DNA of 64,000 bases. It comes from Chthoniobacter flavus. Its GTDB lineage: Bacteria > Verrucomicrobiota > Verrucomicrobiia > Chthoniobacterales > Chthoniobacteraceae. A program made the position numbers and the translations under genes. Shown here in pieces: positions 1 to 64,000 of the stretch. The stretch's first letter is position 1. Every line of letters starts with the position of its first letter. Under the pieces are notes generated by a model. It was not told where the DNA came from. It saw only the letters and a list, made by a program, of their open reading frames with translations, and made no database searches. The DNA lies in NCBI GenBank assembly GCA_945861435.1, contig CAMAUX010000003.1, positions 1 to 64,000 on the forward strand, given 5' to 3'.

Positions 1-28
1 CCCGCCCTCTGCCAGACAATGAACGCGG

Positions 29-102
29 CAGCTCCCCTGCGGGAGCGGCTGCGCTCGGCTCGCTACGCTCGCCTTCGCTGCGCCGCTCCCGCAGGGGAGC
101 TG
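29..102. repeat. Large perfect inverted repeat (REP-like hairpin)
   Basis: Two 21-bp arms at 29-49 and 82-102 are exact reverse complements, separated by a 32-nt GC-rich loop that itself contains CGCTCGGCTCGCTACGCTCG-type partial repeats. Each arm also holds a smaller self-complementary CTCCC/GGGAG core. No gene flanks it closely on the left within the window. The GC-rich compound hairpin resembles REP or BIME-type extragenic palindromes. No T-tract follows, so a simple terminator is unlikely. Confidence 0.7.
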
Positions 103-689
103 AACGGCACCGATTGCAGAGCAATTTACAGAAAGACTTTTACACCCCCATGGGACGAGGCGTTGAAACGGAAGCCTTTCAAAGGCAGAGAATTCCCAGT
201 GCTCTGCAATGAACTGATCGGGTGACAATACATTCCGTTGTAAAAAGCTGCGTTTGAACGCACTCCCCCCGCTTTCGAGAAGTCCATTCCCGCTTTTAGG
301 GTGATATCTGCGCCGCGCAGAGGGCGGTGCTGGATGTAGAGTCGGTCCTCCACTCGCTGAGCGTCACTGTAGTGCGCGAGCCTCATTCAGTGATCATCGA
401 GGGCGTTGCAAAGGAGATGCTCGGGGCTGTTCGGGGGCGCTTTGGTAATTCGTTAGTTTGGTAACTTCGGAGTTGGTGTTCTCCTTTGATAGGTGAGCGG
501 GGTGAGCGCTGGTTTTGCTATGGAACGCTGGAGGGTTGCGGTTGCCCGGTATTCAAGTCCTGGCATTGAGCTTTGGTTTGAGGCTTTTGGGTCCTTGGGT
601 CCTTGGGTCCTTGGGCTTTCGCGCTTTTGCTTAGGATCAGGCACCCGGAGGCGTGACCGGGTGCGATTCATGAGGAGGAGGGATCGTTC
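103..689. other. Non-coding stretch with nested inverted repeats and an 8-bp tandem repeat
   Basis: I find no convincing gene here; the short open frames have no recognisable family signature. The segment 113-210 is bounded by an exact 11-bp inverted pair (113-123 and 200-210) and contains a second hairpin, GCCTTT-C-AAAGGC, at 174-186. At 589-615 the unit TCCTTGGG is repeated three times in tandem. The last 20 bases hold the AGGAGGAGGG ribosome-binding site of the next gene. Confidence 0.5.
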
Positions 690-2030
690 ATGATTCGATG
701 TGATTATCTAGTAGTGGGTGCTGGGCTGGCCGGGGTGTCTGTGTGCGAGGGCATCCGGGAGAAGGACCGCAAAGGGGGTGTGCTTCTCGTGGGCAACGAG
801 GCCGTGGCCGGATACAGGCGGGCGGATCTGGCCCCGTGTTTTCTCTGGCCTCCGGATCCCCGTACTGGCTCCAAAAACGCGTCCAAATCTTCGTCCAAAC
901 CCGTGGACAAACCCGTGGACAACGGGGCTTCCGATGAGGGCACAGAGGCGGTTTCTGCAGTCGGCTCCGGTGGGCAGGACCCTTGGCGTGGGCTTGCTGT
1001 GCGACGTGCTGCGGATTTGGAGGCGGATTTGCGGGTGGATGTGCGTCTGGAGACGACGATCACGCAGTTCAATCTGGAGCGGCGTCAGGCGGTGTTGAGC
1101 ACGGGGCAGGCGCTGGAGTTTCGGAAGGCGTGCCTGGCCACAGGTGGCCGGGCGGCGCGTCCTGCGGTGGCGGGGGCGGGTTTGGGGAATGTGTTTCACC
1201 TGCGGACGTTGAGGGATGCGGCGGCGGTGCGGGAGGTGATGTCGCTGGGGGGGGCGGGGGGCACGCGTGTGGTGGTGGTGGGAGGGGGGTGTCTTGCGGC
1301 GCAGGCGGCCTCGCTCCTGGTGGGGTGGCCGGGTGCGAACGTGGTGTTGGTGCACCGTGGGCGCGCACTCTGGCAGCGCTGGTTGGATGGGCTCACGGCG
1401 GCGTGGCTCGGCGAGGTGTTTGCGGCGCGGGGCGTGCAAATGCGGCTGGGTGAGACGCTCAATGGGTTTGAGGGGCGCACGGTGTTGCGCAACGTGCAGA
1501 CCAAGAGCGGCGCACGGATTCCTGCGGCGATGGCGCTTGTGGCGTGTGGGGTGGAGCTCAACCTCGGTCTCGTGGCCCAGACGCCCTTGGGATATCCGTA
1601 TGGCACGCCAGTCAATGAGTTCCTGGAGACGGAGGAGAAGGGGGTGTTCGCGGCGGGCGAGATCGCCGCTTATCCGGATCATACCATGGGGGGGCTGCGG
1701 CGTGTGGAGGGGGCTGAGGCGCTGGTGCAGCAGGGGCGTGTGGCTGGTGGTAATCTCACAGGCAAGCAGAGGCAGCGCTTCGAATGGCTCCCGCATCGTC
1801 ATGCTGAACTCTTCGGGTACGCCTTTGACCTTGTCGGGGACTTCTCGCGGCCCCCTGTGCAGACAGAGTTGGAAGGGGACCGGGAGTCTGGGCGTTTTGT
1901 GGTGCGCCATCTCCATGGGGGGCAGTTGGTGGCGGCTGTGGGGTGCAATCAGGAGGAGGGCGTCATCGAGGGGTTGAAGAGGGAAATGCGGGCGCGGGTG
2001 ACGGGGCGCAAACGGGCCGTATTGCGCTGA
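690..2030 (+). CDS. FAD/NAD(P)-dependent pyridine-nucleotide-disulfide-type oxidoreductase
   Basis: This 446-residue cytosolic flavoprotein has an N-terminal dinucleotide fold with VVGAGLAG at residues 8-15, an ATGG motif near 151-154, a second NAD(P)-binding loop VVVVGGG near 193-199, and a third FAD contact EEKGVFAAGE near 310-320. This order matches the NAD(P)/FAD-dependent oxidoreductase family that includes ferredoxin and rubredoxin reductases. No CxxxxC redox pair is visible, so a disulfide-reductase role is unlikely. Residues about 59-97 form a Ser/Lys/Asp-rich low-complexity insertion unusual for the fold. The start is supported by a strong AGGAGGAGGG site 9 bases upstream. The electron acceptor is unknown, and the gene stands alone between repeat-rich non-coding stretches. 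Confidence 0.75.
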   Translation: MIRCDYLVVGAGLAGVSVCEGIREKDRKGGVLLVGNEAVAGYRRADLAPCFLWPPDPRTGSKNASKSSSKPVDKPVDNGASDEGTEAVSAVGSGGQDPWRGLAVRRAADLEADLRVDVRLETTITQFNLERRQAVLSTGQALEFRKACLATGGRAARPAVAGAGLGNVFHLRTLRDAAAVREVMSLGGAGGTRVVVVGGGCLAAQAASLLVGWPGANVVLVHRGRALWQRWLDGLTAAWLGEVFAARGVQMRLGETLNGFEGRTVLRNVQTKSGARIPAAMALVACGVELNLGLVAQTPLGYPYGTPVNEFLETEEKGVFAAGEIAAYPDHTMGGLRRVEGAEALVQQGRVAGGNLTGKQRQRFEWLPHRHAELFGYAFDLVGDFSRPPVQTELEGDRESGRFVVRHLHGGQLVAAVGCNQEEGVIEGLKREMRARVTGRKRAVLR

Positions 2031-2468
2031 GCGGCGGCGGGGTCGGGATATTCGCAAGTGGGCAGGTTCGCAGGTTCGCAGGTTCGCAGGTTGTGGTGTG
2101 TTGAACCTCCATACGCCTCGTCCGGGCCTTGCCGCCTGCAAGCGCACCGCTGCACCTCATCGGCCCGCCCAAGCCTTGCAGTTCGTTTTTGCGTGAAACC
2201 TTACGGATGGGGTTCGCCCAATCCCGTATCATTCGTCCGTCGGGAGATCCGCTCCCTATGCGTCACCGTAATCTGCGCGGCGCAATCAAGCGGTGGGTCT
2301 GGGGCTGTGTCCCGAATGTTACTGAGATAAAAGCCCTGTTCATGTTGGGGCACCGCCTGCAAGGGAAAGGCATTATCTCCGGTTTTTACGGCCTCGAGCC
2401 TTGGTGTCTTGGTGTGAGAAACTGCGCCGGAAGGGTGCGCCAAGGCACCAAGCAGAGCCGGGCCGCTG
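2031..2468. other. Repeat-rich intergenic region
   Basis: No gene is recognisable in these 438 bases between convergent genes. At 2063-2092 the 8-bp unit CAGGTTCG is repeated almost four times. At 2400-2415 CTTGGTGT occurs twice, and its inverted form CACCAAG follows at 2446-2452, giving a possible stem around a GC-rich loop. The remaining roughly 300 bases show no structure I can name. Confidence 0.55.
2063..2092. repeat. 8-bp tandem repeat CAGGTTCG, 3.75 copies
   Basis: Three perfect copies of CAGGTTCG at 2063-2070, 2071-2078 and 2079-2086 are followed by CAGGTT. The array lies 33 bases after the oxidoreductase stop codon. It is one of several short 8- or 9-bp tandem arrays found only between genes in this window. 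Confidence 0.85.
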
Positions 2469-3578
2469 TTACTTCAGACGCTCTGGATTGAGCGCCTGAA
2501 TGGCTTTGGGGACGAAAAGGCCGTTCTCGCGGATGAGTTTTCCGTCGAAGTGAATGGTGCCTCCGCCGTAATCCGGTCGCTGGATGTTCACCATGTCCCA
2601 GTGGACTTGGGAGCGGTTCCCGTTGTCGGCCTGCTCATAGGCCTGTCCGGGCGTGAAGTGGAACGAGCCGCTGATCTTCTCGTCGAAGAGAATGTCACGC
2701 ATCGGATGGAGGATGTAGGGGTTGAAGGCCAGCGAGAATTCGCCGATGAACCGTGCGCCCGGGTCGGAGTCGAGAATGGCGTTGAGCTTGGCGGTGTTGC
2801 TGGCCGTGGCGTCGACGATCCGGCCATCTTTGAACTCAAGACGGACCTGATCGAACGCGGTGCCCTGGTAGATGGTGCCAGCGTTGAAGCTGATGTGGCC
2901 TTGGACGGAATCCTTTACGGGCGCTGTGAAGACCTCGCCGTCGGGCAGGTTGTGGGAGCCGCCACAGGTGATGGCCGGGATGTCCTTGATGGAAAAGGTG
3001 AGGTCGGTGCCGGGGCCGCGGATGTGGACCTTGTCGGTGCGCTCCATGAGGTCCTTGAGCGCCTTCATTCCCGGCACCATTTTGGCGTAATCCAAGGTGC
3101 AGACTTGGAAGTAGAAGTCCTCGAACTGTTCGGTGCTCATGCCGGCTTGCTGTGCCATGGAGGGGCTTGGCCAGCGGAGCACGCACCAGCGGGTCTTCTT
3201 CACCCGCCAGTCGAGGACGGGCTTCATCTTGCGGGCGACGAGCTTCATTTTCTCGGCGGGCACGTCGGAGAGTTCGGTGATGTTGGAGCCGCCGCGCAAT
3301 GCAATGTACGCGTGCATGCGCTTCATTTGTGAGAGCTGGAGAGAGCTGCTGATCTCGAGCGCTTCCTCCTGTGCACCCATGGCGATTTCCCTGCTGATAC
3401 GCGCATGATGGAGTTGGACCATCGGCACGGCGCCCGCCCGACGCGCGGCTCGGATCAGCGCGACGGTCATTTCAGGCGGGATTTCAAATGCGTCGATGAG
3501 CACTTTTTCTCCGGGCGCGAGCTGTGTGGAGTGGTGGACGAGAACCTGTGCGAGCTTGTCGAAGCGGGAGTCGTTCAT
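2469..3578 (-). CDS. M29 family aminopeptidase (AmpS-like)
   Basis: The 369-residue product matches thermophilic metallo-aminopeptidases of MEROPS family M29, which trim N-terminal residues from peptides with two metal ions. All five expected ligand positions appear in order: Glu in PDGEVF (about residue 209), Glu in GEFSLAFNP (about 279), His in HFTPGQAY (about 305), and His and Asp in HWDMV (about 322). There is no signal peptide, so the enzyme is probably cytosolic. I chose the ATG at 3578 because it begins the conserved domain (MNDSRFDKL); an in-frame upstream start at 3623 would add 15 unconserved residues. No strong ribosome-binding site precedes either start. The gene diverges from ileS. 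Confidence 0.85.
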
Positions 3579-3843
3579 GAGAAAAGGCCGCCAAGCTAGC
3601 ACAGGAGAGGGGGGCGAACGCACGAGAAACCTGCGGCGACGAACTGCGATGTGTATATAGCTATATAATTAACGATATTATCATGGCCTGCGCTCTCTCG
3701 CTGCGGGCTCGTCGCATGCATTTCCCCCCTCTTTTCTTGCTCTCCACACAACCCCCCGCAGGCGTTGACCCTCTTGCGCTCTGCACTTACGTTCAAACCT
3801 TTCGCCCAGTGCCACTTTCCCAACCCTTTTTCCCTAGCTAACG
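3579..3843. promoter_or_regulatory. Divergent promoter region of M29 peptidase and ileS
   Basis: This 265-base gap separates divergent genes. It includes an AT-rich island at 3650-3690 with an exact 14-bp palindrome TATATAGCTATATA at 3654-3667, striking in such GC-rich DNA. A candidate ileS promoter has TTGACC at 3765-3770 and TACGTT at 3788-3793, with 17 bases between them. The -35 box is good and the -10 box is poor. No T-box leader or tRNA-like structure was recognised upstream of ileS. Confidence 0.4.
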
Positions 3844-6666
3844 ATGAGCCAGAATTACAAAGACACGCTGCATCTTCCTAAGACCGACTTCCCGATGAAG
3901 GCCGACTTGGTCAAACGCGAGCCGGAACGGCTGGCGCGTTGGGAGAAAGACGGGCTTTACGAGCGCATCCAGGAGGTGCGGGCCCGGGCAGGGGCGCAGA
4001 AGTTTGTGCTGCACGACGGGCCGCCCTTTGCGAACGGGGACGTGCACATGGGCACGGCACTCAACAAAGTGCTCAAGGATCTGGTGGTGAAGAGTAAGTC
4101 GATGGCTGGCTTTCAGGCGCCCTACGTGCCCGGCTGGGACTGCCACGGCTTGCCGATCGAGTTCAAGGTGGTGAAGGAATCGCGCGGGCTTTCCCCCGCC
4201 GAGGTGCGCACGCGTTCGGAACAGTACGCCCGGAAGTTCATCGACATCCAGCGTCAGCAGTTCAAGCGTCTGGGGGTCTTGGGGGACTGGGAGAACCCGT
4301 ACCTCACCCTCGACCCGGCGTACGAGGCGGAGATCATCCGGTTCTTCGGGCAGATGGTGGACAAGGGGCTGGTGTACCAGTCGCGCAAGCCAGTCTATTG
4401 GAGCACCGGCGCGCAGACGGCCCTCGCCGAGGCGGAGGTCGAGTATGCGGATCGATCCGACCCCGCGATCTTCGTGAAGTTCCCGCTCTGCACCGGACCG
4501 CTGGCAGGCAAGGCGAGCATGGTGATCTGGACAACGACCCCGTGGACGCTCCCGGCCAACGTGGCCATCGCAGTCCATCCGCGCCAGCGATACCTCGTGC
4601 GCGCGTTTCGCAAGAAGACGGCCGAGGGGCTGGGCGAGGCGCTCACTGAGACCACGCCAGAAGCTGAACTCTTCGTGATCGCCGAACCGCTGGTGGCTGC
4701 GTTCGTGGATGCAGCAGGCTTTGAGGAGGTCGCTTTTCCGGCAGAATCCGCGGAGGAAGAGATGACCGGTGCAGGTGGAACCTGGCTTTTGAGCGGGGTG
4801 GTGGGCGCGGAGCTTGCGGGATTCGAAGCGCAGCATCCGTTCCTCGAGCGCACGGCACGCATCATCACAGCCGACTTTGTGACGATGGACACCGGCACGG
4901 GCCAGGTGCATATCGCCCCCGGACACGGTGCGGACGATTACATGGCAGGCGTGCAGAACGGGCTGCCGATCCTTTCGCCGGTGGATGAGCACGGGCGCTT
5001 CACCGAGGAGGTGGGCGTGCCGGTGTGGGCGGGAAAGTACGTGTTTGAGGCCAATCAGAGCGTGATCACACATCTGCGGGAACGCGGCGCTCTGCTTGGT
5101 GAGCAGGTTTACGAACACTCCTACCCCCACTGCTGGCGTTCGAAGACCCCGGTGGTGTTCCGCGCGGTGGAGCAGTTCTTCATCCGCATCGAACAGGTGC
5201 GCGGTGATGCGCTGCGTGCAGTTGATGAGGTCCAGTGGATCCCACACTGGGGCCGCAACCGCATCCATGGCACCGTGGAATCGCGGCCGGACTGGTGTAT
5301 CTCGCGTCAGCGTTCGTGGGGGGTGCCACTGCCGGTGTTTTACGACCTGGAAGGCCGGCCGGTGCTCGATGGCGGGCTGGCGCGCAAGGTCGCCGACATC
5401 GTGGAAAAGGGGGGGACGAACCTCTGGTTTGAACGCGACGACACATGGTGGGCTTCGGCTCTGGGACTTCCTCCCGGAACGACCCGGCGCAACGACACGC
5501 TCGACGTGTGGATCGATTCCGGCGTCTCGCACGAGGCAGTGCTCCGGCGCAATCCGGCGCTGCATTTCCCGGCCGACGTTTATCTCGAAGCCACCGACCA
5601 GCACCGCGGTTGGTTCCAGTCCTCGCTCATCACCTCCGTGGCGCTCAATGGTGTGGCGCCCTACCGCACGGTGATCACGCACGGGTTCGTGGTGGACAAA
5701 GACACGCGCAAGAAAGTTTCCAAGAGCGAGCAGGGCACCTACGTGAAGCCCATGAACGCCGAGCATTTTGTCGGCAAGTACGGCGCCGATATCGTGCGCC
5801 TCTGGGCCGCGAGCGTGGAGTTCACCAACGAGGTGCCTTTCTCCGAGGAATCCTTCGCCCTGCTCACCGACGCCTACCGGCAGTTCCGCAACGTGCTCAG
5901 AATCTTGCTGGCCAACCTCAACGATCTGCCCGCCGACTTTCCGGCGCCCGCTCCTGAGGACCTGACGATCGTCGACCGCTGGATGCTTTCGCGCCTTCAG
6001 GAGGTGATCGCGACGGTGCGCGAAGCCTATGCGGCGTTCGAGTTCCGGAAGGTTTTCCAGAGCCTCAACCACTTCTGCACTGTGGACCTGAGCGCCCTCT
6101 ACGTGGACATCACCAAGGACCGCCTCTACTGCGATGCTCCCGGCTCGGGCCGCCGCCGCGCCACCCAGTGGGTGATGCGCGAAGTGTTCGATGCGGTGGC
6201 GCGGCTCCTCGCTCCCGTGCTGGCATTCACGGCAGATGAGGCATGGGAGTTCTTCGGAAAGAAGACCTCCATCCACCTCGAGACCTTCCCGGAGCCCGAC
6301 GCACGCTGGCGGGACACGGCCCTTGAAACGCGCGTGAGCCAGATGCTGGAACTGCGCGGCGTGATCGCGCAATCCATGGAACAGGCCCGCAAGGACAAGT
6401 TGGTCGGCAATGCGCTGGAAGCCCGCGTGACGCTGGCCATCGCGGATAACGAGCTGCGCGATGCCGTGGCACCGCATGCGGCCGAACTGGAGGAGTTCTT
6501 CATCCTCAGCCACCTCGAGGTGGTGTCCGGCGCGGAGACACAGGCTGCGGTTGCGGTGAACACGGACCGCAAGTGCGGGCGTTGCTGGCGGTTCAGACCG
6601 AGTGTGGGCCTGCACGCCGCGCATCCGGAGTTGTGCGAACGCTGCGCCGAAGTGGTTGCGCACTGA
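3844..6666 (+). CDS. ileS: Isoleucine--tRNA ligase
   Basis: The enzyme charges tRNA-Ile with isoleucine in the cytosol. The 940 residues have the length and order of bacterial class I IleRS. The HIGH-type motif is HMGT at 68-71 after [11 protein letters not shown], followed by [11 protein letters not shown], the inserted editing domain, and KVSKS at 624-628. A C-terminal zinc site comprises Cys911, Cys914, Cys931 and Cys934, as in eubacterial enzymes. HMGT and KVSKS both deviate from the textbook motifs, but the flanking residues are fully conserved and such variants are known in the family. The gene is followed after three bases by lspA, a very common bacterial pairing, so the two are probably co-transcribed. 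Confidence 0.97.
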
Positions 6667-6669
6667 GTC

Positions 6670-7170
6670 ATGAAGCTGCTCTTCGCCCTCGCTCTCCCGG
6701 TCTACGCGCTCGATCAGATCACCAAGTGGTGGGTGATCGGCCGGATGCCTTTCAACGGCGATCCCGAGCCGGTGATCCCCGGTTTCTTCTACCTCTGCCA
6801 CTGGGGAAACACGGGGGCGGCTTTCAGCATGTTTCACGACAGCAACACAGGTTTCATTGTGCTCTCGCTGGTGGTGCTGGCGGCGCTCCTCGTGGTGCGC
6901 TGGCGCGGAGGAATGGCTGACTGGCACAGCCGTCACGGCGTGGGACTGCTCTGCGGCGGGATTCTTGGAAATGTGACCGACCGGATCCTGCACAAGCATG
7001 TCGTCGACTTCCTGCTCTTCGATTTGCACGTGCCCTTCGCAAACCCATGGCCGGCCTTCAACGTGGCTGACGCCTGCATCTGCGCGGCTGCAGGTCTTTT
7101 CATTCTCAGTTCCTTTCGTGCCGAGGCTCAGAAGCCCGGTGCGGCGCAGACGGGCGAGCCCGCCGCATGA
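6670..7170 (+). CDS. lspA: Lipoprotein signal peptidase (signal peptidase II)
   Basis: The product is an inner-membrane aspartyl protease that removes signal peptides from prolipoproteins. The 166 residues fit the family and contain both catalytic aspartates: Asp104 in GNVTDR and Asp134 in FNVADA. About four hydrophobic helices can be placed, near 3-20, 62-77, 92-110 and 133-150. The start follows the ileS stop by three bases. The end overlaps the next gene through ATGA. At least one likely substrate, the lipobox protein at 45601-46095, lies in this window. Confidence 0.96.
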   Translation: MKLLFALALPVYALDQITKWWVIGRMPFNGDPEPVIPGFFYLCHWGNTGAAFSMFHDSNTGFIVLSLVVLAALLVVRWRGGMADWHSRHGVGLLCGGILGNVTDRILHKHVVDFLLFDLHVPFANPWPAFNVADACICAAAGLFILSSFRAEAQKPGAAQTGEPAA

Positions 7171-7958
7171 GTCACGGAGCGCAGAGCTTTTGGCAGTGGG
7201 ACGGTGCGCGCTATTCGCCCGCGGTCGCTGTGCCTCTGGCCGACCGCGGGTTGCGTTACGGGATGTCCGTGTTCGAGAGCATCCGTGTGGCGGCGGGGCA
7301 GGCGGACTTTCTCGCGGAGCATTGCGAGAGCTTGCGCCGTGCGTGTGAGACGCTGCGGTTTCCGGTTCCCACCGGCGCGCTGGAGGCGCTTGGCGCCGTG
7401 CTCTCGGGCACGGAGGGAGACGTGTTTGCCCGGATCTACGTGACGGCCGGGGATGGGCCGCCGCAGGCGCCGGTGCTCGATCCGCGGGTGTTCGTGCTGT
7501 TGGAAGAGCGTCCGCGTCCGTCCGTGAAAGCTTATCGTGTCGGCCTCTGCACGGAGGGTTCCTCGGTGCTTTTCGGCGGGCTGAAGACGGGTAATTACTG
7601 GCGCAATCTTGACCAGTGGACTCAGGCGCAGGGCCGGGGAGAGGACGAGGCGCTTCTTTTCAACGAGCGGGCGGAATTGGTTTCCGGATGCGTGGCCAAC
7701 GTCTTTCTAGTGGTCGACGGACGCATTGCGACGCCTGCCACCAGTTGTGGGGCGCGTGTGGGAGTGCTTCGGCAGTGGGTTCTGGGGCGGTGCGAGGTGG
7801 AGGAGCGGGTGCTGAAACTCTCGGACGTGGAGCGCGCGGAGGAGGTGTTCCTCACCAATAGCTGGATCGGGGTGATGCCAGTGACTGCCATCGCCGGCCG
7901 CACGCTCGCCTGCCGGGATGTCGCTTCCCGGCTTCAATCCGAACTCGGAGGGCGCTGA
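7167..7958 (+). CDS. Class IV aminotransferase (PabC/IlvE/Dat superfamily)
   Basis: This is a 263-residue pyridoxal-phosphate enzyme of fold type IV. Recognisable motifs are ADRGLRYGMSVFESIR near 25-40, the cofactor lysine Lys140 in GGLKTGNY, and the conserved Glu in FNERAELVSGCVANVF near 170. The family includes branched-chain aminotransferases, D-amino-acid aminotransferases and aminodeoxychorismate lyase. Length and the NERAEL..GCVANVF pattern fit the smaller PabC/Dat group, but substrate cannot be decided from sequence. The ATG overlaps the lspA stop in ATGA, and mfd begins five bases after the stop, so translation may be coupled along ileS-lspA-this gene-mfd. Confidence 0.85.
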   Translation: MSHGAQSFWQWDGARYSPAVAVPLADRGLRYGMSVFESIRVAAGQADFLAEHCESLRRACETLRFPVPTGALEALGAVLSGTEGDVFARIYVTAGDGPPQAPVLDPRVFVLLEERPRPSVKAYRVGLCTEGSSVLFGGLKTGNYWRNLDQWTQAQGRGEDEALLFNERAELVSGCVANVFLVVDGRIATPATSCGARVGVLRQWVLGRCEVEERVLKLSDVERAEEVFLTNSWIGVMPVTAIAGRTLACRDVASRLQSELGGR

Positions 7959-7962
7959 CCGC

Positions 7963-10900
7963 ATGGCCGCGAAGCCTGAATTTCTTGATCGTATCGCGCG
8001 CAGCCCTGCGCTGGCGGCAAAGCTGCGCCGGGTGAAGGCCGGTGAGGAGGTGGTCTTTGAGAACGTCACTGCTGGTGCACATCCCGCGCTGGCGGGAGTC
8101 ATTGCACGGACTGTGAAGGGCCGCGTTTGGCTCGTGTGCGAGACCACACGGCAGCAGGAGGCGCTCCACAACGAGCTGGGGAACTGGCTTCCAGAGGCAT
8201 TGTTCTTTCCAGAGTCAGACACACCGGCGGTCGAGGGTGCGGTGGGGGATCCGGAGGCGACGGCGGAACGGCTCGGAGTGTTGGAGAAGCTTGCGGGCAC
8301 GCAGCGCCAGGTGGTGGTGGTGACGGCGGCTTCTTTGGAGGAGCCTGTGCCCGCGGCTTCTGCGCTGCGCAAGCTCGAGCTGCACGTCCGCCAGGGTGAG
8401 CGACTTGATCGCGAGGCGCTGATCGGCAGGCTCGTGGCGGGTGGTTATGAGCAGTCGGGACAGGTTTCCGCACGCGGCCAGTTCGCGGTGCGCGGTGGGA
8501 TTCTGGACGTGTTTTCCTTCCAGCAGGCGCTGCCCGTGCGGTTGGAGTTCTTCGGGGATGAAGTGGAGTCGATGCGCTGTTTCGATCTCGATCAGCAGAC
8601 CTCCGTGGAAACGCTGGAGACCTGCGCGTTGATGCTCGGCGATGCTTTGGAGCCCGGCGTGGATGCGGCTGCGAAGTTTTTGGATTACTTCCGCGAGGGG
8701 GATTTGATGGCTGCCTTCGGCGATGGGGCGCCAGACGCCACGGTGCGCGTGCTCGAGCATGGCGGGGAGCAGGACGGGCCTGAGGATTTCCGCGGTGCGT
8801 TCTTTGAGCACGGACTCGGTCCGTTTGAGGCGGGGGACTTCGTGGTGGACGAGCGCAAGCGCGAGGGGTTCTTCGAGCAGCTCCGGCAGTGGCGCGAGGA
8901 GGGCTGGGCCGTGTTTTTGTTCTGCAACAACGAGGGCGAAGTCGAGCGGTTGCGCGACCTGATCCCGGCCGTCGAGGCCGATGCCGTGCACTTTGTCCAA
9001 GGAGCGCTGGCCAATGGGTTCGCGTTTCCAGATGGGAAGGTGGCGGTTCTTTCGGACTCCGAGTTGTTCGGGCGTTATCGCAATGGACGGGCCCGCCGAC
9101 TAGCGCTGAAGCGGATGCGGGAGAAGTCGAGCCGGATGCAGATCGACTTCAGCGAACTCATTGAGGACGACCTTGTGGTGCATCTGGAGCACGGGATCGG
9201 GCGTTTTGAGGGGATGACGTCGATCACGAGCGGGCCGGAAGGCAGGCCCGAGGAGGTTCTCGTGATTGCGTATGCCAATGATGCGCGGCTCTACGTGCCG
9301 CTCGAACAGAGTTATCTGGTGGCCAAGTACGTGGGCGTGGGGAAGAAGAACCCGCCGCTCTCCACGCTGGGCGATGGCAAGTGGGCGCGTGCAAAGAAGA
9401 GCGCAGAGAAGGCGGTGTTCGACTACGCGGCCCGGTTGCTGGAAGTGCACGCCTCGCGTGAGACGGCGCGGGGCCATGCGTTCAGCCCCGACAACCGGTG
9501 GGTGCGCGAGTTTGAGGCGTCGTTCCTGTACAAGGAGACGCCGGACCAGCTTTCGGCGATCGCTGCGACCAAGGCCGACATGGAGTCGGAACGTCCGATG
9601 GATCGGCTCATTTGCGGAGACGTGGGTTTTGGGAAGACGGAGGTGGCGATCCGTGCGGCGTTCAAGGCGGTGATGGGGGGCAAGCAGGTGGCGCTCCTCG
9701 TGCCGACCACGGTGCTCGCGCAGCAGCACTACCAGAACTTCCGCGAGCGCATGAGCGACTATCCCGTGCGCGTCGAGTGCCTGAGCCGGTTCCGGACGCA
9801 TGCGGAGCAGAAGGCTGCTCTGGAGGGGCTGCGGGATGGTTCGGTGGACATCGTGGTCGGCACGCACCGCCTCATCTCGAAGGACGTGGAGTTCAAGGAT
9901 CTGGGTCTTGTGGTGATCGACGAGGAGCAGCGCTTTGGCGTGCTGCACAAGGAGAAGTTCAAGGAGCGCTTCCAACTCGTGGACCTGCTCACGCTGAGCG
10001 CCACGCCGATTCCACGCACGCTCTACCTCTCGCTGATGGGCGCCAAGGACATGAGCACCATCGAGACTGCGCCAGCCAACCGGGTGCCGGTGGAGACGCT
10101 GATCTGCCCGTACGACGAGCGGGTGATCCGGGACGCGATCCAGCGGGAGTTGAAGCGGCAGGGGCAGGTGTACTTCCTGCACAACCGGGTGCAGAGCATT
10201 GGGAACATCGAGGCGCGCATCAAGCTGCTGTGCCCCAAGGCGCGCGTGGTGATCGGGCACGGGCAGATGGCGGAGGGCGAGTTGGAGGAGGTGATGCACC
10301 GGTTCGTGAGCGGGCAGGCGGACGTGCTGATTTCCACCACCATCATCGAGAGCGGCTTGGACATCCCCAACGCGAACACCATCATCATCGATCGCGCGGA
10401 CCGGTTCGGGCTCGCCGATCTCTACCAACTGCGCGGCCGTGTGGGCCGTGCGCAGAACAAGGCCTACGCCTACCTCATGCTTCCGCGCGAGATGCTGACT
10501 GTGGGAGAAGCCCGCAAGCGCATCCAAGCCATCAAGCAGTACAGCTCGCTCGGTGCAGGTTTTAAAATCGCCATGCGCGATCTCGAGATCCGCGGGGCCG
10601 GGAATATCCTTGGCACGGCGCAGAGCGGGCACATCGTGAACGTCGGGTTCGATCTCTATTGCGCGCTCCTGCGCCAGGCGATCGCCAAGCACAAGGGCCA
10701 GCGCACACGCCCGCGCAGCGAACTCTCCGTACGCCTCGACTTCGTGGCCACGCGCGAAGCCGAATTCTCCGGACGCAAGGACGGGTGTGCACCGGCATTC
10801 CTCCCGCTCGCTTACATCGGCGAGGCCCAGGTGCGGATCCAGAGTTACCGACGTCTGGCGGAGGTGGTGAATCAGGATCAGGTGACCGCCGTGCGCCGTG

Positions 10901-11136
10901 CATGGCGGGATCGGTTCGGGCCGCTGCCGGAGGCGGCGGAGAACCTGCTGATGCTCAGCGAAATCAAGCTTCTGGCCGTCGCGCGCAAGATCACAGCGAT
11001 GGAGGTGCGCGAGCACCGCGTGATGCTGACGCGGGGCGGCGACTACCTGCTGGTGGGGGGCAAGTTCCCGCGTCTTGCAGCGAAGGATGCCCCCGGACAA
11101 CTGCGCGAACTGGCAGCGCTGCTGCGCAGCCTCTAG
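7963..11136 (+). CDS. mfd: Transcription-repair coupling factor
   Basis: Mfd displaces RNA polymerase stalled at DNA lesions and recruits UvrA. The 1057 residues contain a UvrB-like N-terminal region ([10 protein letters not shown] near 80), the polymerase-interacting CarD-like domain around [18 protein letters not shown], Walker A GDVGFGKT at 552-559, DEEQ at 653-656, the translocation region with [17 protein letters not shown] and YQLRGRVGR, and a C-terminal TRCF domain. I chose the ATG at 7963 because CGGAGGG lies about 11 bases upstream; a longer in-frame start at 7918 lies inside the preceding gene. No inactivating change is visible. Confidence 0.96.
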
Positions 11137-11159
11137 GTCATGGCCTGCATGAATCCAAG

Positions 11160-12464
11160 ATGAGCTCTCCTGTTGCACGCGAGGTGATCGAGGCTGCCAT
11201 GCCGCGGGATGGCCTTTTCAAAGGCAAGGAGTGGTTGCTGTCGCCGCAACCCTTCGTTCTGGATGCGGCTCTGGTGAAGGAAATCCGCGGGATTGGAACG
11301 CTGCTGGAGGGATTCCTGCACGCGTGTGACGGCTTCTATCGCGACTCGTCCACCGGCTCCGCGCCGGGTTGGGTTTCTGCACTGCTCGATCAGGGCAAGC
11401 CGGCCTCAGTCGTGGAGCTGGGGCTTGCCGGGCAATTCCGAGGCGCACTGCCGGCGGTGATCCGGCCGGACCTGCTGCTCACCGAGGAGGGTTTCGCGCT
11501 CAGCGAGATCGACTCGCTGCCGGGTGGGATCGGCCTCACGGGCTGGCTCAACGCATTCTACGCGGCCCAGGGCTGGAAGGTTCTGGGTGGCGCAGAGGGG
11601 ATGATCGAGGGGTTCCGGTCGGTCATTGGCGAAGGGCGCGTGCTCTTCTCAAGGGAGTCGGAGGGGTACCGGCCTGAGATGGAGTGGCTCGTGGCCCGGG
11701 TGCATCCGGAGCGGCCGGTGACGGAGTCGGTGCTTGGCGAATGGGAGTTCGATTTCACGCGGCACCGGTCATCAGAATACTACCGGTTCTTCGAGCTCTG
11801 GGATTTGGACAATGTGAGCAACGCCGGCACGATTCTGAAGATTGCGAGGGAAGGCGTCGCAGGGTTCACCCCTCCGATGAAGGCTTACTTGGAGGAGAAG
11901 CTGTGGCTGGCGTTGCTGTGGACTCCGGGGCTGCGAGACGAATGGGCGGCGCGCGTTCCCGCGGAGGAACTCGCGCGGTTGCGGCGGTTGGTGCCGGAGG
12001 GTTGGGTGCTCGATCCGGCGCCGATTCCCGCGCTGGCGGAGTATCCCGGGCTGGGAATCCAGAGCTGGGAGGAACTCAAGGCGTTCACGCAGAAAGAGCG
12101 GCGTCTGGTGGCGAAGGTCAGCGGTTTTTGTGAGACGGCGTGGGGATCGCGCGGCGTGCATATCGGGCATGACCTCAGCACGCCCGAATGGTCGGCGGCC
12201 GTGGAAGGCGCATTGAAGGCGTTTCCCCGGACACCCTTCATCCTGCAGCGGTTCCGGCAGGCCCGGGTGGTGGAGCATCCCTATTACGACCGGGACACGG
12301 GGGAGTTGCGGGTCATGCGGGGCCGGGTGCGACTGTGTCCGTATTACTTCCGTGCGGACGGAGGGGTGGAGTTGGGCGGCGTGCTTGCCACGGTGTGTCC
12401 GCAGGACAAGAAGGTGATCCACGGGATGCGCGACGCCGTGCTGGTGCCGTGCGTGGCCGGGTGA
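11160..12464 (+). CDS. Unrecognised 434-residue protein, possible ATP-grasp-like fold
   Basis: I cannot assign this protein. It is soluble, without signal peptide or membrane segments. Its C-terminal third has features reminiscent of ATP-grasp enzymes: a lysine-bearing strand in RRLVAKVSGFCETAWGSRGV near 318-337, then PFILQRFRQARVVEHPYY near 360-377, an Arg-rich strand near 385-395, and a closing LGGVLATVCPQDKKVIHG segment. The central region contains WDLDNVSNAGTILKIA and a WLALLW segment. The ATG at 11160 was chosen because it lies after the mfd stop; the same frame is open far upstream inside mfd. It is probably the last gene of the ileS-lspA-mfd transcript. Confidence 0.6.
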   Translation: MSSPVAREVIEAAMPRDGLFKGKEWLLSPQPFVLDAALVKEIRGIGTLLEGFLHACDGFYRDSSTGSAPGWVSALLDQGKPASVVELGLAGQFRGALPAVIRPDLLLTEEGFALSEIDSLPGGIGLTGWLNAFYAAQGWKVLGGAEGMIEGFRSVIGEGRVLFSRESEGYRPEMEWLVARVHPERPVTESVLGEWEFDFTRHRSSEYYRFFELWDLDNVSNAGTILKIAREGVAGFTPPMKAYLEEKLWLALLWTPGLRDEWAARVPAEELARLRRLVPEGWVLDPAPIPALAEYPGLGIQSWEELKAFTQKERRLVAKVSGFCETAWGSRGVHIGHDLSTPEWSAAVEGALKAFPRTPFILQRFRQARVVEHPYYDRDTGELRVMRGRVRLCPYYFRADGGVELGGVLATVCPQDKKVIHGMRDAVLVPCVAG

Positions 12465-12480
12465 TTGGGCCGCAACGCGG

Positions 12481-12527
12481 TGCGCGATGGACGTCCGGCC
12501 TGAGCTCATTCGTGCGCCCATCGCGCA
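12481..12527. repeat. 10-bp inverted repeat between convergent genes
   Basis: TGCGCGATGG at 12481-12490 and CCATCGCGCA at 12518-12527 are exact reverse complements with a 27-nt spacer. The element lies between the convergent 434-residue gene and hpf. It could form a GC-rich hairpin that ends transcripts, but no T-run follows on either strand. Confidence 0.5.
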
Positions 12528-12549
12528 GTGATCCGCATCGCAGGGCGCC

Positions 12550-12891
12550 TCAGACTCCCGCGGCGTGCATGGGAGCGAGGCGGCGGTCCGCCTGCTGGAT
12601 GCGGCGGGCCTGCTTCTGCCTCCGGTGTCCGATGGCGCCCTTCAGGTGCGCGAGCAACTTGGACAGTGCGGCCTGGAGGGTGTGATCCACCGCCTCGGCT
12701 TTCACATCCGGGCCGGGGGTCACCAGGTGTGCAGCGAGGCGGAAGGGCGGGCTGGCTTCGGTGCGCCGTTCGATGACGATCCTGGCCTCGTCGATGCGGA
12801 GGATCCTGTGCAGCGACCCGATGCTTTTCTGGAGCAGGGTCGTGAAGGACGGGGAGCTTTTGTGGGAGCGATGTTCGAGGGTGAGTTTCAT
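12550..12891 (-). CDS. hpf: Ribosome hibernation promoting factor (HPF/RaiA family)
   Basis: The 113-residue product fits the short HPF/YfiA family, which binds the 30S decoding region and stores ribosomes in an inactive state. The domain begins MKLTLEHRSHKSSPSF and continues through IGSLHRILRIDEARIVIERR to AAHLVTPGPDVKAEAVDHTLQAALSKLLAHLK, the beta-alpha-beta-beta-beta-alpha pattern expected. I chose the ATG at 12891; an upstream TTG at 12921 would add ten residues not typical of the family. No clear ribosome-binding site is visible for either. The gene diverges from an nhaR-like regulator. The C-terminal tail is basic and short, so this is not the long dimerising form. Confidence 0.8.
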   Translation of the reverse strand: MKLTLEHRSHKSSPSFTTLLQKSIGSLHRILRIDEARIVIERRTEASPPFRLAAHLVTPGPDVKAEAVDHTLQAALSKLLAHLKGAIGHRRQKQARRIQQADRRLAPMHAAGV

Positions 12892-12914
12892 GACGGAGGC
12901 AACATTGCCGAGGA

Positions 12915-12955
12915 GTGACAATTCGGGAACGACGCATTATGAAATCCATCATTTC
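12915..12955 (+). promoter_or_regulatory. Candidate nhaR promoter with overlapping inverted repeat
   Basis: GTGACA at 12915-12920 and TATGAA at 12938-12943 are separated by 17 bases and form a plausible sigma-70 promoter for the LysR gene starting at 12961. The inverted repeat GAAAT-CCATC-ATTTC at 12941-12955 overlaps the -10 box and the expected start site, a position suited to repression. The leader would be only about ten bases, with no ribosome-binding site. Confidence 0.45.
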
Positions 12956-12960
12956 GTTTT

Positions 12961-13929
12961 ATGGAAATGTTTGAACCAGAGGATTCGTGGCTGAACTACC
13001 ATCACCTCCGCTATTTCTGCGTGGTGGCGAGGGAGGGCAGCATCAGCCGGGCATCGCGAAGGCTGAGCACGTCGCAGCCCGCGGTCTGCGCACAGGTGAA
13101 GCAGCTGGAGGCGGTGCTTGGAGAGGCGCTCTACAGGCGATCCGGGCGGTCGATTGTCGTCACCGAATTTGGTCGGATGGTGCAGGGGTATGCGGAAGAG
13201 ATTTTTGGCCTGGGCCGGGAGCTTGTCACCACGGCCAAGCGGGGTTCGCTGCCAAAAGCGCTCCGGCTGCATGTCGGGGTGGTGGATTCCTTTCCAAAGC
13301 TGCTCTCGCTCGAGATCCTGAGGCCGCTCTTCGAACACAAGCCGCCGGTGCACCTCGTCTGTCGTGAGGGCAAGCTGGAGGATTTGCTCGGGCAACTGGG
13401 GTCGCATCGTCTCGACGTCCTTCTTACCGACGAGCCTCCGCCCTCGAGTGCGCAGGTGAAAACCTTCAGTCACCTCCTGGGCTCCAGTGGCATCACTTTT
13501 TGTGGAACGCCGAAGTTGCTCCGCAAGCTTCCCAAGGCTTTTCCCAAGATGCTGGATGGTGCGCCGCTGCTGCTTCCCACGCAAAACACCGCTTTCCGCC
13601 GGGAACTCGAACAGTGGTTCAGGAAGGTCGGGGTATTGCCAAGAGTGGTCGGAGAGTTTGAAGATGCCGCGTTGGCGAAGATCGTTGCTGCCGATGGAAT
13701 CGGGCTGACGGTGGTTCCGAGCATCGTCGCCGCAGAAGCAATGAAGAGGCATGGCTTCTCCATCGCTGGAAAAACCGAGGCCTGCCGGATGGGGTTGTAT
13801 GTGGTCAGCGCCGAGCGCCGCTTGGAGCACCCGGCAATCGCACTGCTTCTGAAAACGGGTTTACGAACGGGCCGAAAATCGGAGGCGCCGGGTAAGGCCC
13901 CGCGTCCGAAGAAGCGCGTTGTGAGTTGA
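12961..13929 (+). CDS. nhaR: LysR-family transcriptional regulator, NhaR-like
   Basis: The 322-residue protein has an N-terminal winged helix-turn-helix (LNYHHLRYFCVVAREGSISRAS at about 11-32, then QPAVCAQVKQLE) and a LysR effector-binding domain. Its wording is close to E. coli NhaR: NYxHLxYF at the start, VGVVDSFPK, LDVLLTDEPP, GEFEDAALAKI and the C-terminal HPAI segment. NhaR in E. coli activates the Na+/H+ antiporter gene nhaA under sodium stress; no antiporter lies in this window, so the target is unknown. A basic tail (APGKAPRPKKRVVS) extends beyond the usual end. ATG codons at 12961 and 12967 are both possible. The hpf/nhaR divergence suggests shared control. Confidence 0.85.
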   Translation: MEMFEPEDSWLNYHHLRYFCVVAREGSISRASRRLSTSQPAVCAQVKQLEAVLGEALYRRSGRSIVVTEFGRMVQGYAEEIFGLGRELVTTAKRGSLPKALRLHVGVVDSFPKLLSLEILRPLFEHKPPVHLVCREGKLEDLLGQLGSHRLDVLLTDEPPPSSAQVKTFSHLLGSSGITFCGTPKLLRKLPKAFPKMLDGAPLLLPTQNTAFRRELEQWFRKVGVLPRVVGEFEDAALAKIVAADGIGLTVVPSIVAAEAMKRHGFSIAGKTEACRMGLYVVSAERRLEHPAIALLLKTGLRTGRKSEAPGKAPRPKKRVVS

Positions 13930-13996
13930 ACCTTTCTCTGGCCGGCCCGGCTCCTTGGCCGTGCTGTGATGTCCGGCGCGGGCGGTCTGGCGCGGG

Positions 13997-14749
13997 TTAG
14001 GGCAGTTCGCGGATGCGCAGTTTGCGGAACTGGATTGGGGAGCCTTCGCTCTCGAGGCAGAGGTAGCCGGTGGCGGGATCTGCTCCATTGCCGCCGGAGA
14101 CCTCCTCGCCGTTGACCCAGAGGCGCACCTCACCGTTGATTGCCCGGATGTAGTAGTGGTTCCATTCGCCGAAGCCCTTGGCCAGATGCTTGCGCGGGAA
14201 GCTGCGGCTGCCGTCCGGGGAAAGGGGAGGGAAGGGCTTGAGCTTCACGCGCACCGGGAACACATCGCCATTGGTGCCGAACCAGTCGGTCTTGCCACCC
14301 TGTGCACGGACTTTCTCCGTGTAGCCGTGGTCGAGCACCTGCACTTCGATTCCGGCGGGGAGGCCCGGCTTGCCTGCGGTGGTGAGCTTCTCGATGGATT
14401 CCGGTGTGGCCCAAAGAAAGACGCCAGAGTTGCCGGCGGACTTCTCGTGCATCCACTCCACGACCATCTCGAAATTGGTGAACTGGCGCGCAGTCCGCAT
14501 CACGCTCACCGGCTGTCCCGTGCAGTGGAGCACGCCGTCCTTCCACGCCCACGTATTTTCCGCGCTGTTGACCTTCGCAAAGTCCTCCGACGTCAGCGTG
14601 TGCCAACCGGGCGCTTCCTCGTCGATGAAGGCGCGTACCAGCGGGGCCTGGGTTTGGGGTTTCTGATCGTTCTGCGCGTTTTGGGCCGGGCAGGGTTCGG
14701 AGGAGGCGGCGATTGCGAGGAGGGCGGGGAGGAGGAGGCGTGAGTTCAT
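13997..14749 (-). CDS. Secreted DUF1080 (3-keto-disaccharide hydrolase) protein
   Basis: The 250-residue protein has a signal peptide (MNSRLLLPALLAIAASSEPCPAQ) and then one DUF1080 domain. That domain is a concanavalin-like beta-sandwich, recognised by GWHTLTSEDF, ENTWAWKDGVLHCTG, FTNFEMVVEWMHEKSAGNSGVFL, IEVQVLDHGY and a C-terminal GYLCLESEGSPIQFRKLRIREL. The family is expanded in Verrucomicrobiota and Planctomycetota, and some members hydrolyse 3-keto-glycosides. The ATG at 14749 starts the signal peptide. The frame is open for 70 more codons upstream but without recognisable protein content. It diverges from the DUF1501 gene, a frequent functional neighbour in these phyla. Confidence 0.85.
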   Translation of the reverse strand: MNSRLLLPALLAIAASSEPCPAQNAQNDQKPQTQAPLVRAFIDEEAPGWHTLTSEDFAKVNSAENTWAWKDGVLHCTGQPVSVMRTARQFTNFEMVVEWMHEKSAGNSGVFLWATPESIEKLTTAGKPGLPAGIEVQVLDHGYTEKVRAQGGKTDWFGTNGDVFPVRVKLKPFPPLSPDGSRSFPRKHLAKGFGEWNHYYIRAINGEVRLWVNGEEVSGGNGADPATGYLCLESEGSPIQFRKLRIRELP

Positions 14750-14915
14750 GTGGGGGACGGTGGTGACCTGCTCACCCGTTACCAACGTGCGGATCGCTGC
14801 ACAACCACAACCGTGTGCTGGATGCAACGGTTTGACAGAACCGATGATGGCACCAATCGCGTGGCGAAGGGTTTGGAGCTTGGACTGGAGCGGCTTCCCA
14901 ACTAGATGTGGCCTT

Positions 14916-16370
14916 GTGAAGTCGTCATCCCCCCACGGCATCTCGCGTCGCTCCGCCATTCAGGCGGGGGCGATCGGACTGCTTGGACTCGGTGCCAATC
15001 ATCTGACAGCGCTGCAGGCATTGGGAGCCGCGACGGGTGCTCGCGAAGGTGCGCGTGCGGCCGGCAGGGCGAAGTCCGTGGTTTATATCTTCCTCTCCGG
15101 CGGTCTCGCGCAGCATGAGACCTTCGACATGAAGCCGGATGCGCCTCTGGAATTTCGCGGTGAATTCAACCCCATCGCCACGAGCGCCGATGGAATCCAG
15201 ATCTGCGAGCATCTGCCGATGCTGGCACGCCGCGCACACAGGTACGCGCTGGTGCGTTCGCTCACCCATCCGAGCAACGATCATTCCGCCGCGCATCACA
15301 TCATGTTGACCGGGCGGAGCGAGATTCCGCTGGGGTTTGATCCCGGCAAGCCGCGCGAGAGCAACTGGCCGAGCATGGTGGCATTGGCGAACCGACTCCT
15401 GCCCGCCGGCAACAACCTGCCGCCCGCTCTGACGCTTCCCGACAAGCTGCAGCACCGCGAAGGTCGGTTCATTCCGGGACAGTTTGCGGGTCAGCTCGGA
15501 AAGCAGCACGACCCATGGTTTCTGGAGATGTCGCCTTATCATCCGCGGCATTACGGGGCGTTTCCTGAATATCTGTTTCATCATGAAAAGGGCGCGCTGC
15601 AGGACGATGCATTGAAGTTTCAGGCGCCGCACCTCTCGCTGCCCGAGGACCTCACGCGGGAGCGTTTTCTGGATCGCATCGCGCTGCGCAACGCATTGGA
15701 GGGACAGTCCCGTCTGCTCGCGGATTCCATCGAGGACGGGGCGTTCGACCGCTATCGGCAGGCCGCCGTGTCTTTGATCACCAGCGAGGAGGTGCGCGCG
15801 GCGTTTGATCTCTCGCGGGTGCCGCGCGCGCAGGTCGACCGTTATGGGAACAACAGCTTCGGTTGGTCGCTGCTGATGGCGCGGCGGCTTCTGGAGTCCG
15901 GAGTGCGCCTGCTTCAGGTCAACCTCGGCAACAACGAGTCGTGGGACACCCATCAGGCAGCATTCCCGAACCTTAAGAATTGTTTGCTCCCTCCGATGGA
16001 CCGGGCCGTCTCTGCATTCCTCGACGACCTCGAGGCTTCGGGCCTCCTGCCCGAAACGTTGGTGGTGATGGGCAGCGAGTTCGGGCGGACTCCCAAAATA
16101 TCCAAGCTGCCGAGTGCCATGTTCCCCGGCCGTGATCACTGGGGTGCCGCGCAGACGGTGCTTCTGGCTGGAGGCGGTGTCCGCGGGGGCACGGTCATTG
16201 GTGCCACAGACAGCAAGGGCGCGTATCCGGTGAGCGATCCGCAGAAGCCGGAGAATCTGGCGGCGACGATCTACGAGGCGCTGGGCCTGCCGCACACGAT
16301 CGAGTGGGCTGATCCTTTGCAGCGTCCGCATTCCCTTTATCAAGGGCATCCCATTCCCGGTCTGACCTGA
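14916..16370 (+). CDS. DUF1501 domain protein with Tat signal
   Basis: The 484-residue protein belongs to DUF1501, an alkaline-phosphatase/sulfatase-like fold of unproven activity widespread in Planctomycetota and Verrucomicrobiota. A twin-arginine leader SRRSAIQAGAIGLLGLG lies at residues 10-26. Family motifs include VYIFLSGGLAQHETFDMKP, HALVRSLTH-type YALVRSLTHPSNDHSAAHH, the ADxxxGNN-like YGNNSFGWSLLMARRL, VNLGNNESWDTH, and VVMGSEFGRTPK followed by GRDHWGAAQTVLLAGGGVRGG. I chose GTG at 14916 because it gives a normal Tat leader; earlier in-frame ATG codons lie in sequence without protein character. Export to the periplasm or outer face is inferred. Confidence 0.85.
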   Translation: MKSSSPHGISRRSAIQAGAIGLLGLGANHLTALQALGAATGAREGARAAGRAKSVVYIFLSGGLAQHETFDMKPDAPLEFRGEFNPIATSADGIQICEHLPMLARRAHRYALVRSLTHPSNDHSAAHHIMLTGRSEIPLGFDPGKPRESNWPSMVALANRLLPAGNNLPPALTLPDKLQHREGRFIPGQFAGQLGKQHDPWFLEMSPYHPRHYGAFPEYLFHHEKGALQDDALKFQAPHLSLPEDLTRERFLDRIALRNALEGQSRLLADSIEDGAFDRYRQAAVSLITSEEVRAAFDLSRVPRAQVDRYGNNSFGWSLLMARRLLESGVRLLQVNLGNNESWDTHQAAFPNLKNCLLPPMDRAVSAFLDDLEASGLLPETLVVMGSEFGRTPKISKLPSAMFPGRDHWGAAQTVLLAGGGVRGGTVIGATDSKGAYPVSDPQKPENLAATIYEALGLPHTIEWADPLQRPHSLYQGHPIPGLT

Positions 16371-16567
16371 GTGGGAGGGCGGTTGGGGGCATGGGAGCCT
16401 CCTTCAGAGGGCCTCCAAAGTGTCGGTGAGTTTCCTGTCGGTTGGCGATCCGCGGGGAGCTTGTGGTCCATGGCGGGATTCGGTAGGAGGGACGTGCCTC
16501 GTGCACGCTGCGTTGAGCGATTCGGGGCATCCACCTCTACCAACGGCCACCCGTACCATCTGCTGTC

Positions 16568-17476
16568 ATGCTCAAGAGCCTTGTTCTTTCTCTGTTGCTG
16601 CTGCCCAGCGTCCTCCACGCTTGGGATGCTTCCGGTCACATGTTGGTGGGCCAGGTTGCGTGGGAGCTCTCGCCACTCTCCACACGCTCGGCGGTGAATG
16701 AATTGGTTGGCACGTTGGAAAGCCGGTTCAACGAGGGGCGACCCTATCACTTTGTCACCGTGGGTTGCTGGATGGACGACCTGCGTTCGCTACCGCGTTC
16801 CGAGTATCCGTGGTCAGCGTGGCATTACGTGGATGGACCCAAGACGGCGGACGGTTCGGCATTCTCGCTCCCGAAGCCGCCGCATGTGGTGTGGGCGATC
16901 GATCAGAACCTCGCCACGCTGCGTGATCCGGCGAGTCCGCGCGAACAGAAGGCGCGCGCTCTCGGGCAACTGATCCACTGGGTGGGCGACATCCATCAGC
17001 CTTTGCACGCCACGACATGGGATGACCGCGGCGGAAACGGTTATGCGGTGATGGGCGTCCCGTTTTCAGATCTGATGCATGGGGTGCTGCCCAGTTTGCA
17101 CACGTATTGGGACAAGGCATTCCGTTTCGATGCGTCGGAAGGACATGTGAAGGAGGCATGGCGAGGTCCCTCCACGCAAAAACGTCCCGGTCAGCCGGGC
17201 GAGGGCGTGATCGCCGAGCAGGCTGCGCTCCTGCTCAAGAAATATCCGACAGCTTCGCTCGCTGAACTCCGTCAGGACACGGGCGCCGAGGGATGGGCGC
17301 GCGAGAGTCATGTGCTGGGCTGCACTGTCGGGTATCCGCCGGGCGATCACCCGCGCGACACGGCGGCGCGGCCTCTGGAGCCGGAGTTCGTGCGCCAGAA
17401 CCGAGCGGTGGCTGAAAAGCGGGTCGTACTCGCCGGCCACCGTCTTGCGAAGCTGCTCAAGGAGCTCTTTCCTTAG
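16568..17476 (+). CDS. Secreted S1/P1-type nuclease
   Basis: The 302-residue product is a zinc-dependent S1/P1 nuclease homologue, which cleaves single-stranded nucleic acids to 5'-mononucleotides. The signal peptide (residues 1-18) ends just before Trp19, which becomes the N-terminal zinc ligand as in P1. Other ligand motifs are GH at 23-24, a region around WMDDLR and WHYVD, HWVGDIHQPLH near 138-148, and SLHTYWD near 178. It is preceded by about 200 bases in which I see nothing, and precedes gpsA by about 107 bases. A role in nucleic-acid or phosphate scavenging outside the cell is likely. Confidence 0.88.
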   Translation: MLKSLVLSLLLLPSVLHAWDASGHMLVGQVAWELSPLSTRSAVNELVGTLESRFNEGRPYHFVTVGCWMDDLRSLPRSEYPWSAWHYVDGPKTADGSAFSLPKPPHVVWAIDQNLATLRDPASPREQKARALGQLIHWVGDIHQPLHATTWDDRGGNGYAVMGVPFSDLMHGVLPSLHTYWDKAFRFDASEGHVKEAWRGPSTQKRPGQPGEGVIAEQAALLLKKYPTASLAELRQDTGAEGWARESHVLGCTVGYPPGDHPRDTAARPLEPEFVRQNRAVAEKRVVLAGHRLAKLLKELFP

Positions 17477-17583
17477 GCTGTTGGATTTCCCGGTAGCACG
17501 CGTCCAGCACGGGCTTGATAGCGACGGCGGCGGCGTTAGCTTCTGGGGCCCATGACCCCTGCAACCACACGGTTTTCCGCGCC

Positions 17584-18579
17584 ATGAGCTTTGCGCACGT
17601 CGGCATTGTGGGATCGGGTAGTTGGGGAACCGCGCTGGCGCTGCTTCTGCATGGGCAGAAGCTTCCGGTCACGCTGTGGGGGCATGATCCTGAGCAGGTG
17701 GCGCGCGTCGCGGCTGCGCGTGAGAATGCGGCCTACCTTCCCGGCGTGGCGCTTCCCGAGAGCCTGCGTTTTGAGGCGGAACTGGAGTCCCTTGCGGGTT
17801 GCGACCTTGTGCTGCTTGCGGTGCCCTCGAAGGCGATGCGTGAGATGGTGGCTCGCCTCTCCACCATCGGTCTTGGCGCGGACGCGGTGCTTCTTTCTTG
17901 CACCAAGGGCGTGGAACGCGGCAGCGGCTGGCGCATGAGCCAGATCGTTTCCGAATCTTTTCCGCAGAACCCTGTGGCGGTGCTTTCCGGGCCGAGTCAT
18001 GCGGAGGAGGTGGCGCAGCGGCGGCCGACGGCGGTGGTGGTGGGCTGCGCGGATGCGGCGATCAACCAGCGGTTGCAGCAGGCTTTTTCCACGGCGTTTT
18101 TCCGGGCTTACACCAGCGACGATCTGCCGGGGATCGAGCTGGGAGGCGCCCTCAAGAACATCTTCGCCCTCGCAGCAGGGGTGAGCGACGGGCTTGGTCT
18201 TGGGGACAATTCCAAGGCCGCCCTCGTCACGCGTTCGCTGGCTGAGATGGTGCGGCTCGGCACTGCGCTGGGCGGCCGTCGCGAGACCTTCCACGGACTC
18301 GGCGGACTCGGGGATCTCATGGTTACTTGCTTCAGTCGGCACAGCCGCAACCGCGCGGTGGGAGAGAGGTTGGGGCGCGGCGAGGCGCTTGGTTCCATCA
18401 TCGCCTCGATGAACATGGTGGCCGAGGGCGTGCCCACCACGTACAGCGCGTCTGAATGCGCGCGGCGGCTCGGTGTGGAGACGCCCATCATCGATCAGAT
18501 CCGCATCCTGCTCGACGGCGAGGCGCGTCCGCAGGAGACGCTCGGTGCGTTGCTCAGTCGCGAGCCGAAGGCTGAATAA
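17584..18579 (+). CDS. gpsA: Glycerol-3-phosphate dehydrogenase [NAD(P)+]
   Basis: GpsA reduces dihydroxyacetone phosphate to sn-glycerol 3-phosphate for phospholipid synthesis. The 331 residues contain the dinucleotide loop GSGSWG at 10-15, LSGPSHAEEVA near 136, the catalytic lysine Lys191 in KNIFALAAGVSDGLGLGDN, ALVTRSLAEM, and GLGGLGDLMVTC near 243. I used the ATG at 17584, which immediately precedes the Rossmann strand; an in-frame ATG 69 bases upstream would add an atypical leader. The protein is cytosolic and looks intact. Confidence 0.96.
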   Translation: MSFAHVGIVGSGSWGTALALLLHGQKLPVTLWGHDPEQVARVAAARENAAYLPGVALPESLRFEAELESLAGCDLVLLAVPSKAMREMVARLSTIGLGADAVLLSCTKGVERGSGWRMSQIVSESFPQNPVAVLSGPSHAEEVAQRRPTAVVVGCADAAINQRLQQAFSTAFFRAYTSDDLPGIELGGALKNIFALAAGVSDGLGLGDNSKAALVTRSLAEMVRLGTALGGRRETFHGLGGLGDLMVTCFSRHSRNRAVGERLGRGEALGSIIASMNMVAEGVPTTYSASECARRLGVETPIIDQIRILLDGEARPQETLGALLSREPKAE

Positions 18580-18669
18580 GCGCAGTCCGCCGCAGCCGAG
18601 AGCATTGGCCTTCGCAGTTTTGATGAGAGACTGCGCGCAACTTTCCGCGGCATGCGCTGTTTTTCCAAA

Positions 18670-20460
18670 ATGAATTTCCCGCGTTTCCTCCGCCTGCTGG
18701 TCTCCGCGATGAGTGTGTTTGTGTGGTGCGCTGGCGCGCGGGCCGAACGTCCCATGGTCCGTCCGCCCAACGTGCTCGTCATCCTTGCGGACGATCAGGG
18801 GTGGGGGGATTTGGGCGTGAACGGGAACACGGATATTGCGACTCCGCGCATCGATGCACTGGCGCGATCAGGCGCGACCCTCGAGCATTTCTACGTCTGC
18901 CCTGTGTGTGCGCCGACGCGGGCGGAGTTCTTCACGGGGAGGTTCTACGCGCGCACCGGTGTGCAGGGCGTGAGCACCGGTCAGGAACGGCTGAACCTCG
19001 ATGAAACCACGATTGGCGACGTGTTCCAGCGCGCGGGTTACGCGACAGGCGCTTTTGGAAAATGGCACAATGGAACCCAGTGGCCCTATCATCCCAACGC
19101 GCGCGGATTTCAGGAGTTCTACGGCTTTTGTTCGGGCCACTGGGGGCATTACTTCGATCCGGAGCTCGATCACAACGGACGGATGGTGCGGGGCAAGGGG
19201 TTCATCATCGACGACCTCACCGAACACGCCATGGCGTTCATGGCGGAGAACCGGGCGCGTCCGTTCCTTTGCTATGTGCCTTACAACACCCCGCATTCGC
19301 CGATGCAGGTGCCGGAGCGTTTCTACGCGAAGTTTGCGGGCAGGGAGATCACCCAGCGCAGTGTGCGTCCCATGGACGAGGATCTGGCACACACGCGCGC
19401 CGCGCTGGCCATGTGTGAGAACCTCGACTGGAACGTGGGCCGGCTCCTCGATCACCTCGACCAACTCGGGCTGAGTAATGACACGGTCGTCGTCTACTTC
19501 AGCGACAACGGTCCCAATGGCTGGCGTTACAATGGCGGATTCAAGGGACGCAAGGGCGCCATCGACGAGGGCGGTGTGCGGTCCCCCTGCTTCGTGCGGT
19601 TTCCAGGAAAAATCCCCGCAGGACTCCGCGTCCCGCAGGTGGCTGGCGCCATCGACCTGCTGCCGACTCTCGCCGACTTCGCTGGTGTGCCTCTTGAATC
19701 CAAGAAGCCCCTCGATGGGCGCAGCTTCCGGGCGCTGCTCACGAGCGCCAATCCTGCGGCGACGCCGTGGGGCGAGCATTTGCTGTACTCAACCCTGTGG
19801 GGCGGCAAGGGTGCGTTCAGCGTGCGCAGTCAGGAGCACCGACTCGACGCCGCGGGCGGATTGTATGCGATCGATCGCGATCCGGGGCAGATGCAGAACC
19901 TCGTGTCCGAGTTTCCGCAGGAGGCCGCGCGTTTGCGGAAGGCGGGGGAGGAGTTCATGGCGAGTCTGCCGGCGAGCTTCAAGGTGCGCGACGCGCGGCC
20001 GTTCACTGTGGGTTATGCGGCCTCCACGCCGCTGCCGGCGCGTGATGGTGTTGCGCACGGCACGGTGAAGCGGAGCGCGAAGGCGCCCAACTGCTCCTAC
20101 TTCACGCACTGGACCAAGCCCGAGGATGAGATCACGTGGGAGGTCGAGGTGGCCGAGGCTGGAGAGTATGAGGTGGTGCTGTACTACACCTGTGCGCCGG
20201 AGAACGTGGGTGCGGTTGTCGAGTGCAGCTTCGAGGGGCAGAGCGTGCGTGCCAAAGTCAGCGAGGCGAACAACCCGCCGGCGATCGGTGCGGCGGACGA
20301 CAGGTCGGAGAGGGTGGGGGAGTCTTATGTGAAGGATTTCAAGCCCATGAGCCTCGGCCGGCTTCAGTGCAAAGCGGGCCGCGGCACACTGCGTCTGCGG
20401 GCCCCGGAGATTCCCGGGAGCGCGGCTGTGGAGGTGCGGTACGTGGTGCTTCAGCGCTGA
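18670..20460 (+). CDS. Secreted sulfatase with C-terminal beta-sandwich region
   Basis: This 596-residue exported arylsulfatase-family enzyme has a signal peptide ending ARA, PNVLVILADDQGWGDLG with metal-binding aspartates, and the formylglycine motif CAPTR at residues 80-84. FGKWHNG and YFSDNGPNGWRYNGGFKGRKGAIDEGG complete the active-site set. The sulfatase core ends near residue 440. About 150 further residues resemble a carbohydrate-binding beta-sandwich (HWTKPEDEITWEVEVAEAGEYEVVLYYTC), so a polysaccharide substrate is plausible. The Cys must be oxidised to formylglycine by an enzyme not encoded here. An alternative ATG at 18652 adds six residues. A tandem-repeat array begins about 11 bases after the stop. 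Confidence 0.9.
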   Translation: MNFPRFLRLLVSAMSVFVWCAGARAERPMVRPPNVLVILADDQGWGDLGVNGNTDIATPRIDALARSGATLEHFYVCPVCAPTRAEFFTGRFYARTGVQGVSTGQERLNLDETTIGDVFQRAGYATGAFGKWHNGTQWPYHPNARGFQEFYGFCSGHWGHYFDPELDHNGRMVRGKGFIIDDLTEHAMAFMAENRARPFLCYVPYNTPHSPMQVPERFYAKFAGREITQRSVRPMDEDLAHTRAALAMCENLDWNVGRLLDHLDQLGLSNDTVVVYFSDNGPNGWRYNGGFKGRKGAIDEGGVRSPCFVRFPGKIPAGLRVPQVAGAIDLLPTLADFAGVPLESKKPLDGRSFRALLTSANPAATPWGEHLLYSTLWGGKGAFSVRSQEHRLDAAGGLYAIDRDPGQMQNLVSEFPQEAARLRKAGEEFMASLPASFKVRDARPFTVGYAASTPLPARDGVAHGTVKRSAKAPNCSYFTHWTKPEDEITWEVEVAEAGEYEVVLYYTCAPENVGAVVECSFEGQSVRAKVSEANNPPAIGAADDRSERVGESYVKDFKPMSLGRLQCKAGRGTLRLRAPEIPGSAAVEVRYVVLQR

Positions 20461-20470
20461 GGGGTTTGGA

Positions 20471-20503
20471 GTGGACGTGGACTACATGGACTACATGGAC
20501 GAG
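20471..20503. repeat. Left 9-bp tandem array (GGACTACAT units)
   Basis: GGACTACAT occurs twice in tandem at 20479-20487 and 20488-20496, flanked by partial copies GGACGT before and GGACGAG after. The array starts about 11 bases after the sulfatase stop. Its orientation is opposite to the GTCCAT-type repeats at 20551-20580 and 21184-21250, so the arrays can pair. Confidence 0.85.
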
Positions 20504-20550
20504 GTAAGCTGCGTCACGGTCGCAGCGCCAAGTTCTCAAGCGAGGGCGCT

Positions 20551-20580
20551 GTCCATAAAGTCCACATTTCGGTGGTCATG
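20551..20580. repeat. Degenerate inverted partner repeats at the end of the four-helix-bundle gene
   Basis: GTCCATAAAGTCCA at 20551-20564 followed by GGTCATGG at 20574-20581 is in the reverse orientation to the GGACTACAT array 50 bases to the left. GTCCATAAAGTCCA recurs exactly at 21184-21197, on the other side of the four-helix-bundle gene, so that gene sits between direct copies. The stop codon of the gene (20576-20578) lies inside the element. Confidence 0.75.
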
Positions 20581-21148
20581 GAAACGGGGTTTGGCGGCGA
20601 GCAGTGGCACGCTTCCTGTAGAGTCGCTCGGTGAAACCGCCCTCCTTTTCAAACGTATCAGCCAAAGCTGTGATCTGGCGGTCAAGGAGCGAGCAGGCCA
20701 CCACGATGAGGGTCAGTCCTGCGTTAGCGGCGAGCTCCCGGTAGGTGGAACCATGGCGGTGCATCTCGGCGATACAGGTGGCGACCTCCTCTACGCTGCC
20801 ACAACGGCGCGCAATTAATGCGCTGCGGCGCCAATCGTCGTGTGCCCATTGGGAAAAACTCTGCTGACGCAAAAAGTCCTCATAATCGAGCCGCAGTTCC
20901 TCAAGGCTTGCACGCGCCACGTTGGTAAGCTTGAGCTCGGTTTTCTTTGAGGTGCCGGCGGCACAGCTGCCTTCGGCAATGTTCTGCACACCGCTGCGCG
21001 CGGCCTGGATCATCTGATCTCGCGTACGGCTTTGGCGCTCGATATAGCGCCCACAGAAGCGCTCCGTGAAGTCGTACACAAGCAGCGCCATCTGAAAGCT
21101 CTTGAGCCGCCGAAACCCACCATGCGAGGGAAGAAGCGGCTCGCCCAT
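20576..21148 (-). CDS. Four-helix-bundle protein with four-helix-bundle suffix domain
   Basis: The 190-residue product has two parts. Residues about 15-98 match the S23/23S rRNA intervening-sequence protein family (TIGR02436), with RSGVQNIAEGS at 51-61 and ELKLTNVARASLEELRLDYEDFLR at 71-94. Residues about 100-185 match what I know as the four-helix-bundle suffix domain, with TLIVVACSLLDRQI and FEKEGGFTERLYRKR. The family is helical and oligomeric, and its function is unknown; relatives lie inside 23S rRNA insertions or act as Avd with diversity-generating retroelements. I chose the ATG at 21148; the frame is open upstream through the repeat array as GRHGRHGRHG, which is unlikely to be protein. 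The gene is bracketed by 9-bp repeats and lies against its neighbours' strand. Confidence 0.85.
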   Translation of the reverse strand: MGEPLLPSHGGFRRLKSFQMALLVYDFTERFCGRYIERQSRTRDQMIQAARSGVQNIAEGSCAAGTSKKTELKLTNVARASLEELRLDYEDFLRQQSFSQWAHDDWRRSALIARRCGSVEEVATCIAEMHRHGSTYRELAANAGLTLIVVACSLLDRQITALADTFEKEGGFTERLYRKRATARRQTPFP

Positions 21149-21183
21149 GCTTCCAAACAACGTCCGCCGCCAGCACCACGCCC

Positions 21184-21250
21184 GTCCATAAAGTCCATGG
21201 CATCCACCTAGTCCATGTCGTCCATGTCGTCCATGTCGTCCATGTCGTCC
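21184..21250. repeat. Right 9-bp tandem array (GTCCATGTC units)
   Basis: GTCCATGTC is repeated four times exactly at 21211-21246, followed by GTCC. Degenerate copies (GTCCATAAAGTCCATGG) precede it at 21184-21200. The array begins 36 bases upstream of the four-helix-bundle start codon, so it could carry that gene's promoter or leader. It also lies upstream of the plus-strand DUF1592 gene. Confidence 0.9.
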
Positions 21251-21392
21251 CCGGCCCGCGCGCCGCGCCCGTGCAGTTTCACTCAAAGAAAGTCCCTCCT
21301 CGCTGGTCATACCTCTTGCCGATTCAATGGGGGGCGGTATTCCATTGCCGGGCTTTCCCTCCGATGCCACTCGGCACGCAGCCTCTAGCTCC

Positions 21393-23810
21393 ATGATTCA
21401 CCGCCAACCCATTCTCTCTGCCGCCGTGTCCCTGCTGGCGGGCGTTGCCTCCGTGTGCGCCGCGAGTTGGGACGGTCTGTCCCCCCAGGTGCGCGGCTAC
21501 TTGGAAGCGCATTGCACGGAATGCCACGATGCCGACACGCAGAAAGGCGAGTTCCGCATCGACACCCTCTCCGGCAAGGTCGGGTTCGAGAACACGCCGC
21601 AATGGCTCGAGGTGATGGAACGCATCAACTCCGGGGAGATGCCTCCTAAGAAAGTCAAAAAGCGCCCGGCGGCGCAGGAGAGTGCAGCTGTGGTGGACTG
21701 GCTTTCAGCGCGGATGAAGGAGGGTGAATCCGCACGCATGGCCGCACGCGGGCGGGTCAGCTACAACCGCCTTACTCGCGACGAGTACGTGAACACCGTG
21801 CGCGATCTCATCGGTGTTTGTTACGATGCGGCGGACACCGGCGCTTTGCTTGAGGATCCAGATTGGCACGGGTTTGAGCGGCTCGGCTCCGTGCTGACCC
21901 TGTCTCCCTCCCACATCGAGAAGTATCTCGCGGCCGCGGAGACCATCCTCGCCGAGGCTTATCCCGCCACGAAAGCCGCCCCGATCGACGCCACGTTTCC
22001 CGCCGTCACTTCGGACTCCATTCGGGAGCCGTATCGGAGCGAGTTGGAAGCGAAGGCTCTTCTGGGAAAAGTGCGTTACGAGGTGTGGCCGCGAGATGTT
22101 TTCCGGGGCTCGGTGAGGGAGTCGCTGCCTGAGTCTGGAATCTACGAAATCAGCTACAAGCTCAGCGGGCTCAAGCCTCCCGAGGGCCGCGCGCCCCGTA
22201 TGAAAGTGGTGGAGACCGCCATCGACCGTGTGCTCTTCGAGCAGGACATCGTGGCGCCCGAGGGCGCGCCGATCACCGTGACCTTCCAGAGCCACCTTCC
22301 GAAGGGGCGTCCGCAGATCATGGTCTTCAACGACGTGCCGGGCCTCTCGAACACGCCGATTTCCGGCCGGCATGGATCCAAGCCCTTTGTGAGCATCGCG
22401 GACGGGCGCATCCCATGGCAGATCAAGCTCACCGATGAGGAGGGCCTGGCCCGTTATCCCTTTCTCATCTTTGATTCCGTCACTTGGCGGGGGCCGTTGA
22501 TCTCGGATGCAGAAAAAGCGCGGCGCGCGGAGTACTGGCCCGCCGAAGAGACCAGCATGGAAAAGGTGCGCGAAGGATTGGGACGTCTTGCCCGGCGCGC
22601 CTTCCGCCGGCCGGTGCCGGTCGATGAGTTGGAAAGTTACGTCAAGATCGTCCAGGCGGAGCTGTCCGCCGGCGAGAAACCGCCTGCTGCGGTGAAAGCC
22701 GGCATGCTCGCGATCTTCTGCTCGAAGAGCTTCCTCTTCCTTGCCGAGGGCGCTGAGAACACGGACCGCCACACGCTCAACGACTGGGAGATCGCCTCGC
22801 GCCTTTCGTATCTGCTCTGGAGCACGATGCCCGACGACGAACTCTTCGCTCTTGCGGAAGCCGGGAAGCTCCGGGACAAGGCGGAGCTCGCGCGTCAGAC
22901 GGCCCGCATGCTGGCTGATCCGCGGGCGCGCCGTTTCAGCGAATCCTTCGCCAACCAGTGGCTGCAATTGCGGAGGGTGGGAACCTTCGCGCCGGACAAG
23001 AAGCTTTATCCTGATTACGACAAGCCGCTCGAGCAGGCCATGGTGACCGAGACGCGCGCCTTCTTCCATGAGGTGCTCCACCGCGGGCTCACGCTCCGCG
23101 AGTTTCTCCATTCCGACTGGAGTATGGTGAACGCCCGGCTTGCGGGCTTCTACGGGCTGCCTCCGCAGGGGGCGCCGGCTGGCGAAGAGTTCCTGCGTGT
23201 CGCGCTGGCGCCTGGGAGCCATCGCGGGGGGTTGCTCACCCATGCCTCCGTACTGTCGCTCACCTCTGATGGCACCCGCCACCGGCCGGTGCACCGCGGG
23301 GCGTGGTTGATGGAGTCCATCTTCGGAAAAGCGCCGCCGCCGCCTCCGGCCAACGTGGAACCCATTCAGACCACGCCGGTGGATTCTCCGAAAGCCACGT
23401 TGCGCGCGAGGCTGGAGGCCCACATCAAGGATCCGCGCTGCTCCTCCTGCCATGCACGGATCGACCCGCTCGGCATCGCCTTCGACAATTACGACGCCAT
23501 CGGTCGTTGGCGCACCGAGGAGGTCGTGGAGGGATCGGGAGAGAATCCTCCGGTCAATCCCGCGGGTTCCCTGCATGACGGCCGCTCCTTCCAGACGCCG
23601 GAGGAGTTCAAGCAACTGCTGCTCGCGGACATCGACACCTTCAACGCCGCCTTCGTCGGAAAGCTGGCCACCTACGCCCTGCGCCGCACGATGAGCTTCG
23701 ACGACCGCTCCCAACTCGCCGCCATCGCTGCAGCGGCAAAAGGCGCGGATTATCGTCTGCGCGATCTTGTGGAGGCGCTTGTCGTCTCTGATCTCTTTCA
23801 AAAACGCTAG
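21393..23810 (+). CDS. DUF1592/DUF1588/DUF1585 cytochrome-type protein, copy A
   Basis: The 805-residue exported protein has a signal peptide (ILSAAVSLLAGVASVCAA) and a planctomycete-type cytochrome c motif CTECH at 41-45. DUF1587 (YNRLTRDEYVNTVRDL) and a carbohydrate-binding-like middle region follow. Next come DUF1595 (RAFRRPVPVDELESYVKIV), DUF1592 (LSYLLWSTMPDDELFALAEAGKLRD), DUF1588 with a second CxxCH at 683-687 (CSSCHARIDPLG), and DUF1585 near the end (TYALRRTMSFDDR). Two heme sites are inferred. The family normally has a DUF1552 partner directly downstream; here the next gene is instead the 416-residue unknown. Residues 32-127 are almost identical to copy B. The ATG at 21393 starts the signal peptide. 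Confidence 0.88.
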   Translation: MIHRQPILSAAVSLLAGVASVCAASWDGLSPQVRGYLEAHCTECHDADTQKGEFRIDTLSGKVGFENTPQWLEVMERINSGEMPPKKVKKRPAAQESAAVVDWLSARMKEGESARMAARGRVSYNRLTRDEYVNTVRDLIGVCYDAADTGALLEDPDWHGFERLGSVLTLSPSHIEKYLAAAETILAEAYPATKAAPIDATFPAVTSDSIREPYRSELEAKALLGKVRYEVWPRDVFRGSVRESLPESGIYEISYKLSGLKPPEGRAPRMKVVETAIDRVLFEQDIVAPEGAPITVTFQSHLPKGRPQIMVFNDVPGLSNTPISGRHGSKPFVSIADGRIPWQIKLTDEEGLARYPFLIFDSVTWRGPLISDAEKARRAEYWPAEETSMEKVREGLGRLARRAFRRPVPVDELESYVKIVQAELSAGEKPPAAVKAGMLAIFCSKSFLFLAEGAENTDRHTLNDWEIASRLSYLLWSTMPDDELFALAEAGKLRDKAELARQTARMLADPRARRFSESFANQWLQLRRVGTFAPDKKLYPDYDKPLEQAMVTETRAFFHEVLHRGLTLREFLHSDWSMVNARLAGFYGLPPQGAPAGEEFLRVALAPGSHRGGLLTHASVLSLTSDGTRHRPVHRGAWLMESIFGKAPPPPPANVEPIQTTPVDSPKATLRARLEAHIKDPRCSSCHARIDPLGIAFDNYDAIGRWRTEEVVEGSGENPPVNPAGSLHDGRSFQTPEEFKQLLLADIDTFNAAFVGKLATYALRRTMSFDDRSQLAAIAAAAKGADYRLRDLVEALVVSDLFQKR

Positions 23811-23828
23811 GCCGCATCCCTCCATCTT

Positions 23829-25079
23829 ATGCGCCCCATTCTTTCCACCCTGCTCCTCTTCCTTGCTGCTGCCGTAGTTCACGCGGCGGACGCAACGCCC
23901 CGCTTCCGCACGGATGCCGATGGCGGCTACACCGCGGAGGAGCGCAAAAAACTGGCTGGCAAACCGCAGGACAGGGACAGCGTGCTTCAGTGGTTCCAAC
24001 TCGTGGATGGCGAGTTCCCGCCGGTTGGTTCGGCCCACGTGATTTCGGGCGAGCTGATTCGGGTAGATCATCTCGAGCGCAGCTTCCATCTCCGTGTGGA
24101 TCGCGACGACAGCCAGGACGCGGGAAACCTGGATCTGCCGGTCGCGGCGGTCCTGCTGCCTTATGGTTCGGTTTATTACCACGGGGCGCCGGCTGCGTTG
24201 CAGGACATTCCTTTGGGCACGCATCTGCACGGTGAGTTTTACGTGAAAAGTCCGGGCGATAAGACGCCGGCGCTCGCCAATTTTCACATGCACGGCCGTC
24301 AGACGAAGGACGTGGACTTCACGCGCTGCACGCGTCTGGAGGATGACTTCACCCGCCGTCAGCGTGTTTCCGAGGCGTGGAAGATCGAGTCTGTGGACCT
24401 CGGCGGGATGAAGCTCACTGCAAGGCTCCAGCGCGGCGGCGAACCCGTGGGCGAGGCGAAGCTGTTCGACCTCCAATCCGGAACGCGCGCATGGAAGGGG
24501 CGCAGCGTCGTGGAGCTCGACGCGTTGCAGCCGGGGCAGGTCGTTCTTTTCAACCTCACATGGGCGACGTTGTTCGGTCCCGGCCGGCTCCTCGAGGTGT
24601 GGCTGGATGAGGAAAGCAGGCAGGGCGCGGCGAGGCAGCAGACCCGCCGACACCACGATCATCTTCATGAGCGCGGGTTGCCGGGCTGGATCGAGAAGGT
24701 CAATGACAAGGCCGAGGTGGTGACCATCACCTTCTTCGACTCTTTCGACCCGGCTCTGTTTGAGGAGCTCAAGGTCGTCAACGAGAGCCCCATCGGCTGG
24801 CCGCTCCACAAGGAGCCGAAGAATCCGAAGTCCCCCGCGGGAACCATCGCCGTGGCGATGCCGTCGCTCCTCATGTTTGATCCGAACAATGACCGTCATG
24901 GTGGCAACATCCTCGATGTCCGCAGGCTGCCGGCGAGACCGGGAAATAGCGGTGTGCAGATCGATGTGGAATGCGATGCGTTGCTCGAAGGGTTCCGGCC
25001 CAAGCGCATCGTGCGGTTCTTTCCGTCGGCGTGGAAGGTGAAGTTCCCGCCGCTTGAGGAAGCCTACCGCAGTTACTGA
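23829..25079 (+). CDS. Exported protein of unknown function, copy A (paralogue of 33584-34876)
   Basis: I do not recognise a named family. The 416-residue protein has a signal peptide (ILSTLLLFLAAAVVHA) and no further membrane span. Conserved blocks shared with the copy at 33584-34876 include RFRTDADGG, GEFPPVGSAHVISGELIRVDHLERSFHLRVDRDDSQ, PYGSVYYHGAPAALQDIPLGTHLHGEFY, CTRLEDDFTR, FNLTWATLFGPGRLLEVWLDEESR, HERGLPGWI and the closing GFRPKRIVRFFPSAWK. These look like beta-rich segments, perhaps two similar halves. It follows the DUF1592 gene after 18 bases, and the same pairing in copy B implies a functional link to that protein. Confidence 0.7.
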   Translation: MRPILSTLLLFLAAAVVHAADATPRFRTDADGGYTAEERKKLAGKPQDRDSVLQWFQLVDGEFPPVGSAHVISGELIRVDHLERSFHLRVDRDDSQDAGNLDLPVAAVLLPYGSVYYHGAPAALQDIPLGTHLHGEFYVKSPGDKTPALANFHMHGRQTKDVDFTRCTRLEDDFTRRQRVSEAWKIESVDLGGMKLTARLQRGGEPVGEAKLFDLQSGTRAWKGRSVVELDALQPGQVVLFNLTWATLFGPGRLLEVWLDEESRQGAARQQTRRHHDHLHERGLPGWIEKVNDKAEVVTITFFDSFDPALFEELKVVNESPIGWPLHKEPKNPKSPAGTIAVAMPSLLMFDPNNDRHGGNILDVRRLPARPGNSGVQIDVECDALLEGFRPKRIVRFFPSAWKVKFPPLEEAYRSY

Positions 25080-25164
25080 CCCGGCCACGCAGTCCTATCC
25101 GAGTCTGTCGCTCAGGAGGCTCGCCTTCACGTCCCTTCGTCTTTCACCCCCGCTTTTTATTCTT

Positions 25165-28100
25165 ATGAAAATTCTTCATCGCATCTCCCTCATCGCCGCC
25201 GTGCTCCTTGCGGGCAGCAGCTTCGCGGCCGACCCCGCGTTCCCGCCTCTTTCCCCGGCGCTGCTGGATGAAAGCGCATTCCGGCAGTCGGCTGGTGGGG
25301 TGGAGTCGCCGATCCCGGAGCGTTCGCCCGGAAAAGGTGGCCCGAAGTCTGTGGTGTGGACGACCAAGGGCGGGCTCGATATTCACGGCATCCTGTTCGG
25401 TGAGGGACGTGAGTTGGGTCGCAGGCATCTGCGCATCGGTTTCACTGAGGCGCTTCCCGTGGGCTCGGTGCTTGTGCACGGAGGCGGTGTGCTCAGCGTG
25501 CTCAAGCCCGATGCGCCTTATCCCGGCGACCTCACGGACGACTCGCAGTGGATCTCCGCTGAGCGTCTTCTCGGTGGGGCGGTTTCCCGTGCTCCGGTGA
25601 CTGGGAACAATTTTGGGTTCTGGCTTCTGCCGGACGGCACCCGCACACGCGCCCTGCGGTTCAGCCACGAGTCGGCTGCCGGCGATCGCCAGCGTGCGGG
25701 CTCGCTGGGAGGTGTTTGGGTGCTGCCGGAGCGGCTCGTGAACATGGCGCCTCAGGCCGTCGTGCAGTCGAGCGCGCGCGACGACGTGTCGGCGCGGTTG
25801 GTGGATGAGAGTCACAACAGCTGGGGCACATGGGACAATGGCGAGAACGGTGCGGCGACGCTGGTCTCTCCTGAGCATCCGGAACTCGTGACGCTTGTCT
25901 GGCCGAAGGTGGTCACGCTTCGCGGCGTCTGCCTGCTGTGGACCGGATTTCAAGCCTGCGAACTCGAGGCCTTCACGGGCCGTGACGACGCGGCTCCCGC
26001 CACCGCGCCCGATTCCGACTGGCAGCGTGTCGCGACTGCAGACCGTCTGGATGCTCTGTATCCCGTGAAGCTCTCGCCGCAGTGGGTTGCATTCGAGCGC
26101 ACCGTATCCACCCGTGCGCTGCGCATGCGCATCACTGGGCAGAACCAGCGCGCGCAGGGACACCTCACGGACAAGGTGAAGCAGGGGCATCGCGTCTGGC
26201 TTGGCGAATTCGCGGCTTTCTCGCCGCTGGCCGGGGAAGCCGCGCTCGCGTCCTTGATTCTTCCGAAGCGCGCGGAGGAACCGCCCCCCATTCCCATTCG
26301 TTTCACCCTGCCTGAGGCGGGGCTCGTCACCCTCGTCATTGAAGATCCAAGCGGCCGCCGGATCCGGAATCTTGTCAGTGAGACGCCGTTTCCTGCGGGT
26401 GAGAATACCGCATGGTGGGACGGCAGCGACGATCTGCTACGCGACACCGAGGCGGCGAAGCACGGCGTCTATCAAATCCCTTCGCGGCCCGTCGCGCCGG
26501 GTGCATACAAGGTTCGCGGGCTGTGGCGCAGTCCGCTGAGCCTGCACTACGAGTTCAGCATCTACAACGCAGGCAAGCCTGGATGGAGCACGGCGGATAA
26601 CACCGGTTGTTGGCTCACCACTCACACGCCGCCCACCAGCGTTGCTGTCGTCCCGGGTTCCAAGACCGCGGACGGTCAGCCTCTCGTCTTCATCGGCGCC
26701 TCCGTGGCCGAAGGGGGGCACGGTCTGCAGTGGCTGCGTGAGGACGGCACCAAGATCGGAGGCCAGCACTGGGTGGGTGGCACATGGACCGGTGCTCCCA
26801 CGCTCGCGGTGGACCGGGGACCGGCGGCTGTCGATGGTCATCTCTGCTACGTCGGCTCCGCATGGGAGGGGGAGCTCCGCCTTACCGCAAAGACGCGCGC
26901 CCTCGGCGATCAGGCGGTGGCCAAGCTGAGCCTCGGCGAAGATCCGAACGTGAGGAAGAATCCCAAATCGCCTTTGCCCCCGCCTCTCGAGGGTTTCGAG
27001 GGCGGTGAAAAGGTTTTTGTGCTTTCCGGTATTGCCGCGCGCGACGGGGTGCTGGTGTGCTCGATGCTGCGCCAGAACGAGTTGCTGTTTGTGGACGTTG
27101 CCTCTGGAAAACTCACGGGTAGGCTTGCCGTGGAGAGCCCGCGCGGCGTGGCCTTTGATGCAAGTGGGCGGATGCTGGTGCTCAGTGGTTCGAAAGTGCT
27201 GCGGTTCGCCTCCACCAAGGCGGCGAAGTCCGAGGTGCTTGTCTCCTCGAAGCTCGAGGATCCGCGCCATGTCGCGGTCGACGATGCGGGCAGGCTCTGG
27301 ATCTCAGACCGCGGCGCTTCTCATCAAGTGAAGGTCTTCTCTCCAAAAGGCAGGCTGGAGCGGACGATTGGAGAACCGGGCGCGCCTGCGGTCGGCCCGT
27401 ATCGTCCCCTTCACATGAACCTGCCCAACGGTCTGGCGCTCGACACGCAGGGCCATGTCTGGGTCGCGGAGGCTTCGAATCGACCGCGCCGGGTTTCTGT
27501 CTGGTCCTCTTCGGGCGCGCTGGAGCGCACGTATTACGGACCCACAGAGTACGGCGGTGGCGGCACGCTGGATCCGGGCGACAGAGGACGTTTCTTTTAC
27601 CGCGGCATGGAGTTCGCGCTCGATTGGGAGAAGGGAACGGACCAGCTCGTGCGCATCTACGCGGAGGAGGATCCGCATTTGAAAGCCCACTACGGGGCTT
27701 ACTCGCCGGACACTCCGCTCTATCCCGGCGGCGCGAAGGGGCCGCGTTACTTCACGAGTTGCTACACGCACAACCCCACCAGCGGTGACAGCACCGCCTT
27801 TCTCTGGCGCGACGATGGCACCGCTGCAAAGCTGACCGCATCGCTGGGCGATGCCAATGCATGGGAGTTGCTTGCCTCTCCGGAGTTCCGTTCCCTCTGG
27901 CCCGAGGGCACCGAGCCTGGCAACAGCCGCAAGGAGAAGTCTGCGTCCTATCTCTGGGTGGATCGCAACGGGGACGGCCGTCCACAGCCTCATGAGGTCA
28001 CGATGAAGGCGGGCGTTTTGCGCGGGGTCACCGTGATGCAGGATCTCTCCTTCGTGGTGTCGCGGTTTGGGGAAAACTCCGCCCGGTTCGCTCCGAGGAG

Positions 28101-29445
28101 CATCGCGGCCAATGGCGTGCCCGACTACGTCTTCGAGCCGCAGATCCTCGGACCGGCCGGTGGGAACCCTGCGTCCTCCGGTGGGGATCAGACCCTTGTG
28201 TCGGGCGACTGGAGCGTCCACACCAACGCGCCGCAGCCGTATTCCGCACACGGCATTGGAGGCAGTCGCAAGGGTGAGCCGGTCTGGAGTTATCCCAGTC
28301 CGTGGCCCGGGCTCCACGCCAGTCATGAAGCGGCGGTGCCGGACCGTCCCGGCATGGTGGTGGGCCATACGCGGCTTTTGGGCGACTGCATCGGGAGCGC
28401 GGCTGGTCCTTTGTTTGCGGTGAACGGGAACATGGGCAACGCCTACCTCTTCACCGTGGATGGTCTGTTTGTGGCCACCCTTTTCAATGACATCCGTCTG
28501 CGTCCGAACTGGGCTGCGCCGGTCGCGACGCGGAACATGGACGTGACCGACGTCTCGCTGCACGACGAGAATTTCTGGCCCAGCATCACCCAGACACCGG
28601 ATGGACGGGTGTTCCTGATCGACGGCGGCCGGACCAGTCTTGTGCGTGTCGATGGGCTTGAATCCCTGCGTCGGATTCCGGACATGGCACTGGAGGTCAC
28701 CGCGAAGGATCTCGACAACGCCCGCGAATGGCTCGCCCGCAGTGAGGCGGCGCGTCAGGCGGCGCGCGGAACTGGAACGCTCGCCGTCCGCACCGACCGG
28801 CCGGCGCCGACCGTGGACGGCCAGCTCAACGACTGGCCCGCGGACACCGCGTGGGCGATGGTCGACCGCCGCGGAACCAAGGCCAACTTCAACAGCAATT
28901 CGCGTCCGTACGAAGTGAGTGCTGCGGTGGCAGTGGCGGATGGGAAGCTGTTTGCGGCATGGCGGACCACGGAGAAGGATTTGCTCAACAACAGCGGCGA
29001 GACTCCGGATGCGCTCTTCAAGACGGGCGGCTGTCTGGATCTGATGCTGCAGGCTGACACGGAGGAGCGCTTGCTGGTCACTTTGGTGAAGGGGAAACCG
29101 CGCGCCGTTCTTTATCGGGCGAAGGTGCAGGGCACCGTGCAACCCGTGGCGTTTAGCAGTCCCTGGCGCACCATCCATCTCGACACTGTCGAGGATGTGA
29201 GCGCGCAGGTGAGCTTCGCCACCGACAAGGCGGGCAATTTCGAAGTAAGCGTTCCCCTTTCGGTGCTGCATTGGGAGCCGAAGCCGGGCGGGACGGTGCG
29301 CGCGGATCTCGGGGTGCTGCGCGGCAGCAACGGCCAGACGACCCAGCGGGTCTACTGGGCGAACAAGGCCACGGCCATCACCGCGGATGTGCCCAGCGAA
29401 GCTGAGCTGACGCCAAAGCTCTGGGGGCAGTGGAAGTTGCAGTGA
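25165..29445 (+). CDS. Very large secreted beta-propeller protein with FlgD-like and CBM-like domains
   Basis: The 1426-residue protein has a signal peptide (MKILHRISLIAAVLLAGSSFAA). The N-terminal third looks like a discoidin-type region. A FlgD-like Ig segment near 380-430 (FTLPEAGLVTLVIEDPSGRR, then GENTAWWDGSDD) follows. NHL/SMP-30-type propeller repeats run through the middle (RGVAFDASGRMLVLSGSKVLRF, HVAVDDAGRLWISD, NGLALDTQGHVWVAEASN). The last 200 residues resemble a family 9 carbohydrate-binding or DOMON-like domain (PTVDGQLNDWPADTAW). The arrangement suggests an extracellular polysaccharide-binding or sensing role; no catalytic motif is visible. It lies between the two DUF1592 loci. 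The ATG at 25165 starts the signal peptide. Confidence 0.7.
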   Translation: MKILHRISLIAAVLLAGSSFAADPAFPPLSPALLDESAFRQSAGGVESPIPERSPGKGGPKSVVWTTKGGLDIHGILFGEGRELGRRHLRIGFTEALPVGSVLVHGGGVLSVLKPDAPYPGDLTDDSQWISAERLLGGAVSRAPVTGNNFGFWLLPDGTRTRALRFSHESAAGDRQRAGSLGGVWVLPERLVNMAPQAVVQSSARDDVSARLVDESHNSWGTWDNGENGAATLVSPEHPELVTLVWPKVVTLRGVCLLWTGFQACELEAFTGRDDAAPATAPDSDWQRVATADRLDALYPVKLSPQWVAFERTVSTRALRMRITGQNQRAQGHLTDKVKQGHRVWLGEFAAFSPLAGEAALASLILPKRAEEPPPIPIRFTLPEAGLVTLVIEDPSGRRIRNLVSETPFPAGENTAWWDGSDDLLRDTEAAKHGVYQIPSRPVAPGAYKVRGLWRSPLSLHYEFSIYNAGKPGWSTADNTGCWLTTHTPPTSVAVVPGSKTADGQPLVFIGASVAEGGHGLQWLREDGTKIGGQHWVGGTWTGAPTLAVDRGPAAVDGHLCYVGSAWEGELRLTAKTRALGDQAVAKLSLGEDPNVRKNPKSPLPPPLEGFEGGEKVFVLSGIAARDGVLVCSMLRQNELLFVDVASGKLTGRLAVESPRGVAFDASGRMLVLSGSKVLRFASTKAAKSEVLVSSKLEDPRHVAVDDAGRLWISDRGASHQVKVFSPKGRLERTIGEPGAPAVGPYRPLHMNLPNGLALDTQGHVWVAEASNRPRRVSVWSSSGALERTYYGPTEYGGGGTLDPGDRGRFFYRGMEFALDWEKGTDQLVRIYAEEDPHLKAHYGAYSPDTPLYPGGAKGPRYFTSCYTHNPTSGDSTAFLWRDDGTAAKLTASLGDANAWELLASPEFRSLWPEGTEPGNSRKEKSASYLWVDRNGDGRPQPHEVTMKAGVLRGVTVMQDLSFVVSRFGENSARFAPRSIAANGVPDYVFEPQILGPAGGNPASSGGDQTLVSGDWSVHTNAPQPYSAHGIGGSRKGEPVWSYPSPWPGLHASHEAAVPDRPGMVVGHTRLLGDCIGSAAGPLFAVNGNMGNAYLFTVDGLFVATLFNDIRLRPNWAAPVATRNMDVTDVSLHDENFWPSITQTPDGRVFLIDGGRTSLVRVDGLESLRRIPDMALEVTAKDLDNAREWLARSEAARQAARGTGTLAVRTDRPAPTVDGQLNDWPADTAWAMVDRRGTKANFNSNSRPYEVSAAVAVADGKLFAAWRTTEKDLLNNSGETPDALFKTGGCLDLMLQADTEERLLVTLVKGKPRAVLYRAKVQGTVQPVAFSSPWRTIHLDTVEDVSAQVSFATDKAGNFEVSVPLSVLHWEPKPGGTVRADLGVLRGSNGQTTQRVYWANKATAITADVPSEAELTPKLWGQWKLQ

Positions 29446-29461
29446 GGCGAGGGGGGAGTGT

Positions 29462-29520
29462 GGACGACATGGACGGGATGGACGGGATGGACGGGATGGA
29501 CGGGATGGACGGGATGGACC
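29462..29520. repeat. 9-bp tandem array (GGACGGGAT x5) upstream of DUF1592 copy B
   Basis: GGACGACAT at 29462-29470 is followed by five exact GGACGGGAT units at 29471-29515 and a partial GGACC. It begins 17 bases after the propeller gene's stop. The orientation equals that of the left array at 20471-20503. Read on the plus strand the frame is open (Met-Asp-Gly repeated) and continues into the DUF1592 gene, but I regard that as a consequence of 9-bp periodicity. Confidence 0.92.
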
Positions 29521-29550
29521 TTTGGCAAGGCAGCGAGCAAGCCGGTCGCG

Positions 29551-29584
29551 TAGTCCATGAAGTCGATGTCGTTCATGATGTCCA
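29551..29584. repeat. Inverted partner repeats with no gene (possible empty site)
   Basis: TAGTCCATGAAGTCGATGTCG and further GTTCATGATGTCCA copies at 29551-29584 run opposite to the GGACGGGAT array 30 bases to the left, so the two can fold together. The layout equals the left junction of the four-helix-bundle locus (20471-20580), but no four-helix-bundle gene is present. Confidence 0.75.
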
Positions 29585-29708
29585 AGGGGCTTTGCCCAGC
29601 CCCAAGAAAGAGGCCGCTCGCGGGTTTACTTCTTGCCGACAACCCGAGATGCGGCGTTCCCTTGCCGGGCTGTTTCCTGATGCCGGCGGGAACGCAGCGT
29701 ACCACCCC

Positions 29709-32135
29709 ATGAAGCGCCGCAATTCCATTCTTTCTGCCGCCGTGTTCCTGCTGGCGGGCGCCGCCTCCGTGTGTGCCGCTGGTTTGGAGGGTCTTTCTTC
29801 GCAGGTGCGAGGCTATCTCGAGGCGCATTGCACGGAATGCCACGATGCCGACACGCAGAAGGGCGAATTCCGCATCGACACTCTTTCCGGCAAGGTCGGG
29901 TTTGAGAACACGCCGCAGTGGCTGGAGGTGATGGAGCGCATCAACTCCGGGGAGATGCCGCCCAAGAAGGTCAAGAAGCGGCCGGCTGCGCACGAGAGCG
30001 CCGCGGTGGTGGACTGGCTGTCGTCCCGCATGAAGGAGGGTGAATCCGCCCGCATGGCCGCGCGCGGACGGGTCAGCTACAACCGGCTCACCCGCGAGGA
30101 GTACGTGAACTCCGTGCGCGACCTGCTCGGCGTGCAGTTTGATGCGACTGATCCGGGCGGTTTCCTTGAAGAGGCTGAGTGGCGCGGGTTCGAGCGTCTT
30201 GGCTCGGTGATGACCCTCTCTCCTTCCAACATCGAGAAGTACCTCGCTGCCGCCGAGACCATCCTCGCGGAGGCCTATCCGGAGAAGAGGGCGCCGCAGA
30301 CGCAGGGCTCGAAGCGGGCCCTCCTAGAGAACCAAGTCAACGAGCGCTATCGTGAGCGCCTCCGCGAGATGGGGTTGCTCGACAAAGTCCGTTTTGAGAT
30401 GTGGCCCGGAGACACCTTCCGGTACTCGAACCTGCAGGATCCCCTGCCTGAGGCCGGTATTTACGAGATCAGCTACACGCTCAGCGGGCTCAAGCCGGAG
30501 AAGGGGCTCGCACCGCGGCTCAAGGTTTACGAGGAGAAGCTCGATCGGGTGCTCTTTGAGCAGGACATCGTTGCGCCGGAGGACGCGCCGGTCACGGTTA
30601 CTTTCCGCACGCACCTGCCCAAGGGGCGTCCGACCATCATGGTGTACAACGAGGTGCCGGGGCCCTCGAACACCCCGCGGTCCGGACGGCACGGGGACAA
30701 GCCCTTCCTGAGCATCAAGGACGGGCGGATTCCGTGGCAGCTCAAGATCACCGATGAAAAGGGTCGGCCGCGCTATCCGTTCCTCATCATGGACTCCATC
30801 GCATGGCGCGGGCCGATTGTTGAGGAGGCGGACCAGAACCGGCGCGATGAGTACCTGTCGCCCGCCGCCATCGCTACGGGGGACATCGAGCAGGCCCGGG
30901 CTGGCCTTGCCAAGCTCTCCCAGCGCGCGTTCCGCCGTCCCGTTACCGAAGCTGAAGTCGATGCGACGATGGAGTTGGTGAAAAAGGAGATCGCGGCGGG
31001 CGAGAAGTTCCGGGATGCCGTGAAAGCCGGGATGCTTTCGATTCTCTGCTCCAAGAGCTTCGTCTTCCTCACTGAAGGCGACCCGGATGCGGACCGGAAT
31101 CAGCTCAACGATTGGGAGATTGCGGCACGCCTTTCCTATTTGTTGTGGAGCACGATGCCCGACGACGAACTCTCCGCACTCGCGGCGCAGGGGCGTCTCC
31201 GTGACAAGGCGGAGCGCGCCCGCCAGTGCGCGCGGATGCTTGCAGATCCGCGTGCGAGCCGATTCACGGACTCCTTTGCGACGCAGTGGCTGCAACTGCG
31301 GAAGGTCGGAAGGTTCCCGCCCGACAAGAAGCTCTATCCGGATTACGACAAGACGCTTGAGGCCGCGATGATTGGCGAGACCAAGGCCTTCTTCCGTGAG
31401 GTCGTGCAGCAGGGGCTCAGTCTCCGCGAGTTCCTCCACTCGGACTGGACGATGCTCAACGCCCGCCTTGCCGAGTTTTACGGGATGCCCGCCAAGGATT
31501 TTGCCCGGGACGCATTTCGACGTGCGGCCCTTTCCGAGGACAGTCGGCGCGGCGGTCTGCTCACGCAGGCGGCGATTCTGTCGCTCACCTCGGATGGCAC
31601 GCGGCACCGGCCTGTTCATCGTGGTGTGTGGCTTTCGGAATCGATTTTTGGCAGGACCCCTCCTCCGCCTCCGGCCAACGTGGAACCCATCGCGACGAAT
31701 CCGGTCGACTCACCGAAGGCGACGCTGCGTATGAAGCTGGAGGCTCACATCCACGATGCGCGCTGTGCTTCGTGCCATGCGAAGATCGACCCGCTCGGTC
31801 TTGCGTTTGAGAACTACGACGCCATCGGCCGCTGGCGGACCGAGGAACTCACGGAGGGCACCGGTGACAACCCGAAGGTCAATCCATCGGGAACCCTTCC
31901 GGACGGTCGTGCCTATGCGGACGCGGCGCAGTTCAAGACGCTTTTGCTCGAGAACCTCGACACCTTTCACGCCACGTTCCTTGAGAAACTCGCCACCTAC
32001 GGTCTGCGGCGCACCACCTCTTTCGACGACCGCGAGGATCTCGCCGCGATCGCGCGGATCGGCAAGGCGCGGGATTACAAGGTGCGCGACCTGCTCGAGG
32101 CTTTCGTCTGCTCGGACTTGTTTGAGAAACGCTGA
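29709..32135 (+). CDS. DUF1592/DUF1588/DUF1585 cytochrome-type protein, copy B
   Basis: The 808-residue paralogue of 21393-23810 has the same order: signal peptide (ILSAAVFLLAGAASVCAA), CTECH at 41-45, DUF1587 (YNRLTREEYVNSVRDLLG), middle sandwich, DUF1595 (RAFRRPVTEAEVDATMELV), DUF1592, DUF1588 with CASCH at 686-690, and DUF1585. Over residues 32-127 only about three positions differ from copy A, while later parts diverge much more. About 105 bases of leader before the start codon also align between copies (TCTTGCCGA, TTGCCGGGCT and ACGCAGC shared). The downstream DUF1552 gene gives the canonical pair. The ATG at 29709 starts the signal peptide; the frame is open upstream through the repeat array. 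Confidence 0.88.
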   Translation: MKRRNSILSAAVFLLAGAASVCAAGLEGLSSQVRGYLEAHCTECHDADTQKGEFRIDTLSGKVGFENTPQWLEVMERINSGEMPPKKVKKRPAAHESAAVVDWLSSRMKEGESARMAARGRVSYNRLTREEYVNSVRDLLGVQFDATDPGGFLEEAEWRGFERLGSVMTLSPSNIEKYLAAAETILAEAYPEKRAPQTQGSKRALLENQVNERYRERLREMGLLDKVRFEMWPGDTFRYSNLQDPLPEAGIYEISYTLSGLKPEKGLAPRLKVYEEKLDRVLFEQDIVAPEDAPVTVTFRTHLPKGRPTIMVYNEVPGPSNTPRSGRHGDKPFLSIKDGRIPWQLKITDEKGRPRYPFLIMDSIAWRGPIVEEADQNRRDEYLSPAAIATGDIEQARAGLAKLSQRAFRRPVTEAEVDATMELVKKEIAAGEKFRDAVKAGMLSILCSKSFVFLTEGDPDADRNQLNDWEIAARLSYLLWSTMPDDELSALAAQGRLRDKAERARQCARMLADPRASRFTDSFATQWLQLRKVGRFPPDKKLYPDYDKTLEAAMIGETKAFFREVVQQGLSLREFLHSDWTMLNARLAEFYGMPAKDFARDAFRRAALSEDSRRGGLLTQAAILSLTSDGTRHRPVHRGVWLSESIFGRTPPPPPANVEPIATNPVDSPKATLRMKLEAHIHDARCASCHAKIDPLGLAFENYDAIGRWRTEELTEGTGDNPKVNPSGTLPDGRAYADAAQFKTLLLENLDTFHATFLEKLATYGLRRTTSFDDREDLAAIARIGKARDYKVRDLLEAFVCSDLFEKR

Positions 32136-32196
32136 GTCCCTTGTTCCTGCCGCTTATCCGTCCGTTCCCAGCCCATTGCAAAACCTGTCCTCCTCC

Positions 32197-32216
32197 AGAA
32201 CCCTAGAACCCTAGAA
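32197..32216. repeat. 8-bp tandem repeat AGAACCCT, 2.5 copies
   Basis: AGAACCCT occurs at 32197-32204 and 32205-32212, followed by AGAA, ten bases before the DUF1552 start codon, where a ribosome-binding site would be expected. No purine-rich Shine-Dalgarno sequence is otherwise visible. Confidence 0.75.
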
Positions 32217-32225
32217 ATCAAAGCC

Positions 32226-33587
32226 ATGAGCAACCTGAACCTCAACCAGTGGCGTATCAGCCGCCGCACCATGCTGCGGGGCCTTGGAGCCTGCATCGCA
32301 CTTCCGCTTTTGGACTGCATGGCAGTGTTGCCGACGCCGACGAAGCCTAGGCGCAGCGTGTTTCTCTACATCCCGAATGGGGTGAACACACTGACGTGGC
32401 AGATCGAGAAGGCCGGGGCGGACTACGAATTCACGCGTCCGCTCAAGGGTCTGGAACGGCATCGTGCGGACATCACGCCGATCAGCGGCCTGCATCATCC
32501 CATGGTGATCGGCAAACATCACAACTGCGAGAAGGTGTGGCTGACGGGTGCGAACGTGCCGGGCGATGGTGGTGCATTCCGCAACACCGTCTCCGTCGAC
32601 CAGATGATTGCGGATGTGCAGGGTGTTTCCACGCGGTTCTCCTCGCTGGAGATGGCTATTGAGGGCGTCTCGCTCTCGTGGTCGAAGGACGGCATCCAGA
32701 TCCCGGCCGAACGCAACACGCAGCAGATCTTCAACCAGCTCTTCGGCGTGGAGAAGGATTCGAAGGAAACCATCCGCCGCAAGCTGAGCAGGCGCGGTTC
32801 GATTTTGGATGTGGTGGCCGACGACGCGAAGCGCGTGAACCGCAACCTGGGTTCTGAGGACCGCTCCAAGCTGGATGAATACCTCACTGCCGTGCGCCAG
32901 GTGGAAGAGCGTTCGCGTCGGGCCGACGAGTGGCTCAATGTGGCCAAGCCAGTCGTGCCCGCCGATGATGCGGCGCGGCTCCAGCGCAAGCTCAGCATGG
33001 CGCAGGCGGGTGATTATTACCGGCTCTTCTACGACCTCATGGTGATGGCGCTGCGCACGGATTCCACGCGGGTCATCACCTGCGGCATCGGTAGCGAGGG
33101 CAACACCAGCGGCATCCCCGAGATCGGGATTTTGCAGACGCGGCACGGATTGTCGCATCACAACGGCGATCCGGAGCAGCTGCGTCGGCTCACCGAGACG
33201 GACACGTTTCTTGTCGAGCAACTCGCCTACTTCCTTGACCAGCTCAAAGCGCACGAGGAGGACGGGCGTCCGCTTCTCGACACCACGCAGGTCCTCTGGG
33301 GCAGCGGCATGGCGTACGGTCACAGCCATGGCAATGCGAACCTTCCGACAATCCTCGCGGGTGGACGGGCGCTCGGTTACAAGCACGGCCAGCATGTCGA
33401 CTTCAACCTGCCCAAAATCGGCAAGTACGACGTGGCGGACGTGACGAGCCATTACCGCATCTGCTCGCGGCCGGTGGACGGTGACGCGCGCGTCAGCAAC
33501 CTGTTGCTCACCATGCTGCAGCGCGCGGAGGTGAAGGCAGACCGCTTCCAAGACAGCCTCCGTCCGCTTTCCGAACTGCTCGCGTGA
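32226..33587 (+). CDS. DUF1552 domain protein with Tat signal
   Basis: The 453-residue protein begins with a twin-arginine leader, [19 protein letters not shown], from residue 12. It continues as DUF1552, the usual partner of DUF1592-type cytochrome proteins in Planctomycetota, Verrucomicrobiota and some other phyla. Typical segments are [59 protein letters not shown], and [36 protein letters not shown]. The activity is unknown; the fold is distantly like DUF1501. Export in a folded state hints at a bound cofactor. The stop overlaps the next gene's GTG. Copy A of the locus lacks a counterpart. Confidence 0.88.
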
Positions 33588-34876
33588 TCCGTCTCCAGCG
33601 CGCACTTCTGCTCGTCTCCGGCATCGCGCTCGGCTTTCCGCCGAGTGCCATGACGGCGCCCGCTGCTGCCACGGCGGCCGAGCCCGCTGCGGCCACTGCA
33701 CCTGCCGCTGCGCCTCGCTACCGCACGGATGCGGATGGACCGGTGGGCGCTGAGAAGCCTGTAAAGAGAGGGCCCAAGGACAAGACGCCGGCGCTCGCTT
33801 GGTTCATGCCTGTGCAGGGGGAATTTCCGTTGGAAGGCACTGCTCATGCGGTTTCCGGCGAGTTGATGCGAGTGGATCACGTGGAGCGCAGGTTTCAGAT
33901 CCGGGTGGATCGCAATGACAGTCAGGAGCGTGGGGTGTGGGACCTGCCGTTGGACGCCGCGATGCTGCCTTATGGATCGATCCTCTATCACGGCCAGCAG
34001 GCCGCGCTGCAGGACCTCCCGATGGGCACCCATCTCAACGGGCTCTTTTATTTGAAGGATCCCAAGGACACCGCGCCGCTGCCCATGGCGGCTTACAACC
34101 GGCGGTCTCCGGAGGGCGATTTTCGGAGGTGCTTCCGCATCGAGGACGACTTCAGCCGCGACACGCGCACGGGGGTGGTTTGGAAGGTGGACTCCGTGGA
34201 TCTCGACACGATGAAGCTCACCGCCACCCCGCACCGGGAGGGTAAACCCGCCGGCCCCGCGAAGCTTCTGGATCTGATGGCCGGCACGAGAGTCTGGAAG
34301 GGTTCGGGGTTCGCGGATCTGCGTGCCTTGGCCGCCGGGCAGGAGGTGATCTTCAACCTCACGTGGGTGACGCTTTATGGTCCCGGCCGCGTGGTGGAGG
34401 TATGGCTGGATGCGGAGAGCCGCCGCCTCGCCACAGCCCGCCAGCTCGAGATTCACCGGCTTCACATTCGCGAGCGCGGCCTTCCGGGCTGGGTGCAGGA
34501 CGTGGACGACGACGAGCAGATCGTCACGATTCGGTTTTTTGACAATGTGGATCCCGGGCTTTTTGATGAGATCCGAGCGCCGATTCCCGCGTCGATGTTG
34601 AAGCCGGGCGAGGTGGTGGAGGGGCCGCGGGGCGGCATTGCGGTGGCGCGTCCGGATTTGATGACGTACGACCCTGTGAATGACAGGAAGGGCGGGGCGG
34701 TGGTGGATGTGCGGACGGATCTTCCGACCGAGCGGGGCGGTAGTCCGGTGCAGATCAAGGTGAAGTGCGATTTGCTTCTGGAGGGTTACCGGCCGCGGAA
34801 GATCGTGCGCTTTTATCCGGGGGCATGGAGGGTGATCGCGCTGCCGCGCGAGGAGCAGGCGATGGGTCTGGAGTAG
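33584..34876 (+). CDS. Exported protein of unknown function, copy B (paralogue of 23829-25079)
   Basis: This 430-residue protein starts at a GTG whose last two bases overlap the DUF1552 stop (GTGA), implying translational coupling. A signal peptide is followed by an Ala/Pro/Thr-rich stretch (residues about 24-45), then the conserved body shared with copy [119 protein letters not shown] and [15 protein letters not shown]. No known domain was recognised. Its coupling to DUF1552 and DUF1592 supports a shared periplasmic complex or pathway. Confidence 0.7.
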
Positions 34877-34903
34877 GCGAATCGCTGAAGAAGAGGCGCG
34901 GTG

Positions 34904-36268
34904 CTAGCCGGGGAGTGTGACGGTGAACCGCGTTCCATTGGAGGCGTCGCTTGCGGCTTCAACGCTGCCGCCATGGGCTTTCACCACAGCGTGGACAATG
35001 GCTAGACCGAGTCCTGCGTGGCCGGTGGAACTGCGGGACTTGTCGGCGCGATGGAAGCGCTCGAAGATGTGGGGGAGATCTTCCGGTGGGATGGCGGGAC
35101 CGGTGTTTTCCACCACGAGGAGGACGCGGCCGTGTTCGCGCGCGGTGCTGATGCGCAGGGATCCTCCGGGGTGATTGTACTCCAGCGCGTTGGAGAGGAG
35201 GTTGGTGACGACCTGCGCGAGGCGTTCGGCATCGCCTTGGAGGGAGGCGGGTTGGAGGTCTGTGTGAAGGGTGATCGTGCGTTCGGTGGCAAGCGGGGAG
35301 ATGAGATCGAGGGCCTCGCGGGAGATGGTTGCGAGGTCGCAGGGTTCCCAGTGGAAGGGCTCCTGACCGCCGTCGAGCTTGGCGAGGTCGAGCAGGGATT
35401 CGATGAGGCGGCGCATGCGCTGGGCTGCGCGCTGGGTGGCCTCCAGCGTCTCACGGTATTCGGAGACGGAACGGTCGCGGCTGAGAGCGAGCTGGGCCTG
35501 TGTGAGGATGACAGCGAGCGGCGTGCGCAGCTCATGGGCTGCGTCCGCAGTGAAGCGGGCCTGTTGGGAGAAGGCGGCGTCGAGGCGCGCGAAGGTGGAG
35601 TTGAGGACGGCCGCGAGCCGTTCCAGTTCGCCCTCGGTGTCAGCGGTGTTGATGCGCAGGGCGAGGTTGCCGCCGGCGATTTTCTCCGCGGTGGCGCTGA
35701 TTTCCGCGAGGGGCCGGAGTGCGCGCGAGGAAAGCCACCAGCCGCCGAGGAGGCCGAGGAGGAGGACCGCGCCGCCGGCCGCACCGAGCAGGGCCCCGAG
35801 ATTGCGGAGCTCGTCCTGCTCGGAGTTGATGGGGCGTCCGACGAGCACGCAGTCGACGGGTGCGGCGAAGAGGAATGCCTCGCGGTTGGGGCCGCTGGTG
35901 CGGACGGCGGCGGCCTCGGCGTCGGGACGGGCAAGGTTTGCGGGGGCATTGGCGGAGCGTGCGAGGAGTTTCGCCCCGCGCATCCAGACGGCGAAGTAAT
36001 GGCCGTCGTGGTCATCGAATAGGGCGGCCTGCGCGGGGGTGAGGCGCAGTTCGGGGTCCGCGCGTTTCTCGCCGGCGCGGTTGGGGTTTTTGCGCAGGGA
36101 GTCGAGGAGGAGGCCGATTCTGCGCTGGAGTTCCTCGTCGACGGAGCGCATCTGGCGGCCGCGTTCGAGTTTGAAGGCGGTGAATCCGAAGCCGACAAGG
36201 AGGGCGGCGAGGAGGACGCCATACCAGACTTGGAGGCGCCAATGGATGGACTTGGGGAGCCGGATCAT
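34904..36268 (-). CDS. Sensor histidine kinase (HAMP, HisKA, HATPase)
   Basis: The 454-residue inner-membrane kinase has transmembrane helices near 13-31 and 159-181 enclosing a periplasmic sensor region of about 125 residues, then HAMP (LRPLAEISATAEKIAGGNLALRI). The phosphoacceptor is His245 in DAAHELRTPLAV. The N box (LLSNALEYNHPGG), G1 (VENTGPAIP) and G2 (HAGLGLAIVHAVVKAHGG) close the protein. The architecture is that of OmpR-class kinases such as the CusS/QseC type. Its ATG overlaps the stop of the response regulator (ATGA). The signal is unknown. It ends 27 bases from the convergent upstream locus. Confidence 0.93.
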   Translation of the reverse strand: MIRLPKSIHWRLQVWYGVLLAALLVGFGFTAFKLERGRQMRSVDEELQRRIGLLLDSLRKNPNRAGEKRADPELRLTPAQAALFDDHDGHYFAVWMRGAKLLARSANAPANLARPDAEAAAVRTSGPNREAFLFAAPVDCVLVGRPINSEQDELRNLGALLGAAGGAVLLLGLLGGWWLSSRALRPLAEISATAEKIAGGNLALRINTADTEGELERLAAVLNSTFARLDAAFSQQARFTADAAHELRTPLAVILTQAQLALSRDRSVSEYRETLEATQRAAQRMRRLIESLLDLAKLDGGQEPFHWEPCDLATISREALDLISPLATERTITLHTDLQPASLQGDAERLAQVVTNLLSNALEYNHPGGSLRISTAREHGRVLLVVENTGPAIPPEDLPHIFERFHRADKSRSSTGHAGLGLAIVHAVVKAHGGSVEAASDASNGTRFTVTLPG

Positions 36269-36918
36269 GCCTCGATGAGGTAACCGTGACCGCGGCGGGT
36301 GAGGATGAAGTCGTGGCCGAGTTTTTTGCGGATGTTGGAGACGTGGACGTCGAGGAGGTTGGAGGCGCTGTCGTTGTTTTCGTCGAAGAGGTGTTCGTAG
36401 AGGGTGCTGCGGCTGATGACTTCGCCGCGGTGGAGGCCGAGGTATTCGAGGAGGGCGTATTCGCGCGGGGTGAGGTCCACGGGTTTTCCGCGGAGCGTGA
36501 CGGTGCGTGCGGCGGGCGAGACCTCGACATCGCCGAGCGTGAGCACAGGGCGGGCCTCGCTGGCGCTGCGGCGGATGAGTGCGCGCAGGCGGGCAAAGAG
36601 TTCGGAGAGGTCGAAGGGTTTGACGAGGTAGTCGTCGGCGCCGAGGTCGAGGCCGCGGACGCGGTCTGCGGTGCGGTCGCGCGCGGTGAGGAGGAGGACG
36701 GGGGTTTTGCGGGTGAGACGGAGGCGGCGGAGGACCTCCCAGCCCTCGAGTTTGGGGAGCATGACGTCGAGGATCACGGCATCGAACGCGATGGACTGGG
36801 CGAGGTAGAGAGCCGCTTCGCCATCAGATGCGGTATCGACAGCATAGCCCTCCTCGCGCAGGGACTGTGAGAGGCCGCGCAGGAGGTCTGGCTCGTCTTC
36901 GGCAAGGAGCAGGCGCAT
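36265..36918 (-). CDS. OmpR-family response regulator
   Basis: The 217-residue regulator has a receiver domain with acidic Glu7/Asp8, phosphoacceptor Asp51 in VILDVMLPKLEGW and Lys100 in YLVKPF, followed by a winged-helix DNA-binding domain (residues about 125-217: LTPREYALLEYLGLHRGEVISRSTLYEHLFDENNDSASNLLDVHVSNIRKKLG). It is the partner of the overlapping kinase gene. The divergent operon at 37049-42510 is the most likely nearby target, apart from its own promoter. Confidence 0.94.
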   Translation of the reverse strand: MRLLLAEDEPDLLRGLSQSLREEGYAVDTASDGEAALYLAQSIAFDAVILDVMLPKLEGWEVLRRLRLTRKTPVLLLTARDRTADRVRGLDLGADDYLVKPFDLSELFARLRALIRRSASEARPVLTLGDVEVSPAARTVTLRGKPVDLTPREYALLEYLGLHRGEVISRSTLYEHLFDENNDSASNLLDVHVSNIRKKLGHDFILTRRGHGYLIEA

Positions 36919-37048
36919 GACGTGGGGGGTGTAGCCGGAATGAGATTAAGGACCGATGAAGGCGGGTGCAATGCGGAGGGGCCGGATGATCGGCGGGCGG
37001 CGTCACGGCTTCATCGATTCTTTAGTCGGGCGCGGATAAGGTTCTTGG
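36919..37048. promoter_or_regulatory. Divergent control region between two-component system and YHYH operon
   Basis: This 130-base gap separates divergent start codons. An 8-bp inverted pair, CGATGAAG at 36954-36961 and CTTCATCG at 37009-37016, is the only symmetric element I see. It could be a binding site, but OmpR-type regulators often prefer direct repeats, so this is tentative. Confidence 0.3.
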
Positions 37049-39514
37049 ATGAAGAAGCACAGCGGATCGATGGCCCCCTGCATTCTCGCGGCGATGTTCG
37101 GTTTTGGTGCGGTCGTTGTTGGCCGCGCGCATGACATTGCGGGAGCCTATCACCCGCATTACGACCGTTCGGTGAAGCCGCCGGAACTCGCTAGTGCACC
37201 GGTGTGGATGCTGGCGCAAGCGACCGTGAAGGGCGGCCCTGCGGGAGCGCCCCGGGTGAGTGAAGAGGCTGGGAAACCTGTGCAGGCGGGCGTTTTCGAG
37301 GTATTCGCTCCGCGGGTGAGCGTGCGGTGGGACGAGCGGTTTCTGTATGTCGAGGGGACCGGGATGCCTGCGCACGGGATGATGGTGGGGATCACGGCAT
37401 GGCAGCAGCAGGTGCCGATCCCGCAGAATTACACCGGAGCCAACGCATGGCAGATTCCGCTGCGGCCCGTGCCAGCGGGGCAGCCTGCGTCGATCAAGAA
37501 TCGGTTTTTGCGGGGGGCGATTGCATTGGCTGCCAACGGGGTGCCGATCTTCAATCCGCAGAATAACCGGGGTGAGGTTTCCGCGGACATTGGCGAACTG
37601 GACGAGTGGGGAGGGCACTGTGGGCGGGCTGATGATTACCATTACCACGCGGCGCCGTTGCATCTGCAGGAGGCGGTGGGCAAGGGGCGTCCGATTGCGT
37701 ACGCGCTGGATGGGTACGCGATCTACGGGCTTACGGAGCCGGACGGTTCTGCGCCGAAGGGTTTGGACGGGTTCAACGGACACACGGTGGCGGGCGTGGG
37801 GTATCATTATCACGCATCGAAGAAGTACCCCTTCGTGAATGGTGGCTTTCATGGCGAGGTGGTGGAGAAGGACGGGCAGGTGGATCCGCAGCCCCGTGCC
37901 AATCCGGTGCGCGAGGCGTTGCAGCAGATGCGCGGGGCGAAGATCACGGGGTTTCAGGCGGGCTCGGACGGGAAGCAACGCAGGCTGAGTTACAGCGTGA
38001 ATGGACGCACGGGCTCGGTGAATTACACGGAGCTCGGTGGTGGCCAGTGGCGGTTTGAATTTGTGGGTGCCGATGGATCAAAGCGCGAGGAGGTGTATTC
38101 GGGGCGTGGAGGGCAGGGCGGTGGCGGTGGTCAGCGCCCTGGTGGACCCAAAGGCCCTGATGGACCCAATGGACCGGGTGGAGGCCGCCCGCCCGAAGGC
38201 GGTGCAGCGGAACGCGGGCGCGGACCTGAGCCGCAGCCGCAGCCGTCGTCTGCGGGCGGTGTCGTGGTGGGAATGGATGCGCTTAAGAAGCCGGTGGCCG
38301 GCTTTGTGTTGAGCAGCCCGGAGGTGCGTGCGGATGGGAAGCTTCCGATGGATTACACCGGCGATGGATCGGGAGCGACGCTGCCGCTTGCGTGGAAGGG
38401 GGCGCCGGCGGGCGCGAAGAGTTACGCGGTGGTGATGGATCACCTCGCACCCGGTGGAGAGGTGAAGAGTTACTGGGTGCTGTGGGATATCCCGGCGACC
38501 GCCACCGGTTTGCCGAAGAACGCGAAGGGGATCGGGAAGGTGGGTGCGAGTTTCAAGGGGCAGGCGGGATACGAGTCGCCGCATTCGAAGGGCCCCGGCG
38601 AGAAGATTTATGTGCTGACGGTTTATGCACTCGCGGCGCCGGTGGATCTGCAAGGGGCGGGGCGCGGGGTGACTCGCGAAGTGTTGCTGAAGGCGATCGC
38701 GGGCCGGGTGCTTGGGAGCGCTTCGATGAATGTGAGCTACACGCGCGGAGGCGAGGCGGGTGCGCCCCCCCCTCCGCCACCCCCGCCGTCACAGTCCCAG
38801 ACTCCGCCTCCGGCGCCCCGTGCGGATGCGCCTCCGAGGCCGGAGGGTGGTGGGGGACAGGGGCCCGGGCGTGCCAAGGGGGGCGGTGGTGGTGGTGGCG
38901 GGGCGGGAGCGCCGGGTGGATCGCTGGTGAAGGCGACGATGGCGGATACGATGAAGGCGGAGATTTACGCGGACAACTGGTTCGCGCTCTACATCAACGG
39001 CAGGCTCACGGTGGTGGATCCGATTGCGTTCCTTCCGCACAACGTGGTGAGTGTGGATCTGCTGCCGGAGTATCCGATGACCCTCGCGGTGATTGCGCAC
39101 GACAACGCGGATCCGAAGACGGGTCTTGAGTACGGCAACCACATTGGGGATGCGGGCTTCATCCTCAAGTTTGCGGACGGGACGGTGACGGATGGGACGT
39201 GGAAGGTGAAGGTGCTGGAGCACGGGCCGGTCGGTTCGGACATCGCCAATCCACGCGTGGTGCACACGCCGCGGCCTGAGAACTGGTTTGCGACGGAGTT
39301 CGACGACAGCGCATGGGAGGCCGTGACCGTGTACAGCGAGGAGCGGGTGAAGCCCAAGCAGCCTTATTACGAGCACGACTTTGCCGGTGCGCAGTTCATC
39401 TGGAGTGCCAATCTGGACCTCGATAACACGGTGCTTTTCCGCAAGCGGATCGAGAAGCCCGGATGGACTCCGCGCTGGAACGCGCAACCTGCGGGGCCGC
39501 TGCCCGCGCCGTGA
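37049..39514 (+). CDS. Exported YHYH - PEBP - beta-sandwich fusion protein
   Basis: The 821-residue exported protein joins three units. Residues about 90-270 form a YHYH domain with paired metal-binding-like motifs YHYH at 197-200 and 252-255. Residues about 350-405 are a Gly/Pro-rich linker, and residues about 410-565 are a PEBP/YbhB-like domain (LSSPEVRADGKLPMDYTGDGSGATLPLAWKGAP, then SYWVLWDIPATATGLP). A second Pro- and Gly-rich linker at 575-640 is followed by a beta-sandwich of about 180 residues (YADNWFALYINGRLTVVD). YHYH and PEBP proteins are usually separate. The ligand is unknown. The gene probably starts an operon with the following sulfatase and metallophosphoesterase. The ATG at 37049 begins a plausible signal peptide. 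Confidence 0.8.
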   Translation: MKKHSGSMAPCILAAMFGFGAVVVGRAHDIAGAYHPHYDRSVKPPELASAPVWMLAQATVKGGPAGAPRVSEEAGKPVQAGVFEVFAPRVSVRWDERFLYVEGTGMPAHGMMVGITAWQQQVPIPQNYTGANAWQIPLRPVPAGQPASIKNRFLRGAIALAANGVPIFNPQNNRGEVSADIGELDEWGGHCGRADDYHYHAAPLHLQEAVGKGRPIAYALDGYAIYGLTEPDGSAPKGLDGFNGHTVAGVGYHYHASKKYPFVNGGFHGEVVEKDGQVDPQPRANPVREALQQMRGAKITGFQAGSDGKQRRLSYSVNGRTGSVNYTELGGGQWRFEFVGADGSKREEVYSGRGGQGGGGGQRPGGPKGPDGPNGPGGGRPPEGGAAERGRGPEPQPQPSSAGGVVVGMDALKKPVAGFVLSSPEVRADGKLPMDYTGDGSGATLPLAWKGAPAGAKSYAVVMDHLAPGGEVKSYWVLWDIPATATGLPKNAKGIGKVGASFKGQAGYESPHSKGPGEKIYVLTVYALAAPVDLQGAGRGVTREVLLKAIAGRVLGSASMNVSYTRGGEAGAPPPPPPPPSQSQTPPPAPRADAPPRPEGGGGQGPGRAKGGGGGGGGAGAPGGSLVKATMADTMKAEIYADNWFALYINGRLTVVDPIAFLPHNVVSVDLLPEYPMTLAVIAHDNADPKTGLEYGNHIGDAGFILKFADGTVTDGTWKVKVLEHGPVGSDIANPRVVHTPRPENWFATEFDDSAWEAVTVYSEERVKPKQPYYEHDFAGAQFIWSANLDLDNTVLFRKRIEKPGWTPRWNAQPAGPLPAP

Positions 39515-39545
39515 AGCAGTGGACGATCGTCACTTTGTGAATCCC

Positions 39546-41033
39546 ATGAAGATCCCGTTGTTCTCGGTCGTGTTGCTTGCGGCGGTCCTGCAATTGCGTG
39601 CAGCCGATGCGCAGAAGCCCAACTTTCTGGTGATCATGGGTGAGGCGCAGGGTTGGGCGTCGATGTCGACGCCGATGGATGATGCCGTGCCGGAGTCGCG
39701 GAGTTCGCTGGCGAAGACTCCTGCGCTGGACCGGTTGGCGGCGGGTGGGATGCGTTTTGCGAACTTCTACGCGGCGTCTCCCCGGTGCACGCCGACGCGG
39801 GCGGCGTTGTTCACCGGGCGCAGTCCGGCGGCGCTTGGGATGACGTTTGTCGGCGAGGGCAAGGGGGGGCGGGAGAGCACGTTCAACGATGAGGGAAGCA
39901 GGCTGCTGCCGCCGGAGTTCACGTCGGAGATGCCGGAGAAGGACGCCACGGTGGCCGAGTTGCTGCATCGCACGGGCTATGCGACCGCGCACTTTGGGAA
40001 ATGGCATGTGGGGCGTGCGAATCCCTCGGTGCACGGGTTTGAGGAGAACGATGGCCCGAACAACAACGGCGGTCCGGAGAATGTGGAGAACCCGAATCCG
40101 AAGCAGGCCTTTGGGATCACGGAGAAGGGGATGGATTTCATGGCGCGTCAGGTGAAGGAGGGGAAGCCGTTTTACCTGCAGGTGTCGCATTATGCGGGGC
40201 GGGGAGCGGGAGGGGCGCGGCCGGAGACGTACTCGGATGTGCGGCGGCGGATGAAGCCGGGGCAGGAGCGGTTGGCGGAGTTGGTGGCGGTGGCTGAGGA
40301 TATGGATGCGACGGTGGGCCAGTTGCTCGCGAAGCTCGATGCGCTGGGCATCGCGGGAAATACGTATGTGATCTACACGGCCGACCACGGTTCGCAGGGA
40401 CGTGATGTGAACGGCCCGCTGACGGGCGGCAAAGGTTCGGTGTGGGAGGGTGGGATTCGTGTGCCGCTGGTGGTGCGTGGTCCGGGAGTGAAGGCGGGTG
40501 CTTGTTCTCAGGTGCGCGCGTCGACGGTGGACATCCTGCCGACGATGACGGCGCTGGCGGGGGTGCGTGAGAAGCTGTCCGCTCAGATCGAGGGGGGGAG
40601 CCTTGCGCAGGTGCTCAGCGGCGCGGCGGCCGCGTCTGTGAGCCGGTCGCGGGTGGAACTGGTGATCCACTTTCCTCATTACGACAAGGATGGTGCGGGC
40701 CCGGCGTCGGCGATTCTGTCTGGAAATGACAAGCTGGTGCGCATCTTCGAGACGGATGCGCGCCGTCTCTTCGATCTGTCCAAGGACCGGAGTGAACGCA
40801 ACGATCTCGCGAAGGATGCGCCGGCGCGTGTGGCGGAATTGGATGGGAAGCTGACGAAATATCTGGAGCAGGTGGGCGGCAGGTTGCCTGTGAGGAATCC
40901 TTCCTTTGATCCTGCAAAGGCTGGGGGTGAAGGGGAGCGCAAGGGTGGCATGGGCGGTGGTGGAAAAGGGGGCGGAGGCAAGGGTGGAGCGGGAAAGGGC
41001 GGCAAGGGTAAGGAGGCGCAGGATGCGAGCTAG
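39546..41033 (+). CDS. Secreted sulfatase with Gly/Lys-rich tail
   Basis: The 495-residue exported sulfatase has a signal peptide (MKIPLFSVVLLAAVLQLRAADA), PNFLVIMGEAQGWASMS in place of the usual ADDxG metal loop, and the formylglycine motif CTPTR at 81-85. GKWHVG and YTADHGSQGRDVNGPLTGGKGSVWEGG complete the active site. MGEAQ where ADDQ is normal removes the two adjacent aspartates that usually bind calcium, so activity is uncertain. The last 35 residues are Gly/Lys-rich low complexity, like the linkers of the preceding protein. I took the ATG at 39546. The next gene starts inside its final codons. Confidence 0.85.
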   Translation: MKIPLFSVVLLAAVLQLRAADAQKPNFLVIMGEAQGWASMSTPMDDAVPESRSSLAKTPALDRLAAGGMRFANFYAASPRCTPTRAALFTGRSPAALGMTFVGEGKGGRESTFNDEGSRLLPPEFTSEMPEKDATVAELLHRTGYATAHFGKWHVGRANPSVHGFEENDGPNNNGGPENVENPNPKQAFGITEKGMDFMARQVKEGKPFYLQVSHYAGRGAGGARPETYSDVRRRMKPGQERLAELVAVAEDMDATVGQLLAKLDALGIAGNTYVIYTADHGSQGRDVNGPLTGGKGSVWEGGIRVPLVVRGPGVKAGACSQVRASTVDILPTMTALAGVREKLSAQIEGGSLAQVLSGAAAASVSRSRVELVIHFPHYDKDGAGPASAILSGNDKLVRIFETDARRLFDLSKDRSERNDLAKDAPARVAELDGKLTKYLEQVGGRLPVRNPSFDPAKAGGEGERKGGMGGGGKGGGGKGGAGKGGKGKEAQDAS

Positions 41034-42510
41034 GAGCGTTTCCGTGCGGGGCTCCGCGCTCTGTGCACTGGCGTTGCTGGCGTCCGCTGTGTTGACCGCG
41101 TCCGCTCAGGAAAAGCGGCCGCCGCGGAAGGGGCCGGACCGGGATGGGCCGTCTGATGATGTGCGGTTTTTGTTCAAGACTGAGGTGCCTGCGCATCCGC
41201 TGGATGTGGTGCTTGGGCGACCCACGGCGGATGCGGTGACGTTGAGTGTGCGGACCGCGTTTGAGGGTGAGGGGATGGTGGTGTATGGGGCGGCGGAGGG
41301 AGCGGTGAAGAAGCAGCGGGAGACGCCGTTGTTTGCGCTGAGCGCGGGCGTGCCGCGGGAGGTGGTGTTGTCAGGGCTTCCGGCGGATACGCGTTGCACG
41401 TACGAGTTGCGGACACGGGTGGGTGGCGGGAAGGGAGGGGGATGGAAGGCTGAGCCGGTGCGCAGCTTTCACACGCAGCGTGCGCCCGGCGGTTCGTTCG
41501 CGTTCACGCTGCAGGCGGATCCGCATCTGGACTACAACACAGATCCGGTGCTGTATCTGCGTTGTCTTGGGAACGCGCTGGCGGACGAGCCGGATTTTCA
41601 CATTGATCTGGGAGACACGTTCATGACGGACAAGCATCGCGGCCGCGAGACGGCGGCGGCGCAGTATGTGGCGCAGCGGTATTACTTCGGGCACATCGCG
41701 CATTCGGCGCCGTTGTTCCTCGTGCTTGGCAATCATGACGGCGAGGCCGGGCGGTGGCTGGACGGGACAACGGACAATCTTGCGGTGTGGGCGAACGCGC
41801 AGCGTAAACGCAACTTTCCGAATCCGGTGCCGGACGCTTTTTACACGGGCAACACGACGCCGGATCCGCAGGCTGGGCTGCTTCAGAATTACTATGCGTG
41901 GGTGTGGGGCGATGCGGAGTTCGTGGTGTTGGATCCGTTTTGGTACACGAAGCGCGGGCGTGGTGGCGCCAATGACGAGTGGGCATGGACGCTGGGACGT
42001 GAGCAGTACGACTGGCTTGGGAAAACGCTGGCTGAGAGCCGGGCGAAGTTCCGGTTCGTGTTTCTGCATCATCTTGTGGGCGGGCGTGGCCGGGATTCAC
42101 GCGGTGGTGTGGAGGCGGCGCCGCTGTACGAGTGGGGCGGGCATGATCCGGACGGCACGGATCGGTTTGGGGAGAAGCGGCCGGGCTGGGGGCTGCCGAT
42201 TCACGACCTGCTGGTGAAGCACCGGGTGAGCGTGGTTTTTCACGGGCACGATCATCTCTTCGTGAAGCAGGAGCTGGGCGGGGTGGTGTATCAAGAGGTG
42301 CCGCAGCCCGGGCATCCGCGCTACGACAACACGCGGAGCGCGGAGGAGTACGGCTATCTTTCCGGTGTGCTGCAGGGCAGCGCGGGGCATCTGCGGGTGC
42401 GGGTGTCGCCGGGGAGTGCGGTGGTGGATTACGTGCGGGCGTACATGCCCGGGGATGAGGGTGGATCGCGGCGCAACGGTGGGGTGAGCTTTAGTTACGA
42501 ACTGCGGTAG
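41023..42510 (+). CDS. Secreted metallophosphoesterase (purple-acid-phosphatase-like)
   Basis: The 495-residue exported phosphoesterase has a signal peptide, an N-terminal fibronectin-like region (residues about 50-150), then a calcineurin-type domain. Metal and catalytic motifs are DPH at 166-168, a DLGDT block near 190, GNHD at 236-239, FLHH near 347 and HGHDH at 407-411. This is the full two-metal set. The start codon lies inside the sulfatase's last codons with AAGGAGG seven bases upstream, so the two are translationally linked. Together with the sulfatase it could release phosphate or sulfate from organic esters outside the cytoplasm. Confidence 0.88.
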   Translation: MRARSVSVRGSALCALALLASAVLTASAQEKRPPRKGPDRDGPSDDVRFLFKTEVPAHPLDVVLGRPTADAVTLSVRTAFEGEGMVVYGAAEGAVKKQRETPLFALSAGVPREVVLSGLPADTRCTYELRTRVGGGKGGGWKAEPVRSFHTQRAPGGSFAFTLQADPHLDYNTDPVLYLRCLGNALADEPDFHIDLGDTFMTDKHRGRETAAAQYVAQRYYFGHIAHSAPLFLVLGNHDGEAGRWLDGTTDNLAVWANAQRKRNFPNPVPDAFYTGNTTPDPQAGLLQNYYAWVWGDAEFVVLDPFWYTKRGRGGANDEWAWTLGREQYDWLGKTLAESRAKFRFVFLHHLVGGRGRDSRGGVEAAPLYEWGGHDPDGTDRFGEKRPGWGLPIHDLLVKHRVSVVFHGHDHLFVKQELGGVVYQEVPQPGHPRYDNTRSAEEYGYLSGVLQGSAGHLRVRVSPGSAVVDYVRAYMPGDEGGSRRNGGVSFSYELR

Positions 42511-42664
42511 TGGTGCGAGCCTGCGGAGTTGAGCCTGCAGCGGATGGGCGAGGCGAAGTGATCTTGGCGCGAACCGGCGGTTTCTGTTTCTTCGTCGATC
42601 GCGCTTTGGGGTGAGAGCTTTCCGCTATCCAGAGCTGCCCCGGCGTGCTATTGCCCAGCGGTTT

Positions 42665-43837
42665 ATGCACTCACCGGAACAGCAGCTTGCACTGCTCAAG
42701 CGGGGCGCCTCCCAGATCATCAGCGAGGCGGAACTCCTTTCCAAGCTGCGGCTTGGGCGTCCCCTTAACGTGAAGCTGGGCGTGGATCCCACGGCGCCGG
42801 ACATTCATCTTGGGTTCACGGTGGCGCTGCAGAAGCTGCGTCAGTTTCAGGATCTGGGGCATCAGGCGATTCTGATCATTGGTGATTTCACGGCGATGAT
42901 TGGGGATCCCTCGGGTCGGTCGAAGGCGCGTCCGCAGCTTTCGCACGATCAGGTGATGAGCAACGCGAAGAGCTTTCAGCAGCAGGCTTACAAGATTCTC
43001 GACCCGGCGCGGACGCGCACGGTTTTCAATGGGGAATGGTTTGAGATGATGAGCTTTGAGCAGGTGATGCGGCTCAACGGGCGGGTGACGCTGCAACAGA
43101 TGCTGCAGCGTGAAGATTTCAAGGGGCGTGTGGACCGGGGTGAGCCGGTGCATCTGCACGAGATCCAGTACCCGATCATGCAGGGGTGGGATTCGGTGAT
43201 GATCAAGGCGGACGTGGAGCTTGGGGGGACGGATCAGCTATTCAACATCCTTGTGGGGCGGGATCTGCAGCGTGAGGAGAAGCAGCCTGAGCAGGTGGTC
43301 TTTCTTCTGCCGCTGTTGGAGGGGTTGGATGGGGTGCAGAAGATGTCGAAGAGCCTTGGGAACTATGTCGGTGTGAGCGAGGCGCCTTCGGAGATGTTTG
43401 GGAAGCTCATGAGCATCACCGACACGCTCATGGCGCGTTATTACCTGCTTTTGTTGGGGGAGGAGGTTCCGGCGGGTCATCCGATGGACGCGAAGAAGCA
43501 GCTCGGGTTCCGGATTGTGGAGCGGTATCATTCCACGGAGGCGGCGCAGGGGGCGCTCGACGAGTTCAACCTGCGTTTCAGCAAGCGGGACCTCGACAAG
43601 GTGGAGCTGCCGTCCTTTTCCACTGAAGGAGTGGAGCCGGACATCATCTCTCTGATTGTTGCGGCGTTTGCGCGTGGCTTCTCGGTCACCAAGTCGCGCG
43701 GCGATGCGCGGCGGCTTGTGGAGCAGGGGAGCGTGCAGGTTCGCGGGGAGAAGTGCACGGACCCGAAGGCCGCGCCGAAGCTCGAGTCTGGCGACGTCCT
43801 TCGGCTCGACAAGAAGCACGCCGTGCGCGTGGCGTGA
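42665..43837 (+). CDS. tyrS: Tyrosine--tRNA ligase
   Basis: TyrRS charges tRNA-Tyr. The 390-residue class I enzyme has the HIGH-type motif HLGF at 48-51, [14 protein letters not shown], the tyrosine-binding region [31 protein letters not shown] at 226-230, and a C-terminal S4 RNA-binding domain ([23 protein letters not shown]). This combination fits the TyrZ-type branch of bacterial TyrRS. ATG at 42665 fits the family N-terminus; an in-frame GTG at 42611 is possible. The stop overlaps the rnhA GTG start in GTGA, so the pair is coupled. Confidence 0.95.
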
Positions 43838-44394
43838 AGCACGTTGTCATCCACACCGACGGCGGGTGCCTTGGAAATCCTGGGCCTGGCGGCTGGGCGG
43901 CGGTGCTTGAATGCGGGGCGCACCGGAAGGAGATCAGTGGTGGCGAACCTGCCACCACCAACAACCGCATGGAGCTGACGGCGGCGCTGAAGGCGCTCGA
44001 GCTTTTGCGTGAACCCTGCGCGGTGGAATTATTCACTGATTCCACCTACGTGCGGAGCGGGATTACGCAGTGGCTTCCGAAGTGGAAGGCGCGCGGGTGG
44101 AAAACGCTGCAGAAGCAACCGGTTAAGAACGAGGACCTCTGGCGGGCGTTGGACAACGCGGCACGCGGCCATGAGGTTGAGTGGAAATGGCTTCGCGGGC
44201 ATTCTGGGCACACTGAGAACGAGCGGTGTGATGAGCTTGCGGGTGAAGCGATGGCGGCGATTCAGAGGAGTCACACTCCGGCCCAACTCCAAGCGCTTCT
44301 GCGTGCGTTCACGGCCGCGCAGCAGGGGGCTCCGGAAGGCGGGTCCTCTCTGCTCCCGATGGAAGATTCTCCTCCGGGAAGCGGCGCTGCGTGA
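43834..44394 (+). CDS. rnhA: Ribonuclease HI
   Basis: RNase HI cuts the RNA strand of RNA-DNA hybrids. The 186-residue protein has the four catalytic acids Asp9, Glu47, Asp69 and Asp133, in [30 protein letters not shown] and ENERCDELA. The catalytic-loop His is in RGHSGH near 122-126. The GTG at 43834 overlaps the tyrS stop. The C-terminal tail of about 45 residues beyond the catalytic core is longer than in E. coli and has no recognised domain. Confidence 0.95.
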
Positions 44395-44680
44395 CGGGCG
44401 TCTTACCGCTTCCGAGGCGTGGAGCGGGGTTCAGGCGTGTGTTCTCACGCGGAGGCACATAGGCACAAAGGCGTGGAGAAGGAGGGGGGAGTTGGTGTGC
44501 CCGGCAGGCTGATTTTTTGTGTCTCGTCCGCTCATTCGTCCTGTGTGGATCGCGGCTGGAGGGCGGTTTGCATTCCGGCCGGAGGGCTGCGGCGTGGAAA
44601 GAATCAATGCTGTGCCGTTGCGGCGTGCAAGTGTGCGGGCGCGTGAGTGGGCTTGTGTGGAGGCGGGATTGAGCGAGGGC
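44395..44680. other. Intergenic region with degenerate 8-bp repeats
   Basis: No gene is recognisable between these convergent genes. AGGCACAT, AGGCACAA and AGGCGTGG lie in tandem at 44453-44476, a degenerate 8-bp array. The rest shows nothing I can name. Confidence 0.5.
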
Positions 44681-45604
44681 TCAGAGGAGTTTGCGGAGTT
44701 GGGCGAGGACTGCGGGGACGGCGGTGTAGGGATCGGTTTTTTCTTCCAACTCGAGGGCGGTGAAGCCTTGGTAGCCGTTTTCGCGGAGGATGCGGACGAG
44801 GCGAGGGAGGTCCGCGGGAAGGGGTTGTTTTGAGGCGGAGGGGAAGACCTCGGTCTTGAGCTGGACGTTGACGGCGTAGGGGGCGCAGCGGGCGAAGTCT
44901 GCGTAGGGGTCCTCGGTGTGGAAGTTGCCGGAGTCGAGGTTGACGCCGAGCCACGGGCTGCGGACTGGGGAGATGAGTTTGAGGAGGTGTTCTGCGTTGC
45001 CGATGGCGTCGTGGTTTTCGAGGCCGAGGAAGATGCCCTTGGAGCCCGCGTAGTCGCAGCATTCCTCGAGGGCGGCGATGACGAGCTTGTCGGCTTCGTC
45101 GCGCGGGAGGTCCTTGTTGTGGCCTGCGAAGACGCGGATGTGCGGGGCGCCGAGGAGTGCGGCGCGGTCGATCCAGAGTTTGCAGCGGGCGATTTCTGCG
45201 GAGCGTTTGTCGCCGGAAGGAAGGGAGAAGTTGTTGCCGATGGCGGTGCCGCTGATGGCTATGCCTTTGAGGAACGCGTAGCGGCGGAGGTTGGTGAAGT
45301 AGGAGTCCGGGGCGTCTTTCGGGAAGTAATAGCTGGTGAGTTCCGCGCCGTCGCATTGGTGTTCGGCGCAGTAGTCGATGAAGCCCTCCATGTGCATGGG
45401 GCGCGCGGGGGCTGTGGTGGAGGCGGGTTTTTCCGAGGTGGGTGGGAAGGAGTTGCGGAAGGAGTAGGCTGCGAGGCTGAGGAGGAGGCGTGCGGCACCG
45501 GTGCGCGGCATGGGAGGGATGGCGCGTGCGGTGGAAAGGATGGGCGAGGAGGCGCACGCGCCGAGGAGGGCGCTGGTGCGGACGAGGAACTGGCGGCGGT
45601 TCAT
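44681..45604 (-). CDS. Exported sugar phosphate isomerase/epimerase-like TIM-barrel protein
   Basis: The 307-residue protein has a twin-arginine leader (NRRQFLVRTSALLGACASSP) and an AP-endonuclease-2-type TIM barrel, the fold of sugar isomerases and inosose dehydratases. Likely metal-binding positions are the Glu in GIFLGLENHD, Asp in LGVNLDSGN, His in FHTED and Glu in FTALELEEKTD. Such Tat-exported xylose-isomerase-like proteins are common in Planctomycetota and Verrucomicrobiota, and their substrates are mostly unknown. The start overlaps the stop of the lipoprotein gene in ATGA, so it is the distal gene of a four-gene operon with maf. Confidence 0.85.
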   Translation of the reverse strand: MNRRQFLVRTSALLGACASSPILSTARAIPPMPRTGAARLLLSLAAYSFRNSFPPTSEKPASTTAPARPMHMEGFIDYCAEHQCDGAELTSYYFPKDAPDSYFTNLRRYAFLKGIAISGTAIGNNFSLPSGDKRSAEIARCKLWIDRAALLGAPHIRVFAGHNKDLPRDEADKLVIAALEECCDYAGSKGIFLGLENHDAIGNAEHLLKLISPVRSPWLGVNLDSGNFHTEDPYADFARCAPYAVNVQLKTEVFPSASKQPLPADLPRLVRILRENGYQGFTALELEEKTDPYTAVPAVLAQLRKLL

Positions 45605-46095
45605 GGGGCTGGGGAATCTGTGGGGGTGGGGGATGCGGGGGTGTGGAAGGGTTCCGGAGAGTTGGGCGGCTGGGCGAGGTTTCTGCGGATTTCGCGGAGC
45701 AGGGTGCGGTATTCGCCGGCGAAGAGGCCGACTCTGCGTGAGACATCGTCGAGGCCCTCGCCGCGGACGGTGTAGGGGAGGCAGGAGATGCGATAGGTGC
45801 CGGGTTTGGTGGTGGTGAAGCGGACGGTGACGCGTTCGCTGGAGATGGATTCGTTCCAGTTGCCGTAGAGGATTTCGTCGGTGCGGCTGGAGGGGCGGTC
45901 GAAGACGAGGGCGTCGGTGTAGCTGCGGGTGTGTTGGTAGCCGTGGGAGGCGAAGGCTTCGACGATGGCGGCGGTGAGGGCGAAGGAGTCGTCGGATTTG
46001 ACGATGGTGGTGGCGGCTGGTGCGCCCTTGTGGAAGTAGGCGCAGCCGGTGGAGAGGAGGAGAGGAAGGAGAACCAGGAGGCGGAGGAGCTTCAT
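45601..46095 (-). CDS. Lipoprotein of unknown function
   Basis: The 164-residue protein carries a lipoprotein signal peptide with lipobox LSTGC, lipid attachment predicted at Cys18, which makes it a substrate of LspA. The mature part contains a small alpha-beta region (DDSFALTAAIVEAFASHGYQ, DEILYGNWNESISSERVTVRFTTTKPGTYRISCLPYTVRG) and ends in a Pro/Thr/Ser-rich tail. I recognise no family. It overlaps both operon neighbours by four bases. Confidence 0.7.
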   Translation of the reverse strand: MKLLRLLVLLPLLLSTGCAYFHKGAPAATTIVKSDDSFALTAAIVEAFASHGYQHTRSYTDALVFDRPSSRTDEILYGNWNESISSERVTVRFTTTKPGTYRISCLPYTVRGEGLDDVSRRVGLFAGEYRTLLREIRRNLAQPPNSPEPFHTPASPTPTDSPAP

Positions 46096-46688
46096 TGGAG
46101 GAGCTGCGGGGGTGCGCTGCGAAGGGCTTCTGCGAGGTCTTCCATGGGGAGGCCGATGACGTTGGACATGGAGCCGGAGACGTGGGCGATCATGTCTTCG
46201 CGGTCGTCTTGTGCGGCGTAGGAGCCGGCTTTGTCGAGCGGGCCGATGCGTGCGAGGTAACGGGAGCGGAAGTCTGGATCGCGGTGGTGGAAGCGGACGG
46301 AGGTGGTGGTGACGAAGGTGTGCTGCCAGCGGAGTGCGGGACAGAGGAGGGCGACGGCGGAGAGGACTTCGTGGGTCTGGCCGTTGAGTCTTGCGAGCAT
46401 GGCCTCTGCGGCTTCGAGAGAGGCGGGTTTGCCGAGGACTGTGTTTTGGAAGGCGACGAGGGTGTCGACGCCGAGGGTGATGGAGGCTGGGTGGAGCGGG
46501 GCGACTGCTTGGGCCTTGAGGAGGGCGTTGTGGTGAACGATGGAGTGGGCGTCGAGGTGAGCGGGGGCGATTTCCTCGACGTTGGCCGGATGGAGGACGA
46601 AGGGGCAGCCGTGTGCGGTGAGGAGGTCGCGCCTGCGAGGGGATGCGGAGGCGAGGATGAGGGGCCGTGCGGTGCGTGGGATGATCAC
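46092..46688 (-). CDS. maf: Maf-like nucleoside triphosphate pyrophosphatase
   Basis: Maf/YceF/YhdE proteins hydrolyse non-canonical nucleotides or dTTP/UTP and have been linked to septum formation. The 198 residues show the N-terminal signature LILASASPRRRDLL, the catalytic-acid segment GVDTLVAFQNTVLGKP near 68-83, and the C-terminal DKAGSYAAQDDREDMIAHVSGSMSNVIGLP. The spacing fits the family. I used the GTG at 46688, which overlaps the upstream gene's stop as GTGA; the frame is open for 98 further codons without family content. The overlaps on both ends place it inside a four-gene operon. Confidence 0.88.
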   Translation of the reverse strand: MIIPRTARPLILASASPRRRDLLTAHGCPFVLHPANVEEIAPAHLDAHSIVHHNALLKAQAVAPLHPASITLGVDTLVAFQNTVLGKPASLEAAEAMLARLNGQTHEVLSAVALLCPALRWQHTFVTTTSVRFHHRDPDFRSRYLARIGPLDKAGSYAAQDDREDMIAHVSGSMSNVIGLPMEDLAEALRSAPPQLLQ

Positions 46689-47407
46689 GGCTTGGGTGCG
46701 GGTGTTTTTTTGAGTTCGGTGTAGGCCTTGGGAGGGGCGAAGAGGGCGGGATCGACGGGCGTTTCCTTCGCGGAGAGGAGGGTGGTGGTGATCTTCTGGC
46801 CCTGGATGAGGAGTTCGGTTTTGAGCGCGAGTCCTGGCAGTTCGGAGGGGCGCGGTGGGAGGTGTTTGGCGAGTTCGGAGAGAGGGCCGTGGGCGAGGGA
46901 GTCGAGGGCGGCGCGGATGGCGGGGAGAGCTGGGTAATCGTTGGTGAGCCAGTAGGTGGCGGAGAGCGAGGCGTCTTTCCACGAGTAGACGTCGCAGGGG
47001 TGGCCCTCGATGGTTTCCTTGCGGTCCTCGGACTTGAGGGTGGGGCGAGGTTGGTCGGCGGGAGGTTTGGGGAGTCGGTCGAGGAGGGCGCCCGTGGTGT
47101 CCGGGGTGGTGATGATGAAGGAGCGCTGGCTGTGGATCAGCGTGGTGACGATTCCGGTGGCGGGGTCCGTGATGGTGGAAACCTGGGAGTTGAGGTCGGT
47201 GCGCACCTTGCCATCGCGGAGCTTGATGGTGAGGGTGCCGTTTTGGTTGGAGCCCTCGAGTTTTTGGGTGATGACGAGGTCGGCGATGGCGGTGGAGCCA
47301 GCGGCGAGGAGGGAGAGGAGGGCGAGGAACGGCGCGGCAGTTTGGGGCGCGCGCGAACGCGCCGGAGAGGCGTGCGAGTTTTTTGGAGACGGAGCCTGAC
47401 GGCGCAC
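46685..47407 (-). CDS. Exported DUF4412-like protein
   Basis: The 240-residue protein has a long basic N-terminus followed by a hydrophobic stretch (AAPFLALLSLLAAGSTAIA). A beta-rich body follows: DLVITQKLEGSNQNGTLTIKLRDGKVRTDL, then HSQRSFIITTP and ETIEGHPCDVYSWKD. This pattern of following a residue's oxidation or modification state resembles DUF4412 and LolA-like sandwiches, but I am not certain. The start is probably GTG at 47407, inside an inverted repeat. It is the first gene of the operon with maf, the lipoprotein and the TIM-barrel gene. Confidence 0.6.
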   Translation of the reverse strand: MRRQAPSPKNSHASPARSRAPQTAAPFLALLSLLAAGSTAIADLVITQKLEGSNQNGTLTIKLRDGKVRTDLNSQVSTITDPATGIVTTLIHSQRSFIITTPDTTGALLDRLPKPPADQPRPTLKSEDRKETIEGHPCDVYSWKDASLSATYWLTNDYPALPAIRAALDSLAHGPLSELAKHLPPRPSELPGLALKTELLIQGQKITTTLLSAKETPVDPALFAPPKAYTELKKTPAPKP

Positions 47408-47416
47408 TGTCAGGCT
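47393..47416. terminator. Inverted repeat between aldo/keto reductase and DUF4412-like gene
   Basis: AGCCTGAC at 47393-47400 and GTCAGGCT at 47409-47416 are exact reverse complements with an 8-base loop. The element covers the last codon area of the upstream minus-strand gene and the start codon of the downstream one. It could attenuate read-through or hide the GTG start. It lacks a T-run, so intrinsic termination is doubtful. Confidence 0.4.
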
Positions 47417-48554
47417 AGTGGGAGTGGGTGCAGGCGAGGTCGCGGGTGGGGACGATTTGCCAGCGTTCGGCTACTTGGTCGAGTTCGGTGCTGAGGGGCC
47501 AGCGGTCGGGTGCTGGTTCGCCGGAGTAGGAGGGGTTGCCGCCCTTGAGTTCCATGCAGCCGGTGTTGTCGCCGATGGATTGGATGCGGGCGACTTCGTC
47601 TGCGGAGAGTTGGAGATTTGGGAGTGCGGCGAGTTCGCGGATTTTATCCTCGATGGGTTTTGCGGAGGAGCCGGACTCCTGGATCATGGTGGGGACGACG
47701 GAGTGGACGGGGTCGTGGGAGAGGTTCCAGAGGCAGGAGAGTTGGAGGGCGGTGAGGTCGTTTTGCTCTGCGATGGAGCGCATGGCGTCGAGTTTGGAGT
47801 TGCCGGCTTCGACCCAGCCTTGAGGGCGGAAGTTGCGGTGGTCGTACTTGGCGAAGGCGTGGCCTGGTCTGACGTCGTCGTGGAAGATGCCGCCGTGGTC
47901 GACGACGCGGGTGACGAGTTTGACGTTGTGCTGGCGGGCGGCTGGGAGGCAGAGGGAGGCGGGCCAGGGCTCCATGGGGCTGAGGATGATCATGGCCCAG
48001 TCGAGGAGGGGGCCGAAGCGTTCGAAGCTGAGGATGATGTCGAGGCTGAAGCCGTTGGCGGGGCCTGGGGCGATGCCGAGGAGTTGGGTGAGTTTCTTGT
48101 CGCGGAGTTTCTGCATTCCGTTCCAGACGGCATCGCTGGTGAAGCCGGTGGAATCTGGGTTGTGGAGCATGACGCAGTCGAAGTGGTCGGTGCGTGTGCG
48201 CTCGAGCATTTTCTCCGTGGCCATTTGGAGGTAGTCGGCGTAGTCGGCGGGGCGGCGGAGGCGGGAGTCTGTGAAGCGAGGGTAGCCCTTGGAGCCTTCG
48301 CGCTGGCCGTTGTAGAAGTCGTGTCCGAGGAGGGCGACGAGGCAGTAGGAATCGCGGGGGATGCCGGCGAGGGCGCGTCCGAGCATTTCGTCGGCGGCGC
48401 CGTTGCCGTAGACGTCGGAGGTCATGAAGGTGCGGACGCCGGAATCGTAGGCGAGGCGGATGGCGGCGAGGAAGCGGTCGTCTTCGAGGGGTTCACCGAA
48501 GTGCATGAAGCGGCCGCCGCTCCAGGTTCCGTAGGCAGTGCGAGTGAGTTCCAT
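47415..48554 (-). CDS. Aldo/keto reductase family protein
   Basis: The 379-residue protein fits the aldo/keto reductase TIM barrel. Recognisable parts are the early TYGTWSGG strand, GVRTFMTSDVYGNGAADEMLGRAL with Asp and Tyr at catalytic positions, HFDCVMLHNPD for the catalytic His region, and a later TALQLSCLWNLSHDPVHSVVPTMI for NADPH binding. The lysine of the tetrad is not obvious: YCLVALLGHD stands where a V-x-x-K strand is usual, so reductase activity is uncertain. It is cytosolic by absence of a signal. The substrate is unknown. Confidence 0.75.
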   Translation of the reverse strand: MELTRTAYGTWSGGRFMHFGEPLEDDRFLAAIRLAYDSGVRTFMTSDVYGNGAADEMLGRALAGIPRDSYCLVALLGHDFYNGQREGSKGYPRFTDSRLRRPADYADYLQMATEKMLERTRTDHFDCVMLHNPDSTGFTSDAVWNGMQKLRDKKLTQLLGIAPGPANGFSLDIILSFERFGPLLDWAMIILSPMEPWPASLCLPAARQHNVKLVTRVVDHGGIFHDDVRPGHAFAKYDHRNFRPQGWVEAGNSKLDAMRSIAEQNDLTALQLSCLWNLSHDPVHSVVPTMIQESGSSAKPIEDKIRELAALPNLQLSADEVARIQSIGDNTGCMELKGGNPSYSGEPAPDRWPLSTELDQVAERWQIVPTRDLACTHSH

Positions 48555-48622
48555 AAGTTGTGGGAGATGAGAAGGAGGATTTGAGGGGCGACCGGTGCTG
48601 GCTGTTTGAAGTGGCGGCGGAG

Positions 48623-49915
48623 TTACTGGGTGGTGCTGAGTTCCGTGGTGAGGACGGTGGCGAGGTCTGTGCGTTGGTCGCGGGCGTCGCCGGCGGCGTT
48701 GGCGAGTTCCGCGGTGACTTTGGCGACTTCAGCGTTGGTGGTGGGCGGATGGGTGTACCAGCCGCTGGCGGCGGTGGCGTACCGGAGGACGGCGCCGAGG
48801 TACTTGGAGGCGCGCGGGTCCATGCGGGATTGTGCGCCTTGGAGGATTTCGAGTTCCTGCTTGAGCTTGGCGGCTGGGAGTTTGGTGACGTCCATGGGGC
48901 GGGGGGAGAGGATTCCCTGCTGAACGGTGGGGGTGACTTGGGCGATGGTGTTGAGGGAGCTGTGGAGGCTGAAGTGGAGGTAGCGGCCCGTGGTGCGTCC
49001 GAGGAGGAGGCGCGCGGTCATGTGGTTTGGGCAGTTTTCGAGAGCGGAGCGGAGGGTTTCGCGGAGATCGGAGTCGTCCTTGAGGAGTTGATCGGCCTTG
49101 TCGCCGGCGGGTTCGATTTGCTTCTGGGCTTCTTGGAAGAAGGCGATGGACTTGGTCATGTTGTCCTCGAGCTTGGCGGCTGCCATGAGCATGATGTCCT
49201 CGAAGGTGCGGACAGCGAACATCTGGATGCGTCCTGCGTTGGCAGGGCCGACGTTGACGAGGCAGTCGGAAGCTTGGGTGGCATTTTTCTCGGGCATGAT
49301 GATGCGGGAGGAATTGCCGCGGGAGGCTGTGGTGAGGCGCATGACGGCTGCGGTGGCGCCTTGGATTTTTCCTGAGGCTTGGAGGCCGCCGACGATGGAG
49401 CAGGAGGGATCGGCTTCCCATCCGCCGATGAGGGAGTCGAGAAGGATGGCGGTGGCGAGAGCGGCTGCGCCTGCGTCGTCCTGTGCGACTGGGGGGTTGC
49501 AGAGGATTTCGACGCGGTGTCCTGCGGGCCAGCGCTGGTGGATTTCGGTGAGGATGGCTTTGACGGCCTTGAGGACTGCGGTGCCGTTGTCGCCGAGGCT
49601 TGGGTTGAAGACGACTTCAACGGGCGTACCCGGGCGGGTGGGTGTGGCGGTGGCGGTGAGGGTGACGTTGGCGAGTTGGTTTACTCCGGCTTCAGCGCGG
49701 ATGTAGAGGGGGGAGGAGCACTCCGCCTTGAGGAGTTTGAGTTCCGGGGCTGGGCCGGAGAGGGGCTTGGCTTCCGGTTTGGCATCGGGTTTTGGAGTGG
49801 GGGTGGGTTTGGGTTTGAAGATGCTGGGAGCCGGAGTGGGAGTGGGCTTTTTGGGGGCGCCGAAGCAGGGCAGGGCCCAGAGGAGAGCGGCTGCGAGCAG
49901 GAGGGATGGTTTCAT
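48623..49915 (-). CDS. Exported protein with Lon-protease-like fold, catalytic residues apparently lost
   Basis: The 430-residue protein has a signal peptide (MKPSLLLAAALLWALPCFGA), a Pro/Lys/Thr-rich spacer (21-52), then residues about 60-250 resembling the proteolytic domain of Lon (S16). The segment DDAGAAALATAILLDSLIGG at 146-165 aligns with GPSAGVAMATALVSALTG of Lon, placing Ala148 at the catalytic Ser. SGKIQGATAAVMRL at 181-194 covers the strand carrying the catalytic Lys, which is absent. RIIMPEKN at 204-211 matches the VLIPKEN strand. The remaining helical 180 residues are unrecognised. I infer a non-proteolytic exported relative; this needs structural support. Confidence 0.55.
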   Translation of the reverse strand: MKPSLLLAAALLWALPCFGAPKKPTPTPAPSIFKPKPTPTPKPDAKPEAKPLSGPAPELKLLKAECSSPLYIRAEAGVNQLANVTLTATATPTRPGTPVEVVFNPSLGDNGTAVLKAVKAILTEIHQRWPAGHRVEILCNPPVAQDDAGAAALATAILLDSLIGGWEADPSCSIVGGLQASGKIQGATAAVMRLTTASRGNSSRIIMPEKNATQASDCLVNVGPANAGRIQMFAVRTFEDIMLMAAAKLEDNMTKSIAFFQEAQKQIEPAGDKADQLLKDDSDLRETLRSALENCPNHMTARLLLGRTTGRYLHFSLHSSLNTIAQVTPTVQQGILSPRPMDVTKLPAAKLKQELEILQGAQSRMDPRASKYLGAVLRYATAASGWYTHPPTTNAEVAKVTAELANAAGDARDQRTDLATVLTTELSTTQ

Positions 49916-49980
49916 AGCAGGGGAGAGGGATATGGCAAAACGGGCTTGCGGACAAGCGCCTGCGCCGGGTGTGGGAAAGG

Positions 49981-50010
49981 AAAAAGCCGCCTTGGGAAAG
50001 GCGGCTTTTT
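49981..50010. terminator. Intrinsic terminator downstream of ahcY
   Basis: A perfect 13-bp stem pairs AAAAAGCCGCCTT at 49981-49993 with AAGGCGGCTTTTT at 49998-50010, with loop GGGA. It is T-tailed on both strands. It lies 28 bases beyond the ahcY stop on the minus strand, so it most likely ends the metK-ahcY transcript. It is the clearest intrinsic terminator in the window. Confidence 0.9.
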
Positions 50011-50038
50011 GGTGGGAATCGGGCCCGTTGTGGGTGGG

Positions 50039-51469
50039 CTAGTAGCGGTAGTGATCGGGCTTGTAGGGGCCTTCGACTTGGACGCCGAGGTATTCGGCCT
50101 GCTGCTTGGTGAGGACGGTGAGCTTGACGCCGATCTTCTCGAGGTGGAGGCGTGCGACTTCCTCGTCGAGCTTTTTGGGGAGGATGTAGACGCCCGGCTT
50201 GTAGAGGTCGCGGTTCTTCCAGAGGTCGAGCTGAGCGAGGGTCTGGTTGGAGAAGCTGTTGCTCATCACGAAGGAGGGATGACCGGTGGCGCAACCGAGG
50301 TTGACGAGGCGGCCTTCAGCGAGGAGGAAGAGTTCGTTCCCATTGGGGAAGGTGTACTTGTCGACCTGGGGCTTGATGTTGGTGATGCGGACGCCCGGGA
50401 AGTTGTTGAGCTTGTCGACTTGGATCTCGTTGTCGAAGTGGCCGATGTTGGCGACGACGGCTTGGTTCTTCATGCGGGCCATGTGTTCGATGGTGATGAC
50501 GTCGACGTTGCCCGTGGTGGTGATGTAGATGTCGCCGCGGCCGAGGGTGTCCTCGACGGTGGTGACTTCGTAGCCTTCCATGGCTGCTTGGAGGGCGTTG
50601 ATGGGGTCGACTTCGGTGACGATGACGCGAGCGCCCTGACCGCGGAGGGACTGTACGCAGCCCTTGCCGACGTCGCCGTAGCCGATGACGACGGCGACTT
50701 TGCCGGAGATCATGACGTCGAGAGCGCGGTTGAGGCCGTCGACGAGGGAGTGGCGGCAGCCGTAGAGGTTGTCGAACTTTGCCTTGGTGACGGAGTCGTT
50801 GACGTTGAAGGCGGGGACGAGGAGTTTACCGGCCTCGTGGAGGCGGTAGAGGCGGTGGACGCCGGTGGTGGTTTCCTCAGAGACGCCGCGCCATTGTTTG
50901 ACGAGTTCGTGGAAGATGTAAGGGGATTCAGCGTGGATGCGCTTGAGGAGGTTTTTGATGACGGCTTCTTCCGTGCTGTGGCTGGGGCTGTCGACCCAGG
51001 TGTCGCCTTCCTCGAGTTCGTAGCCTTTGTGGAGGAGGAGGGTGACGTCGCCGCCGTCATCGACGACGAGTTGGGGGCCGTTGCCGTCGCGGTCGACGAC
51101 TGCGGACCATGTGCAGTCCCAGTATTCCTCGAGGGTTTCGCCTTTCCATGCGAAGACGGGGATGCCTGCGGCTGCGATGGCTGCTGCGGCGTGGTCTTGG
51201 GTGGAGAAGATGTTGCAGCTGGCCCAGCGGACGGTGGCGCCGAGTTCGACGAGGGTCTCGATGAGGACGGCGGTCTGGATGGTCATGTGCAGGGAGCCGG
51301 TGATGCGGACTCCTGCGAGGGGCTTGGAGGCGGAGTGCTTGGCGCGGATGGACATGAGGCCTGGCATTTCGTGCTCGGCGATGTTGATTTCCTTGCGACC
51401 GAACTCGGCGAGGGAGATGTCGGCGACTTTGAAGTCTACTGTGGCTGGGGCTTGTGTGGTGGTGCTCAT
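50039..51469 (-). CDS. ahcY: Adenosylhomocysteinase
   Basis: AhcY splits S-adenosylhomocysteine into adenosine and homocysteine, removing the inhibitor formed by methyltransferases. The 476 residues follow the bacterial family: [27 protein letters not shown], the active-site region [25 protein letters not shown], the NAD-binding loop GYGDVGKG, and the C-terminal KPDHYRY that reaches into the neighbouring subunit's NAD site. It lies 27 bases after metK on the same strand and ends before a strong terminator, forming a two-gene SAM-cycle operon. Confidence 0.97.
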
Positions 51470-51496
51470 GATGGTGTGTGTGTGGCAGGCGTGTTG

Positions 51497-52666
51497 TTAG
51501 AGGGCGGCGCGGAGGGCGGCGGCTTTGTCGGTGGACTCCCAGGTGATGTCGGGATCGGTCTTGCCGAAATGCCCGTAGTTGGTGGTCTTGGAGTAGATGG
51601 GGCGCAGGAGGTCGAGTTGGCGGACGATGTCGGCCGGCCTGAAGCTGAAGACTGCGCGGACCGCGTTCTCGATCTTCTCCTCATCGACAGAGTGGGTGCC
51701 GAAGGTGTCGATGTGGACGCTGACGGGCTGTGGGTGGCCGATGGCGTAGGCGAACTGGACTTCGCAGCGGTGCGCGAGTTTCGCTGCGACGACGTTTTTG
51801 GCGACGTAGCGGCCCATGTAAGCGGCGCTGCGGTCGACCTTGGAGGGATCCTTGCCGGAGAAGGCGCCGCCGCCGTGGCGGCCCATGCCACCGTAAGTGT
51901 CGACAATTATCTTGCGGCCGGTGAGGCCGGTGTCGCCCTGGGGGCCGCCGATGACGAAACGGCCGGTGGGGTTGATGAGGAATTCGGTTTCCTTGGAGAT
52001 GAGGTCCGCTGGGAGTTCCTTGCGGATGACTTCGCTGATGAGGAACTCGCGGATGTCGCTGTGTTTGACGTCCTCGCTGTGCTGGGTGGAGATGACGACG
52101 TTGGAGATGCCGACCACCCTGTGGCCCTCGTAGATGACGGAGACTTGGGTCTTGGCGTCCGGACGCAGCCATTTCACCTGACCGCTCTTGCGGAGTGCGG
52201 TGAGGCGGCGGCCGAGGCGGTGGGCGAACATGACCGGTGCGGGCATGAGTTCGGGGGTTTCGTCGCAGGCGAAGCCGAACATGAGGCCTTGATCGCCGGC
52301 GCCCTGTTCAGCGGTATCCTTGCCATCGGCGGCGGCGTCGTCGACGCCCTGGGCGATGTCCGGGGACTGTGCGGTGAGGATGTTGGAGACGAAGATTTTG
52401 TCGGCGTGGAAGACGTCGTCGTCGTTGACGTAACCGATTTCGCGGACGGCATCGCGGACGATCTGGACGTAGTCGGGGCGGGCCTTGGTGGTGATTTCGC
52501 CGCCGACGATGACGATGTTGCTCTTGGCGTAGGTTTCGCAGGCGACGCGGCTTGCGGGGTCGACGCGGAGGCAGGCGTCGAGGACGGCATCGGAGATGGT
52601 GTCGCAGACCTTGTCTGGGTGGCCTTCACCGACGGATTCGGAGGAGAAGATGAAACGGCGTGGCAT
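51497..52666 (-). CDS. metK: S-adenosylmethionine synthase
   Basis: MetK makes S-adenosylmethionine from methionine and ATP. The 389-residue protein contains [23 protein letters not shown] at the N-terminus, [22 protein letters not shown], the methionine-loop region, and [19 protein letters not shown] with the phosphate-binding lysines. The sequence looks intact and cytosolic. The gene is first in an operon with ahcY and diverges from the SahR-like regulator, whose operator lies in the shared 104-base gap. No SAM riboswitch was recognised in the leader. Confidence 0.97.
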
Positions 52667-52726
52667 GGAGGGGAGGAGGGTGGGTTGTCTTTTTTGGGGC
52701 TCTGGTTGGTGGTGCTACCGGATGTA

Positions 52727-52755
52727 TTGACCAATCATGATGCGGTGATATATGA
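52727..52755 (+). promoter_or_regulatory. Promoter and candidate operator of the SahR-like gene
   Basis: TTGACC at 52727-52732 and TATATG at 52749-52754, spaced 16 bases with TGA just before the -10 (extended -10), form the best promoter I find in the window. An imperfect inverted repeat, TCATgAT-7-ATaTATGA, occupies 52735-52755, between -35 and -10 and over the -10. It also lies upstream of divergent metK. The predicted transcript starts about ten bases before the ATG at 52771, which lacks a ribosome-binding site. Confidence 0.6.
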
Positions 52756-52770
52756 ACCGGGCTCTCCCCC

Positions 52771-53715
52771 ATGGCGTCAATCCTAAACTCGCTGCGATTG
52801 CTTGCTGATGAGACCCGGTTGCGGCTCCTGTTGTTGCTCCGCGAGGAGGAGCTCTCGGTGGTGGAGTTGCAGGAAATTCTTGGGATGGGTCAGTCGCGGA
52901 TTTCGACGCACCTCGGGCAGTTGCGTCGCGGGGACCTGATCACGGACCGGCGTTCGGGAAAGAACATCTATTATGCAGCGGCGCCTGCTTTGGAGGTTCC
53001 GGAGCTGGCGGCGTTGCTTGTGGCGGGTGGGGCGGAGTTGCCGGAGGCGGTGAGGGATGGGCGGGCGTTGAAGTTGCTGCGCAAGAAGCGGGGCGACAAG
53101 GCGCGTGAGTATTTCAATCAGTTGGCGGGGAAGTTTGGGCGCACGTACTGTCCCGGGCGGACATGGGAGGGGCTGGCGCATTTGTTGTTGGGGTTGATGC
53201 CGGAATGGGTGGTGGTGGATCTTGGGGCGGGGGAGGGGACGCTTGCGCAGTTGCTGGCGCGGCGTGCGCAGCGGGTGATCGCGGTGGACAATTCGGAGAA
53301 GATGGTGGAGTTCGGGGCGGAGTTGGCGAAGCGGCATGGGGTGGGTAATTTGGAGTACCGGCTGGGGGATATGGAGGCGCCGCCTGTGGCGGATGGGAGC
53401 GTGGATTTGGCGTTGCTGAGCCAGGCGTTGCATCACGCTGCGAATCCGGTGCGGGTGGTGAAGGCGGCTCATCGGATGCTGAAGGCAGGGGGACGTCTGG
53501 CGGTGCTGGATCTGCTGCAGCATCAGTTTGAAAAAGCGCGTGAGCTGTATGCGGACATGTGGTTGGGGTTCACCGAGGCGGACCTGTACCATTTTCTGGA
53601 GGAGGCGGGTTTTGAGCAGATCGAGGTGGCGCTGGTTTCGCGGGATGAGCAGAACCCGCAGTTTCAGACGCTGCTGGCGACCGGGGTGAAGGGTGGGCGC
53701 GTGAAGCGTGGGTGA
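52771..53715 (+). CDS. sahR: ArsR-family regulator fused to SAM-binding methyltransferase domain (SahR-like)
   Basis: The 314-residue protein joins an ArsR winged helix (residues 1-90: ADETRLRLLLLLREEELSVVELQEILGMGQSRISTHLGQLRRGDLI) to a class I methyltransferase fold (about 120-300). Its SAM-binding motif I is DLGAGEGT at 150-157; VDNSEKM and LALLSQALHHAANP follow. No metal-binding CxC is present in the ArsR part, so metal sensing is unlikely. The architecture and divergence from metK-ahcY match SahR, an ArsR-type repressor released by S-adenosylhomocysteine described in Proteobacteria. I infer that here too the domain senses SAH or SAM rather than methylating. The downstream NAGPA-like gene starts at or next to its stop. 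Confidence 0.8.
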   Translation: MASILNSLRLLADETRLRLLLLLREEELSVVELQEILGMGQSRISTHLGQLRRGDLITDRRSGKNIYYAAAPALEVPELAALLVAGGAELPEAVRDGRALKLLRKKRGDKAREYFNQLAGKFGRTYCPGRTWEGLAHLLLGLMPEWVVVDLGAGEGTLAQLLARRAQRVIAVDNSEKMVEFGAELAKRHGVGNLEYRLGDMEAPPVADGSVDLALLSQALHHAANPVRVVKAAHRMLKAGGRLAVLDLLQHQFEKARELYADMWLGFTEADLYHFLEEAGFEQIEVALVSRDEQNPQFQTLLATGVKGGRVKRG

Positions 53716-53716
53716 G

Positions 53717-54529
53717 ATGGATTGGAGGATGGGCGTGGAGATTCTGAGCTTTGGAAGGTTTGGCGGGTTGGTGCGCGCGCTGGTGTGGATTGGGATGGTG
53801 GCGGGTGCGTCCTGGAGGGCGCATGGGCAGTGGAGTGTTGTGAGGAATGAGCCGATGGCTGGGGCTGCCGGCCTTGAGGTGAGGCGTGTCGGGCTGCGTT
53901 CCGGCGAGGAATCCGCGGAGGTGCATGTGGTGCGCTGGAATCCGCGCCGGCACACACTGGCGGTGATGGATAATCCGGACGGGTTGCTGAACCTGCGCAG
54001 TGCGGCGATGAAGCGCGGGGCGCTCGCGGCGGTGAATGGCGGGTATTTTCATCCGGATCGCACGCCGCTGGGGTTGGTGGTTTGGAAGGGGGCGGAGGTG
54101 CATCCGCTGGAGAAGGCGCGGCTGCTGAGCGGGTTGGTGGTGGTGCGTCAGGGGCGGGTGGCGTTGCAGCGCACCGGCGAGTTCAAGGGTGTGGTGGGGG
54201 TGAGTGATGCGTTGCAGGCGGGGCCGTTCCTTGTTGATGCAGGGAAGGCGGTGGTGGGGCTGGAGGGGACGCGGGAGGCGGTGCGCACCGTGGTGTTCTT
54301 GGATCGTGACGGGGTGTGCGGGCTGGCGATGTGCAGGCGTGCGACTTTGGCGGAGACTGCGCAGATTCTGCTGGTGCCGGGAATGGTGGGGGAGGCGGCG
54401 GTGGTTCGCGCGTTGAATTTGGATGGGGGGACCTCGAGCGGGCTTTGGGTGGGAGGTGAGCCGGGTTTGTATTATCCGGAGGTGAAGGGGGTGCGTAACT
54501 ATATCGCGGTGGTTCCCTTGGTGAGATAG
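53717..54529 (+). CDS. Phosphodiester glycosidase (NAGPA) domain protein
   Basis: The roughly 270-residue product has a hydrophobic signal-anchor near the N-terminus (LVRALVWIGMVAGASW) and a NAGPA/DUF2233 domain. Its signatures are AAVNGGYFHPDRTPLGLVV near 105-123 and the catalytic-region motif RALNLDGGTSSGLWVGG near 232-248. The mammalian member removes GlcNAc from phosphodiester-linked glycans; bacterial members are linked to envelope polymers. The start is uncertain: GTG 53708, ATG 53717 and ATG 53729 are all in frame. It is tightly linked to the SahR-like gene, perhaps only by transcription. Confidence 0.8.
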   Translation: MDWRMGVEILSFGRFGGLVRALVWIGMVAGASWRAHGQWSVVRNEPMAGAAGLEVRRVGLRSGEESAEVHVVRWNPRRHTLAVMDNPDGLLNLRSAAMKRGALAAVNGGYFHPDRTPLGLVVWKGAEVHPLEKARLLSGLVVVRQGRVALQRTGEFKGVVGVSDALQAGPFLVDAGKAVVGLEGTREAVRTVVFLDRDGVCGLAMCRRATLAETAQILLVPGMVGEAAVVRALNLDGGTSSGLWVGGEPGLYYPEVKGVRNYIAVVPLVR

Positions 54530-54632
54530 TTAGACTTAATAGAGTTAGCCGTGTCGGGTTAACTTACGACTGGCGGATGGCGGGCTGTAGGTGTTAGAGG
54601 GAGGAAGCTGTATTAGGTAGAGGAGAGCGCTC

Positions 54633-55376
54633 ATGTATCCCGTATCCACCACTGTAGCTGGCGTGCGTTTTGATTTTGCGCTGCCGTTTGTGCCGGTGCA
54701 GGTCTCCGTGGTGCAGTTGATTCCGCCGGTGGAGTCGGCGAAGAAGGCGGATAACGCCATGGCCGAGCGGCGTGCGATGGAGGCGGCTCAGGAGAAGGCC
54801 GCGGCGGAGAGGCGGACGGCGCTCAAGGAGCAGTGGGGCGTGGCTCCTCAGCAGTTGGTGCGACTGGAGCCGAGGGCACGCCGGAAGGAGATGCGTTCGG
54901 CTTCCCTCAATGAGAGCGTGCAGGATCTCCGGGTGACCAAGCCGTTTTCGTCGAAGTCCGCGCGCGGGGTTTTTGTTTCTGGTTTGAGCCGTAGGCAGGA
55001 CGGGGAGGAGCTTAATGCGGTGGCTGCGCGGAGGCGTGCGGATGTGGAGGGAGTGCAGGACCGGAAGGTGGCGGAGCGCATGGTGTTGGAGGAGCGCCGG
55101 GCAATGCGGATGGCGGAAAGGGAGCGTGCTGAGGCGGCGCATTCTGTGCAGAGTTCGGCTGATGCGGGCGCGGTGCAGGAGGTTCGGCGGGAGGATGCAT
55201 CAGTGCGGCGTGTGGAGGCGAGGGAGGAGCGGCAGTTGAGCCGTACGGAGGTGAGGACGGAGCGTGTTGCAGACAGGATTTCCGATGCCGTGCCGCCGCG
55301 CCTGCGTGGTCTGGATCTTGCGGATCGCGCGGATCTTTACTTTCGTCCGCGACGCATTGTGAACGCCGCCGCGTGA
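54633..55376 (+). CDS. Charged Arg/Glu/Ala-rich protein of unknown function
   Basis: I do not recognise this 247-residue protein. After a short hydrophobic beginning (FDFALPFVPVQVSVVQLIPPV), which is not a normal signal peptide, it is dominated by long, highly charged helices (AERRAMEAAQEKAAAERRTALKEQ; RKVAERMVLEERRAMRMAERERAEAAH; RRVEAREERQLSRTEVRTERVADRI) suggesting coiled coil. GAGGAG about ten bases upstream supports the ATG. The preceding 100 bases (54530-54632) are unusually AT-rich, with TTAGACTTAATAGAGTTAG, and probably hold the promoter. It overlaps the next gene by GTGA, so the two may act together. Confidence 0.6.
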   Translation: MYPVSTTVAGVRFDFALPFVPVQVSVVQLIPPVESAKKADNAMAERRAMEAAQEKAAAERRTALKEQWGVAPQQLVRLEPRARRKEMRSASLNESVQDLRVTKPFSSKSARGVFVSGLSRRQDGEELNAVAARRRADVEGVQDRKVAERMVLEERRAMRMAERERAEAAHSVQSSADAGAVQEVRREDASVRRVEAREERQLSRTEVRTERVADRISDAVPPRLRGLDLADRADLYFRPRRIVNAAA

Positions 55377-56563
55377 GTGGGATGGGGATCGAGGTGAGAG
55401 AGGTGGGGCGGTTTCGACTGCCTTGGGCGCTGTTTTGTTTCTGGGTGTTGATGGTGGGTTGGGTTTCGCCGGTTTTTGCGCATGCGCAGCGACAGAACGC
55501 GATGTGGGTTTTGTGGGAAAACGGCGGGGTGCGGCTGGGGATGCAGGTTTCGAGCGGGGAGATTGCTGCCGTCAGCGGGCTGGATCCTGCGCAGGCTGGG
55601 TCTGAGGGGTTTGATGCGGCTGCGAGGGAGCACGCGGTTTATGTGCTGGAACATGTGGAGGTGGGCGGAGATGGCGAAGCGCTGCAGGGCGCGCTGGTGA
55701 AGGTGACGCCGCCGGTCGCGGTGGGTGATGAGGAGGGGACGCTGTATCTTTTCGAGTTCTTCCATTCGTGGAAACGGGGTGTGCCCGAGCGGCTTGGGAT
55801 CAGCCATCGGATGCTCAAGGAATACGCGTACAGTCCCGGGCAACCGTGGGAGGTGAGTTATGTGGTGCGTTTCAAGCGGGAGGGATCTGAGGAGGTGGAG
55901 AGTCAGTTGCTGACGCGGACGCAGCCGGTGGAGTTCGGTGGGCGTGTGGAGCCCGGTGTGGCTGGGGCGGTTGGCGGAGGCGGAGTGGGGCGGTTTTTCC
56001 GGGAGGGGGTGCACCACATCCTGAGTGGGTACGATCACCTGCTTTTTGTGAGTGCGCTGGTGCTTGTGGCCGGGAGTTTCTGGGGGATGGTGCGGGTGAT
56101 CGGGGCGTTCACCCTCGCTCACACGGTGACGCTGGTGTTGTCGGTGTTCGGCTGGGTGCGGCTCTCTTCGGCGGTGGTGGAGCCTGCGATTGCGGCCAGC
56201 ATCGTGTGTGTGGCGGTGGAAAATCTGCTGTGGCCGGGCCGCACGGGTTCGTGGATGCGCACGGTGGTGGCGTTTGCCTTTGGCCTCGTGCACGGACTGG
56301 GCTTTGCGGGCGGGCTGCTTTCGGCGATGGAGGGGTTGCCCGGGACGGAGGTGCTGCTGGCGCTTGCGGGATTCAGCGCGGGGGTGGAAATCGGGCACCA
56401 GATGGTGGTGCTGCCGCTCTGCGGTTTGGTGGGGTGGGCGGGAGCGCGCTGGCCTGCAGGGCCCTCCCGAAGTGGTGCGGAGACGGTGTTGCAGCGCTAC
56501 GGGTCCGCAGGGATCGGCTTGGCCGGTTTATACTATCTTGTGCTCGCGCTCGGGTTGCTGTGA
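55373..56563 (+). CDS. HupE/UreJ-like membrane protein
   Basis: The 396-residue protein has an N-terminal signal sequence, an exported domain of about 170 residues, and a C-terminal membrane half with about six or seven helices. The HupE/UreJ_2 signature GVHHILSGYDHLLFVSALVLV is near 211-231. Histidines recur in later helices (FTLAHTVTLVLSVFG, FGLVHGLGFAGGL, GVEIGHQMVVLPLCG), consistent with nickel, cobalt or other metal permeation proposed for this family. No hydrogenase or urease genes are nearby. GTG at 55373 overlaps the previous stop; ATG at 55382 is an alternative. Confidence 0.85.
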   Translation: MSGMGIEVREVGRFRLPWALFCFWVLMVGWVSPVFAHAQRQNAMWVLWENGGVRLGMQVSSGEIAAVSGLDPAQAGSEGFDAAAREHAVYVLEHVEVGGDGEALQGALVKVTPPVAVGDEEGTLYLFEFFHSWKRGVPERLGISHRMLKEYAYSPGQPWEVSYVVRFKREGSEEVESQLLTRTQPVEFGGRVEPGVAGAVGGGGVGRFFREGVHHILSGYDHLLFVSALVLVAGSFWGMVRVIGAFTLAHTVTLVLSVFGWVRLSSAVVEPAIAASIVCVAVENLLWPGRTGSWMRTVVAFAFGLVHGLGFAGGLLSAMEGLPGTEVLLALAGFSAGVEIGHQMVVLPLCGLVGWAGARWPAGPSRSGAETVLQRYGSAGIGLAGLYYLVLALGLL

Positions 56564-56618
56564 TCGGAGCGGGGCCCGCTGCTGAAGCGGCGGTCTGCGT
56601 GTCTGGGCGCGAGTGGGA

Positions 56619-58115
56619 TTAGTCGTCGTCGGGGACGGGGTCGTCGGCGCGGAAGGGTTTGCCTTCCCATGTGAGGGCGCCGGTTTGGGGGTCGTAGGTG
56701 AGGACGCGCGGGGCGTTGGTTTGGACGGCAGGGAGGTTGGTGGTTGGGAGCCATCGAGCGAGTTCGGCTTTGGTGGAGGCGAGGGAGGGCTCGGCGGCGA
56801 GGTTCTTCCATTCGTTGGGGTCGGCGTGTTCGTCGTAGAGTTCCTCGGATTGGTTGGCATAGCGAATGTAGCGCCAGCGGTCGGTGCGGACGGAGTGGTT
56901 GTTCCGGGAGGCGGTGGTGATGGCGGGCCACGCGCGTGCGGCTGAGGCGTCTTGGAGTTGGGGTGTGAGGCTGTGCCCCTCGAGGTCAGTGCGCGCGGGG
57001 AAGCCGGTCATTTCGAGGAGGGTTGGGAAGATGTCGAGGAGTTCGACGGGCGCTTTGCAGCGCGATCCCGGGGTGACGCCCGGCCCTGCGAAGAGGAGGG
57101 GAACGCGTGTGGAGCGTTCCCAAAGGGTGTTCTTTCCCGTGATGAGTTTCTCGCCGAGATGCCAGCCGTGGTCGCTCCAGAGGACGACGATGGTGTTGTC
57201 GGCGCGGCCGGATTCCTTGAGGGCTTGGAGGACGCGGCCGAGTTGGGCGTCCATGAATGTGGTGCAGGCGAGGTAGGCGCGGACGAGCGGCGTCCACTCG
57301 TTGTTTTTGCGGAGGGTGGCGAGACGCGGTTCGGGCAGCTTCCAGTGGAGGAACCAGGAGAAGGGAGGCGTGTCGTTGCGGTCCGAATCGAGGACGGGCG
57401 GGAGTTGGACTTTGTCGGAGGGGAAGAGATCGAACCACTTCTGTGGGGCGAAGAGTGCGACGTGCGGGAGGCGGAAGCCGCAACCGATGAAGAAGGGTTT
57501 TTCGACCGGGGCGTTGCGGATGGCATCGATGGCGGCGTTTGCGATTGCGTGGTCACCGACGTCCTCGTCGCGATCGGGGAACGGGCCCCAGTCCATGGCT
57601 GGATGGGGAGAGCCTGGCAGTTTGGCGAAGGGTTTGGCTGGTTTGGGGGTGGGCTTTGTCTGGGCCCATGTTTGGAATTCCGCGAGGCGGTCGCGTGGGC
57701 GGATGGCGCCGTCGTGATGGATTTTGCCGCAGGTGAAGCTGTGCCAGCCTGCTTGGGTGAAGGTTTGGGGAAGGGTGACGAGGGTTTTGGTGGTGTCGAC
57801 GTCGCGGATGCCCGGAGTGAGGCCGTAGATGCCGGTGCTGGAGGGGCGGTGTCCTGTAAGGAGGCTGGAGCGGGAGGGGTTGCAGAGGGGGGCCTGGCAG
57901 TGGGCGTTGGTGAAGAGGGTGCCGCGTGCGGCGAGGGCGTCGAGATTAGGGGTGTGGGCTTGGGGATGTCCGGAGAGGCAGCCGACCCAGTCGTTGAGGT
58001 CGTCGACTGCGAAGAAGAGGATACTTGGGGGCTGCGCGGCGTGGGATAAGGCGGCGGCAGCCAGCCATGCGAGTGCGAGCAGCAGGGCTCGGGACGACGA
58101 GGGAAGGCGTTTCAT
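56619..58115 (-). CDS. Secreted sulfatase (iduronate-2-sulfatase-like)
   Basis: The 498-residue exported sulfatase has a signal peptide (SSRALLLALAWLAAAALSHA), the metal loop FAVDDLNDWVGCL, and the formylglycine motif CNPSR followed by SSLLTGHRPSSTGIYG. GKIHHDG, FFIGCGFRLPHVALFAPQKW and VLWSDHGWHLGEK complete it. The FAVDDLNDW and LPHVALFAPQKW wording is typical of iduronate-2-sulfatase-like members. It lies 58 bases downstream of the glmS stop on the same strand. ATG at 58115 starts the signal peptide; another at 58130 adds five residues. It converges on the HupE-like gene. Confidence 0.9.
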   Translation of the reverse strand: MKRLPSSSRALLLALAWLAAAALSHAAQPPSILFFAVDDLNDWVGCLSGHPQAHTPNLDALAARGTLFTNAHCQAPLCNPSRSSLLTGHRPSSTGIYGLTPGIRDVDTTKTLVTLPQTFTQAGWHSFTCGKIHHDGAIRPRDRLAEFQTWAQTKPTPKPAKPFAKLPGSPHPAMDWGPFPDRDEDVGDHAIANAAIDAIRNAPVEKPFFIGCGFRLPHVALFAPQKWFDLFPSDKVQLPPVLDSDRNDTPPFSWFLHWKLPEPRLATLRKNNEWTPLVRAYLACTTFMDAQLGRVLQALKESGRADNTIVVLWSDHGWHLGEKLITGKNTLWERSTRVPLLFAGPGVTPGSRCKAPVELLDIFPTLLEMTGFPARTDLEGHSLTPQLQDASAARAWPAITTASRNNHSVRTDRWRYIRYANQSEELYDEHADPNEWKNLAAEPSLASTKAELARWLPTTNLPAVQTNAPRVLTYDPQTGALTWEGKPFRADDPVPDDD

Positions 58116-58172
58116 TGGGGCGTGAAGCACCGAACCCCGGAGGCCGGGTTTTGTTGCAGGGAGCGCGAGCCG

Positions 58173-60026
58173 TTATTCGACGGTGACGCTCTTGGCGAGG
58201 TTGCGGGGTTTGTCGACGTCGCAACCGAGGGCGACGGCGGTGTGGTAGGCCAGGAGTTGGAGGGGGATGGCGGTGAGGATGGGTGAGAGGAAATCCGGGC
58301 AGCGCGGGATGGCGATGATGTCGTTGGCGATTTGATCGAGCTTGGAGCAGCCCTCGGTGGTGATGGCAATGACGGGGCCTTTGCGGGCGCGAACCTCCTC
58401 GATGTTGGAGATGTTTTTTTCCAGAACGCCGTCTTCCGGGGCGATGAAGATGGAGGGGAGTTCCGGGGTGATGAGGGCGATGACACCGTGCTTGAGTTCG
58501 GCGCTGGGATGGCCGCTGGCGTGGATGTAACTGATCTCCTTCATCTTGAGGGCGCCTTCGAGGGCGACCGGGTAATTGTACTGGCGGCCGAGGAACATCA
58601 TGGCCTTGGAGTGAGCGTATTTTTGGGCGATGGCCTTGATGTGGGCGTCGCACTCGAGGATGCGTGCGACCTTGTCCGGGAGTGCTTCGAGTTCATCGAT
58701 GATCCGGCGGCCTTCGGTGCTGCCGAGGTGGCGGATGCGACCGAGGAGGAGGCCGATGAGGGAGAGGATGGTGACTTGGGAGGTGAAGGACTTGGTGGCG
58801 GCGACACCGATTTCGGGCCCCGCGTGCATGTAGACGCCGCCGTCGCTTTCGCGTGCGATGGTGCTGGCGACGTTGTTGCAGATGCCGAGTGCGCGGTGTC
58901 CCTTGCGGCGGCTTTCGCGGAGCGCGGCGAGGGTGTCCGCGGTTTCGCCGCTCTGGCTGATGCAGAAGACGAGGGTGTCGCGGGTGATGGGGAGGTTGCG
59001 GTAGCGCAGTTCGCTGGCGAACTCGACCTCGCAGGGGAGGCGTGCGAGGGATTCGATGATATACTCGCCGCAGAGGGCAGCGTGGCTGGCGGTGCCGCAG
59101 CCTGTGAGGATGATGCGGTCCACGGCGCGCAGTTCCGCGTTGGACATCTGGAGGCCGCCGAGGACGGCGGTGGACTCCTCGCGGTTGAGGCGCCCGCGCA
59201 TGGCGTCGCGGATGGTGGCGGGTTGCTCGAAGATTTCCTTGAGCATGTAGTGGGGGTAGTCGCCGCGGCTGACGTCCTGCTCGGAGAACTCGACCCTGCT
59301 GACTTCGAAGCCGCCTCCTTTGCCTGCGAGGCTGGAGATTTCGAAGTCATCGGATCCGAGGCAGACGATGTCGTAGTCCTTGAGGTATACGGCATCGCGG
59401 GTGTGGGCGACGATGGCGCTGACGTCGCTGGCGAAGAAGTTCTCGCCCTTTCCGATGCCGAGGACGAGGGGGCTTCCGCGTCGGGCGCCGAGGAGCAGGT
59501 CCGGGAGGTCTTGGTGAAGGAGGACGATGCCGTAGGTGCCGACGACCTGTCTGAGAGCGGTGCGGAGTGCATCGACGAGGCGCTCCTTTGATGGGGGCAG
59601 GATGGAGGCTTCGTAATGTTTGCCGATGAGGTGAGCGAGCACCTCGGTGTCCGTCTGAGACTCGAACTGGTGGCCTTCGCTGGCGAGTTGGTCGCGGAGG
59701 GTGGCGTAGTTTTCGATGACGCCGTTGTGGACTAGGACGAGGCGCCTGCTTTGGTCGAAGTGGGGGTGGGCGTTCTGGTCGGTGACGGCGCCGTGTGTGG
59801 CCCAGCGGGTGTGGGAGATGCCGGTGTTGCCCGCGGCAGGGGACTGCTCAAGGAGCTCAGCGAGGCTGGAGATGCGGCCGATTCGCTTGCGTACGCCGAT
59901 CTGGCCAAGGGGGTCCAGAACTGCGACCCCGGCGCTGTCGTAGCCGCGGTATTCGAGGCGGCGCAATCCGTCGATGAGAATGGGGGCCGCATTGTTTTTG
60001 CCGATGTATCCGATGATTCCGCACAT
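58173..60026 (-). CDS. glmS: Glutamine--fructose-6-phosphate aminotransferase (isomerizing)
   Basis: GlmS makes glucosamine 6-phosphate for peptidoglycan and lipid A. The 617 residues have the N-terminal glutaminase domain with nucleophile Cys2 (MCGIIGYIG), RWATHG near 75, LVHNGVIENY, and two SIS domains (ILTGCGTASHAALCGEYIIE, CISQSGETADTLAALRESRRKGHRALGICN). The protein ends with the conserved DVDKPRNLAKSVTVE. Everything is in place for activity. No glmS ribozyme was recognised in the 176-base leader. It diverges from glgC, so two hexose-phosphate drains share an intergenic region. Confidence 0.97.
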   Translation of the reverse strand: MCGIIGYIGKNNAAPILIDGLRRLEYRGYDSAGVAVLDPLGQIGVRKRIGRISSLAELLEQSPAAGNTGISHTRWATHGAVTDQNAHPHFDQSRRLVLVHNGVIENYATLRDQLASEGHQFESQTDTEVLAHLIGKHYEASILPPSKERLVDALRTALRQVVGTYGIVLLHQDLPDLLLGARRGSPLVLGIGKGENFFASDVSAIVAHTRDAVYLKDYDIVCLGSDDFEISSLAGKGGGFEVSRVEFSEQDVSRGDYPHYMLKEIFEQPATIRDAMRGRLNREESTAVLGGLQMSNAELRAVDRIILTGCGTASHAALCGEYIIESLARLPCEVEFASELRYRNLPITRDTLVFCISQSGETADTLAALRESRRKGHRALGICNNVASTIARESDGGVYMHAGPEIGVAATKSFTSQVTILSLIGLLLGRIRHLGSTEGRRIIDELEALPDKVARILECDAHIKAIAQKYAHSKAMMFLGRQYNYPVALEGALKMKEISYIHASGHPSAELKHGVIALITPELPSIFIAPEDGVLEKNISNIEEVRARKGPVIAITTEGCSKLDQIANDIIAIPRCPDFLSPILTAIPLQLLAYHTAVALGCDVDKPRNLAKSVTVE

Positions 60027-60202
60027 AAACGCGGCGGACGAGTATCAGCAGGAATGCATGCGGGCAAATGCGCTTTCGGGCTCTGGGGGCTGGATCAGGG
60101 CGGGCCATGAAGGCCGGGGCGGGGGTGTTGGCATGGTGTGTGTGAGAGAATTCTTTCTGTCCAGCGGGGTGTGCGCGGCTGTAAAGTTCGAGGCTTGATT
60201 TT

Positions 60203-61495
60203 ATGAGTTCCTCCCCTTGGCCAGCACTGAATGAGAAGACCCTTGCGATCATTATGGGAGGAGGTGCGGGCAGCCGGCTTTTTCCGCTGACCAAGGAGCG
60301 GAGCAAGCCTGCGGTGCCGCTTGCGGGTAAGTATCGTCTGGTGGACATCCCGATCAGCAACTGCATCAACGCAGGGCTGCGGAGGATCTACGTGTTGACG
60401 CAGTTTAACAGCGCCTCGCTGCACCGGCACATCTCGGCGAGTTACAAGTTCGACAACTTTTCGCGCAGCTTTGTGGAGATCCTCGCGGCGCAGCAGACGC
60501 CGACGGCGACGAGTTGGTACCAGGGGACGGCGGATGCGGTCCGGCAGAACCTGCGCGATTTCCTGCAGCAGCCTTACGAGTACTTCGTGATTCTAAGCGG
60601 GGACCAGCTTTACCGGATGGATTTTCGGGATGTGCTAAAGCAGCACATCGAGTCGGAGGCGGAGTTGACGATCGCGACGATTCCTGTGCAGCGGGAGGCG
60701 GCATCGGGGTTTGGGATCATGCACACGGACGCGAGCCAGCGGATCACTCACTTTGTTGAGAAGCCGAAGGATCCTGCGGTGTTGGATGGGTTGCGGATTC
60801 CGGCTGAGTTGCTGCCGACGCTTGGGTTGCCCGAGGGCGCGGAGCTGTATCAGGCGTCGATGGGGATTTACGTCTTTAATCGTTCGGCGTTGATCAAGGC
60901 TCTGGACAACGAGCACGTGGACTTTGGCAAGCATGTGATTCCGGAGATGATCAGGAGTCATCGAGTGCGTGCCTATATTTTCCAAGGGTACTGGGAGGAT
61001 ATCGGAACGATTCGTTCTTTTTTTGATGCGAATCTGAACCTGACCAATCCGGTGCCGGAATTTAGTTTTTTCGATGCGGGCGCCGCAGTTTACACGCATG
61101 CGCGGTTTCTTCCCGGGAGCAAGATCAACGGGGCCACGGTGAGCAACGCGATTATTTCAGACGGCTGCATTATCGACGGGGCGGTGATCGAGCGGTCGGT
61201 AATCGGCGTGCGCAGCTATATCAAGGGAGGGACGACGATCCGCAACAGCATTGTAATGGGTGCGGACTTCTATGACGTGAATCGGCCGGTGGGAGACTCC
61301 GGGCCTGAGCTTGGGATTGGACGCGACTGCGTGATCGACCACGCAATTATCGACAAGAACGCGCGGATCGGGAATGGGGTGGTGGTGACTCCCGAAGGGA
61401 AGCCCGAGGATTTCGATGGTCCGAACTTCTATGTGCGCGATGGAATCGTGATCGTGCCGAAGGGGGCCGTGATCGAGGACGGGACGCGGATTTGA
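60203..61495 (+). CDS. glgC: Glucose-1-phosphate adenylyltransferase
   Basis: GlgC forms ADP-glucose from glucose 1-phosphate and ATP for glycogen synthesis. The 430 residues start with the nucleotide-binding segment IIMGGGAGSRLFPLTKERSKPAVPLAGKYRLVDIPISNC, then FVILSGDQLYRMDF, VEKPKDP, MGIYVFNR and GYWEDIGTI, and end in a left-handed beta-helix (NAIISDGCIIDGAVIERSVIG). The wording is closer to cyanobacterial and plant enzymes than to E. coli. CGAGG about 11 bases upstream is a modest ribosome-binding site. No other glycogen genes lie in the window. Confidence 0.96.
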   Translation: MSSSPWPALNEKTLAIIMGGGAGSRLFPLTKERSKPAVPLAGKYRLVDIPISNCINAGLRRIYVLTQFNSASLHRHISASYKFDNFSRSFVEILAAQQTPTATSWYQGTADAVRQNLRDFLQQPYEYFVILSGDQLYRMDFRDVLKQHIESEAELTIATIPVQREAASGFGIMHTDASQRITHFVEKPKDPAVLDGLRIPAELLPTLGLPEGAELYQASMGIYVFNRSALIKALDNEHVDFGKHVIPEMIRSHRVRAYIFQGYWEDIGTIRSFFDANLNLTNPVPEFSFFDAGAAVYTHARFLPGSKINGATVSNAIISDGCIIDGAVIERSVIGVRSYIKGGTTIRNSIVMGADFYDVNRPVGDSGPELGIGRDCVIDHAIIDKNARIGNGVVVTPEGKPEDFDGPNFYVRDGIVIVPKGAVIEDGTRI

Positions 61496-61505
61496 TGCGT
61501 ACCCC

Positions 61506-61521
61506 GCCCAAGGCTTTGGGC
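61506..61521. terminator. Hairpin between convergent glgC and DUF1460 gene
   Basis: GCCCAA at 61506-61511 pairs with TTGGGC at 61516-61521 across a four-base loop, in the 28-base gap between convergent stop codons. Position suggests a shared terminator. No strong T-run follows. Confidence 0.45.
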
Positions 61522-61523
61522 CA

Positions 61524-62411
61524 TTACTTGAGCGGTCGTGCGACGAGGATGCCTGCGTCGGTGCGGTAACGGTTGAGGTAGTCGCTGAGGCGGGAGTCGA
61601 GGACAACCTTCCCGTAGTTGCGTGGGGAGGAGGCGTGCATGAAATGAAGGACGCCGTCTTCGGTTCGGTATGCGAGGCCTACATGGGAGGTTCCGATGCC
61701 ACCTGGGTCGTGGGTGGTGATGCCGATGATGTCGCCGGAGCGGAGCTTGGATTCGATCTTGGGGACGGCTTCCTTTGGAATGTGGTACATGGGAGCATCG
61801 CTGACGCGCTGTTCCATGGTGCGGATGCCTTGGCGGAGGGAGGGGTCGGCCTTGAGGTAGCGGTAGCTTTTCCAGTTGATGGTCATCTCATTGGCGGTGT
61901 GTGAGACCTTGATTCCGCCGAGTTTGCGCGTGAGGTCCTCGACAAGGCCGCGCTGGTGGTTATCACTAAACCATTCCTCAAGGTAATGGAGTCGCGAGAG
62001 GTAGGTTCCGTCACATTGACCGGACCGGTAGCGGTCGAGTTCGATATGACGGAGCATTGTTTGCGGCGTCCAATTTCCCTGGGGTTCGCCGAGCATGCGG
62101 GCGAAGGCTAGGGCGCTTTCAAAGAAGGTCCAGCAGTCGAGGCCAGCGAGGTTGGTGGAGGGTGCCTCGATGCGGTCGTGGATCTCGAGTGTGTGGGACT
62201 TGTAGGGGGTGCCGCAGAGTGCAAGCCCGATGGCGGCGGTGCGCTCGCCGATGGGGAGGGTTTTCCACTGGGAGGCGCTGAGGAGGAGCTGGTCGAACTG
62301 TGGCTGGCCCTTGAAGACGGTGGAGAGAGGGAGATCGGCGGAGGCGGATCGAGCCGGGGAGGCGCAGAGGAGACAGGCAAAGGCGAGGATGAAGGGGAAT
62401 GGGAGGCGCAC
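61524..62411 (-). CDS. Exported DUF1460 cysteine peptidase/amidase-like protein
   Basis: The 295-residue exported protein has a signal peptide (FPFILAFACLLCASPARS) and a DUF1460 domain of the NlpC/P60 superfamily. The catalytic Cys is Cys93 in NLAGLDCWTFFESA and the His is in GIGTSHVGLAYR near 245, followed by a short polar segment. Members are known as N-acetylmuramoyl-alanine amidase-like proteins, so cell-wall peptide cleavage is plausible. WTFFE replaces the commoner TTFVE. It converges on glgC. Confidence 0.85.
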   Translation of the reverse strand: MRLPFPFILAFACLLCASPARSASADLPLSTVFKGQPQFDQLLLSASQWKTLPIGERTAAIGLALCGTPYKSHTLEIHDRIEAPSTNLAGLDCWTFFESALAFARMLGEPQGNWTPQTMLRHIELDRYRSGQCDGTYLSRLHYLEEWFSDNHQRGLVEDLTRKLGGIKVSHTANEMTINWKSYRYLKADPSLRQGIRTMEQRVSDAPMYHIPKEAVPKIESKLRSGDIIGITTHDPGGIGTSHVGLAYRTEDGVLHFMHASSPRNYGKVVLDSRLSDYLNRYRTDAGILVARPLK

Positions 62412-62531
62412 AGGGCGTAAACAAAGACGCGGAGTGCAGGGTCGTCAACCGCAGTCTATGGGCTTGGAAATCGGATCTAGTTTTGCTAGCAAAAGCCGTC
62501 CCGGATTTCCGGGGCACAACCTTCATAACTT

Positions 62532-62764
62532 ATGGCGACCTACGTGTACGAAACCATCCCCCAGAAGCCCGGAAAGAAACCGCGGCAGTTTGAGGTTCAA
62601 CAAAGCATGAGTGCGCCGGCCCTGACACACTGTCCCGAGAGTGGGGAACCGGTGCGGCGAGTGGTGGTGGGCGGGAGCATTATCACTCGGGGGACATCGA
62701 TCCTATCGATGAACAGGCCAAAGAGGCGTGGTTGAAGGCCGCGCAGGCCGGCTTGGGCTGTTAG
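62532..62764 (+). pseudogene. FmdB-like small zinc-ribbon-type gene broken by a frameshift
   Basis: The intact part, MATYVYETIPQKPGKKPRQF then HCPESGEPVRRVVVGG, matches the small FmdB-type zinc-ribbon family, with the usual cysteine pairs mostly gone. In the starting frame it ends at 62735 with an unlikely tail (MNRPKRRG). One base added to the G5 run at 62689-62693 instead gives GDIDPIDEQAKEAWLKAAQAG and a stop at 62762-62764, a natural acidic-helical end. I therefore read it as one gene with a -1 slip. This may be real or a sequencing error. Its end overlaps the convergent gene's stop. Confidence 0.65.
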
Positions 62765-63579
62765 GAAAGCCGTAGGATATCGCGCAGGCACTGGATCCAG
62801 AGGTAGAACATTCCGCGCCAAGAGTAGCGTACTTCGCCCTCTGTGGTTCGGCTGAGGAGGCCGCCGTCGAGGTTGTGCTGGATCTGGGATCGGCAGTCGC
62901 CCTGGATGAGGTCGGTGAGTTGGTCGGGGTCGATGTCCAGCAGTGCCTCGTGGTCGACGCCGTGCAGTTGAAGGAATTCGCGGTGCAGCGCGTGAAGCGT
63001 TTCAAATCCGAGGTGGCCCTGCACTTGGTTGATTTGCCAGTGCGGTGCGAGCCTGAGGTGGGGTGAGAAAGGGTTGTTCCAAGTGGTCCATACCCTGCCG
63101 TCCTTCGCCCGTGATGAGAGGCTGATGTAGTAAAAGGCGGTGCTGCTGTGTTCGATGAGGCAGATGGCGCCGTGGGTGCGTTCGTCCGGGCGGTGGAAGA
63201 GCCGGAAAAACTGATCCGTGCCGCCCCATTCCCAGCCGCAATCCTCGACGTGCTCGAATGAAGCGAGCTCAATTTCCGCGGTAAGTTCCTCCAAGGGAGG
63301 GAAGCTGTCTTCGTCCGGCGCGGCACGGCGGCGGAGGTGCTGGTCGATTGGGAGCGAAAGTTTGCGTGTGCGGGTGAGGATTTCGATCCAGGGCAGGAAA
63401 AGCCAGCTCGCCACGCAGAATACGCCCACGGGCCATGAATTGGTGAGCCGCCACCCACAGAGAAAAGATGCGGAGAGGATGCCAAGGGTGCCGAGCCTGC
63501 GGGACCAAAGGCGGTCGAAGCTCCGGAGGCTGAAGCTGAGGAGAAGAACTCCTGCAATGAGGAGGGTGGAGGAAAGCAC
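62761..63579 (-). CDS. Membrane-anchored protein of unknown function
   Basis: The 272-residue protein has two or three hydrophobic segments near the N-terminus (LLIAGVLLLSFSL, LGILSASFLCGW, VGVFCVASWLFLPWI) and then about 190 soluble residues, probably cytoplasmic. The soluble part contains Trp-rich strands (DCGWEWGGTDQFFRLFHRPDE, AICLIEHSSTAFYYISLSSRAKDGRVWTTWNNPFSP). No family is recognised. Near the C-terminus SWRGMFYLWIQCLRDILRLS forms an amphipathic helix. It follows the glutaredoxin gene after 37 bases on the same strand and may be co-transcribed. Confidence 0.65.
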   Translation of the reverse strand: MLSSTLLIAGVLLLSFSLRSFDRLWSRRLGTLGILSASFLCGWRLTNSWPVGVFCVASWLFLPWIEILTRTRKLSLPIDQHLRRRAAPDEDSFPPLEELTAEIELASFEHVEDCGWEWGGTDQFFRLFHRPDERTHGAICLIEHSSTAFYYISLSSRAKDGRVWTTWNNPFSPHLRLAPHWQINQVQGHLGFETLHALHREFLQLHGVDHEALLDIDPDQLTDLIQGDCRSQIQHNLDGGLLSRTTEGEVRYSWRGMFYLWIQCLRDILRLS

Positions 63580-63616
63580 GGTGGCTCGGGTTTCTCGGTC
63601 GATTGTGGGATGGAAC

Positions 63617-63868
63617 CTACGGTGCGAGGCCGTGCATTTTGAGGAATTCCGGAAGTTGCTCCGGGCCGAAGTCTGCGAGCATGTGGGTGTCGTCGATGAC
63701 GAGTGTGGGTGTGTATCGTTGCCCTGAAATATTGATCATCGATTGATAGGCGGCTGGATCTGCGAGGACGTCCGCGAGTTCGTAGGGGACCCCTCGGGTG
63801 TCGAGCCACTCCTGAGCTTGAACGCACCAAGGGCACGTGCGTTTTACGTAGAGCTTGAGATGGGCCAT
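63617..63868 (-). CDS. Glutaredoxin-family protein
   Basis: The 83-residue protein has the glutaredoxin fold with active site CPWC at residues 12-15, cis-proline Pro54 in YTPTLVID, and a closing ADFGPEQLPEFL helix. In this short form the usual GG before the last helix is DFG. It probably reduces protein disulfides or mixed disulfides in the cytosol. The start lies 30 bases after the stop of a partial gene on the same strand. Confidence 0.88.
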   Translation of the reverse strand: MAHLKLYVKRTCPWCVQAQEWLDTRGVPYELADVLADPAAYQSMINISGQRYTPTLVIDDTHMLADFGPEQLPEFLKMHGLAP

Positions 63869-63898
63869 GAGCGCTGTATGGGAGGAGAAAGTGAGACT

Positions 63899-64000
63899 TC
63901 AGGAGGCTGGAAGGGCGAGGCCGGGTACGACGCGGGGCTTCAGCTTTTTCGACTGTGTATAGTTGTCGATGCTCTTCTGGTAATTGGCTAGCTTTGCCTC
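63899..64000 (-). CDS. C-terminal end of an unidentified gene (cut by the window edge)
   Basis: An open minus-strand frame enters from the right edge and ends at the stop codon complementary to 63899-63901, giving 33 residues (EAKLANYQKSIDNYTQSKKL, then KPRVVPGLALPAS). The lysine-rich helical composition is normal for a protein end. Too little remains to name the family. Confidence 0.5.
   Translation of the reverse strand, partial: EAKLANYQKSIDNYTQSKKLKPRVVPGLALPAS

Follow-up and report, generated by a model that had tools for sequence, protein, structure and literature searches.

Architecture of the locus

The window (the whole 64,000-nucleotide stretch of Chthoniobacter flavus DNA that was analysed) carries a gene for a four-helix-bundle protein of the S23 family, flanked on both sides by inverted GGACNNNAT arrays; arrays of this kind occur at about 30 places in the genome. 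From their open reading frames the neighbouring genes are read as a sulfatase-like gene and a DUF1592-like gene. The element and a second pair of arrays further along the window comprise the following features.

20471-20504, plus strand: left array in GGAC orientation, with TGGACTACA units at 20478-20500, 11 bp past the sulfatase stop codon
20551-20564, no strand assigned: inner repeat GTCCATAAAGTCCA beside the stop codon, 12 bp past the gene's stop
20576-21148, minus strand: four-helix-bundle gene, 190 aa, S23/TIGR02436 family plus TIGR04258 suffix (profiles, AlphaFold2)
20594-20737, minus strand: TIGR04258 suffix match, fourth helix and basic C-terminal helix (profile match, AlphaFold2 model)
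21184-21197, no strand assigned: second GTCCATAAAGTCCA copy, upstream of the start codon
21193-21250, plus strand: right array of GTCCATGTC units, opposite in orientation to the left array (TRF, 6.4 copies, 81% matches)
29461-29519, plus strand: array of the dispersed type (TGGACGGGA), without a gene, forming the left half of a convergent pair
29553-29584, minus strand: degenerate inverted partner of the 29461 array, ~33 bp away, with no gene between

The right array is imperfect from 21193 and includes four perfect GTCCATGTC units at 21211-21246. The outer arrays are 90% complementary over 29 nt (20474-20502 with 21218-21246), and the predicted transcript of the locus closes on them with a fold z of -4.5 (20 shuffles). 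A known RNA family is ruled out by an Rfam scan of 19500-22500 that returned no match, and the gene is not located inside a 23S rRNA gene. The coordinates given for repeats and gene at 20471-21250 in an earlier note on this DNA hold on re-check, as does its observation of a repeat common to both sides of the gene, i.e. GTCCATAAAGTCCA at 20551-20564 and 21184-21197.

Protein family and structure

The window protein scores above the curated cut-offs of TIGR04258 (64.3 bits, cut-off 40, E 6.7e-18) and TIGR02436 (37.6 bits, cut-off 24, E 2e-9) and just under that of Pfam PF05635 (33.3 bits, cut-off 33.8); Pfam and NCBIfam scans of the gene product gave no Y1 (HUH) transposase domain. Its AlphaFold2 model (pLDDT 93) has helices at residues 16-35, 41-63, 68-95 and 136-169, and the modelled protein is a confident four-helix bundle in which the suffix supplies the fourth helix and a basic tail. 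The two-domain description in the earlier note is thus retained as regards the bundle and not as regards separate domains.

A sequence search found no solved structure related to the window protein itself; its plain-bundle relatives match 2GSC and 2RLD by sequence, XCC0516 (2GSC) at 8e-22, and XCC0516 is a homopentamer (PMC4990558). Foldseek aligned chain B of PDB 8UB7 to the window model with a target TM of 0.73 and a weak E-value; no Foldseek E-value for the model was significant, as is common for helical bundles. The only neighbours regarded as making family sense are S23 (2RLD) and the Avd protein in a diversity-generating retroelement (DGR) ribonucleoprotein (8UB7).

Dispersal of the repeat in the host genome

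With up to one mismatch allowed for it, GTCCATNNNGTCCA has 18 matches in the window where 1.0 is expected, and the three-unit GTCCATNNN has 92 matches (~30 arrays) in the 5.35-Mb genome compared to 0 for its reversed control, together with only one TIGR04258 gene. The dispersed arrays are solo or form convergent pairs (GGAC-> <-GTCC) in the same order as around the window gene, and no divergent pairs were seen among them. The majority are solo rather than gene-less pairs, which rules out a strict REP/MITE model in which every dispersed copy is an inverted pair. The gene-less pair at 29461-29584 lies upstream of a DUF1592-like gene (29604-32133) that is a paralogue, 74% identical, of the DUF1592-like gene following the first element.

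Arrays of 9 bp at suffix-bearing genes

TIGR04258 was found in 208 of 388 Verrucomicrobiota genomes sampled, and 80 loci from 80 genomes were fetched. Period-9 arrays occur at 77 per 100 kb near these genes compared to 7.3 elsewhere in the same regions (about tenfold), and periods 6, 7, 8, 10, 11, 12 and 15 show no notable enrichment near them. A flanking array accompanies 40/80 of the genes (50%) compared to 11/339 unrelated ORFs of the same regions (3.2%), with arrays on both sides at 14/80 and 0/339 respectively (Fisher 1e-23). The earlier note had proposed just this comparison, and its expectation that 9-bp arrays would be enriched at the family in other genomes and scarce at unrelated genes is borne out. 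No TRF array with any of these short periods lies near 28/80 loci; TRF thresholds miss weak arrays, and many of the genomes are drafts.

The units at TIGR04258 loci vary between genomes (GGGAC, CGGAC, GGAC and others). About 15 of the genes also contain an array themselves, in frame and within the stretch that joins helix 3 to helix 4; in L065, L072, L082, L086, L135, L139 and others these in-frame arrays are 9-bp arrays of the flank type. At least ten GGAC-array matches are found in 48/208 gene-bearing genomes compared to 4/180 gene-less genomes, and the co-occurrence of GGAC arrays and gene persists within families (CMH OR 3.9, p 1.3e-4), with shared ancestry only partly controlled. A test of CCTAT-type arrays inside one family gave a weak result, 4/12 against 1/24. 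Three genomes with no detected TIGR04258 gene have 98, 48 and 36 GGAC-array matches (G017, G079 and G318, respectively), and in G017 the reversed control is nearly as high at 74.

By eye, some TIGR04258 genes lie within other operons: one is beside cas4/cas1-like ORFs (L039:1-2021) and others adjoin restriction-modification-like genes (L033, L041, L377, L379, L380). TIGR04258 genes in such operons may account for the CRISPR-adaptation association of "23S rRNA IVP" listed in PMC10910872.

Arrays of 7-8 bp at plain TIGR02436 genes

A number of dispersed direct heptamer arrays of unexplained origin resemble these arrays: TAACTGA (MacGregor 2015), GGGAATC/GGGGATT of Xanthomonas and Nostoc (Rehm 2015) and the cyanobacterial STRR. 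In the available portions of these papers the arrays are reported without an S23-family gene, whereas here TAACTGA arrays are gene-linked; the main text of Rehm 2015 does not mention XCC0516. MacGregor 2015 could not explain the TAACTGA heptamer, placed most of its arrays immediately before gene starts, and proposed a role in translational control (PMC4679880). A (TAACTGA)4 scan of public genomes gave genomes, picked by the repeat, of which 23 of 24 encode TIGR02436, and TAACTGA flanks S23-family genes in Microcystis and in a Chloroflexi MAG; Parabeggiatoa G395 has TAACTGA arrays and no detected TIGR02436 gene.

Since those genomes were picked for TAACTGA, samples not picked for repeats were examined next. 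Among 89 plain TIGR02436 loci from Cyanobacteriota, Gammaproteobacteria and Bacteroidota, the best-scoring per sample and mostly one per genome, 81 have a 7- or 8-bp array on at least one side, a count that admits a few neighbouring periods and weak arrays. By group, such arrays accompany 28/29 loci in Cyanobacteriota (21 on both sides), 28/30 in Gammaproteobacteria (20 on both sides) and 25/30 in Bacteroidota (only 10/30 on both sides), with period-7 densities near and far from the gene of 123 and 13, 145 and 32, and 61 and 17 per 100 kb, respectively. In oriented loci the upstream array usually stops 20-50 bp short of the start codon, and the downstream one sets in near the stop codon. The upstream array has a G-rich strand, and in most loci its unit reappears downstream as the reverse complement.

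The length of the unit tracks protein architecture, 9 bp with the suffix and 7-8 bp without it. The rule also applies inside one phylum, as a Verrucomicrobia MAG locus without the suffix (L268) has a 7-bp unit. The earlier note's scope, the suffix-bearing case with 9-bp units, therefore stands within a wider rule that covers the TIGR02436 family with 7-8 bp units. The L268 element (L268:62-2543) is placed between apparent sdhA and sdhB genes, and seven loci have 8-bp rather than 7-bp units (L286, L289, L290, L297, L299, L301, L309), from cyanobacterial-phylum genomes of ~2 Mb.

Co-variation of unit and protein

Proteins that are more than 75% identical share a unit, allowing one mismatch, in 91% of pairs for 7-mers and 61% for 9-mers, and at 40-50% identity the unit is common to only ~4% of pairs; permutation of the units gave results as extreme in 1/200 (7-mers) and 0/200 (9-mers). 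Within the window's own family, proteins of 54-67% identity keep GGACNNNAT-type units, and most of those at 44-49% carry others. As judged from these sequence pairs, the repeat unit differs between genes and follows the protein sequence.

Presence, absence and relocation in Microcystis

Two Microcystis genomes share the array-gene-array block at 94% identity across 491 bp, whereas the sequences beyond the block are not homologous, and a comparable block of 456 bp is shared by Fischerella and Scytonema at 86% identity. At one Microcystis site (site 1) five genomes have the gene and two lack it; the gene-less alleles of these two consist of a left-array stub followed by arrays of other heptamers; at the same site L388 and L390 stack several different heptamer array families in one intergenic space. 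Site 2 lies between genes read as a membrane-fusion protein (MFP) and an RND transporter. Here four genomes have array-gene-array, one has a solo TAACTGA array with outer boundaries identical to the gene-bearing alleles, two have paired arrays around short unrelated interiors, and one has a stub and another heptamer array. Two Microcystis genomes have copies at both sites.

These allele comparisons establish presence/absence and relocation of the array-gene-array unit in Microcystis. Because other sequence is present in the gene-less alleles, they are compatible both with insertion, as into a solo array, and with loss of the gene. For the window copy no clean empty allele is found in its own family, where the neighbouring genes match relatives at only ~65-71%. 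The mobile unit proposed in the earlier note is accordingly upheld as a module by the enrichment of arrays at the family, and its mobility is upheld in homologues only, by the Microcystis allele series.

Relation to known systems

In REP/RAYT systems one gene is flanked by inverted copies of a genome-dispersed repeat; the RAYT is a Y1 nuclease, and the REPs are single palindromes. The window element similarly combines one gene with many dispersed matching repeats, and differs in that its protein is without a known catalytic domain and its ends are tandem short arrays. The Avd protein of DGRs shares its fold with the window protein (8UB7 chain B, with the weak Foldseek E-value); among the nearby ORFs no reverse transcriptase, and beside the gene no template/variable repeat, was noticed.

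The intervening sequences (IVS) of 23S rRNA in Leptospira and Coxiella encode the same protein family, have their ORF inside terminal inverted repeats with a stem of ~28 bp, and have long been suspected of mobility; the 28-bp stem that closes the Coxiella S23 IVS is cut by RNase III (PMC4990558). An inverted-repeat stem around the ORF is also found in the window element (29 nt, 90% complementary). Unlike the IVS, it is outside rRNA, its ends are tandem arrays (7-9 bp units), and its unit is dispersed through the genome. A search of the open-access literature (PMC) gave no earlier report of array-bounded S23-family elements.

Interpretation

The gene appears to move jointly with its repeats, as a type of mobile element that had not been recognised before. 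We would put at about 0.65 the probability that the window locus is one copy of such a widespread element, an S23/Avd-fold gene between inverted arrays of a lineage-private repeat, whose protein would bind the unit and aid the copying of array-bounded sequence. Sequence comparison supplies the grounds: the bracketed architecture with its mirror symmetry, a unit that changes along with the protein, the spread of that unit through the genome as solo arrays and convergent pairs, and presence/absence at orthologous Microcystis sites. The protein is probably a ring-forming nucleic acid binder like Avd and XCC0516, and its putative target is its own unit, either as DNA or as the RNA stem of paired arrays. 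The element itself has no nuclease, recombinase or reverse transcriptase; the bound protein may mark array-bounded sequence and help a host or other enzyme to copy it into intergenic gaps, in which case solo arrays would be partial copies, gene-less relics or landing sites.

That the protein is instead an RNA- or DNA-binding regulator, with the dispersed arrays as its binding sites where genes begin and end, autoregulation through the arrays around its own gene, and a spread selected for regulation rather than selfish, would fit arrays that abut start and stop codons, a unit that follows the protein, and the location of most TAACTGA arrays just upstream of starts with the translational control suggested by MacGregor 2015 (PMC4679880). 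Such a regulator is unlikely, since private units differ even among near relatives, the array-gene-array block occurs as a unit at different sites, and an operator needs no inverted bracketing on both sides. Somewhat less probable again is a passive passenger, in which arrays arise and grow by slippage and recombination in any intergenic gap, homologous recombination between arrays moves the gene, and the role of the protein is unrelated; the accumulation of several array families at one Microcystis site and the excess of solo over gene-bearing arrays are in its favor, whereas inversion, unit-protein co-variation, the tracking of period with suffix and the scarcity of arrays at unrelated genes are not predicted by it.

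An IVS-like element acting at the RNA level, with paired arrays only a stem for excision of the ORF by RNase III so that insertions are harmless, and DNA mobility coming from elsewhere, leaves solo arrays and tandem short units unexplained. This makes a poor candidate for the whole explanation, even with arms close in size to the 28-bp Coxiella stem (PMC4990558), the fold z of the window transcript, and insertions between operon genes (sdhA/sdhB in L268, MFP/RND in Microcystis). Such RNA processing is compatible with the mobile-element explanation, as the mechanism by which the element is tolerated. Chance or assembly artefact, to which the many multi-contig drafts might point, has a negligible probability and is already refuted, since the pattern recurs, against null controls, in genomes from four phyla, both closed and draft.

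Implications for the family

A broader proposal, for which the odds fall a little short of even, would make proteins of the S23/Avd fold the hallmark of a new mobile-element class, bounded at each end by a tandem array of a short unit that the protein reads; the protein architecture would fix the length of that unit, at 7-8 bp for the plain bundle and 9 bp where the suffix is added. Orphan short tandem repeats in cyanobacteria, Beggiatoaceae, Bacteroidota and Verrucomicrobiota would then derive from this class, with rRNA IVS and DGR Avd as its offshoots. If true, the element would account for repeat families that have stood as orphans for decades: dispersed bacterial heptamer arrays have so far been without a known origin, and each private repeat now receives a candidate protein family. 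That family has solved structures (2GSC, 2RLD), and the question is directly testable. A possible role is thereby given to a large family of "unknown function", hitherto known mainly from rRNA insertions and retroelements.
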